In this document: positions 1 to 40,218 of the stretch, in pieces
Layout: each line of letters starts with the position of its first letter
Position numbering within the stretch: position 1 is the first letter of the stretch
DNA from: Nitrospiria bacterium
GTDB lineage: Bacteria > Nitrospirota > UBA9217
Direction of reading: 5' to 3'
NCBI GenBank assembly: GCA_919902495.1
Contig: CAKKRC010000047.1
Span: 1 to 40,218, forward strand
Length of the DNA stretch: 40,218 nucleotides
Position numbers and translations under genes: made by a program
Notes under the pieces: generated by a model
What the model was told of the DNA's origin: nothing
What the model saw: the letters and a program-made list of their open reading frames with translations, nothing else
Databases searched by the model: none

Positions 1-2
1 TC

Positions 3-1730
3 GACAACAACTACTGCATCCTCTGCGGCCGGTGCGTCCGGGTCTGCAAGGAGCAGAACACGAACGTGCTCGACTTCATGGGCCGCGGCATCACCTCCAA
101 GGTCTCAACGGCCCTGGACAGGCCGCTCCACGAGTCGGGCTGCACCTTCTGCGGGAGCTGCATCGACGCCTGTCCCGTGAACACCATCATGGAGCGCGAC
201 CGCTGGCAGCACGGCAGGGAATGGGACCTCGCGAAGTTCGAGTCGGTCTGCACGGCCTGCGGCTCCGGCTGCAGCGTGGTGGTGAGCAAGAAGGACGGCA
301 AGATCGTCAAGGTGAACACGAAGGAAGACAACGGATACATCTGCGTGATCGGCCGGTTCGGCTTCGACGCGCACCGTTCGGCGAACCGCGTTACGACCCC
401 CCTGAAGCGGGAAGGCAAGAAGCTCGTGCCGACGACCTGGAGCGAAGCCCTCAAGATCGCGGCCGACGGTCTGAAGAAGGCCGGCGCCAACGCGGGGTTC
501 ATCGCCTCGGGCTCGCTCACGAACGAAGAGGCCATGGCGGTGCAGTCCCTCGCGCGCGACGTGGCCGGGAGCGCCAACATCGACACGACGACCTCGGCCT
601 ACGCGGGCGGACTGATCAGCGCCCTGCGGTCGGTATATGGAGATGCCGGGATCGGCATTGCGTCCCAGGCAGACCTGAGCACGGCTGATGCCGTGGTCGT
701 CATCGGCGCCGACCCGTCCCAGAAGAAGCAGACCATGCAGGAAGCGGATGTGATGATCCGCCGCCGCGCCCAAGCCGGCGCCAAGGTGATCGTGGTGAGC
801 ACGGAAAAGACGGACCTCGCCCATCACGCCAACGCCATCCTGCTGCAGCTCAAGGCCGGGACCGACACGGCCCTGCTCGCGGGCCTCATGTCCGCGGCGA
901 TCGCCGAAGGCGCGGTCCCGTCGGCGAAAGGCCTCGATGCCTTGAAGAAGTCGCTCATCGCCGTTGACGCGGCCGCTTCGGCGTCGGGCGTTTCCGCGGA
1001 ACAGATCACGCTCGCCGCCAAGGCCTATGCCGCGGCGAAGAATCCGGTAGTCGTGATCGGCACGGGTATCTCGGCCAGCGAGGAGGCGTCGCTCCAGGCG
1101 TTGAACCTCGCGCTGCTGAAGGACGCGGGTGTGCTTGCGCTCCTGCCCGAGGCCAACGCCCTGGGCGTGATGCAGATGGGATGCCTGTCCGACCTGGGAC
1201 CGGGATTCACCAAGATCAAGAAGACCGGCAAGGGCTACTCGGACATGCGGTCCGGCATGAAGGCGCTCTTCATCGCAGGCACTGTACCCGACGCGGACCT
1301 GAAATCGGATTTTCTCGTCGTCCAGACGAGCCACCTGACGCCGCTGGCCGAAAAGGCCGACGTGGTGTTGCCCATGGCGGCGCTGTACGAGCGGGGAGGC
1401 ACGATCGTTACGATCTACGGAAGCCAGAAGACCTTCGCTCCGGCGCAGGACCCTGAGGGCGATGCCATGGACGGCGCGGACATCGCAGCCGAGCTTTCCT
1501 CCGCGGTGAGCAAGGCCAAGGGGTTCACGGTGAAGGACGTGACCGCGGCCGCGAAGAAGGCCAAGGCAGCAAAGCCTGCAGCGGCGGCGTTCAAACCTGT
1601 GGCGGCGAAGGCCGGGAAGCCTGTTTCGGAGTCCACGACCTCCATCCTGATGGCGCTGAATGCCGGGTTGATGGCGCAGTCGGCGGTCAAGAAGGTGCTT
1701 GTGGCGCAGGAAGCGGTGGCGAAGCGGTAG
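3..1730 (+). CDS. NuoG-like iron-sulfur/molybdopterin-fold subunit (5' truncated by window edge)
   Basis: The gene is open from base 3 and ends at TAG 1728-1730, leaving 575 visible residues. The visible N-terminus carries a 4Fe-4S motif (C5, C8, C11, C15), a second one (C47, C50, C53, C57), and then the Cys set of a Mo-bisPGD-type domain (C83, C86, C90, C114). A long molybdopterin-oxidoreductase-like fold follows. Where formate dehydrogenases carry the catalytic Cys/Sec (residues 192-201 here, NIDTTTSAYA) there is no Cys, so I read it as a NuoG/HoxU-type electron-transfer subunit rather than an active formate dehydrogenase. The C-terminus is an Ala/Lys/Pro-rich linker and a short Ala-rich helix, much shorter than full NuoG. 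cooS follows 184 bases downstream on the same strand, which suggests this subunit passes electrons between CO dehydrogenase and a NAD(P)H module. That link is inference; nuoE/nuoF-like partners would lie outside the window. Confidence 0.8.
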   Translation, partial: DNNYCILCGRCVRVCKEQNTNVLDFMGRGITSKVSTALDRPLHESGCTFCGSCIDACPVNTIMERDRWQHGREWDLAKFESVCTACGSGCSVVVSKKDGKIVKVNTKEDNGYICVIGRFGFDAHRSANRVTTPLKREGKKLVPTTWSEALKIAADGLKKAGANAGFIASGSLTNEEAMAVQSLARDVAGSANIDTTTSAYAGGLISALRSVYGDAGIGIASQADLSTADAVVVIGADPSQKKQTMQEADVMIRRRAQAGAKVIVVSTEKTDLAHHANAILLQLKAGTDTALLAGLMSAAIAEGAVPSAKGLDALKKSLIAVDAAASASGVSAEQITLAAKAYAAAKNPVVVIGTGISASEEASLQALNLALLKDAGVLALLPEANALGVMQMGCLSDLGPGFTKIKKTGKGYSDMRSGMKALFIAGTVPDADLKSDFLVVQTSHLTPLAEKADVVLPMAALYERGGTIVTIYGSQKTFAPAQDPEGDAMDGADIAAELSSAVSKAKGFTVKDVTAAAKKAKAAKPAAAAFKPVAAKAGKPVSESTTSILMALNAGLMAQSAVKKVLVAQEAVAKR

Positions 1731-1914
1731 TCGGGAAGGCTAAAAATGCCGCGGCAGACTTCCTTCATCCAGGATTTTATCCAGGTACGTCGCCGTTCGT
1801 AACTTGCTGTAGCCTTTTTCATTGCTGTTTCGTATAATGCACTCCGGTCAAATAAATCGGGCGGATTTAGTCCCCCTTTTGATACGTGCCGACTGAAAGG
1901 AGATCGTAACGACC

Positions 1915-3897
1915 ATGAAGGAAAATCAGAGATCCGTTGATCCGGCAGCCCAGGTCCTCTTGAAGGTTGCCGGTCAGAAGAACATAACGACCTCGTTCGA
2001 CCGGGCCGAGAAGCTGAAGCCCTGCCCCATCGGACACCAGGGCGCCTGCTGCAAGATCTGCCACATGGGCCCCTGCCGCCTCGTGGGCAAGGAAGACGAG
2101 GCCGAGGGCGTATGCGGCGCGACGCTGCCGGTGGTGACGGCTCGGAACTTCGCGCGCATGGTCGCCGCGGGAACCGCTGCTCATTCGGACCACGCACGTG
2201 ACCTGGCGAACACCCTGCTCGCGGCCGCTCGCGGCGAGGCCAAGGACTTCAAGATCAAGGACGTGCGCAAACTGAACCGCGTTGCCGGCTATCTCAACAT
2301 CAACATCGAGGGCAAGCCCGTGAACAAGGTGGCCGAGGAAGTGGCCCTCAAGTTCATCGAGCAGTTCGGCCAGCAGAACGGCGAGCTGGTCTATCTCTCC
2401 CGGGCGCCGAAGCGGCGGCAGGAAATCTGGCGCAAGTTCGGCATCGCTCCCCGCGGCATCGACCGCGAGTGCGTTGAGATGCTGCACCGGACCGCCATGG
2501 GCGTGGACCAGGAGCCGAACAATATCATGCTGGGCGCCCTGCGCACTTCCCTGGCAGACGGCTGGGGCGGCTCCATGATCGGCACGGACATCTCCGACAT
2601 CCTGTTCGGCACGCCGCACCCGGTCACCGCGACGGCGAGCCTCGACGTGTTCAAGGAAGATTATGTGAACTTCGTTGTCCACGGCCATGAGCCGTCCTTC
2701 GCCGAGATGCTCGTCGAGGCCACGGACGATCCTGAGATCGTCGCCTACGCCAAGTCCAAGGGCGCCAAGGGCGTGAACCTCGTGGGCATGTGCTGCACGG
2801 CGAACGAGATCCTGGTCCGGCACGGCATCGCCACGGCCGGCGGTTTCCTCCAGCAGGAGCTCGGCATCGTCACGGGCATGATCGAGGCCATGGCCGTCGA
2901 CGTGCAGTGCATTATGCCGGCGATCGGCCAGCTGGCAAAGAAGTTCCACACAAAGATCATAACCACGACGCCCAAGGGCAAGATGGTGGACGCGATACAC
3001 ATCCAGTATGACGAGCACCACGCCATGGACATCGCGAAGAAGGTCCTGAAGATCGCCATCGACAACTTCCCGAACCGCAAGAAGGAACTGACCACGCCGG
3101 TCAAGGTCCACCCGGCCAACATGGTTGCCGGGTTCTCCGACGAGTATATCGAGTACATGCAGGGAGGCCAGTATCGGGGCTCCTACCGTCCTCTGAACGA
3201 CGCCATCATCTCCGGCCGCATCCGGGGCATTGTGGGCCTCGCCGGCTGCAACAACCCGCGGATCAGCCAGGACAGCATCCATAATTTCCTTTCCCGCGAG
3301 TTCATCAAGAACGATGTCCTCGTGGTCCAGACCGGCTGCTCCGCCCACGCGTCGGCAAAGGCCGGTTACATGACCCCGGAGAACGCCCTGGAGAACGCGG
3401 GACCGGGCCTCCGCCAGGTCTGCGAGGCCATCGGCATTCCGCCCATCCTCCACCTGGGCTCGTGCGTGGACAACTCGCGCATCCTGACGATCGCGTCCCA
3501 CATCGCCGAAGAGGGCGGCCTGGGTGACGATATCGGCGGCCTTCCCGCGGTCGGCATCGGCCCCGAGTGGATGAGCGAGAAGGCCATTGCCATCGGCACT
3601 TACTTCGTGGCCTCCGGCGTGCCGATCATCTTCGGCGCGGGCTCCCCGGTGAGCGCCAGCAAGACGCTGAAGGACATCATGGAGAACAAGTGGTGGGAGA
3701 TGTTCACCGCCGGCTTCTTCTTCGAGGAAGATCCGGGCAAGATGCTCGAACTCGCCCTGAAGCTCATCGACACCGCTCGCGAGAGACTGAAGCTCCGGAA
3801 GTACGAGCCGGGCGCCTTCGGCACGGAACGCGTGCTGCTCGACATGAAGGCCCGTCGCGGCGGCACCTTCGCCACCCCTCACGGCGTGGACGTGTAG
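1915..3897 (+). CDS. cooS: Anaerobic Ni-Fe carbon monoxide dehydrogenase, catalytic subunit
   Basis: This is a 660-aa CooS/AcsA-type protein that interconverts CO and CO2 in the cytoplasm with a Ni-Fe-S C-cluster. All expected metal ligands can be seen: D-cluster C37 and C45; B-cluster C46, C49, C54, C67; and C-cluster candidates H258 (in HGHEP), C293/C294, C332, C445, C475 and C517. The length equals the usual monofunctional CODH. The ATG at 1915 follows AAAGGAGA at 1896-1903, a rather long spacer. A TATAAT at 1833-1838 could be a -10 box but has no convincing -35. Upstream is the NuoG-like gene; downstream is a strong terminator, so cooS is the last gene of its unit. No cooF, cooC or acetyl-CoA synthase gene is visible, so whether it serves CO oxidation or the Wood-Ljungdahl pathway cannot be decided here. 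Confidence 0.95.
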   Translation: MKENQRSVDPAAQVLLKVAGQKNITTSFDRAEKLKPCPIGHQGACCKICHMGPCRLVGKEDEAEGVCGATLPVVTARNFARMVAAGTAAHSDHARDLANTLLAAARGEAKDFKIKDVRKLNRVAGYLNINIEGKPVNKVAEEVALKFIEQFGQQNGELVYLSRAPKRRQEIWRKFGIAPRGIDRECVEMLHRTAMGVDQEPNNIMLGALRTSLADGWGGSMIGTDISDILFGTPHPVTATASLDVFKEDYVNFVVHGHEPSFAEMLVEATDDPEIVAYAKSKGAKGVNLVGMCCTANEILVRHGIATAGGFLQQELGIVTGMIEAMAVDVQCIMPAIGQLAKKFHTKIITTTPKGKMVDAIHIQYDEHHAMDIAKKVLKIAIDNFPNRKKELTTPVKVHPANMVAGFSDEYIEYMQGGQYRGSYRPLNDAIISGRIRGIVGLAGCNNPRISQDSIHNFLSREFIKNDVLVVQTGCSAHASAKAGYMTPENALENAGPGLRQVCEAIGIPPILHLGSCVDNSRILTIASHIAEEGGLGDDIGGLPAVGIGPEWMSEKAIAIGTYFVASGVPIIFGAGSPVSASKTLKDIMENKWWEMFTAGFFFEEDPGKMLELALKLIDTARERLKLRKYEPGAFGTERVLLDMKARRGGTFATPHGVDV

Positions 3898-3946
3898 CTC
3901 CGGACACACTCTTTAGAACTTCATACGTTAAGAAGACGAGGTTGAA

Positions 3947-3981
3947 CGCCGGCAGGTCTCTGACCTGCCGGCGTCTTTTTT
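3947..3981 (+). terminator. Rho-independent terminator after cooS
   Basis: A perfect 12-bp GC-rich stem pairs 3947-3958 with 3962-3973 around a 3-nt loop and is followed by six T (3976-3981). It lies 50 bases past the cooS stop. Confidence 0.92.
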
Positions 3982-4474
3982 GCCGTAAATACCATTCCTG
4001 CCGTGCAAAGATCCCTTGTCCGCGTACGGTTGTTCCCTTCCCTTATCTCTGTCTGGTCCCAGCGCACATGTTTTTCATCACCTGCACCTGGTCTGCAGCG
4101 GACCGGCATTCGATCGAGGTCCTCATGCCGCATGCGTGACATGTTTGTGCGTTCCTGCTGCCGGGACCAGGCATAAGGTTCGCTGAACAGGCAGCATACG
4201 GACTGCTTTGAAGGGGTATCGCAAGAGCGATCGTGAGTAGAAATGGGAAAGGTCTGTGTGAGGGCAGGACACTGCCAAGAATCCTGCTGGAGAACGACAT
4301 CATCAAGGCGCTCCACCATAGCGATCATGGCCCTTCCGCCATGGTATGCGGTTCTTCCGGGCCGCGCGGCGAAAAAAAACGACGCGGCAGACCCGTATAT
4401 CTTGTATTTTTGCGCCGTCAAAACACAAGATGCTGTATGTCCTTGAAAAAAATAAAATATTTTTTACTTTATTC
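3982..4474. other. About 490 bp with no supported gene
   Basis: Short open frames exist on both strands (for example 4233-4478 plus and 4043-4306 minus), but none has a good ribosome site, family resemblance or the codon pattern of neighbouring genes. The last 40 bases become very A/T-rich (runs of A and T at 4444-4473) and probably act as an UP element for the promoter at 4475. I cannot exclude a small RNA. Confidence 0.5.
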
Positions 4475-4502
4475 TTGACAATCTAATTAGTTTCGTTATC
4501 AT
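4475..4502 (+). promoter_or_regulatory. Sigma-70-type promoter of the pil operon
   Basis: TTGACA (4475-4480), a 16-bp spacer, then TATCAT (4497-4502), preceded by an A/T-rich tract. It is the only strong promoter seen before the MerR-like gene and pilMNOPQ. Its core closely resembles the dnaJ promoter at 13287-13315. Confidence 0.8.
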
Positions 4503-4506
4503 AGTA

Positions 4507-4527
4507 ACTATACTTAATATGTATAGT
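4507..4527. promoter_or_regulatory. Palindromic operator candidate at the pil promoter start site
   Basis: A perfect inverted repeat, ACTATAC, 7-nt spacer, GTATAGT, begins 5 bases after the -10 box and so covers the expected transcription start. Its position suggests repression, most simply by the MerR-like protein encoded 28 bases further on. The site is visible; the regulator assignment is inference. Confidence 0.55.
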
Positions 4528-4554
4528 ACTAGTAGTCGGGTCAGAGGGGCTGCA

Positions 4555-4752
4555 ATGGTCAAGCGCAAAAACCCAAGAATCTATAAAACGAAAGAGATCT
4601 GTGACCGGTTCGACATTTCGAGGGCGACCCTGTTCCGTTGGGAGAGCGAGGGTTTGCTTGCGGGAGTTGGACGGGACTGGCGCGGCTGGCGTGTGTACAA
4701 CGATAACAACCTGAAAGTGATCGAAAAGATCATCCGGGGCAAAAGCGCCTGA
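4555..4752 (+). CDS. Small MerR-type helix-turn-helix regulator
   Basis: This 65-aa protein is essentially a lone winged HTH of the MerR/excisionase type. Residues Y9 to about Y51 contain the recognition-helix pattern ISRATLFRWESEGLL and a following wing (WRGWRVYNDNNL). The ATG at 4555 is chosen over an upstream in-frame ATG (4519) because GAGGGG lies at 4544-4549 with a 5-nt spacer, and because the upstream ATG sits inside the palindromic operator. There is no C-terminal effector or dimerisation domain. It is the first gene of the transcript that continues into pilM 37 bases later, so it is likely a local regulator of type IV pilus genes. What signal it senses, if any, cannot be seen. Confidence 0.82.
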   Translation: MVKRKNPRIYKTKEICDRFDISRATLFRWESEGLLAGVGRDWRGWRVYNDNNLKVIEKIIRGKSA

Positions 4753-4789
4753 TGATCATCTTAGCGGGTAAGCCGCTTCCGGGGTGAGC

Positions 4790-5842
4790 ATGCTGTTTTC
4801 AAGAAAAATAGAACCGATCGCCCTTGACATCGGGTCCACCTTTATCAAGTTGGTCCAGCTCAAAGGGTCCGGAAAGAACTACAGTCTCACGAAGTTCGGC
4901 ATGGTCCCTCTGCCGGCCGAGGTGATCGTCGAGGGCGCGGTGATGGATGCGAACCGCGTGTCCGAGGCGATCAAGGAGCTCCTGGTCGCCCAGAAGATCA
5001 AGACCAAGGAAGTCGTCCTGTCGGTGTCGGGCAGTTCGGTCATCATCAAGCGCATTTCCATCGCGGATATGACCGACGAAGAGCTTGCGGAATCCATCAA
5101 GTGGGAGGCGGAGCAGTATATTCCCTTCTCCATTGACGACGTGAACGTCGACTTCCAGAAGCTGGGCCCCGGCGCCGCAGAGGGGCAGGCTGACGTGCTC
5201 CTGGTCGCCGTGAAAAAGGACAAGATCAACGACTATGTCAACCTGGTGAAGGATGCGGGCCTCGAGCCCGTCGTCGTGGATGTGGACGCCTTCGCCCTCG
5301 CCAATATGTGCGAATTGAACTATGACGTGGAGGCGGGGATCACGGCACTGTTGAACATCGGCGCGTCGGTGATGAACATCAATATCCTGCGCGACGGCGT
5401 TTCCATCTTTACCCGCGATATAACGGTGGGCGGCAATCGCTACACGGAAGCGCTCCAGCGGGACGCTGGCGTCAGTTATGAGGACGCCGAGAAGATCAAA
5501 CGCGGCCAGGCTGTGGACGGGGCCGACATGGACCAGCTGAATGCAATCATCGCGACCGTGACCGAGGATATCGTGGGCGAGATCCAGAGGTCGTTTGACT
5601 TTTTCCGGTCCACCACCGGCAGCGACAAGGTTTCCCGGGTGCTCCTTTCCGGCGGATGTGCCAAGATCTCGCAGTTCACCAAGGTCCTGTCCGAACGGCT
5701 TGAGATCCCGGTGGACATCATCAATCCGTTCAAGAACATCAAGGTCGATCCGAAGTATTTTGAGGCAGGCTTCATAAGCGATGCGGCGCCGCTTGCCGCC
5801 ATAGCGGTAGGTCTTGCAATGAGGAGGCCGAGCGACCGATGA
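4790..5842 (+). CDS. pilM: Type IV pilus assembly ATPase-like protein PilM
   Basis: The 350-aa protein has the FtsA/actin-like fold of PilM. The phosphate-1 motif is LDIGSTFIKLVQL (residues 12-24), a characteristic WEAEQYIPF segment follows near residue 105, and a second phosphate motif LLSGGCAKI lies near 285. PilM binds the cytoplasmic tail of PilN and joins the inner-membrane alignment complex PilMNOP to the pilus motor. The ATG at 4790 is preferred to the GTG at 4784 because GGGG (4781-4784) gives it a 5-nt spaced ribosome site. The stop overlaps the pilN start by 4 bases (ATGA), indicating translational coupling. Confidence 0.95.
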   Translation: MLFSRKIEPIALDIGSTFIKLVQLKGSGKNYSLTKFGMVPLPAEVIVEGAVMDANRVSEAIKELLVAQKIKTKEVVLSVSGSSVIIKRISIADMTDEELAESIKWEAEQYIPFSIDDVNVDFQKLGPGAAEGQADVLLVAVKKDKINDYVNLVKDAGLEPVVVDVDAFALANMCELNYDVEAGITALLNIGASVMNINILRDGVSIFTRDITVGGNRYTEALQRDAGVSYEDAEKIKRGQAVDGADMDQLNAIIATVTEDIVGEIQRSFDFFRSTTGSDKVSRVLLSGGCAKISQFTKVLSERLEIPVDIINPFKNIKVDPKYFEAGFISDAAPLAAIAVGLAMRRPSDR

Positions 5843-6387
5843 TCAAGATCAACCTCCTCCCGACCAAGCGGAAGCCTCCGCGGAAAGTAACCGAGCTCCA
5901 GAAACAGCTCATTATCGCTGTTGTGGTGATCGGCGGCGTATTCACCGCCATGGCCTTCTACTATATCAGCCTGAATGCGAAGATATCCGATCGTGAGAAG
6001 GAGCGGGCCGCGGCGATGGCCGAGGTAGCGAGACAGGATGCTATGCTGCGGGAGGTCAAGAACGTCGAGGACGAACGGAAAAAGGTGACCGATAAGATCG
6101 GGGTGATCGAACAGCTTAAAAAGAACCAGCAGGGCCCCGTTCGTCTGCTTGACGAGATAAGCAGGGCGATACCTGCCACGGCGGATATTACGTCGCTGAC
6201 CGAGGTCGGCGGGAACATCAATCTCGGCGGCGAAGCATTTTCGAACGAGGATGTGGTCAAGTTCGTGGAAAACCTGAAGGCCTCGGCATATTTTACGGAC
6301 GTGTACCTCATGGAAACGAGACACAACGTCAAGGAAGGTTACGAGATCTACGCGTATAAGCTTCAGTTCAGGTACAAGGGGTTATAA
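5839..6387 (+). CDS. pilN: Type IV pilus inner-membrane protein PilN
   Basis: The 182-aa protein starts MIKINLLP, the PilM-binding N-terminal motif of PilN. One membrane helix follows (about residues 26-45), then a coiled-coil stretch (about 50-95, rich in K/E/R) and a small ferredoxin-like periplasmic domain. With PilO it forms the periplasmic connector between the inner-membrane platform and the PilP-PilQ channel. It is bounded by a 4-base overlap with pilM and a 1-base overlap (TAATG) with pilO. Confidence 0.95.
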   Translation: MIKINLLPTKRKPPRKVTELQKQLIIAVVVIGGVFTAMAFYYISLNAKISDREKERAAAMAEVARQDAMLREVKNVEDERKKVTDKIGVIEQLKKNQQGPVRLLDEISRAIPATADITSLTEVGGNINLGGEAFSNEDVVKFVENLKASAYFTDVYLMETRHNVKEGYEIYAYKLQFRYKGL

Positions 6388-7016
6388 TGGCCGCGCCAGC
6401 GATACTCGAAAAATTACAGAAGATACCTACGAAGACCCGCGCCATTGCGTTCTTCGCGATCATCGGCGTGGCCGTGGTGCTTTTCATCTGGCAGATCCAC
6501 ATTCCCAAGACGACCGAGATCAGGGTCCTGGAAACAGAGATTGCGACCCAGCAGGCCAAAATACGGGAAAACGACGCCAAGATAAAGAAACTGGACCAGC
6601 TGCGGGCAGAGGTGAAGTCCCTCCAGGAGCGCCTCAAGATCCTTACCGAGCAGCTTCCTCCCGAGTCCGAAGTATCCGGGCTCCTTCGCCAGATCTCGAG
6701 ATTAGTGAGCAAGGCGGGCCTTTCGCTCAAGCTGTGGAAGCCCGAGAAGCGCAGGCAGCACGCGAGCGGCATGTACGAGGAGATCCCGATCAGCCTCAAA
6801 CTGATCGGCGGGTATCACAACGTGGCCCTGTTCTTCGACAGTGTGAGCAAGCTTACCCGGATCGTGAACATGCTGGACGTAAAGATGGAGCAGCCGAAGC
6901 TCGGCAGAAGCGGCACCATGGAGATCAATATCGACTGCACGGCGATGACCTTTGCAGCAGTGGAGAAGAAAGTTGACACAGCGAATCAGCCCACGGCAAC
7001 CAAACAGGTTAAGTAA
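6387..7016 (+). CDS. pilO: Type IV pilus inner-membrane protein PilO
   Basis: The 209-aa PilO has a short cytoplasmic N-terminus, one membrane helix (about residues 20-37), a coiled coil (about 45-95) and a C-terminal ferredoxin-like domain with the GGYHNVALFFDSVSKL segment typical of PilO. It heterodimerises with PilN in the alignment complex. Its start is fused to the pilN stop. Its last 44 bases overlap the preferred pilP start. Confidence 0.94.
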   Translation: MAAPAILEKLQKIPTKTRAIAFFAIIGVAVVLFIWQIHIPKTTEIRVLETEIATQQAKIRENDAKIKKLDQLRAEVKSLQERLKILTEQLPPESEVSGLLRQISRLVSKAGLSLKLWKPEKRRQHASGMYEEIPISLKLIGGYHNVALFFDSVSKLTRIVNMLDVKMEQPKLGRSGTMEINIDCTAMTFAAVEKKVDTANQPTATKQVK

Positions 7017-7530
7017 CCGGCTGCTCACGGTCCTTGCGGTCCTGTGCATGGCTGCGGCCGGCATGGCCGGCTGCGACAAGCCACAGCCGGCAGCGCCGGC
7101 GGCGCCTGCTCAGCAGCCAAGGTCCGCGGCGACCGCTACCGCAGCACAGGCCAAGGCCGAAGAGCAGACGCCCGCGGTCTATGTGTATTCGCCGGCCGGC
7201 CGGCGGGACCCCTTCATGCCCATTATCATCAAGGAAGAGAAGAAGGGCCTGGCCGGAGCCAAGACCCCGCTGGAGCGTTTTCCCGTCAATGAGTTCAAGC
7301 TCGCCGGGATCGTCTGGGGCGGGCTCGGCTACCATGCGATGCTCGAGGGGCCCGATGGCAAAGGGTACTTCATCCGCATAGGGACAAAGATCGGACCAAA
7401 TCAGGGAGTTGTCAAGAAGATCACTCAAACGACCATGATCATTGAAGAAAAATATAAGGACCCGACAGGGGAAATAAATCGCAAGGAAATCACTATTGAG
7501 CTCCGTAAAAAACAGGAGGGGACACCATGA
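6973..7530 (+). CDS. pilP: Type IV pilus lipoprotein PilP
   Basis: This 185-aa lipoprotein (counting from TTG 6973) links the PilN/PilO complex to the PilQ secretin. It has a basic n-region, a hydrophobic stretch LLTVLAVLCMAAAGMAG and the lipid-attachment Cys, then an Ala/Pro/Gln-rich linker. The C-terminal beta domain contains the PilP hallmark GRRDPFMP, followed by FKLAGIVWG and the IRIGTKIG segment. I choose TTG at 6973, inside the end of pilO, because GGAGAAG (6962-6968) precedes it and the resulting signal peptide has normal length. A TTG at 6952 is also in frame but has no ribosome site. The stop overlaps pilQ (ATGA). Confidence 0.9.
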   Translation: MTQRISPRQPNRLSNRLLTVLAVLCMAAAGMAGCDKPQPAAPAAPAQQPRSAATATAAQAKAEEQTPAVYVYSPAGRRDPFMPIIIKEEKKGLAGAKTPLERFPVNEFKLAGIVWGGLGYHAMLEGPDGKGYFIRIGTKIGPNQGVVKKITQTTMIIEEKYKDPTGEINRKEITIELRKKQEGTP

Positions 7531-9938
7531 AATCCATTCAACCCCTTAGATACATCAGCTCCCGGGGTAAGGGCGGATCAGGGGGCAGGGGAGAACAGGG
7601 AACCGGAAGAGCGCGCTGCCGGCCTGTCGCCTGGGGTATGTTGCTTGTCATGGTCTCATCCCTGTTGTTCGCGGGATGCGGCGCCCGCAAAGGGCCGGAT
7701 GCAGGCACACAGCCCGGCGGCAAGGTCGCGATACAGTCGATCACACCGCGCGAGAACGAAACCCGGACAGAGATCGTGATCGAGGGCAGTGACCAGATCA
7801 TCCAGTACACCTCGTTCCAGCTTACCGAACCGCTCCGGTTGATCGTTGACATCACCGATGCGGATATCTCAAAATTCAAGGAAAAGATCGCCGTCAACAA
7901 GGGGTCGGTGGTGGATATCACCACGAGCCAGGTGGATAATATCGCCCGGCTGGAGATCGCCCTTTCCCAATCCGTGGACACTAAGGTCTATCAGGTGGGC
8001 GGCAAATTGATGATAGAATTGGCAAAACCGGTCGAAGCGGCAAAGGCGACACCGGAAACCGTGACCTCTGCGCCGGTCCCGGAAGCTCCCAAAGAGGCGG
8101 CCGCTCCCGTGGTCGCGCCGATCGGTGACGAGAGCGGAACTGCCAAGGTCGTGAAGTCGGTGCAGGCGACCGGCAGCAAGCAGGGCGCAAAAGTGGTGAT
8201 CACCGCTGACGGGACCATGAAGCCGAACTCTTTCATGATAGAGGGCAAACGTCTCGTCATCGATGTCCCGGGAGCCAAGAGCCGCGTCAGACCCAGTGTG
8301 ATCCCGGTCAGAAAGGGAGGCCTGGACAAGGTTCGGGTCGGTCAGCATGCGACCCCGGATCAAAAGGTGCGCATCGTTCTTGACCTCACGAAGACCATGG
8401 AATACACCGTTACTCCCGAGGGGAACACCCTCGTGGTGGCCATGAACATCGCTACGGCGCCGAAGGCAGAGGTAACGCCTCAGGAACGTTCAGCAGCCCA
8501 GCCGCAGGCGGCGGCAGCGCCTGCCGTTACGGAAAAAGCGGAAAAGGAAACGCCTGAGGCGGCGGCACCGGTGCCGGCAGCTGCGGTACAGGAAAAGGAG
8601 CAGGAGCGGGCAGCGGCCCGTCCGCAGTTGTATGCGGGAGAGTCCACCATGGTGGTGGGCGTAAAGAAGTACGGCGGCCGCAGGATATCCCTGGACCTTC
8701 AGGACGCGGACCTGGTGAATGTGCTCCGCCTGTTCGGCGAGCTGGCGAACCTGAACATGATCCTGTCGCCCGATGTCAAAGGAAAGGTAACGGTACGGCT
8801 TGTCAACATTCCCTGGGACCAGGCCATGGAGATCATCCTGAAGATGAACGGCCTGGGGTACGGCATTGAGGACAATATCCTCCGCATAGCATCCATGAGC
8901 GCCCTTGCAAAGGAAGCGGAAGATGAAATACGGACCAAGGAAGCCCGGAAGAAGGCGGAAGACCTGATCACGCGCATAATTCCCATCAATTATTCAACGG
9001 CAGGCGCCATCGAAACGACGATCAAGAAGTCCCTCTCCGCCCGCGGCGAGACCGTGGTAGATGCCCGGACGAACACGCTGATCGTGAAAGATATTCCCCG
9101 GAACGTGGACGATGTGGCAGCGCTCATCAAGCAGCTCGATAAGCCGACGCCGCAGATCATGATCGAGGCCCGGATCGTTGAAGCCTCGCTCAATTTCAAC
9201 CGTACGCTCGGCGTGCAGTGGGGCGGCAACTTCAACGCCGGGGCGTCAACGGGGAACCCAACGGGCCTCCAGTTCCCGAACAGTGTCGGCGTCACCGGCG
9301 GGCCGACCATGGGATTGGTCCCTTCCGGACAGGGCAACTACTTTGTGAACATGCCGGCACCGGCAGGCGCGGGGACCGGCGGCGGCGCCATAGGGTTCTC
9401 CTTCGGTTCGCTCAACAAGGCGCTTAACCTCGACCTGGTCCTGTCGGCGCTTGAATCAACGGGTGAAGGCAAGGTGATCTCGACCCCGCGGGTGAGCGCC
9501 CTGGACAACAAAGAAGCCAAGATCGAGCAGGGCGTTTCGATCCCCTTTGCCACATCATCGGCCGGCGGCGCGACCAACGTCCAGTTCATTGACGCCAAAT
9601 TGTCGCTCATCGTGACGCCCCATGCCACGCCGGACAACAAGATCTTCATGAAGATACAGGCAACCAAGAACGCGCCGGACACGTCGCTCCTCGGCGCGGG
9701 CGGCCAGCCGTCGATCAGGAAGAACGAGGCCCAGACGGAGATCCTGCTGAGCGACGGAGAGACGGCGGTCATCGGCGGGATCCTCGTCCTCGACCGCGGC
9801 CAGACGATCACGAAGGTGCCGTTCCTCGCGGACATACCGCTGATCGGATGGCTGTTCAAAAGCAAGGCAGTGCGTGAGGAAAAACGGGAGCTTCTCATCT
9901 TCATAACTCCCCGGGTCGTGAAGCAGGAAGTGATATAG
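7527..9938 (+). CDS. pilQ: Type IV pilus secretin PilQ
   Basis: The 803-aa outer-membrane secretin forms the gated channel for pilus fibres. In order: a long n-region (residues 1-37) rich in G, R and S; a lipoprotein-type hydrophobic segment ending LLFAGC; an AMIN domain (about 65-155); an Ala/Pro/Glu-rich linker; a second AMIN domain (about 205-300); another low-complexity linker; secretin N0/N1 domains (about 380-540); and the secretin domain, ending with the signature VPFLADIPLIGWLF and RELLIFITPRVV. AMIN domains bind peptidoglycan. The ATG at 7527 has a strong AGGAGGGG ribosome site and overlaps the pilP stop. An inner ATG (7638) would remove the odd glycine-rich n-region but lacks a clear ribosome site. 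The coding DNA at 7563-7600 is a G-rich quasi-repeat. Confidence 0.95.
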   Translation: MKSIQPLRYISSRGKGGSGGRGEQGTGRARCRPVAWGMLLVMVSSLLFAGCGARKGPDAGTQPGGKVAIQSITPRENETRTEIVIEGSDQIIQYTSFQLTEPLRLIVDITDADISKFKEKIAVNKGSVVDITTSQVDNIARLEIALSQSVDTKVYQVGGKLMIELAKPVEAAKATPETVTSAPVPEAPKEAAAPVVAPIGDESGTAKVVKSVQATGSKQGAKVVITADGTMKPNSFMIEGKRLVIDVPGAKSRVRPSVIPVRKGGLDKVRVGQHATPDQKVRIVLDLTKTMEYTVTPEGNTLVVAMNIATAPKAEVTPQERSAAQPQAAAAPAVTEKAEKETPEAAAPVPAAAVQEKEQERAAARPQLYAGESTMVVGVKKYGGRRISLDLQDADLVNVLRLFGELANLNMILSPDVKGKVTVRLVNIPWDQAMEIILKMNGLGYGIEDNILRIASMSALAKEAEDEIRTKEARKKAEDLITRIIPINYSTAGAIETTIKKSLSARGETVVDARTNTLIVKDIPRNVDDVAALIKQLDKPTPQIMIEARIVEASLNFNRTLGVQWGGNFNAGASTGNPTGLQFPNSVGVTGGPTMGLVPSGQGNYFVNMPAPAGAGTGGGAIGFSFGSLNKALNLDLVLSALESTGEGKVISTPRVSALDNKEAKIEQGVSIPFATSSAGGATNVQFIDAKLSLIVTPHATPDNKIFMKIQATKNAPDTSLLGAGGQPSIRKNEAQTEILLSDGETAVIGGILVLDRGQTITKVPFLADIPLIGWLFKSKAVREEKRELLIFITPRVVKQEVI

Positions 9939-9963
9939 AAGCATATCGGTACGGAGGTCTTCC

Positions 9964-10542
9964 ATGAGAATGATAACGAAATTTACTTTGATGTTGGTAC
10001 TGTTGCTCCTGGCATCGCCGGTCCTGCTGCTTCCGGGCTGCGGCGGAGAGGATGTGGCCAAGAGCCAGGGTTGTCCTTCAGGATCATATCTGTCGAACGT
10101 GTCAGATTCGATCGCGGGCTCAGCAGATGTTACGTTTGATCAGGCATCTTCTTTCGGATCGCCATTCCCGGGAGGAACGATACTGTTTTCCCCAGTAGTG
10201 TTCACCATAGTAGACATTGGTCAATTTCCCAGGAACAATGTCTGCCTCATTGTTTATACAGACGGCTTCTGGTATACAGATGCTACCTATTCGACCGTTA
10301 TTACCGGTGTCGGTCCGATGAATGCCCGCGCTGTTGTAACGAATGACACCGGTATGGCTGTTCTCTACTGGTCCACCGAGCTCCTGCCCGCGGCGAACCC
10401 GGTGACCATCGCGGCAGGACCGCCGGTATCTTATACTCCCGGGGCCGACCAGACGGGACAATCGTGGATCTCGGTATACTCCGGGGCGAGTTTGGATGAG
10501 TATCATGTTGACTGGACGGTCAATGGAGAGCCGGGGCCTTAG
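9964..10542 (+). CDS. Unrecognised secreted lipoprotein
   Basis: The 192-aa protein has a clear lipoprotein signal: basic MRMITK, a Leu-rich core, then LLPGC. The mature part is acidic and rich in Ser, Thr, Gly, Val and Tyr with alternating hydrophobic residues, suggesting a beta-sandwich. I recognise no family. GGAGG (9953-9957) precedes ATG 9964, 25 bases after pilQ, and a terminator follows, so it is probably the last gene of the pil transcript. A role at the cell surface next to the secretin is possible but is only positional inference. Confidence 0.7.
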   Translation: MRMITKFTLMLVLLLLASPVLLLPGCGGEDVAKSQGCPSGSYLSNVSDSIAGSADVTFDQASSFGSPFPGGTILFSPVVFTIVDIGQFPRNNVCLIVYTDGFWYTDATYSTVITGVGPMNARAVVTNDTGMAVLYWSTELLPAANPVTIAAGPPVSYTPGADQTGQSWISVYSGASLDEYHVDWTVNGEPGP

Positions 10543-10569
10543 TAAAATAGCATAACGGAGTTGCATTCT

Positions 10570-10604
10570 TCAGGCGGGATGATTTCCCGCCTGAGCTTGT
10601 TTTG
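10570..10604 (+). terminator. Terminator of the pil operon
   Basis: A 10-bp stem pairs 10570-10579 with 10585-10594 around a 5-nt loop, followed by GCTTGTTTTG. It lies 28 bases after the lipoprotein stop. A second, looser inverted repeat (GTTCCCG 10611-10617 with CGGGAAC 10628-10634, around a run of G) follows. Confidence 0.8.
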
Positions 10605-10686
10605 AGGCAAGTTCCCGGGGGGGGGCTCGGGAACAGACAAAGGGTCGAAAAGCCGTTCGCAATAATTGTGGACGAAACGGAAATTG

Positions 10687-10697
10687 CTGGGTATAAT
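10687..10697 (+). promoter_or_regulatory. Candidate promoter for the 550-aa lipoprotein gene
   Basis: A perfect TATAAT (10692-10697) preceded by TGGG, with TTGTGG at 10666-10671 as a poorly spaced (20 bp) -35. It lies between a terminator and the next gene, where a promoter is needed. Confidence 0.45.
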
Positions 10698-10828
10698 ATT
10701 TCTTGTTATGAGGCGCGAGTTGGTTCGGATCGTTCCTGATCGCGTTCAGCTCGGTTCCGAATGATGTGACCGATCGATCCCCCCGTCATCATGGCCACAT
10801 CGCGTGCCAAGGCAGTGAGGAGGTCAGT

Positions 10829-12481
10829 ATGAATAGAATATTCATTATTCCGGTGCTTCTTATCTGCTCCGTGTTCCTATTCAGTTGCAGTCCCGTGGAT
10901 TTTAACGGTCTCGGAGCAGGCGGCGGAACCACGACTACGTCCACAGCAACCCTTGTCCCGGCTTCGATAACCACCAGCGCAGACGGAGCCGTATCGGTCG
11001 CCATGGTCCTCCAGTCGAAGGAACTCTTGACGACCAGCACGAACCTGTTCAAGAACCTCGGCTTCATCGCCCAGTCGAACATGGTGTCGGCGGCCAGCGG
11101 CACCGGCACAGGAACCTGCACCGATTACGGAACGTATGATTATACCCGCTCGTACAGCGGCGGGTCTTATGTTCTGATCTATTCTTTCAAATTGTGCAGA
11201 GAGAATGATTTCCAGTACGACGGCACGTACGTGGCAATGGGAACTCCGGCCTCATTTACGGGCAGATTGTCCGGCTTGACGATCCTGAATTTCAAGAACA
11301 ATTATACGACGCTCATCGGCTCCTTGGTGGGTACAAGCGTGTCCTATGTAATGACCGGTTCCGGCGATGCCGCGAACGCACTATATATTTTTACCGCCAA
11401 TGGCGGCATTTCCGGGTTTGATTACTATACCCTCGGACAGCACGATATGATGTTCACCGCGCTGGTCACCAATTATACGGTCTCTACCGACGCCGGGAAC
11501 ACTGTCCGGGACACCGCCATGACGACGAATGGCAGGTATTCGGTCAGGCGCTTGGCCGCGACGACCGCGATCACTTACGTGGGCTTTACCGTCAACACGC
11601 AGAAACAGTTGCTGACCAATATCGAAGATGTCACTATCGGAGGCAGGATCTCCGCCGACCGCACACCCACTGCCGGCTTCGAGGGTGTCTTCGATATTGC
11701 GACGCCGACCCCCATACGTACCGTGCTGGTCCCGTATCCGCCGAAAACAACACAGGGTACGGTGGTCACCAACAGCAGCGCTACGGTGCAATATGGCAAT
11801 CCGGACTCAATAATTGTCAGCGTCGGGACCGATACGCCGCAGGCCTTTGCAAAAGAGTTCATGCTCCTGAAACAGGCTGATTTCTACGCCATGGAGCAGC
11901 AGTTGCCGATCGTTTCCGGTGCGACCGGGACCGCAACAGGCACGGTTATGTCCCTGTCGGCCCTTTCCTCGGGGCCGTCGTCGGCCGCGCTGGACTGCTA
12001 CACCGATGTCCATGTGAGCTATTTTCTTTCGACAGCTCCAACGGCCACCATCCCGAACTGGTATGTCCACTGGGACTCGAACTTGAACACCTGTGCGGCC
12101 CAGGCGGGCATCCCGTTCCAGGAGGCAACGAGCAGCACCGGCATCGCGACGGACCCCTGCGATGTGGGGCTGGACATCAACGGAGCGTCCAAGGATATCG
12201 CATCGGGCGGTGTGGAGCATTTTCTGGCGGCGGCGCTTCCGCAGGGGTACTATGTCCTGTCTATCAATAATTACAGCTGCGCGACGGCGACAATTGGGAA
12301 CGCGGCAACCGTAATGATCGGCGACTATCTTTTTGGTCCCTATACATGCAGTTATACGGCGCTTGACGGCGATAATTTCACACCCGGAGCGTGGTGCCGT
12401 CTTGCCGATGTCCGGGTGAACGCCAGCGGCGTCATCGACGTGCTTGCGCCGAACGGCGCGATCCCGCCGTGGCATCCGTAG
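10829..12481 (+). CDS. Unrecognised large secreted lipoprotein
   Basis: The 550-aa protein starts at ATG 10829, 5 bases after GAGGAGG (10817-10823); an upstream in-frame start (10766) has no ribosome site and would put 21 residues before the signal peptide. The signal is MNRIFIIPVLLICSVFLFSC, with the lipid-attached Cys last. The mature protein is rich in Thr, Ser, Ala, Gly and Tyr. It contains scattered Cys residues (CTDYGTYDY, FKLCREND, CYTDVHVSYF, NTCAAQAG, DPCDVG, NYSCATAT, GPYTCSYT) that may form disulfides. It has no catalytic motif or known family that I can name. The second half (from about residue 390) looks like a separate Cys-containing beta domain. It is monocistronic, flanked by its own promoter candidate and a strong terminator. 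Confidence 0.72.
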   Translation: MNRIFIIPVLLICSVFLFSCSPVDFNGLGAGGGTTTTSTATLVPASITTSADGAVSVAMVLQSKELLTTSTNLFKNLGFIAQSNMVSAASGTGTGTCTDYGTYDYTRSYSGGSYVLIYSFKLCRENDFQYDGTYVAMGTPASFTGRLSGLTILNFKNNYTTLIGSLVGTSVSYVMTGSGDAANALYIFTANGGISGFDYYTLGQHDMMFTALVTNYTVSTDAGNTVRDTAMTTNGRYSVRRLAATTAITYVGFTVNTQKQLLTNIEDVTIGGRISADRTPTAGFEGVFDIATPTPIRTVLVPYPPKTTQGTVVTNSSATVQYGNPDSIIVSVGTDTPQAFAKEFMLLKQADFYAMEQQLPIVSGATGTATGTVMSLSALSSGPSSAALDCYTDVHVSYFLSTAPTATIPNWYVHWDSNLNTCAAQAGIPFQEATSSTGIATDPCDVGLDINGASKDIASGGVEHFLAAALPQGYYVLSINNYSCATATIGNAATVMIGDYLFGPYTCSYTALDGDNFTPGAWCRLADVRVNASGVIDVLAPNGAIPPWHP

Positions 12482-12523
12482 CGAAGGCCATTGCCGCTTA
12501 TCAATCCTGATTGCAACAGAGCT

Positions 12524-12554
12524 CAGATGCGCCCCCCGGGGCGCATCTGTGTTT
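12524..12554 (+). terminator. Strong terminator after the 550-aa lipoprotein gene
   Basis: An 11-bp GC-rich perfect stem (12524-12534 with 12539-12549) has a 4-nt loop and is followed by TGTTTT. Its position shows that the following HEAT-like gene must start downstream of it. Confidence 0.88.
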
Positions 12555-12570
12555 TCCGCAAATGCAAGCC

Positions 12571-13257
12571 ATGCCAGATACCAAGAAAACCATGAGAACG
12601 TTCCTGGAGAAAAACGAACTTGTACAGGTCGTCGCGCTCATACGCGATGAACGGCGGCACCTGTCCGCTCTGGTACGCCTTGCCTACGACAAAGAAACGC
12701 TCGCTGGCTGGAGGGCCATCAGGGCCATCGGGATGGCGGCGCGCGAGATGCTGGCAACGGACCTCGATGCTCTGCGCGAGACCTGCCGGAAACTTATCTG
12801 GTCCCTGTCGGACGAGTCAGGCGGGATCGGGTGGTCGGCGCCTGAGATCCTCGGCGAGATCGTGAGCGCTGACCCAAAGCGCTTTAAGGACTTCATCCCG
12901 CTTATCGCGTCGGTCTATGAGATCGAGGAGGACGTGTTCCGGGGAGGGGTGCTCTATGCCCTCGGCAGGATCGCCGGCCCGGCGCCGGAACTGGCGGCAC
13001 CCTACCAGAAGATCGTCATTGCATCGCTTTCCGACAGGGATCCGCTCGTGAAGGTCCGCGGCCTTGAACTGGTCGGCCTGCTCTGGTCCTACGGTAAGCG
13101 TTCTTCTGTCTGGGGCCGGGAATATGGCGAACGGATCATCACTGCCGTTCAAAACCTGCGAATAGACAAGGGCGAGGCCTGGATCTATCGAGGGGATAAC
13201 TTTACCTCGGTATCCGTTGGTGAAGAGGCGCATAGCTGCTTAAATAAGCTTATTTAA
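12571..13257 (+). CDS. HEAT-repeat-like protein of unknown function
   Basis: The 228-aa protein (from ATG 12571) is almost wholly alpha-helical, with repeated pairs of amphipathic helices such as LSALVRLAYDKETLAGWRA, FKDFIPLIASVYEIEEDVF and GVLYALGRIAGPAPELAAPY. This is the pattern of HEAT/PBS-lyase-like scaffold repeats, roughly five units. Such proteins usually mediate protein-protein contacts; no catalytic residues are evident. The start is uncertain: ATG 12562, 12571 and 12592 are in frame and none has a good ribosome site, but starts upstream of the terminator at 12524-12554 are excluded. The gene ends 87 bases before dnaJ, with a strong promoter between, so the two are separately transcribed. 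Confidence 0.7.
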   Translation: MPDTKKTMRTFLEKNELVQVVALIRDERRHLSALVRLAYDKETLAGWRAIRAIGMAAREMLATDLDALRETCRKLIWSLSDESGGIGWSAPEILGEIVSADPKRFKDFIPLIASVYEIEEDVFRGGVLYALGRIAGPAPELAAPYQKIVIASLSDRDPLVKVRGLELVGLLWSYGKRSSVWGREYGERIITAVQNLRIDKGEAWIYRGDNFTSVSVGEEAHSCLNKLI

Positions 13258-13286
13258 TCATAGCGTTATATTTTTTTCTATATTAC

Positions 13287-13315
13287 TTGACAATAGTACG
13301 CTCACATTTTATCAT
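13287..13315 (+). promoter_or_regulatory. Promoter of the dnaJ-hspR-clpB cluster
   Basis: TTGACA (13287-13292), 17-bp spacer, TATCAT (13310-13315), preceded by an A/T-rich tract. A second TATAAT at 13327-13332 lacks a -35. The segment CTTGACA, 7 nt, GCTCACA (13286-13306) vaguely resembles the HspR HAIR operator (CTTGAGT-N7-ACTCAAG) but matches only 5/7 and 4/7. Confidence 0.8.
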
Positions 13316-13344
13316 ATAGTTGTTGTTATAATTAAGAGGCGATT

Positions 13345-14487
13345 ATGAGCACTGAGACAAAAAGAGATTACTATGACGTGCTTGGGCTGAAAAAGAACGC
13401 CACCGGCGCGGAGCTCAAGAAGGCCTTCAGAAAGCTCGCGCGGAAATATCATCCTGATGTGAACCCCAACGACAAGGCGTCCGAGCAGAAGTTCAAGGAA
13501 ATGAACGAGGCCTACGAGGTCCTCTCAGACCCCAACAAGCGCAAGCAGTATGATCAGTTCGGCCACGCAGCCTTCGAGCAGGGCTTCGGTCAGGGGCCCG
13601 GGCCGGGTGGAGGATTCGGGTTCGAGGGTTTCGACGGCCAGAGAACAGGGGGATTCCAGGGACGTGGATTTGAGGATATTTTCGGGAATCTCTTCGGCGG
13701 ACGCACTACGAGTCCGATGGGGCCGCAGAAGGGCGAAGACATCACCTACACCGTCGAAGTGGAGCTCGAGGACGCAATATTCGGAAGGGCCATGCAGGTG
13801 GACCTCCAGCGGGACGTGAGCTGCACCGCGTGCGGCGGGAGCGGCGCGCAACCGGGCACGAAGCCTCGTACCTGCGCGACCTGCCAGGGGACCGGGAGCG
13901 TTGCGCAGGGTAGGGGGTTTATGCAGTTCTCTCAGGCCTGTCCTTCCTGCCGGGGTGAAGGCACCGTTAATTCCAATCCCTGCAGGAACTGCGGCGGGAG
14001 CGGCCTGACGCCACGATCGGAGAAGATCAACGTCAAGATCCCTGCCGGTGTGGACAACGGCTCCAAGGTCCGGATGGCCGGTATGGGTGCGCCCGGTGTG
14101 AGCGGCGGTCCCCCGGGCGACGTCTATATCATTACGCGGGTGAGGCCGCACAACTACTTCGAGCGCAAGGGGGATAACCTCTACTCCGAAGCGAAGGTGA
14201 CGGTGAAGGAGGCGGCGCTGGGCGAGAAGATCGAGATCCCGACGGTGGACGGGCTGGTCATGCTCAGCATGCCACCGGGGATCCAGACAGGACAGCAGCT
14301 GAAGCTGAAGGGCAAGGGCGTGCCGCATTTCGGCGGAGCCGGTGTGGGAGACCATTACGTCACGGTCCATGTCGTCACCCCGACAAATATCACCGAGAAG
14401 GGCAGGGAGCTCCTGCGCGAGCTGGACAGGATGCATCCTGAGAATCCGAGGCAGGAAATAACGTTCCGGGGGTTCAGAAAAAGATAA
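13345..14487 (+). CDS. dnaJ: Co-chaperone DnaJ (Hsp40, type I)
   Basis: The 380-aa protein has all type-I DnaJ parts in order: J domain (residues about 8-73) with the catalytic HPD at 36-38, a Gly/Phe-rich linker (75-120), four CxxCxGxG-type zinc motifs beginning at C160, C177, C199 and C213, and the two C-terminal substrate-binding beta domains. It stimulates the DnaK ATPase and delivers unfolded clients. The ribosome site AAGAGGCG (13334-13341) precedes ATG 13345. dnaK and grpE are absent from the window. Association with hspR and clpB is a common heat-shock layout and suggests control by HspR rather than HrcA. Confidence 0.96.
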
Positions 14488-14611
14488 GCGTCCTTCGGTA
14501 AGGAGGCCCGTATCGTCAAGCGTCCATGGGGCAACGTTGTTAAAACGAACGACCTCACCGAGCGACGAAACGGGCATCGTAACCGTTATACGGTAAAAAA
14601 AGAGGTGCGGT

Positions 14612-14989
14612 ATGGTCGCACGGGGACATAAACTTTACATGATCAGCGTGGTCTCGGAGATGCTGGGGATCCATCCCCAGACGCTTCGTCTCTACGAGCG
14701 GGAAGGATTCATCAAGCCTAAACGGAGCGGCGGCAATACCCGTCTCTATTCGGAGGAGGATGTGGAAAAGCTGGAGATGGTCCTTCGGCTCACGCGGGAA
14801 CTGGGCGTAAACCTTGCCGGTGTGGACGTCATCCTGTCGATGCGGGGGAAGATGGAGCAGATGCAGCGAGACATGGAGGAGACGATCCTCAGCCTCCGTG
14901 AGGAGCTTGCCCGGGAGATAGCGCGGAGAGAAGAGGCCCGGAACGCCCTGGTGCCGGTCAGGCGGATCGCGGTGAAAAGAGGAGAATAA
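14612..14989 (+). CDS. hspR: Heat-shock repressor HspR (MerR family)
   Basis: The 125-aa protein opens with a MerR-type winged HTH whose core is GIHPQTLRLYEREGFIKPKR (residues about 20-39), followed by GNTRLYSEEDVEKLEMV. This is the HspR pattern, with serine/valine-rich ISVVSEML in helix 1. A long C-terminal coiled coil (about 75-110, MEQMQRDMEETILSLREELAREI) should dimerise it. HspR usually represses dnaK/dnaJ/clpB operons through HAIR inverted repeats and needs DnaK as co-repressor; here it sits between dnaJ and clpB. The start ATG 14612 follows AGAGGTG. It lies 124 bases after dnaJ, in a gap that contains the small inverted repeat ACCGT-TAT-ACGGT (14582-14594). Confidence 0.9.
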   Translation: MVARGHKLYMISVVSEMLGIHPQTLRLYEREGFIKPKRSGGNTRLYSEEDVEKLEMVLRLTRELGVNLAGVDVILSMRGKMEQMQRDMEETILSLREELAREIARREEARNALVPVRRIAVKRGE

Positions 14990-14991
14990 GG

Positions 14992-15009
14992 TCAGCATGT
15001 TCATGCTGA
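14992..15009. promoter_or_regulatory. Perfect palindrome between hspR and clpB
   Basis: TCAGCATG, TT, CATGCTGA: 8-bp arms with a 2-nt centre, 3 bases after the hspR stop. It is not HAIR-like and has no T-run, so an operator or RNA processing hairpin is more likely than a terminator. Directly after it (15010-15043) comes an A/T-rich quasi-repeat built of the unit ATTGTAA. Confidence 0.45.
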
Positions 15010-15077
15010 ATTGGAGATTGTAAATTGTAAATTTCATAATTCCAGTTTTCAATAGTGTTCTGGTTCAGGAGGTCCTT

Positions 15078-17705
<2,628 letters not shown>

Positions 17706-17714
17706 TCTTTCATG

Positions 17715-17741
17715 TTGAAAACAATTAATCTGTGCTATAAT
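17715..17741 (+). promoter_or_regulatory. Extended -10 promoter of the GGDEF gene
   Basis: TGC followed by TATAAT (17736-17741) is an extended -10 box; TTGAAA at 17715-17720 is a short-spaced (15 bp) -35. An in-frame ATG at 17740 overlaps the -10 box, so it cannot be the start of the gene if this promoter is used. Confidence 0.7.
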
Positions 17742-17790
17742 GAGTTCCGTTCAAAGGATGCGGCAACGTCATAAGTATCTGAGGCTGTTC

Positions 17791-18999
17791 ATGCCCGGGA
17801 AAAAAAAGAGCTCGTCCAACATACGGAAGCCGGCGAAAACGAAGAAAAAAACGCCGAAGACCGCGCCGCGCAAAAAGAAGCCTGCCGCATCGGTGAAGGC
17901 AGCGGCAAAACGCGATTACAAGGCGCTCTTTCACCGGAAGCTGACCGAGAACCACCTGTTCTATGAGGTGGGGAGGATCATCGCATCAGAGACCGAACCC
18001 TTCGATCTCATCAAAAAGATCGTCGCTGTCATCAACAAGGAAGTTCCCTTCGAAGACGCCACCGTGTACACCGTTAAAAAGGACATGACCGGCCTCGAAC
18101 CGTTCTACTACGGCGGACCCTTATTCAAGAATGCTACCCTCGACACCATCTACTACGACATCGGAGCGCCGGGCAACATTGCGGCAACGGGAGAAGCTAT
18201 CTTCATGCAGGACGCAGCCCTCTACGAGGGTTTCCTGCAGTATCCCGAGGAGCAGCGCAAACCGGGAAGCTACGTGGGCATCGCCCTCAAGAACGAAAGC
18301 CGGGTCATCGGCGTCATGGGATTCAGCCACAGCGACCCCGGGGCATTCCGGGTGGAGGACCTTGATACGATCCGAACGCTGTCTCCGCTCATCTCCGCGG
18401 GGTTCGAAAAGGCGGAGCTCTTCCGGAAGACGCTGGAGCTTTCCCGCGTGGACGAGCTCACCGGCCTCCTGAACTACCGCGTTCTGATGGAAAAGCTGGC
18501 CGAGGAAGTGCGAAGGAAGATACGTACAAGCAGGGAATTCGCCTTCGTCATGATCGACATAGACGACTTCAAGCGGGTCAACGACCGGTACGGCCATCTC
18601 GAGGGGAGCAGGTTGATCGCCCAGATGGGGCCGCTGCTCAGGACCGCGTGCCGCACCGACAGCACCGACATCTGCTTCCGCTACGGCGGAGAGGAATTCT
18701 CGATCCTGCTCACCGAGACCACGATGGAGGAGGCCCGGGCCGTTGCGGAACGCCTTCGTCAGTCGGTCGATGAGTATCCGTTCACGGTCAAGGTGAACCA
18801 CCCTCAGGAGACGATAACCATCAGCCTCGGGGTCTCCAGCATGGCGGGCGACAAGCAGAAGTCCATTACAGAACTGATCAACGAGGCGGACATCGCCCTG
18901 TACCACGCCAAAGCGGCCGGCAAGAACCGGGTGATCTGCTATAGTGAAGGCTGCGGGATGCCCGCCGCGAGCAGTGCGGAGCGCAAGGGGCTGCCCTAG
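17791..18999 (+). CDS. GAF-GGDEF diguanylate cyclase
   Basis: The 402-aa protein starts at ATG 17791, 6 bases after GAGG (17781-17784). Residues 1-45 are a Lys/Ala/Pro-rich, histone-tail-like basic segment. A GAF-type sensor domain follows (about 55-215), then a GGDEF domain (about 222-390) with DELTGLLNYR, DIDDFKRVNDRYGH and the active-site GGEEF (299-303). It should make cyclic di-GMP from two GTP. The inhibitory I-site RxxD is not intact: the Asp is present (293) but the Arg position is Asp (290), so product inhibition may be absent. It has its own extended -10 promoter. No membrane segment is seen, so it is probably cytoplasmic. The basic tail could bind nucleic acid or acidic surfaces, but this is speculation. 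Confidence 0.9.
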   Translation: MPGKKKSSSNIRKPAKTKKKTPKTAPRKKKPAASVKAAAKRDYKALFHRKLTENHLFYEVGRIIASETEPFDLIKKIVAVINKEVPFEDATVYTVKKDMTGLEPFYYGGPLFKNATLDTIYYDIGAPGNIAATGEAIFMQDAALYEGFLQYPEEQRKPGSYVGIALKNESRVIGVMGFSHSDPGAFRVEDLDTIRTLSPLISAGFEKAELFRKTLELSRVDELTGLLNYRVLMEKLAEEVRRKIRTSREFAFVMIDIDDFKRVNDRYGHLEGSRLIAQMGPLLRTACRTDSTDICFRYGGEEFSILLTETTMEEARAVAERLRQSVDEYPFTVKVNHPQETITISLGVSSMAGDKQKSITELINEADIALYHAKAAGKNRVICYSEGCGMPAASSAERKGLP

Positions 19000-19003
19000 G
19001 CCG

Positions 19004-19183
19004 TCAGAAACAGCCGAGCTGGCAGTCCTTGATCCTGATGTTCAGTTCATTGCAGACCGCGCCGATCTCCTTCAACGGAACATCCAGCTCCCTTCCCAAT
19101 GCATGGGCCTTTTCGCACGTCAGGCGGCCATCGCCCGACGCTTTTGTGACTGCAGCAATGAGCGTTTCCTTCGATACCGGCAT
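19004..19183 (-). CDS. Small conserved-looking Cys-rich protein ending CQLGCF
   Basis: This 59-residue gene is too short for common ORF cut-offs. It reads from ATG (19183-19181) to TGA (19006-19004), has a perfect AGGAGG ribosome site (complement of 19189-19194) and a good promoter. The product begins MPVSKETLIAAVTKASGDGR and ends IRIKDCQLGCF. Cys occur at 23, 44, 54 and 58. The middle (LTCEKAHALGRELDVPLKEIGAVCNELN) looks like a small HTH or winged-helix unit. The C-terminal CxxxC is a plausible metal or redox site. I know similar short proteins occur in anaerobes but cannot name a function. It is convergent with the GGDEF gene (4 bases between stops) and divergent from PEPCK. Confidence 0.8.
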   Translation of the reverse strand: MPVSKETLIAAVTKASGDGRLTCEKAHALGRELDVPLKEIGAVCNELNIRIKDCQLGCF

Positions 19184-19209
19184 AGATACCTCCTCGTGAT
19201 GTGTTCCGT

Positions 19210-19238
19210 ATCATACCCGACCTCGGTGACCGATGCAA
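19210..19238 (-). promoter_or_regulatory. Promoter of the 59-aa gene
   Basis: On the minus strand: TTGCAT (19238-19233), 17-bp spacer, TATGAT (19215-19210). It is placed 27 bases before the start codon. Confidence 0.65.
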
Positions 19239-19269
19239 CTACGCGGGACCTGCTTGCAAGCAAAGGCCC

Positions 19270-19298
19270 TTTACTTTTTATCGCCGATGACCGATAAT
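19270..19298 (+). promoter_or_regulatory. Promoter candidate of the PEPCK gene
   Basis: TTTACT (19270-19275), 17-bp spacer, GATAAT (19293-19298), in the divergent gap shared with the 59-aa gene. Confidence 0.55.
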
Positions 19299-19349
19299 AT
19301 CGCTCACGAAAAAAAGTGGCGGGAGCCGCATGCAACAAGGAGAGCAGAG

Positions 19350-21134
19350 ATGACGAATGGGTCCCGGAACGATAAGTTGAATGCGTGGGTGAAGGAGGCC
19401 GCCGATCTGTGCAGGCCCGATGCGATCCAGTGGTGCGACGGATCAAGGGCCGAGTACGACCGGATGATGGCACTGCTCAAGGAGCGCGGTATGGCGGTCC
19501 CGCTCGCCAAGCGGCCGAACAGCTTTCTCTTCCGCACCGATCCCAGCGACGTGGCCCGCGTGGAGGACCGCACGTACATCAGCACGCGTTCGCAGGAGGA
19601 CGCGGGCCCCACGAACAACTGGGTACTCCCTGATGATCTCAAGAGGACCATGCGGGGTCTGTACGACGGCTGCATGAAGGGCCGGACGATGTATGTCATC
19701 CCCTTTTCCATGGGGCCCGTCGGCTCGCCGATCTCGAAGATCGGTGTTGAGCTTACGGACAGCCCCTATGTGGTCTGCAACATGCACATCATGACCCGGG
19801 TCGGCACGTCGGTAATGGAGGCGCTCGGCCCGACGGGCGGGTTCATCCCCTGCCTGCATTCCATAGGCGCACCTCTCGAGAAAGGCCAGAAGGACGCGCT
19901 CTGGCCCTGCGCGCCGATCGAGAAGAAGTACATCAGTCATTTCCCCGAGGAGAACCTGATCTGGTCCTATGGCTCGGGCTATGGCGGCAACGCCCTGCTC
20001 GGAAAAAAATGCTTTGCGCTCCGGATAGCCACGAACATGGCGCGAAGGGAAGGCTGGATGGCCGAGCACATGCTGATCATGCGGCTTACCAATCCTGAAG
20101 GGAAGCGCTTCCATATCGCCGCAGCGTTCCCGTCCGCTTGCGGCAAGACAAACCTCGCCATGATGCAGCCCTCGATCAAGGGCTGGAAGTGCGAATGCAT
20201 CGGCGACGACATCGCGTGGATGAAGGTCCGGGGCGACGGCAGGCTTCACGCCATCAATCCGGAGAGCGGCTTCTTCGGCGTCGCGCCCGGCACTTCGTAT
20301 GACACCAATCCCATGGCCATGGACACGCTGAAGGAGAACATTATCTTCACGAACTGCGCGTTAACAGACGATGGCGACGTATGGTGGGAGGGGATGGCAG
20401 ACGCTCCGCCTCACGCCATCGACTGGAAGGGCAGGGACTGGACCCCGGCAAGCCGCGAGGACGCGGCCCATCCCAACGCTCGCTTTACCGCGCCGGCAGC
20501 GCAGTGCCCGGTCATCTGCCCGGACTGGGAGGACCCAGAGGGCGTTCCCATCGATATCTTCATCTTCGGCGGCAGGCGGAGCAGCGCTGTGCCGCTCGTG
20601 ACCGAGGCCTTTTCATGGGACCACGGCGTGTTCATGGGCGCGACAGCGGCTTCGGAGACCACCTCGGCGAACATCGGCGCCGTCGGCAATCTGCGGCGTG
20701 ACCCTTTTGCCATGAAGCCTTTTCTCGGCTACCACATGGGCGACTATTTCCAGCACTGGCTTGCCATGGGCGACCGGCTGGGGACGAAGGCGCCGCGCAT
20801 CTTCTACGTCAACTGGTTCCGGAAGAGCGCGGAAGGCAAGTTCCTCTGGCCGGGATTCAGCGACAACAGCCGGGCGCTCAAGTGGATGTGCGAGCGCGTT
20901 GACGGCACGGTCGGCGCCCGGGAAACGCCGATCGGACTGATGCCCAGGGACGGCGACCTGGACCTCTCCGGCCTCGACATCGCGAAGGATAACATGAAGG
21001 CGCTCATGGATGTGGACCTCAAGGAGTGGAAGGCAGAGGTCCCGGACATCGAGAAGCACTTTGCGCTCTTCGGCGACCGTCTGCCTGCCCGGCTCAGGAA
21101 GCAGCTTGAGGAGATGAAGAAGCGGCTGGGATAA
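19350..21134 (+). CDS. pckG: Phosphoenolpyruvate carboxykinase, GTP-dependent
   Basis: The 594-aa enzyme converts oxaloacetate plus GTP to PEP, CO2 and GDP, the entry step of gluconeogenesis from C4 acids. The kinase P-loop FPSACGKTN lies at 260-268. Other GTP-PEPCK hallmarks are [11 protein letters not shown], the GDDIAWM metal segment, FGVAPGTS and the [11 protein letters not shown] loop. The length fits the GTP family (about 600) rather than the ATP family (about 530). ATG 19350 is chosen because AAGGAGAG (19337-19344) precedes it; upstream in-frame starts lie in the promoter. It is monocistronic. It complements malic enzyme, fumarase and FBP aldolase/phosphatase encoded nearby. Confidence 0.96.
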
Positions 21135-21171
21135 GTGTATCTCGCACGTATGCAGTGATAATGTCTTAAAC

Positions 21172-21210
21172 CAATGCCCTGGTTCTTCATGGAATGAGGG
21201 CATTGTTGTT
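21172..21210 (+). terminator. Possible terminator after PEPCK
   Basis: A 9-bp stem pairs 21172-21180 with 21197-21205 around a 16-nt loop, followed by TTGTTAT. The large loop lowers confidence. Confidence 0.5.
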
Positions 21211-21392
21211 ATCAGGCGCGCTGCGATCCATCTGACGGGAATGCAGTTAAATCTCATAACCATACTGCAGCCACGCGGTGATGTCTTCGGTGTTGATAGG
21301 GAGTCCTTTGATCATCCGGATCTGAAAGTGAACGTGCGACAGTATGGAACTGACCGTAATGATTCTACCTATATCAGTTTTGAGCGGGGAAT

Positions 21393-22913
21393 GTGAAGAT
21401 AAGACGGAAGGTTGAAAAAGCGGAAATCGTGCTTATCCAGCCGGTCACCGGGCCGTGGGATGAGATGTCCATTCGTTTCCCCGAATCGCTCCTCGCAGTG
21501 GCTGCCTTGCCTGTCTCAAAGGGATATCGCGTCAAACTTATAGACCGCCGCGTTATCAGCAATTTCCGACAGGAGTTGGCGGACGCCGTGGGCCCCGAAA
21601 CGGTGGTCTTCGGGGTGACCGCCATTACGGGGGAACAGATCGGACACGCGCTGAAAACGATTGATTACCTGAAAGAGCACTACCCGCATGTCCCGGTTTG
21701 CGTCGGCGGAGTTCATGCGACACTTCTTCCGGAGCAGACCGCCGCCCACCCGCATATTGATTATGTGGTCGTCGGAGACGGCGATATCGTTTTCTGCGCG
21801 CTCTTCGAACGCCTGCGGGACCGACGGCCTGTTGACGATCTGGAGGGCATTGTTTACAAGACGCCTTCCGGAACGATACGATCGAATCCAAACAAGGTCA
21901 TCCTCGATCTCGACGCCCTACCGCCGCTTCCGTACGAATTGATCGACCTTGATAACTACGGTGTTTTCCATGCGTCTGCCGGATCACGATCTGCAACACT
22001 CCATACGTCCCGAGGCTGTCCCTATCGCTGTAAATTCTGTTCTGGTCCGGTCATCAATCACGGTGTTTGGCGCGGGTTATCGGCTGAGCGCGTCCTTGAA
22101 AAGGTCGATCTGTTGTATGCGAAATACGGCTATGGGCTGATCTACTTTCAAGATGACTACTTTCCCGGATCAAAGAAGAGATTCATCGAGATCCTTCGCG
22201 GGTTAAAACGCTATAACCGAAAGTTGCTCTGGTCAACGCTGGGTATTAGGGCTGACATTCTCTCCGAGTTAAATGATGAGGAATGGGAACTCCTGCATGA
22301 TTCGGGGTGCCATTCGCTCGAGATAGGAATTGAATCGGGGAACGAACGCATCATTCGGTATATCAATAAGGGAGAGACCCTCGAACAGATGCGGACGGTC
22401 AACCAGAGGCTTGCACGGTACAACATAAAGGTCAAATATACCCTGATCATCGGATTTCCCGGTGAAACCAAGGAGGAAATCGCAGACACGGTCCAGTTCG
22501 CTTCTGAGCTTGAGGAAAGCAATCCTCATGCATACTGTCTCATTTTCAACTTTTTACCGATAATCGGAACACCTTTTTATAACGAAGCGTTGGCGCATGG
22601 ATTTACCGCGCCAGCATCATTGGAAGCCTGGGCAAATATGGACTTTGACGGTTGGATGAACAAATATACATACATGCACGCTCGCCGATTCGTACGAAAG
22701 CTGGAGCTTATTACGTTTGCATCATATTTTCACAATCAGAATGTGTATTACAAGTTCAGCGGGTCACATTTGCTCCGTCTCTGCTTCAAGTTGTATCATC
22801 CGATCGCCCGCTGGCGATTCAAACACCGATATTTCGGCTGTCCATTCGAGCTCTATTTAAAAAACTGGTTGTTAAAGATCAGATACGGGGCTATGATCAT
22901 TTCCAACAATTGA
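21393..22913 (+). CDS. B12-binding-domain radical SAM protein
   Basis: The 506-aa protein has an N-terminal cobalamin-binding-type Rossmann domain (about 1-140, with VVFGVTAITGEQ, VCVGGVHATLLPEQ and DYVVVGDGD). A radical SAM barrel follows, with the cluster motif CPYRCKFC (Cys 209, 213, 216), then the GIESGNERIIRYINKG segment and a helical C-terminal part. The B12 domain lacks DxHxxG, as is common in this class. Members act in methylation and in hopanoid, bacteriochlorophyll or lipid modification; the substrate cannot be read here. The start is GTG 21393; GCGGGGA precedes it closely, so the exact start is uncertain. Base composition and codon use look more A/T-rich than in its neighbours, which may mean acquisition by transfer. 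Confidence 0.85.
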   Translation: MKIRRKVEKAEIVLIQPVTGPWDEMSIRFPESLLAVAALPVSKGYRVKLIDRRVISNFRQELADAVGPETVVFGVTAITGEQIGHALKTIDYLKEHYPHVPVCVGGVHATLLPEQTAAHPHIDYVVVGDGDIVFCALFERLRDRRPVDDLEGIVYKTPSGTIRSNPNKVILDLDALPPLPYELIDLDNYGVFHASAGSRSATLHTSRGCPYRCKFCSGPVINHGVWRGLSAERVLEKVDLLYAKYGYGLIYFQDDYFPGSKKRFIEILRGLKRYNRKLLWSTLGIRADILSELNDEEWELLHDSGCHSLEIGIESGNERIIRYINKGETLEQMRTVNQRLARYNIKVKYTLIIGFPGETKEEIADTVQFASELEESNPHAYCLIFNFLPIIGTPFYNEALAHGFTAPASLEAWANMDFDGWMNKYTYMHARRFVRKLELITFASYFHNQNVYYKFSGSHLLRLCFKLYHPIARWRFKHRYFGCPFELYLKNWLLKIRYGAMIISNN

Positions 22914-23021
22914 ACTGCACCACGGAGTTCGGGGGTCTGATCTGTACCGGCACAATACCCGGAAAAGTATAACAGGTCGAGGTCATTGTTCTGGACGAGG
23001 AGGTCTCGGTCAGTAAGGCTT

Positions 23022-24749
23022 ATGAGTAAAACGCATTCACATCAGACCGCGCTTGTGAACGTCCTGGGCGTCGTCTACCTTCATAAGAGGACCGTGGACG
23101 GCGGCGACCTGTATCTCACCCGGTTCGCCGAACCGCACCAGGAGCACCTCGAGATACAGAACTGGTACGAAGAGAGCTGGTTCGTGAAGCATCGCGTGCG
23201 CCTTCTGGGCACGAGCTCGGTCTACCGCGTCCCGACGCGGCGCATCGGCGGCACCAGTCTCGACCTGGTGGTCAAGCACAACCGTGTCGGCGAGGACGTT
23301 CCGCTGAACACCCACACGCTGCAGGAATTCCTGAGCGCCGAGTTCAACAGCCCCTGGGAGGAGTTCGCCCTGGTGATGGAAATGGGCGACAAGCATTTCG
23401 GACAGATGCTCCAGTGGATCAAGGTGCAGAGGCCCCTGGCGATCTACGTTCCGCCCCAGCGGATGCAGGCGTGGCAAAGCGGCCGGTCGCGCGCCAAGAT
23501 CAACCGCATCCAGGCGCGCCATCCGGGCGTCGACCTCGACATCCTGAAGCAGTATAAGCTGGTCTACGAATGGATCCGGGGCAAGAACCTTGTCGAGCTC
23601 TTCGAGCAGATCAAGGTGGAGATGCCCGACCTCATCCACCACCTGACAGCGATGCAGAAGAAGGCCCTCGACGATCTCACCGTCAAGGGATATCTCATGG
23701 CGGACATGAAGCCCGAGCACGTCATCATCGAGGAGCACGACTGCGACCGTATCGAGCAATTTGGCGGGAACGGAGATGCAAACGCGGCGGCGAAGCAGGT
23801 GGACCTGCTCTATCACCTGCTGGAGGTGGGGAAGTACTCGGTGATAGACTACGAGCTGCTCTTCCGGACGCCGGAGCACGAGGACCGGGTCAAGGCGACG
23901 CGGCGGATCTGTTATCTTGACGATCAGAAGTGCCGCCTCGAACCGACGCCGCTGCCGCCCCACCTGTCCCGCACGGAGATCTTCGGCGTTCCCTATGTCT
24001 TCGGACGCGCGGAAAGCACGGGCGGCCGCATGTGGGTCGTGGGACGGAACGCGCGCCTCTTCGATTATTTTCTTCCCGAGCGATGGCGGAAGACGCCCTC
24101 CCTGAGCCTGTCGGCCGACAACGAGGTATTTTACACGGTCACCAAGGACAACATTCATCTGGTCTGGGAAACGTCCCGCGTGGGCGAGTTCCCGACGGAC
24201 AGCAAGTTCAGCCCCGAAGAGGTCGCGAAGATCAGGCGCAACGGCATCAACAGTCCCTTCGAGGAGTTTGCCATTTCCCAGGACTTGAACAGCCGCGGCA
24301 TCCATGCCGTCTATGTGCGCGCCATCTATGTGACGGGCAGCCTGAAGGTCGAGATGTCGGTCGATCCCCGCCGCTATCAGTCCCACCGGACGATCGTCGA
24401 TATCGACGGCGATCCCGTACTCGCGCCGGAGCATAACTACATCACCCTGCGGGGATACTATAATGGGCCGGATGATTGGGTGCCTGAGCACGAGGACAAG
24501 CTGCTCACCCCGGTCGATCTTGCCAAGGCCGTCCGCAAAGGCATTATCAATGCGGTGCAGGGAAAAACCTATCTGGACCGTGTCATCGCACGGCTTCTGG
24601 ATGCTGGCTACGACGGTTCGCTCCTGAAGAAGAACGACCTTCTCCTGGCGATGAACTCCCGGGGCGAGGTCGTGAAGGACCGCTCCGGCGAGCCCGATAT
24701 CATCATCTGCAACTTCGAGACCTTGTGGAAGCTTCCCGGAACTGCCTGA
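23022..24749 (+). CDS. Tandem atypical kinase-like protein (kinase plus degenerate second copy)
   Basis: I know no named family for this 575-aa protein. The first half has a kinase-like layout: GTSSVYRV (about 63-70), a beta-3-like Lys in LVVKHNRVGE (K85), a hinge-like YKLVYEWIRGKNL (178-190), a catalytic loop MADMKPEHVII (226-236, D228, K230) and a DFG-like VIDYELL (274-280, D276). The second half repeats this order in degraded form: LVWETSRVGE (380-389) aligns with the Lys motif but has E383 for K85; NSPFEEF (410-416) aligns with NSPWEEF (109-115); GYDGSLLKKND (529-539) aligns with the catalytic loop with Leu for D228; and IICNFETLWKLP replaces the DFG-like motif with Asn. It looks like an active-type domain fused to a pseudokinase made by duplication. 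ATG 23022 follows AAGG and is preferred over the upstream frame start at 22986. No membrane segment is seen. The alignment was made by eye. Confidence 0.7.
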   Translation: MSKTHSHQTALVNVLGVVYLHKRTVDGGDLYLTRFAEPHQEHLEIQNWYEESWFVKHRVRLLGTSSVYRVPTRRIGGTSLDLVVKHNRVGEDVPLNTHTLQEFLSAEFNSPWEEFALVMEMGDKHFGQMLQWIKVQRPLAIYVPPQRMQAWQSGRSRAKINRIQARHPGVDLDILKQYKLVYEWIRGKNLVELFEQIKVEMPDLIHHLTAMQKKALDDLTVKGYLMADMKPEHVIIEEHDCDRIEQFGGNGDANAAAKQVDLLYHLLEVGKYSVIDYELLFRTPEHEDRVKATRRICYLDDQKCRLEPTPLPPHLSRTEIFGVPYVFGRAESTGGRMWVVGRNARLFDYFLPERWRKTPSLSLSADNEVFYTVTKDNIHLVWETSRVGEFPTDSKFSPEEVAKIRRNGINSPFEEFAISQDLNSRGIHAVYVRAIYVTGSLKVEMSVDPRRYQSHRTIVDIDGDPVLAPEHNYITLRGYYNGPDDWVPEHEDKLLTPVDLAKAVRKGIINAVQGKTYLDRVIARLLDAGYDGSLLKKNDLLLAMNSRGEVVKDRSGEPDIIICNFETLWKLPGTA

Positions 24750-24903
24750 CGGCCGATCACGCACCACCCTTGCAGCGTATCCCTCATTGATACCACCACA
24801 CGGAGCGGCCCCCGGATCGCCAGCGCTTCGCGCCGCCCAGCCCCCGATCGATCAACGCGGTTTCACACACTTATTCCCATAAGCTGCAGAACAGCCGCAA
24901 CGG

Positions 24904-24912
24904 TGCTATCAT
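24904..24912 (+). promoter_or_regulatory. Candidate extended -10 for FBP aldolase/phosphatase
   Basis: TG-C-TATCAT (24904-24912), 66 bases before the start codon, with no clear -35. It is the best promoter-like match in the 229-bp gap. Confidence 0.4.
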
Positions 24913-24978
24913 TATAGTAGGCCCGCTGGGGAGCTCGAGTTTCGGAACGCCGCAACTGTTCGGCGAAAGGAGGATGCC

Positions 24979-26094
24979 ATGAAGATCACGATGAGCGTCA
25001 TAAAGGCTGATATCGGTTCCGTGGGAGGGCACATCGCACCCTCGGAAAAATTGCTGGAGACCGTCCGGAAGCACGTGCAGGACAAGGGGCGAGGCATGCT
25101 GATCGACAGCTACGTGAGCTCTACCGGAGATGACGTGGCCATCCTGATGACCCACACCGGAGGCGTGGACAACGCACCGGTGCACAAGCTTGCCTGGGAG
25201 GCGTTCCTTGCCGGTACCGCGGTGGCCAAGGCCCAGGGCCTCTACGGAGCGGGACAGGACCTGTTGAAGGACGCCTTCTCCGGCAACGTCCATGGCATGG
25301 GGCCCGCGGTCACGGAGATGGAGTTCGAGGAGCGGCCGGGCGAGCCGTTCCTGTTCTTTGCCGCGGACAAGACCGATCCCGGCGCCTACAATCTGCCGCT
25401 CTACCTCGCCTTCGGCGACGCCATGAACACGCCGGGACTCATGCTATCACCCAAGATGGCAAAGGGCTTCAAGTTCGTGATCATGGACGTGAACCACACC
25501 GAGGGCGACCGGATCATCGAGCTTTCCGCGCCCGAGGACCTCTACGACATTGCCACGCTGCTCCGGGACCCGGAGCGCTTCGTCGTGGAGTCGGTCTGGT
25601 CGCGTGCGGCGGGGACCCAGGCGGTCTCCGTGGCGACCTCGCGGCTGCACAACATCGCGGGAAAATATACCGGTAAGGACGATCCGGTCATGCTCGTCCG
25701 CAGCCAGATGGACTTCCCGGCAACGGGCGAGGTACTGCAGCCTTTCGCCATCGGCCACTTTGTCGCCGGGTGCATGCGGGGATCGCACAATATGCCGATC
25801 ATGCCGGTCAAGCTGAATTCCACGATCAGCTACTTCGACGGACCGCCGGTCGTGAGCTGCGCGACGTTCTGCATACGCGACGGCAGGCTGACTGGCCCGG
25901 TGGACGCATTCGACCATCCGTTCTGGGACCGGGTGCGCGACCATGTCGCGGACAAGGCCATGGACATGCGGCGGCAGGGATTCTTCGGAGCGGCCATGCT
26001 GCCCATGAACGAGCTGGAATACACGGGCATCATGGAGAAGCTTGCGGTTCTCGAGCAGAAGTTCGCGGTGAGGACGATGAAGCGGGCGGCATGA
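24979..26094 (+). CDS. fbp: Fructose-1,6-bisphosphate aldolase/phosphatase (bifunctional)
   Basis: The 371-aa protein is the archaeal/deep-branching-bacterial type V enzyme. It condenses triose phosphates and dephosphorylates the product to fructose 6-phosphate, making gluconeogenesis one-way. Family hallmarks are the N-terminal SVIKADIGSVGGH, DSYVSSTGDDVAILMTHT, GAGQDLLKDAFSGNVHGMGP, FFAADKTDPGAYNLPLYLAF and the Asp/His-rich metal-binding residues of the Mg sites. The length matches the usual 360-400. AAAGGAGG (24966-24973) precedes ATG 24979. Its presence points to an anaerobic, possibly autotrophic or thermophile-related lineage. It is followed by a convergent CBS-ACT gene and a shared hairpin. 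Confidence 0.96.
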   Translation: MKITMSVIKADIGSVGGHIAPSEKLLETVRKHVQDKGRGMLIDSYVSSTGDDVAILMTHTGGVDNAPVHKLAWEAFLAGTAVAKAQGLYGAGQDLLKDAFSGNVHGMGPAVTEMEFEERPGEPFLFFAADKTDPGAYNLPLYLAFGDAMNTPGLMLSPKMAKGFKFVIMDVNHTEGDRIIELSAPEDLYDIATLLRDPERFVVESVWSRAAGTQAVSVATSRLHNIAGKYTGKDDPVMLVRSQMDFPATGEVLQPFAIGHFVAGCMRGSHNMPIMPVKLNSTISYFDGPPVVSCATFCIRDGRLTGPVDAFDHPFWDRVRDHVADKAMDMRRQGFFGAAMLPMNELEYTGIMEKLAVLEQKFAVRTMKRAA

Positions 26095-26134
26095 GCGTTG
26101 CAGCCTGATCTGACTGCGAGCGCTGACAACAGCA

Positions 26135-26162
26135 AAGGCCGGGGATCTGGTTCCCCGGCCTT
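26135..26162. terminator. Shared hairpin between convergent genes
   Basis: An 11-bp very GC-rich stem (26135-26145 with 26152-26162) with a 6-nt loop lies between the fbp stop and the CBS-ACT stop. It has no T-run on either side, so it may act as a weak bidirectional terminator. Confidence 0.6.
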
Positions 26163-26195
26163 CGTGTTGATCGTCGATGGTTGTCCGGTGTATCG

Positions 26196-26840
26196 TTAAC
26201 CCTTCCTGATCTGGACGTTCTTGTAGTTGTCCTCCAGCTCTTCCTTGAGCCCCCGGAAATCCCCCATGTCGGTCGTCCGGATGACGACCTTGCGATAGCC
26301 CTCCCGGGTCCACTCATAGGACGTGAGGATCCCCTGCAGGTGGAATCCATGGCGCCGGACGATATCCGCGACCTCGCGGATCGAGCCCGGCCGGTCCTCG
26401 ATGGTCACGCAGATGCGGTGGCCGCCATGGCGCACGCCGGTGATGTCCACCATGGCGTGGAAGATGTCCTTGTCCGATATGATGCCGACCAGGCAGCCGC
26501 CCTCGACCACGGGCAGACAGCCGATGTTCTTGTCCAGCATGATCATGGCCGCCTCCTCCACCGGCGTATCCGGGGCGGTCGTGAGGACCTTGGTCTTCAT
26601 GAGACCCTTGATCTTCGTGTTCGCCAGGATGTAGTGGAGCTCGTAGATATCGAGCGTCGTGGCCTTGGAGGGGCTGAACTCCTTGATGTCCCGGTCCGAG
26701 AGGATCCCCTTGAGCTTGTCGCCCTTCACCACGGGCAGGTGCTTGATGCTCTTCTCCTTCATGATCGTGATGGCATCGGAGAGGTAGTCGTCGAGGTCGA
26801 CGGTGATAACCTTTTTTGTCATCCAGTCGGATACGAACAT
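26196..26840 (-). CDS. CBS-pair plus ACT domain protein (AcuB-like)
   Basis: The 214-aa protein has two CBS motifs (about residues 1-60 and 75-135; VSDWMTKKVITVDLDD, IKHLPVVKGDKLKGILSDRDI, IGCLPVVEGGCLVGIISDKDI). A C-terminal ACT domain follows (about 143-212, ICVTIEDRPGSIREVADIVRRHG). CBS pairs bind adenine nucleotides and ACT domains bind amino acids, so this is a ligand-sensing regulatory protein. It resembles AcuB, but no acetoin or acetyl-CoA synthetase gene is near. A GGAGGAC ribosome site precedes ATG at 26840-26838. It lies 102 bases from livF on the same strand, with a hairpin repeat between, so cotranscription with the liv genes is possible. Sensing amino acids imported by Liv is a speculative link. 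Confidence 0.88.
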   Translation of the reverse strand: MFVSDWMTKKVITVDLDDYLSDAITIMKEKSIKHLPVVKGDKLKGILSDRDIKEFSPSKATTLDIYELHYILANTKIKGLMKTKVLTTAPDTPVEEAAMIMLDKNIGCLPVVEGGCLVGIISDKDIFHAMVDITGVRHGGHRICVTIEDRPGSIREVADIVRRHGFHLQGILTSYEWTREGYRKVVIRTTDMGDFRGLKEELEDNYKNVQIRKG

Positions 26841-26861
26841 GGCTGTCCTCCGTGTTGAAAC

Positions 26862-26934
26862 AAGATGTTGAGAAGTTGGGAAGGTGAGAAGTTGGGATTG
26901 TTCTCAACCTCTCAACGTCCTAACCTCACATCTT
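26862..26934. repeat. Hairpin repeat, family F (GAGAAGTTGGGA units)
   Basis: The left arm (26862-26897) repeats TGAGAAGTTGGGA twice. The right arm (26901-26934) is its approximate reverse complement (TTCTCAACCTCTCAACG...CATCTT). The element fills most of the gap between the CBS-ACT start and the livF stop. Confidence 0.7.
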
Positions 26935-26942
26935 CTAGAATA

Positions 26943-27647
26943 TCATAAACCCAGATACGCCGCTTTCACATGGGGATCGTTCAGGAGCTGCGCGCCGGTC
27001 CCCTGCATGACCACCTTGCCGGTCTCGAGTACATAAGCCCGGTCGGCGATGGCGAGCGTCTGCTTCACATTCTGTTCGACGATCAGGACCGTTGTCCCTT
27101 CCTTCTGGATCTTCCGGATCACGTCAAAGATCTCCCTGACGAGGATGGGCGCCAGGCCCAGGGACGGCTCATCGAACATCAACAGCTTCGGCAGCGACAT
27201 CAATCCACGGCCGATGGCCACCATCTGCTGTTCCCCGCCCGAGAGCGTTCCCGCCAGCTGCTTCCTCCGCTCTTTGAGCCGGGGGAACAGGCCGAAGACC
27301 ATTTCCTTCGTCTGCTCGCGTTTTTGTTTCGCGTCGCCCCGGAGCGATCCCATGTCGAGGTTCTCCTCGACGGTCATCTCCACGAACAATCTGCGCGCTT
27401 CCGGGCAGAATGCCATGCCGAGGTCGATGCGGTGGTAGGCCTCGACCGTATGGAGCGAGGTCCCGTTGAACAGGATCTCGCCCTTCCGTGGCTTCAGAAG
27501 GCCTGAAACGGTCTTGAGCGTAGTGGATTTTCCCGCGCCGTTGGCTCCGATGAGCGCGACTACTTCCCCCTGCTTCACCTCGAAGGAAATGTCCCAGATC
27601 ACCTGGACGTCTCCGTAGGTGACGTCTATGTTCCGTATTTCAAGCAC
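26943..27647 (-). CDS. livF: Branched-chain amino acid ABC transporter ATPase LivF
   Basis: This 234-aa ABC ATPase has Walker A GANGAGKST (34-42), signature LSGGEQQ (135-141) and Walker B KLLMFDEPSLGLAP. The LivF-type N-terminal [20 protein letters not shown] and the C-terminal VEQNVKQTLAIADRAYVLETG are present. It powers import through LivHM together with LivG. The usual PEGR of this family reads PEARRLF here, a minor change. Its start overlaps the end of livG by 8 bases, indicating coupling. Confidence 0.95.
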   Translation of the reverse strand: MLEIRNIDVTYGDVQVIWDISFEVKQGEVVALIGANGAGKSTTLKTVSGLLKPRKGEILFNGTSLHTVEAYHRIDLGMAFCPEARRLFVEMTVEENLDMGSLRGDAKQKREQTKEMVFGLFPRLKERRKQLAGTLSGGEQQMVAIGRGLMSLPKLLMFDEPSLGLAPILVREIFDVIRKIQKEGTTVLIVEQNVKQTLAIADRAYVLETGKVVMQGTGAQLLNDPHVKAAYLGL

Positions 27648-28362
27648 TCTGCGCCTCTCCCAGGTATGCTTCGACGACCAGAGGGTTCTTGCCGATCTCC
27701 AGCGGCGAGCCTTCGGCGATCTTCTCTCCGTAATTCAGGACCACGATGCGGTCCGAGATGGACATGATCACCTTCATGTGGTGCTCGATGATCATGATCG
27801 TGATGCCTCGTTTCTTGATGTTCCGGATGATCTGAATGGACTCGTCGAGTTCCGAGGGGTTGAGCCCGGCGAACGATTCGTCCAGGAGCAGAAGGTCCGG
27901 CTGCGTCGCCAGCGCCCGGGCGATCTCGAGCCGCTTCCGTTTGCCCAGGGGAAGTCCCTTGGAGATCACGTTCCGATCATCGTAGAGCGCGGTGAAATTG
28001 AGGACGTCCGCTGCGATCGTGTCGGCCTCTTTCCGGTCCTTTGCGCGAAGGAACGCCGAGGCGACGACGTTGTCCAGCACGCTCATCCGCTGGAGCGGCT
28101 TCACGACCTGGAAGGTCCGGGCGAGCCCGCGCTGGCAGATCTGGTGGGGCTTGAGGCCCGATATCCTTTCGCCTTTGAAGAAGACCTCGCCGCGCGAAGG
28201 CGGGTAGAACCCGTTCACCACGTTGAAGACGGTCGTCTTGCCTGCGCCGTTCGGGCCGATGAGCCCAAGGATCTCGCCCTTGGTGATCTCGAACGAGACG
28301 TCTTTCACGGCCGTAATGCCGCCGAAGAAGCGGGACACCTTCTTGACCTCGAGCAGGCTCAT
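27640..28362 (-). CDS. livG: Branched-chain amino acid ABC transporter ATPase LivG
   Basis: This 240-aa ABC ATPase has Walker [10 protein letters not shown] (36-44), the LivG-type signature [15 protein letters not shown] and Walker [14 protein letters not shown]. In most LivG proteins the last motif reads LLLDEPxAGLNP; here Ser replaces the usual Pro after the catalytic Glu, which is tolerated in related sequences. N-terminal [17 protein letters not shown] is typical. It overlaps livM by 4 bases upstream and livF by 8 bases downstream, so the three genes are translationally coupled. Confidence 0.95.
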
Positions 28363-29300
28363 GGAGCGGGCCTCCTCATGCCGAAAAGGCGCTTCAACTT
28401 CGAAAAGTCCCCGACGATGCCGTTCGGCAGAAAGATGATGATGACGATCAGGAGGACGCCGAACAGCGTGTGATGGGCGGTGCCGAGCTTGGGGATGGAC
28501 CGGATGGCCTCGGCGAGCAGCACCATGATGATGGCTCCCACGACCGGGCCCCAGTAGGTCGCCACGCCGCCGACCATCACGACCATGATGGTGATGATCG
28601 AGATGTCATGGAGTGCGAAGACAACCTTGGGGTCGATATAGCCCATGTAGTTGGTATAGAAGACGCCGGCAAAGCCGGTGATCACTGCGCTCAGGATCAG
28701 CGCGATCGTCTTGTATTTCGTGGTATTGATGCCGAGGGATTCGGCTGCGTCCTGGTCCTCGCGGATGGCGACGAAATAGTAGCCGAGCTTCGACTCGATG
28801 ACCTTCCGGACCAGGTAATAGGTCGCCGCCGCGACGATCAGGATGATGTAGAAGTACCAGGTCTTGTCGATCCAGGTACGTTCACGGATCATGATGCCCA
28901 GGTCGCCGCCGGTCACGCCGACAAGATTTTCCGCCACGATCCTGAAGATCACCCCCATGGACAGGGTGGCAAGGGCGAAGTACGGACCCCGGAGACGCAG
29001 GCAGATGTAGCCGATGCCCAAAGCAAAGACGGCGACCACGAACACGCTTGCCGGGAAGCCCCACCAGCCCGAGATGCCGAGCTTGCTGTAGAGCATGCCC
29101 GCGGTGTAGGCGCCGACGCCGAAGAACGCGGCGTGGCCGAAGGAGACCTGGCCGCAGTAGCCGGAGAGGAGGTTCCACGCCATGCCGATGACGGACCACA
29201 TGATGACGAGGATCAGGATATGCATCAGGTAGCTGTTCAGGCCCAGAAGCGGCAGGAGGGCGAGCAGGCCGAGGACTATGTAGGTAATATATCGTTTCAT
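28359..29300 (-). CDS. livM: Branched-chain amino acid ABC transporter permease LivM
   Basis: The 313-aa protein has about eight to nine hydrophobic segments and the LivM signature [29 protein letters not shown], followed by [29 protein letters not shown]. The C-terminal [17 protein letters not shown] is also typical. It forms the inner-membrane pore with LivH. The start ATG (29300-29298) is directly abutted by the GCGGATT repeat array, so there is no Shine-Dalgarno sequence; the next in-frame Met would remove the first membrane helix. It is separated from livH by 109 bases. Confidence 0.95.
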
Positions 29301-29349
29301 ATTGCGGATTGCGGATTGCGGATTGCGGAATAGAAAAACGGCATTCCGC
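29301..29349. repeat. GCGGAAT-type repeat array, family A, upstream of livM
   Basis: Four tandem copies of ATTGCGG (29301-29328) are followed by AATAG and, 12 bases on, by the inverted unit ATTCCGC (29343-29349), which can pair with GCGGAAT (29325-29331). It touches the livM start codon. Confidence 0.8.
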
Positions 29350-29409
29350 TCAATCTGTATTCAATAGTTTGCATCAGTGTCCGTAAGTTAAAGATACTAT
29401 TTTGCCGGT

Positions 29410-30339
29410 TCATTTCCCGAACTTCCTGCTCCTGAGGAGCGATGCCACGCCGCCCGGGATGAAGATGAGCACGGCGACGAAGATCATGAACCGCCCGACC
29501 GGCGCCCACCCCATGCCGATGTAGGTGGCGGTGAGCGACTCGAACAGTCCCAGGATCAGCCCGCCGAGGATGGCGCCGACCGTGGAACCGAGGCCTCCGA
29601 GGATCGTAATGACGAACGAGATGAGCGTGAACTGGCCGCCGATATCGGGATAGATATAGTAGATGGGAATGAACAGGCAGCCCGCCGCGCCGACCAGTGC
29701 CGAGCCGAGGCCGAAGGTGATGACCCGCATCCGTTCCACATTGACGCCCATCAGGAGGGCCGCGTCAAGGTCCTGGGCCGTGGCCCGGATCGACTTGCCC
29801 GTGTCCGTCTTGGCCAGGAAGAACCAGAGGCAGGCCGTGATGAGAACGGCGATGGTGAACGAGACCGACCAGGGGAAGGAGAGGGAGAGTTCGAGGGGGG
29901 CTCCCTTCCAGAGGTCGGTGAGGTACCACGCCTTGGTCGCGTACGAGACGGGTGTTTGGCGATAATCGGACTGGAAGATGATGGTTGCCAGGTTCGCCAG
30001 CACCATGCCGATGCCCACGGTGAGGATCACCTGGTTCTCGGGCAGGATGGCGTCCACCTTCATCACGGGATTGATGAGGAACTTCTGGAGGCCGACACCG
30101 AGAACAAAGAGGGCCGGCGCCGCGATGAAGACGGAGAGATAAGGATCGATATGGAGCCAGGAAAAGAGGACGAAGGCGATATACATGCCCACCATCATCA
30201 ACTCACCGTGGGCGAGATTGATGATCTTCATGACGCCCATGATAATGGTCATGCCGAGGGCGATCAGCGCATAGAGCCCGCCGAGCAACACACCGGAGAT
30301 GAGCGTCTGGAGCAGGACTTCGAGATTGACAGAGGACAT
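29410..30339 (-). CDS. livH: Branched-chain amino acid ABC transporter permease LivH
   Basis: The 309-aa polytopic protein has about eight membrane helices and the LivH signature LISGVLLGGLYALIALGMTIIMGVMKIINLAHGELMMVG near the N-terminus, plus GGLGSTVGAILGGLILGLFESL near the C-terminus. It pairs with LivM. I place the start at ATG 30339-30337 because GGAG lies 6 bases upstream; an ATG 12 bases earlier has none. A family A hairpin array fills the gap to livK. Confidence 0.95.
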   Translation of the reverse strand: MSSVNLEVLLQTLISGVLLGGLYALIALGMTIIMGVMKIINLAHGELMMVGMYIAFVLFSWLHIDPYLSVFIAAPALFVLGVGLQKFLINPVMKVDAILPENQVILTVGIGMVLANLATIIFQSDYRQTPVSYATKAWYLTDLWKGAPLELSLSFPWSVSFTIAVLITACLWFFLAKTDTGKSIRATAQDLDAALLMGVNVERMRVITFGLGSALVGAAGCLFIPIYYIYPDIGGQFTLISFVITILGGLGSTVGAILGGLILGLFESLTATYIGMGWAPVGRFMIFVAVLIFIPGGVASLLRSRKFGK

Positions 30340-30355
30340 GCGGAACTCCAAAGTC

Positions 30356-30442
30356 AGTGCGGAGTGCGGAATTCGGAGTGCGGAGTGAGAACCGATCTAC
30401 TGCCGTAGGTGTTCATTCCGCATTCCGCACTCCGCACTCCCC
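30356..30442. repeat. Long hairpin array, family A, between livH and livK
   Basis: The left arm (30356-30388) is made of GTGCGGA units (AGTGCGGAGTGCGGAATTCGG...). The right arm (30415-30442) is the inverted series (ATTCCGCATTCCGCACTCCGC). The two can form a long imperfect stem in the livKH transcript. Confidence 0.82.
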
Positions 30443-30457
30443 ACAACGCATTCAGGG

Positions 30458-31648
30458 TTATCTTCTTTCCTTCCACGACGGGACCGGATAGACGTAGGGC
30501 TTACTCGCGTGGTTCTTGGGCCAGATCGTCTCGAACTCGCCCTTCTGGACCTGGATGGCCAGGGTCTCGGCGAAGTTCTGGTTCTGGTAGCCTTCCTTGT
30601 CCTCGAACTTCACCGGGCCGAAGGCCGTCTTGAGGTCCGTGGCCTTGAGCGCGTCGCGGATGCCGTCCTGCGTCCAGTCCTTGGCCCGCTTTAGTGCGTC
30701 CGCGGTCACGTAGACAGCTGCATAGGCCGACGCGCCGTGGTAGGACGGATAGTCTTTGTATTTGGCCTTGTACTTTTCAGCGAACTCCTTCGTGCCGGGG
30801 TACTTGAGCTGGGTGGTCCAGAGGGTCGCGCTGACCACATATTCCGCGGCATCCTTCGCACCTTCGATGAACTCGGGAATGGCAAACCCGGCTGCGCCGC
30901 CCGAGAAGAGCTTCGCGTCGAGCCGGAGCTCCTTGATCTGCTTCATGAGGAGCTGTGCCTCGTTGGCATAGGAGACGGAGTAGATGACCTCGGGCTGCGC
31001 GGCCTTTACCTTAGAAAGGAGCGGTTTGAAATCGATGGCGCCCGTTTCAAACTTCTCATTCAGGACGACCTGCGCGCCGATCTTCTTGGCGTCGCGCTCC
31101 ATGGCTTCCGAACCCGAGGTGCCGAAGGCCGAACTCTCGTAGAGAATGGCGATGGTCTTGGGTTTCACCACTTCCTTCAGGAACGACGTGAATGCGTCCG
31201 CGTAATGATCATTCACCTGGTTCTGCCGGAAGACATATTTATAATTCTGTTTGGTGATGGCGTCGTCGGCGCTGGCCACGACCAGGTAGGGCGTTTTGCG
31301 CTCTTCTGCCACGGCGGCCACGGCCTTCGCGCAGGCGGAGGTATATTCACCGACAATGAGGGGCTGTTTTTTAACGTCGATGAGCTTCTCAACGATGGCC
31401 CGCGCGGTTTCGGGCTTCCCGGCCGAGTCCTCGAAGGAGAGAGCGAGCTTCTTGCCCTTGACGCCGCCCTTGGCGTTGATCTCCTCGGCGGCCATCTCAT
31501 AGGACCGCTTCATGATCTCGCCGAACTTTGCCTGTTTACCCGTGAGCGGGAGCGGGATGACGAGATCGAAGGTGTCCGCGGCAAGCACCGGGACGGCGAG
31601 CAGGGTGAACACGAACAGGACAGCGATTACCCATAACAGACGCTTCAT
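30458..31648 (-). CDS. livK: Branched-chain amino acid ABC transporter, periplasmic binding protein LivK-like
   Basis: The 396-aa protein has a signal peptide (MKRLLWVIAVLFVFTLLAVPVLA, cleaved before ADTF). It then has a type-I periplasmic binding fold: FDLVIPLPLTGKQAKFGEIMKRSYEMAAEEINAKGGVKG, VIVGEYTSACAKAVA-like segment, ILYESSAFGTSGSEAMERDAKKIG. It captures the solute for LivHMGF. The ligand may be a branched-chain amino acid, an amide or another small acid; this is not decidable from sequence alone. AAGGAGGCC precedes ATG 31648. It is the first gene of the liv operon, with its own promoter and operator-like palindrome upstream. Confidence 0.93.
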   Translation of the reverse strand: MKRLLWVIAVLFVFTLLAVPVLAADTFDLVIPLPLTGKQAKFGEIMKRSYEMAAEEINAKGGVKGKKLALSFEDSAGKPETARAIVEKLIDVKKQPLIVGEYTSACAKAVAAVAEERKTPYLVVASADDAITKQNYKYVFRQNQVNDHYADAFTSFLKEVVKPKTIAILYESSAFGTSGSEAMERDAKKIGAQVVLNEKFETGAIDFKPLLSKVKAAQPEVIYSVSYANEAQLLMKQIKELRLDAKLFSGGAAGFAIPEFIEGAKDAAEYVVSATLWTTQLKYPGTKEFAEKYKAKYKDYPSYHGASAYAAVYVTADALKRAKDWTQDGIRDALKATDLKTAFGPVKFEDKEGYQNQNFAETLAIQVQKGEFETIWPKNHASKPYVYPVPSWKERR

Positions 31649-31718
31649 TGTGGCCTCCTTGTAAATAGGAATGTTTCAGGTTATAGGAATTATTAATGGA
31701 GCAATTAACAACATAAAT

Positions 31719-31748
31719 AGCATAGCACAAGGGAATTTGCAATGTCAA
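31719..31748 (-). promoter_or_regulatory. Promoter of the liv operon
   Basis: On the minus strand: TTGACA (31748-31743), 18-bp spacer ending in TGC, then TATGCT (31724-31719), an extended -10. It lies between the sdhB stop and the livK start and drives livKHMGF. Confidence 0.75.
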
Positions 31749-31753
31749 ATTCC
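31732..31753. promoter_or_regulatory. Operator-like palindrome over the liv -35 box
   Basis: A perfect 8-bp inverted repeat GGAATTTG, 6-nt spacer, CAAATTCC, that contains the whole -35 hexamer. The position suggests a repressor site for the liv operon; no candidate regulator gene is adjacent. Confidence 0.6.
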
Positions 31754-31781
31754 AGTTTGAGCATGGCACGGAAGCCATATG

Positions 31782-32522
31782 CTAGGTAAGCTTTGCCTTG
31801 ATGAACTCGCGGTTCAGCTTCGCGATGAACTGGACCTTGATGCCCTTGGGGCAGGCCGCCTGGCACTCGTAGTGGTTGCCGCAGTTGCCGAAGCCCTGGG
31901 AGAGCATCTCCTCGGTCATGACGCAGACGCGGCGGGCCGCCTCGGTCCTTCCCTGGGGGAGCGTGGCGAGCTGGGTCACCTTGGCGGCGGTGAAGAGCAT
32001 GGCCGAGCCGTTGGGGCAGGCCGCCACGCAGGCGCCGCAGCCGATGCATTCGGCGGCGTCCATCGCCTTGTCGGCGTCGTTCTTGGGAACGAGGATGGCG
32101 TTGCCGTCGGGCACGCCGCCGGTGTGTGTGGAGATGTAGCCTCCGGACTGGATGATCCTGTCCAGGGAGCCCCGGTCCACGACCAGGTCCCTGATCACGG
32201 GGAAGGCGCGGGCGCGCAGCGGTTCGACGTAGATGGTGTCGCCGTTCTTGAAGTGGCGCATGTGCAGCTGGCAGATGGTGGTCTTTTTCTGCGGCCCCTG
32301 GGGGATGCCGTTGATGACCAGAGCGCACATGCCGCAGATGCCCTCGCGGCAGTCATGGTCGAAGGCGATCGGGTCGTCGCTGTTCCTGACCAGGCCCTCG
32401 TTCACCACGTCGAGCATCTCGAGGAACGACATATCCGGCGTGATGTCCTTCGCTTCGTACCGGACGAGCCGGCCTGCGTCCTTCGGCCCTTTCTGGCGCC
32501 AGACGTATAGGGTTAGGTTCAT
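31782..32522 (-). CDS. sdhB: Succinate dehydrogenase/fumarate reductase iron-sulfur subunit
   Basis: The 246-aa protein carries a 2Fe-2S plant-type motif (C58, C63, C66, C84), a 4Fe-4S/3Fe-4S ferredoxin motif (C159, C162, C165, C169) and a second cluster set (C214, C220, C224). The sequence style ([12 protein letters not shown] and [15 protein letters not shown]) is that of B-type SdhB/FrdB. It transfers electrons between SdhA flavin and the haem-bearing SdhC. GAGG lies 5 bases before ATG 32522. It is the last gene of fumC-sdhC-sdhA-sdhB. Confidence 0.95.
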
Positions 32523-32531
32523 AGCTGCCTC

Positions 32532-32562
32532 ATTGCGGAATGCGGAATGCGGATTGCGGAAT
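32532..32562. repeat. GCGGAAT-type array, family A, before sdhB
   Basis: Four tandem units (ATTGCGG, AATGCGG, AATGCGG, ATTGCGG) plus AAT, lying just upstream of the sdhB ribosome site. Confidence 0.8.
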
Positions 32563-32619
32563 AAACTGCCGTCAAACCATCAAACCGGTAAAAAATGACA
32601 GATTTTCAGTTCATTTCAC

Positions 32620-32656
32620 CCTGTCCCCGTGTCTCCGCGTCTCCGTGTCGGTCTAT
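32620..32656. repeat. GACCGAC / CGGAGAC repeat, family D, at the sdhA stop codon
   Basis: Read on the minus strand, the sdhA stop TAG runs directly into ACCGACACGGAGACGCGG and AGACACGGGGACAGG, tandem variants of ACRCGGAG. A related element follows the malic enzyme stop at 37013-37047. Confidence 0.7.
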
Positions 32657-34566
32657 TTGTAACTTCGTACCGCCAGTTTCACATTCTCGAACGCAAGCGG
32701 CTCCTTGTGGAGCTCCGGCGCTTTGTCCGCGCCCTTGTACTCCCAGGCGGCGACATAGCAGAAGTTCTCGTCATCGCGCTTCGCCTCTCCATCGGGCATC
32801 TCGTATTCGACGCGGAAATGGCCGCCGCAGGACTCGTTCCGGTGCAGGGCATCGGCTGCCATGAGCTCCCCAAACTCGAGGAAGTCGGCAACCCGTCCGG
32901 CCTTCTCGAGCTGCTGATTCAGCTCCGACCCGGTGCCCGTGACCTTCACGTTCTCCCAGAACTCGGCGCGGAGCCGAGGGATCAGCGAGAGAGCGCTTTT
33001 TAACGATGCCTCGCTGCGGGCCATGCCCACGTTCTCCCACATGAGCCTGCCCAGCTCCCGGTGAAAATCATTCACGGTCCTTTTCCCGTTGATGGCGAGC
33101 AGCTTGCCGGTGAAGCATGCGACGTCCTCGCGCGACTTGAGGAACTCGGCATGGTCCGACGTAACGGCGCCCGGCGTTGTGCGGGCAAGATAATTGGCGA
33201 TCGTGTAGGAGATGATGAAGTATCCGTCGGCGAGCCCCTGCATCAGGGCGCTTGCGCCGAGGCGGTTCGCGCCGTGGTCGGAAAAATTCGCCTCCCCCAG
33301 GACGAAGAGCCCGGGGATGGTGCTCTCCAGGTTGTAATCCACCCACAGTCCGCCCATGGTGTAGTGGGGCGCGGGATAGATGCGCATGGGCTGGTGGTAG
33401 GCGTTCTCCGCGGTGATCTGCTCGTACATCTCGAAAAGGTTCCCGTACCGTTCGCGGATCGTGCCTTCGCCGAGTCGGTCGATGGCGTTGGCGAAATCGA
33501 GATACACGCCGCGTCCGCCAGGCCCGACGCCGCGGCCCTCGTCGCAGACTTCCTTTGCCGCGCGCGACGCGATGTCGCGGGGTGCCAGGTTTCCGAAGGC
33601 GGGGTACTTGCGCTCGAGGAAATAATCCCGTTCCGGTTCGGGAATGTCGCTCGCCTTGCGTTTATCGTCCTTGTTCTTCGGCACCCAGACCCGGCCGTCG
33701 TTCCGGAGCGATTCCGACATGAGGGTGAGCTTGGACTGGTGTTCGCCCGTGACGGGGATGCAGGTCGGATGGATCTGGGTGAAGCAGGGATTCGCGAAGA
33801 GCGCCCCTTTCTTGTAAGCCCGGTACGCGGCGGTCACGTTCGAGCCCGCGGCGTTCGTCGAAAGATTAAAGACGTTCGTATACCCGCCGGTCGCGAGGCA
33901 GACCGCGTCGGCGGCATAGGACGATACCTCGCCGGTGACCAGGTCCCGCACGGTGATCCCTTTCGCCTCGCCGTTCACGGTCACGAGGTCCAGCATCTCC
34001 GTGCGCGGGTGCAGCCGCACGCTGCCGGCCCTGATCTGGCGCATGAGGCTGCCGTAGGCGCCGAGCAGCAGCTGCTGGCCCGTCTGGCCGCGGGCATAGA
34101 ACGTTCGCGAGACCTGGGCGCCGCCGAAGGAGCGGTTGTCGAGATATCCCGCGTAGTCCCGGGCAAAGGGAACGCCCTGGGCGACGGCCTGGTCGATGAT
34201 GTTGCCGCTCACCGAGGCGAGACGGTACACGTTCGCTTCGCGTGCGCGGAAATCGCCGCCCTTGATGGTGTCCATGAAGAGGCGCTCGATGCTGTCGCCG
34301 TCGCTCGGATAGTTCTTGGCGGCATTGATGCCGCCCTGGGCAGCGATGCTGTGGCCCCGGCGGGGCGTGTCCTGGAAGCAGAAGGCCTCCACGTTGTAGC
34401 CCAGCTCGCCAAGGGTCGCTGCCGCCGACGCGCCGGCGAGTCCCGTGCCGACCACGATGATACGGTACTTGCGCTTGTTTGCAGGTGAGACGAGCTTCAT
34501 CTCCTGCTTGCGCTTGTCCCATTTCTCATGCAGGGGACCGGAGGGTGTTTTGCCGTCGAGGACCAT
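32653..34566 (-). CDS. sdhA: Succinate dehydrogenase/fumarate reductase flavoprotein subunit
   Basis: The 637-aa flavoprotein has the FAD dinucleotide motif [10 protein letters not shown] (residues 38-47) and the covalent FAD His (H72 in [13 protein letters not shown]). The active-site region HPTCIP lies mid-protein, and the late FAD segment [18 protein letters not shown] is present. Length and sequence fit the B-type enzymes (as in Geobacter, Bacteroidetes and Chlamydia families), which can work as succinate dehydrogenase or fumarate reductase. GAGGTG precedes ATG 34566 by 9 bases. It lies between sdhC and sdhB in one transcription unit. Confidence 0.96.
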
Positions 34567-34587
34567 AGTTTAAAACACCTCAAATTG

Positions 34588-34634
34588 TTTTACCACAGCC
34601 AGAAGTAGGCGCTTCTAAGCGAGAGCACAGAGAA
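34588..34634. repeat. Degenerate family C element before sdhA
   Basis: TTTTACCACAG and GCACAGAGAA, the outer parts of the CCACAGAGG-type repeat at 36871, enclose a small hairpin GAAG-N6-CTTC (34602-34615). It is a plausible decayed copy only. Confidence 0.4.
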
Positions 34635-34643
34635 TTATTTAAT

Positions 34644-34700
34644 GTAGGGGCAACCCTGCGTGGTTGCCCAGTGCGGGCGGCCACATAGGGCCGCCCCTAC
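34644..34700. repeat. REP/BIME-like element, copy 1, at the sdhC stop codon
   Basis: Two REP-like units face each other. The left unit reads GTAGGGGC-AA-CCCTGCGTGG-TT-GCCC. The right unit, read on the minus strand, is GTAGGGGC-GG-CCCTATGTGG-CC-GCCC. Each can fold into a hairpin next to its GTAG head. The TAG of the minus-strand GTAG (34699-34697) is the stop codon of sdhC. Confidence 0.85.
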
Positions 34701-35365
34701 CGCACTATTTTCATCGCGATCAGGACCGGCACGGCGATATAGGCAAGGAACAGAACGATCGCCGCGAAAGCCCCGGCCCGCTTGATGATCGGAAGGCTCT
34801 GCTCGCTGTTCAGCCCCCAGGTCTGGAAGGAGCTCTGGATGCCGTGAGAGAGGTGCAGCCACAGCGCGGTCATGGACAGGAGATAGACGGAAGCAATGCC
34901 GAGATCCTGAAAGCTCTTTATGACCATCCTGACAACATCAGGTCTGCCCAGGGTGTCCATGTGTTTCGCCGCGGCAAGGGCGGGATTCGTGACCTGTACG
35001 GTAAAATGGAGCAGGTGATAGATAAGGAAGGACCCGATGACCGCCCCGGTCCAGACCATGTTCCTTCCGGCGAATGTCGCGCTCAGGTCGTTCCGCATCA
35101 CGTAGGACTGCGGCTTCGCCGCGTTGTTCTCCAGGGTCAATGCAATGCCGTAGAATATATGGAAGGAGAACAGAATGATGAGGCCGAGCCGGAAGGACCA
35201 CACCAGGGGCGGCAAGGCATGGAGGTGCGCTGCATACGCGTTGAGCAGGCCGAAATAGATGGTCGCATTCCCGAGGACGTGGAGGATGATGAACAGGACC
35301 ATCAGCTGGCCCGTCGCGGCCATGACCAGTTTTCTGCCGACTGAAGATGTGGGGAGCATATTCAT
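34697..35365 (-). CDS. sdhC: Succinate dehydrogenase/fumarate reductase cytochrome b subunit (B-type)
   Basis: The 222-aa membrane anchor has five hydrophobic helices, as in single-subunit B-type SdhC/FrdC. Histidines placed to ligate two b haems are seen in ILHVLGN, FSFHIFYG, YHLLHF and LHLSHG. It passes electrons to or from quinone. I start it at ATG 35365, preceded by AGGAAAA; the longer frame (to 35416) would translate the repeat element. The C-terminus ends KIVR and its stop codon comes from REP-like copy 1; REP-like copy 2 lies 7 bases upstream of the start codon. The gene is thus bracketed by two copies of the same element. Confidence 0.93.
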   Translation of the reverse strand: MNMLPTSSVGRKLVMAATGQLMVLFIILHVLGNATIYFGLLNAYAAHLHALPPLVWSFRLGLIILFSFHIFYGIALTLENNAAKPQSYVMRNDLSATFAGRNMVWTGAVIGSFLIYHLLHFTVQVTNPALAAAKHMDTLGRPDVVRMVIKSFQDLGIASVYLLSMTALWLHLSHGIQSSFQTWGLNSEQSLPIIKRAGAFAAIVLFLAYIAVPVLIAMKIVR

Positions 35366-35372
35366 TTTTCCT

Positions 35373-35430
35373 GTAGGAGCAACCCTGCGTGGTTGCCCTT
35401 CGACGGGCGGCCACATAGGGCCGCCCCTAC
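35373..35430. repeat. REP/BIME-like element, copy 2, between fumC and sdhC
   Basis: Nearly identical to copy 1 (GTAGGAGC for GTAGGGGC, and a slightly different centre). It is in the same orientation, beginning 2 bases after the fumC stop codon. Confidence 0.85.
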
Positions 35431-35432
35431 GA

Positions 35433-36824
35433 TTATTTCTCCCCGATCCCGCCTTCGGTCATCGGTCTCGGGTCGAGGAGCCTGTCCAGGTCCTTCTTCG
35501 ACAGGTCCGTCATCTCTGCCGCGACGTCCTTGACCGGCCTTCCTTCTTTATACGCCTTTTTCGCGATCTCCGCAGCCTTGTCGTACCCGATGACGGGATT
35601 GAGCGCGGTCACGAGGATGGGGTTCTGACCCACCAGTCCCGCGATCCGATCTTTATTGACCGTGAAGCCTGCTATGGCCTTGTCGGCGAGCAGACGCGAA
35701 ACTTTCCCCAGGAGCGTGATGGACTGGAGCAGGTTATGGGCGATCACGGGCAGCATTACGTTCAGCTGGAAGTTGCCGTGCTGGTTCGAAAGGGTGATGG
35801 CCACATCGTTCCCGGTCACCTGGGCGCAGACCATCATGACGGCCTCGCAGATCACGGGGTTCACCTTGCCCGGCATGATGCTGGAGCCCGGCTGGAGCGA
35901 GGGGAGCGATATCTCGCCGAGCCCGGCGATGGGTCCGCTGTTCATCCACCTGAGGTCGTTGGCGATCTTCATGAGCGACGAGGCAGTCGTCTTGAGATGG
36001 CCCGACAGCTCGACTGCCGTGTCCATTACGGCCTGGGCGGCGAAATGGTTCTTTGTTTCCTGGAAGGGAATGCCCGTGCGCCCGGCAAGCCTGAGGGCAA
36101 CGATCGAGCCGAACTCCTTCGGCGCGTTGATGCCCGTGCCCACTGCCGTGCCGCCGATGGCGAGCCGGGCCAGCCTCGGCAGGCAGGACTCGACCCGCTC
36201 GACGCCCTGCTGGACCTGGAATGCCCAGCCGCCGATCTCCTGGCCCATCCGGACCGGCATGGCGTCCATGAGGTGCGTACGGCCGGTTTTGACGATATCG
36301 TCAAGCTCCGCTTCCCGTTTCTTGAGTGCGCTATGGAGATGGGTGAATGCCGGGAGAAAGACCTCCTGGAGCTGAAGATAGGCGCTCACGTGAATAGCAG
36401 CAGGGAACACGTCATTGGACGACTGGCCCATGTTTACGTGATTGTTGGGATGGACGGTGGTGCCGCCAGGGAATAGCTGGTTCGCCCGGGCAGCGATGAC
36501 CTCGTTGGCGTTCATGTTCGTCGAGGTGCCGGAACCGGTCTGGAAGATGTCCAGCGGGAAGTGGTCGTCCCATTTGCCCTCGGCCACTTCGAGCGCCGCC
36601 AGGTGGATCGCATTGGCGAGGTTTGCGTCGAGCAGTCCCAGGCCCGCGTTCACCTCGGCGGAGACGGCCTTGATGAGGCCGAGGGCGCGGATGAAGACGC
36701 GGGGGAAGCGGATGCCGCTCACCGGGAAGTTCTCGACGGCCCGCTGGGTCTGCGCCCCGTAGAGCGCTTCCTTCGGGACCTTCACTTCGCCGAGGGAGTC
36801 CTTCTCTATTCTAAAATCTGACAT
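35433..36824 (-). CDS. fumC: Fumarate hydratase, class II
   Basis: The 463-aa enzyme interconverts fumarate and malate without an iron-sulfur cluster. The fumarase/aspartase signature GSSIMPGKVNP is at 313-323, with TGSGTSTNMNANEVI (96-110), HPNNHVNMGQSSND (125-138) and KTGRTHLMDAMPVRMGQE (179-195). These are the class II catalytic and substrate segments and separate it from aspartase. An AAAGGCG ribosome site precedes ATG 36824. It heads fumC-sdhC-sdhA-sdhB. Two repeat families fill the gap to the malic enzyme gene. Confidence 0.96.
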   Translation of the reverse strand: MSDFRIEKDSLGEVKVPKEALYGAQTQRAVENFPVSGIRFPRVFIRALGLIKAVSAEVNAGLGLLDANLANAIHLAALEVAEGKWDDHFPLDIFQTGSGTSTNMNANEVIAARANQLFPGGTTVHPNNHVNMGQSSNDVFPAAIHVSAYLQLQEVFLPAFTHLHSALKKREAELDDIVKTGRTHLMDAMPVRMGQEIGGWAFQVQQGVERVESCLPRLARLAIGGTAVGTGINAPKEFGSIVALRLAGRTGIPFQETKNHFAAQAVMDTAVELSGHLKTTASSLMKIANDLRWMNSGPIAGLGEISLPSLQPGSSIMPGKVNPVICEAVMMVCAQVTGNDVAITLSNQHGNFQLNVMLPVIAHNLLQSITLLGKVSRLLADKAIAGFTVNKDRIAGLVGQNPILVTALNPVIGYDKAAEIAKKAYKEGRPVKDVAAEMTDLSKKDLDRLLDPRPMTEGGIGEK

Positions 36825-36870
36825 GAGCGCCTTTCACCGTGGAGAACGTCAAAGACAAGGCCAAATCCTT

Positions 36871-37004
36871 TTTTGCCACAGAGGGCACAGAGGTCTCAGA
36901 GAACGGCAACGTCAAGGCCTTGTCTCGGGTTAAAGTCTTACACCCCAATCATTGCTTGCTGAGTCATGCTTCCCTCTGTGTACTCTGTGACCTCTGTGGC
37001 AAAA
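36871..37004. repeat. CCACAGAGG inverted repeat, family C
   Basis: The left arm TTTTGCCACAGAGGGCACAG... (36871-36901) and the right arm (36974-37004, reverse complement TTTTGCCACAGAGGTCACAG...) face each other across about 70 bases. Each arm repeats the unit CACAGAG. Confidence 0.8.
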
Positions 37005-37012
37005 TGATTTTG

Positions 37013-37047
37013 CTGTTTCTCCGTGTCTCCCCGTCCCCGCGTCGGTC
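37013..37047. repeat. GACCGAC / CGGGGAC repeat, family D, at the malic enzyme stop codon
   Basis: On the minus strand the element begins GACCGACGCGGGGACGGGG directly after the TAA stop (37050-37048). It shares its GACCGACRCGG head with the copy after sdhA. Confidence 0.7.
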
Positions 37048-38466
37048 TTACCGCTCAGCGAGTCCGGTACGCCTCGCCGCCTCGGAAACCGCGTGGGCAA
37101 CGGCGTGGACCACGCGCTTATCGAAGGGGCTCGGGATGACGTAGTCCTCGTGCAGCTCGTCGGCCTTCACCATGTGGGCAATGGCCTCTGCCGCCGCAAG
37201 CTTCACCTCTTCGTTCACGCCCTTCGCGTGCACGTCGAGAAGCCCCCGGAAGATGCCGGGGTAGCTCAGCATGTTGTTGATCTGATTCGGGTAGTCGGAC
37301 CTGCCGGTGGCGAGCACCCGCGCGAGCGGCAGCGCCACCTCGGGCGCGATCTCCGGGTCCGGGTTGGCGAGCGCGAAGACAATGGGGTTCTTCGCCATCT
37401 TCCTGACATCATCCGTTGTGATCACGTTCGGCGCTGAGACGCCGATGACCACGTCTGCCCCCTTCATGGCGTCGCCGATCGTTCCCCTGATCCTGCGCGG
37501 ATTGGTCATCTTCGCGAGGGCCGAGAGATGGGGGTTCATGCCGATCCGTCTGCCGGCATAGACCACGCCTTTGCTGTCGCAGACCGTGATGTCCTTGATG
37601 CCGTAGGCCAGCAGGATCTTTGCGATCGCAGTGCCGGCCGCGCCCGCGCCGACCATGGCCACCCGGAACTTCCTGATGTCCTTCTTGAACAACCGTCCCA
37701 CGTTGATGAGCGCCGACAGCGCCACGACCGCGGTGCCGTGCTGGTCGTCGTGAATGACCGGCATGGGCAGCGCCTTCCGAAGCCGCATCTCGATGTCGAA
37801 ACAGCGCGGCGCCGAGATGTCCTCGAGGTTGATGCCGCCGAAGGACGTGGCGATGTTCTTGACGGTGGCGACGATCTCATCGGGGTCCTTGGTCCGGAGC
37901 GCGAGGGGGAAGGCGTCGATGTCCGCGAACTCCTTGAAGATCATCGCCTTGCCTTCCATGACGGGCATGGCCGCGTCCGGCCCGATATCGCCCAGGCCGA
38001 GGACCGCCGTGCCGTCGGTGATGATGGCCACGGTGTTCCTCTTGATGGTGTACCGGTAGACGTGCTCGGGATGTTCGACGATGTCCATGCAGACCCTCGC
38101 CACGCCGGGAGTGTAGACCTGGGAAAGGTCATTGCGGTCGCGGATCGGCATCTTGCTGCGGATCTCGATCTTGCCGCCCTCGTGCGCGGTGAAGGTCCGG
38201 TCCATGGTCCGGACGACCTTGACGCCGCCAACGGCCTTGATGGCGTGGACGATCTCCTTCTCATGGGCCGCGTCCCGGGCGTCCACCGTCACATCGCGGA
38301 TGATCTTTCCCCGTTCGACGCGTACGATGTCCACCGCGCCCAGGCTCCCGCCGGCCGTGCCGATGGCGACCGCGATCTGCGCGAATTTGCCGATGACGTT
38401 GTCGATCTCGAGGCGGATCTGGATGCTGTAGCAGGGGCTGGTGGCGCAGACAGATGGGGAAGGCAT
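37048..38466 (-). CDS. NAD(P)-dependent malic enzyme with N-terminal ACT domain
   Basis: The 472-aa enzyme oxidatively decarboxylates malate to pyruvate. Residues about 12-85 form an ACT domain (RLEIDNVIGKFAQIAVAIGTAGGS), presumably an amino-acid effector site. The malic enzyme core follows with VYTPGVARVC, the metal/substrate segment EDISAPRCFDIEMRLR, VIHDDQHGTA and the Rossmann motif VGAGAAGTAIAKIL, then ALANPDPEI. It resembles the short bacterial MaeB/YtsJ type without a phosphotransacetylase domain. AAGGAGCG precedes ATG 38466. Upstream on the minus strand TTGACA (38555-38550) is a good -35, but the spaced -10 (TACCGT) is poor. It supplies pyruvate or NAD(P)H from the C4 pool served by fumC and sdhCAB. 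Confidence 0.95.
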   Translation of the reverse strand: MPSPSVCATSPCYSIQIRLEIDNVIGKFAQIAVAIGTAGGSLGAVDIVRVERGKIIRDVTVDARDAAHEKEIVHAIKAVGGVKVVRTMDRTFTAHEGGKIEIRSKMPIRDRNDLSQVYTPGVARVCMDIVEHPEHVYRYTIKRNTVAIITDGTAVLGLGDIGPDAAMPVMEGKAMIFKEFADIDAFPLALRTKDPDEIVATVKNIATSFGGINLEDISAPRCFDIEMRLRKALPMPVIHDDQHGTAVVALSALINVGRLFKKDIRKFRVAMVGAGAAGTAIAKILLAYGIKDITVCDSKGVVYAGRRIGMNPHLSALAKMTNPRRIRGTIGDAMKGADVVIGVSAPNVITTDDVRKMAKNPIVFALANPDPEIAPEVALPLARVLATGRSDYPNQINNMLSYPGIFRGLLDVHAKGVNEEVKLAAAEAIAHMVKADELHEDYVIPSPFDKRVVHAVAHAVSEAARRTGLAER

Positions 38467-38630
38467 GGGAACGCTCCTTCAAGCAGGCGCGGGTGACGTG
38501 AAGCGACCGCGATCATGCTGAGAAGTACGGTAACAGGGATTGTTTTTTTTGTCAAGACACATTGCATCCAGCCGCCTTGATTTTTGCGTGGTTCTGGGGT
38601 AGTCTCAAGGCAGACACGAAGGAGGCGGCT

Positions 38631-38819
38631 ATGACAGCATGGAAATGCAATAAATGCGGGAACACGATCAACGCGGAAACGCCACCGGAGATCTGTCTGT
38701 CGTGCAAGAAAGAATGCGAGTATGTCGACGTGACCTGTTATATCCCCGAATGCGGCGGGCCGGACTCCGGGAATATCAATCCGGACGTGTTCAAGAAAAA
38801 GGGGGACCCGGATAAGTGA
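38631..38819 (+). CDS. Small rubredoxin-like Cys-rich protein
   Basis: The 62-aa protein starts at ATG 38631 after GGAGG (38621-38625). It begins MTAWKCNKCGNTI (C6, C9) and continues PEICLSCKKECEY, giving the two CxxC-type knuckles of a rubredoxin-like or zinc-ribbon iron or zinc site. It adds VTCYIPECGG, two more Cys not found in standard rubredoxins. I recognise this as a small anaerobe-type rubredoxin-like protein but assign no partner. It is divergent from malic enzyme. Confidence 0.82.
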   Translation: MTAWKCNKCGNTINAETPPEICLSCKKECEYVDVTCYIPECGGPDSGNINPDVFKKKGDPDK

Positions 38820-38864
38820 TCGACTCCTTTACGTCATGTTTTGTAAACCAAACCTAAAAGGTAA

Positions 38865-38980
38865 TTTTCTCGCAAAGCCGCAAAGGCCGCAAAGAGAAGC
38901 GAAAAGCAACCTTGTTTTCATATCCTTTCTTTGCGTCTTGGCGTCTCACCTAGAGGTGTCTACTTTTGGTTGCGAGAGAC
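38865..38980. repeat. CGCAAAG inverted repeat, family E
   Basis: The left arm TTTTCTCGCAAAGCCGCAAAG... (38865-38899) faces a right arm containing TCTTTGCGTCTTGGCG (from 38928) and TTGCGAGAGA (38970-38979). The right arm is interrupted by the small palindrome CACCT-AG-AGGTG (38947-38958). Confidence 0.7.
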
Positions 38981-39038
38981 GCCTTGCGATTTTGAAGTGC
39001 TTTGTGCCTTGCTTATCTGAAGCAGAACTTTGCTAAGT

Positions 39039-39067
39039 ATTGAATCTTGAATTTTGAATACGGAATT
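39039..39067. repeat. Short TTGAAT quasi-repeat
   Basis: ATTGAATCTTGAATTTTGAATACGGAATT in essence: three TTGAAT-like units in 29 bases, just before aat. It may be a further small repeat family; similar A/T-rich units lie at 15010-15043. Confidence 0.35.
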
Positions 39068-39087
39068 ATTCTTAGCACTATCTCCTA

Positions 39088-39759
39088 ATGCCCGTTTACC
39101 AGATACCCGACGAACTGCTGTTCCCCGAGCCGGAGCTTGCCGAAGAGGACGGACTTCTCGGCGTCGGCGGTGACCTGTCGCCGGCGCGGCTGCTGATGGC
39201 GTACGCCAACGGCATCTTCCCCTGGTTCAGCAAGGGCGAGCCGATCATGTGGTGGTCGCCCGATCCCCGGTGCGTGCTGCGGCCGGAGAAGCTGAAAATA
39301 TCCACGAGCCTTCGTCAGGCGCTCAAGAAGGGCAACTACGAGGTCCGGTTCGACACCTGCTTTGAAGAAGTGATCCGGCAGTGTTCCGCGACGAAGCGCA
39401 AAGGACAACGCGGCACCTGGATCACGAAGGAAATGGTGGACGCCTACATCCAGCTTCATGAGCACGGATTCGCTCACTCGACGGAGGTCTTCATGGAGGG
39501 AAAGCTCGCGGGCGGCCTCTACGGTATATCGATCGGCGGAACGTACAGCGGCGAGTCCATGTTCCATCTCCGGCCCGAGGCTTCCAAGATCGCGCTGTAT
39601 CACCTTGTCGAACGGCTCAAGGAGAAGGGAGTTCCGCTCATCGATTGCCAGGTCACGAATCCGCACCTCCTGAGCCTCGGCGCCGAGGAGATGCCGCGCA
39701 AGGAGTTCCTGAAGCAGCTTGCAAAGAACCGGGAGAAGATGGAGAGTATGGCGTTTTAA
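39088..39759 (+). CDS. aat: Leucyl/phenylalanyl-tRNA-protein transferase
   Basis: The 223-aa enzyme adds Leu or Phe from tRNA to the N-terminus of proteins beginning with Lys or Arg, marking them for ClpS/ClpAP degradation. Family hallmarks are LLGVGGDLSPARLLMAYANGIFPWF (residues about 23-47), MWWSPDPRCVL, GTWITKEMVDAYIQLHEHGFAHSTEV, GGLYGISIGGTYSGESMFH and IDCQVTNPHLLSLGAEEMPRKEFL. The ESMF loop reads GESMFHLRPEASK where many members have GESMFSxxxxASK. No good ribosome site precedes ATG 39088; translation may be weak. The groES-like gene follows 37 bases later. Confidence 0.94.
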   Translation: MPVYQIPDELLFPEPELAEEDGLLGVGGDLSPARLLMAYANGIFPWFSKGEPIMWWSPDPRCVLRPEKLKISTSLRQALKKGNYEVRFDTCFEEVIRQCSATKRKGQRGTWITKEMVDAYIQLHEHGFAHSTEVFMEGKLAGGLYGISIGGTYSGESMFHLRPEASKIALYHLVERLKEKGVPLIDCQVTNPHLLSLGAEEMPRKEFLKQLAKNREKMESMAF

Positions 39760-39796
39760 GGAGAGTTCTGTTCGAGAAGACGGTGCAGGAGCTGAA

Positions 39797-40162
39797 ATGA
39801 AAACCAAGAAAAACCTTATCATTGTCGGCGACCGGGTGCTCATCGACCCGGACGAGAAGATGGACAAGACGCCGTCCGGGCTCTACCTTCCCCCCACGGT
39901 CAAGGAGAAGGAGAAGATCCTCGGCGGCCATGTCAAAAAGACCGGGCCGGGATACGCCATACCGGACACGACACCGGACGAGTCCTGGCACACGGGGAAG
40001 AAGGAAGTGAAATATGTTCCGCTCCAGGCCTCGGAAGGGGACTATGCCATCTTCCTGAAGGACGCGGCCATGGAGATCGAGTTCGAGGAGAAGAAGTACC
40101 TCATCGTGCCCCATTCGGCTATCCTGGCGCTGGTCAGGACGGAGCTGTCGGAGGAAGGTTAG
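39797..40162 (+). CDS. GroES-like (Cpn10-fold) co-chaperonin homologue
   Basis: The 121-aa protein has the Cpn10 fold: LIIVGDRVLIDPDEKMDKTPSGLYLPPTVKEKEK resembles the N-terminal strand and mobile loop of GroES, and YLIVPHSAILALV resembles its C-terminus. It is about 25 residues longer than GroES, with an inserted middle segment (TPDESWHTGKKEVKYVPLQASEGDYAIFLKDAAMEIEF). No groEL follows in the window, so it may be a stand-alone paralogue. AGGAG (39787-39791) precedes ATG 39797. Confidence 0.8.
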   Translation: MKTKKNLIIVGDRVLIDPDEKMDKTPSGLYLPPTVKEKEKILGGHVKKTGPGYAIPDTTPDESWHTGKKEVKYVPLQASEGDYAIFLKDAAMEIEFEEKKYLIVPHSAILALVRTELSEEG

Positions 40163-40218
40163 GAATAGACATAATGGTTGACAGTTGAAAATCAAGTGAC
40201 CTGCCCCTTGCAACGTGG

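Follow-up and report, generated by a model that had tools for sequence, protein, structure and literature searches.

Protein K, the 575-residue product of an open reading frame at 23022-24749 on the forward strand, is a tandem of two kinase-like units in which the first keeps all the catalytic residues and the second has lost both the catalytic and the DFG-type Asp, and its gene is linked to, and co-occurs with, that of the GTP-dependent PEP carboxykinase (PEPCK). K represents a new protein family that combines a known kinase fold with an unusual tandem layout, and profile comparison of its halves indicates that it was made by an ancient internal duplication. We tentatively favour a role for K as a kinase-pseudokinase regulator of the PEP/oxaloacetate node, most likely one that phosphorylates GTP-PEPCK. 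The window referred to below is the whole stretch of DNA that was analysed, 40,218 nucleotides from a Nitrospiria bacterium (contig CAKKRC010000047.1).

Protein K and its relatives

The translation of K (23022..24749, +) contains every residue named in the original prediction, which was made from this DNA alone (K85, D228-M-K-P-E-H and D276-Y-E in the first half, E383, a Leu and an Asn in the second), and the RVGE, NSPxEEF and GY...K landmarks said to be common to both halves are seen in both. The gene is present once in the source genome. An antisense frame of 576 aa opposite K (23037-24767, -) was rejected as a gene, as mirror frames of this kind are typical of coding DNA rich in GC.

Full-length relatives, 56-92% identical to K, are found in Nitrospirota MAGs, and 53 further homologues could be aligned. 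Two peptide patterns, scanned once against 84,980 species genomes, returned relatives only from records titled Nitrospirae, Nitrospirota, Nitrospiria or Thermodesulfovibrionales; beyond the reach of these two patterns, more distant relatives may exist in other phyla. No match to K was obtained by tblastn against phage and plasmid collections, and the 15 pattern matches in viral contigs included no true relative. Our searches of Nitrospirota likewise showed no unduplicated, single-copy relative. They did include a distant subfamily, which belongs to one family of another class (loci L130 and L131).

Internal duplication

The internal duplication originally proposed for K is borne out by profile-profile comparison of its halves with hhalign. 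With 53 homologue rows, copy 1 and copy 2 align over 213 columns with a score of 82.8 (Prob 97.3, E 1.8e-11), against a maximum of 26.6 in shuffled controls. With 39 homologues the score is 57 (Prob 94, E 1.4e-7), the maximum of 20 controls with columns shuffled or reversed being 27.1. At this smaller sampling the N-lobe part alone is significant (52.5 vs 20.1 for controls) and the C-lobe part alone is not (12.9 vs a shuffled mean of 14.3). Duplication of the C-lobe passed only once the distant subfamily and further relatives had joined the alignment, the C-lobe alone then scoring 29.4 vs 20.5 over the 53 rows, with the catalytic loops in register. In that register ADMKPEHVII of copy 1 lies opposite GSLLKKNDLLLA, and at the catalytic-loop position the distant subfamily reads D-N-K-A-H-H in copy 1 and N-L-R-G-N-H in copy 2. 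A HMMER profile of copy 1 also picks up the second copy within several homologues (E 3.1e-5 at best, also 1.4e-4 and 1.8e-4).

As the repeat starts near residue 12 in copy 1 and near residue 318 in copy 2, K consists of two copies placed end to end that cover the whole protein. The boundaries given earlier (50-290 and 355-575) therefore captured the repeat itself but misplaced its starts. Copy 1, the kinase-like unit with all catalytic residues, is delimited here as residues 8-305 (23043..23936, +) on the basis of hhalign, the NCBIfam Bud32 and PrkT matches and the AlphaFold2 elements described below; copy 2, the pseudokinase-type repeat, as residues 306-573 (23937..24740, +) on the basis of hhalign, the copy-1 HMM matches and its AlphaFold2 model.

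Catalytic residues of copy 1

K85, E107, E113, E114, D228, K230, H233, D276 and E278 are invariant in all 54 aligned sequences, so that conservation of the three residues on which the original prediction hinged (K85, D228 and D276) holds throughout the homologues surveyed. K85 (23274..23276, +), in strand 81-88 of the model, corresponds to the β-3 lysine, and E113-E114 (23358..23363, +), within NSP[WF]EEF and helix 111-123 of the model, provides the candidate α-C glutamate. Residues 144-176 (23451..23549, +; MQxWQSGRS...HPG..LDILK) form a highly conserved, family-specific insert between β-4 and β-5, a block that classical kinases appear to lack. The catalytic loop, D228-M-K-P-E-H233 (23703..23720, +), aligns on D-L-K-P-E-N, with the invariant His233 in place of the usual Asn; the His-Arg before the catalytic Asp is absent in most members. 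The DFG-type metal-binding motif, D276-Y-E (23847..23855, +), reads D[YF]E rather than DFG.

In ePKs the activation segment and helices F-I follow DFG. From D276 to the start of copy 2 there are only ~41 residues, with one predicted helix (284-301), and these elements are therefore missing from copy 1. Judged by its residues and its kinase kinship, copy 1 is an active-type kinase unit.

A disarmed but maintained second copy

The copy-2 position of the catalytic Asp, placed by the hhalign register at L534 (24621..24623, +), is L in 40 sequences, S in 11 and N in 2, with one gap, and is never D. That of the DFG-type Asp, N564 (24711..24713, +), is N in 52 and K in 1, again with one gap and never D, and copy 2 ends ~11 residues further on. 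The position of the β-3 Lys, E383 (24168..24170, +), is more variable (E 31, K 20, R 2 and V 1 of 54), and of the losses originally listed for copy 2 those of the two Asp are thus consistent, whereas that of the Lys is not fixed. The LFDxFLPERW and TKDN blocks hardly vary among homologues, which argues for a maintained pseudokinase domain and not a decaying one; the term 'degenerate' first applied to copy 2 suits its catalytic residues but not the domain as a whole. With homology to a kinase-like copy 1 and loss of both Asp, copy 2 would be classed as a pseudokinase, and residue conservation and profile-profile comparison together support the earlier reading of K as a duplication that yielded an active-type kinase and a pseudokinase.

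The same residues bear on whether K catalyses any reaction. If catalysis were lost in both halves, K would bind a nucleotide or metabolite and regulate PEPCK through binding alone, as might be read from His233 in place of the metal-binding Asn and from a copy 2 that is disarmed yet conserved. We regard this as quite improbable, given that K85, D228, K230 and D276 are invariant in 54/54 sequences, the distant subfamily included, which binding alone would not need.

Kinase kinship from profiles and models

The earlier statement that K matches no named family stands, since no curated kinase family is matched above its cut-off and there is no Pkinase match in K. Kinship with kinases is supported by profile matches of copy 1 to Bud32 and PrkT and by structural matches of the full-length model. 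The best curated match of copy 1 is to Bud32 (NCBIfam NF011464), with E 6.4e-5 in one homologue and 7/39 members matching, at 22.8 bits against a cut-off of 246; PrkT is matched by 8/39 members (best E 0.0019), at best with 17.2 bits against a cut-off of 280. ABC1/UbiB (PF03109) is the Pfam family matched by most members (9/39, best E 0.033), the window's K scoring 11 bits where the gathering score is 22.9, and AceK and DUF299 in Pfam gave no match to K at E up to 1. A profile search of the PDB sets D228-M-K-P-E-H against D-L-K-P-E-N, the corresponding loop in twitchin and S6 kinase, with E values of 0.03-0.2 that fall short of significance; copy 2 as a sequence query against the PDB gave no match. 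A match to the defence kinase PD-T4-6 (E 0.014) was dismissed as a generic kinase loop.

AlphaFold2 models of full-length K (pLDDT 69.6, pTM 0.57) and of copy 2 alone (pLDDT 76.3, pTM 0.77) predict the same, kinase-like order of secondary-structure elements in both halves, in line with the likeness originally expected of them. When the full-length model is compared with the PDB by Foldseek, every one of the best 50 matches is a protein kinase (lowest E 4.7e-4), with probabilities mostly of 0.9-1 and TM of only ~0.3. Copy 2 alone matches kinases weakly, with no E below 0.001 and with PknA, PRPK/Bud32 and IRE1 near the top, and its assignment to the kinase fold therefore draws mainly on homology to copy 1. 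The low TM and the only moderate quality of the full-length model could be taken to mean that the resemblance is due to chance and that K has an unrelated fold, but kinase signals of independent origin point to the same residues, which makes this very improbable indeed.

The likeness to Bud32 does raise a different reading of the catalytic unit, namely that K is an ATPase with a kinase fold, or a modifier that does not transfer phosphate (comparable to Bud32 or UbiB, or acting as an AMPylase or glutamylase), and that it serves to assemble, stabilise or modify PEPCK. The minimal C-lobe of K is closer to Bud32 than to ePKs, PRPK (human Bud32) ranks third among the structural matches of copy 2, and the catalytic-loop Asn is uniformly His. 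We consider this reading rather unlikely, as all phosphotransfer residues other than that Asn are kept in 54/54 sequences, and the distribution of PEPCK described below also stands against it.

Linkage to PEP carboxykinase

The conserved partner of K is the gene for GTP-dependent PEPCK (19233..21134, +; PF00821 E 2.3e-169; 794 bits to GTP-PEPCK 4r43), a genomic link that the original prediction had missed and that is the new element here. In most loci, that of the closest relative (L070) included, clustering of neighbouring ORFs places GTP-PEPCK directly upstream of K on the same strand. In 28/38 loci K follows PEPCK on that strand with a gap of -8 to ~200 nt, and PEPCK lies within 5.5 kb of K in 36/38. 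The pair is kept, though unlinked, in a one-contig genome (G386).

In the window, and in this genome only, the two genes are separated by one for a B12-binding radical SAM protein (21393-22913, +), HpnJ-like at a score far below cut-off. Its low GC content (0.505 vs 0.61; GC3 0.59 vs 0.82) and the lack of a relative in any locus searched make it look like a recent insertion. A hairpin at 21172-21215 (AATGCCCT...AGGGCATT, followed by a T-rich stretch) was noticed by eye just 3' of PEPCK and is absent from the terminator scan; because of it, transcription of PEPCK and K as one unit may have ceased in this genome.

In six genomes of the family to which the window belongs, K is followed directly by a gene for an FBPase_3-family fructose-1,6-bisphosphatase (24979..26094, +, in the window; PF01950 E 1.1e-160). 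Upstream of PEPCK lies a gene for a GAF-GGDEF diguanylate cyclase (17740-18999, +) which is kept in four loci, so that ClpB, GGDEF, PEPCK, K and FBPase make up a partly conserved block. Elsewhere in the window, between pilus genes and dnaJ, three ORFs on the forward strand (10766-12481, 12511-13257 and 9964-10542; 571, 248 and 192 aa) have no Pfam match.

No linkage to PEPCK is seen in the distant subfamily, which weighs against the role for K that we favour. In both of its genomes K is divergent from an ACT-domain malic enzyme (L130:1632-3038 and L131:7082-8488, both -). With a TauE-family exporter on the other side, this arrangement is seen in two genera.

Co-occurrence and the PEPCK tree

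Among 296 genomes sampled from the phylum, 39 have both PEPCK and K, 9 PEPCK only, none K only and 248 neither; among 230 genomes of one class the corresponding numbers are 70, 20, 5 and 135. PEPCK thus accompanies K in 39/39 and 70/75 of K-bearing genomes, respectively, and three of the five K-only genomes of the class are 66-78% complete. Fisher tests that ignore shared ancestry give p values of 2e-40 for the phylum sample and 3e-34 for the class. The 20 genomes of the class with PEPCK and without K imply that PEPCK can work in the absence of K, and the PEPCK of other organisms is not known to need such a helper; both count against K as an assembly, stabilising or modifying factor, and the 20 genomes weigh against the favoured regulatory role as well.

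K maps to one clade of the PEPCK tree (support 98), in which 38/40 members have K and two losses are seen; the 7 other PEPCKs, from two other lineages, are all from genomes without it. The two clade members lacking K are L077 (G273) and L076 (G233). No branch of the clade is longer than that of the L077 PEPCK (0.31), which was perhaps relaxed after K was lost. The idea that a PEPCK phospho-site would be marked by change in both of these members was rejected: 0 columns conserved in K-bearing PEPCKs are changed in both.

Proposed function of K

The linkage of K to PEPCK indicates a shared process, not a substrate. The suggestion that K is a dedicated regulator draws on this linkage and on co-occurrence, and on analogy with AceK and PSRP. 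In such a scheme copy 1 would bind ATP-Mg through K85/E114/D276, with D228 as the catalytic base, and copy 2, having lost the catalytic and metal Asp, would serve as a regulatory or docking module. K would phosphorylate GTP-PEPCK in response to a metabolite or partner signal sensed by copy 2, and this phosphorylation would decide how gluconeogenesis and the C4 pool are balanced. Members of the distant subfamily would have another enzyme of the PEP/oxaloacetate node as their target, and the malic enzyme beside distant K, which is such an enzyme, counts in favour of a regulator of the node.

Protein kinases bind their substrates at the activation segment and helices F-I. With no room for these elements in copy 1, phosphorylation of a protein is not the sole option. 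K might instead be a small-molecule kinase (aminoglycoside- or choline-kinase-like) whose substrate is a metabolite close to PEP, oxaloacetate or malate. A neighbourhood of PEPCK, FBPase and malic enzyme would suit such a kinase, and D-Y/F-E for DFG together with a short C-lobe resembles small-molecule kinases; no curated small-molecule kinase family is matched, however, Foldseek returns protein kinases and not APH or choline kinases, and a retained disarmed copy would fit regulation better. Nor is any step of this pathway known to be short of a kinase, and we consider such an activity unlikely.

If K is the regulatory kinase that we favour, substrate docking and sensing may be supplied by copy 2 and the β-4/β-5 insert. 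It is possible, rather than probable, that K represents the first regulatory kinase dedicated to a bacterial PEPCK, an active kinase-pseudokinase tandem and a separate invention of the AceK/PSRP type; as each unit is without the substrate-binding subdomains of ePKs, recognition would then fall to the disarmed twin and the insert.

PEPCK stands at a central branch point in carbon metabolism. In the relevant passages of a review on how PEPCK is regulated, phosphorylation is cited for plants and no kinase of the bacterial enzyme is named (PMC10441589), and we found no dedicated kinase for bacterial PEPCK in the open-access literature. K is a concrete kinase candidate with a testable PEPCK partner, and it comes from anaerobic Nitrospirota for which metagenomes are the main source of knowledge. 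It is also a compact natural case of a kinase that duplicated and disarmed one copy in a single chain, some members still carrying the β-3 Lys in the disarmed copy. Tandem, fused or duplicated arrangements did not turn up in a 2025 review of bacterial pseudokinase families (PMC12599244).

Comparison with known systems

Bud32/PRPK resembles K most closely in its profile match to copy 1 and its small C-lobe, and is among the top structural matches of copy 2. K differs from it in being a tandem, in having His for Asn in the loop and in carrying the β-4/β-5 insert; moreover, Bud32 is a single short domain with KEOPS partners, whereas K is linked to PEPCK/FBPase or malic enzyme and not to tRNA modification genes. 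For ABC1/UbiB/COQ8, the difference lies in context, no membrane or quinone setting having been seen for K.

AceK and PSRP/PDRP (DUF299) are analogues in the way they work. AceK carries a motif of the D-Y-D-E type where DFG would be, and its regulatory half is a different one, not a duplicated kinase. It controls one branch-point enzyme, as the dedicated kinase of isocitrate dehydrogenase (PMC6591243), a target that sets it apart from K, as does the lack of an AceK Pfam match in K. PSRP/PDRP is not of this kinase fold. In bacteria it is a regulatory kinase dedicated to PEP synthetase, an enzyme that forms PEP in gluconeogenesis (PMC2817694), and it differs from K, which has no DUF299 Pfam match.

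The eukaryotic JAKs, too, combine an active-type kinase domain with a disarmed one in a single chain. There the pseudokinase comes first and both halves are full ePK domains, so that the domain order is the reverse of that in K, with which JAKs share no sequence match.
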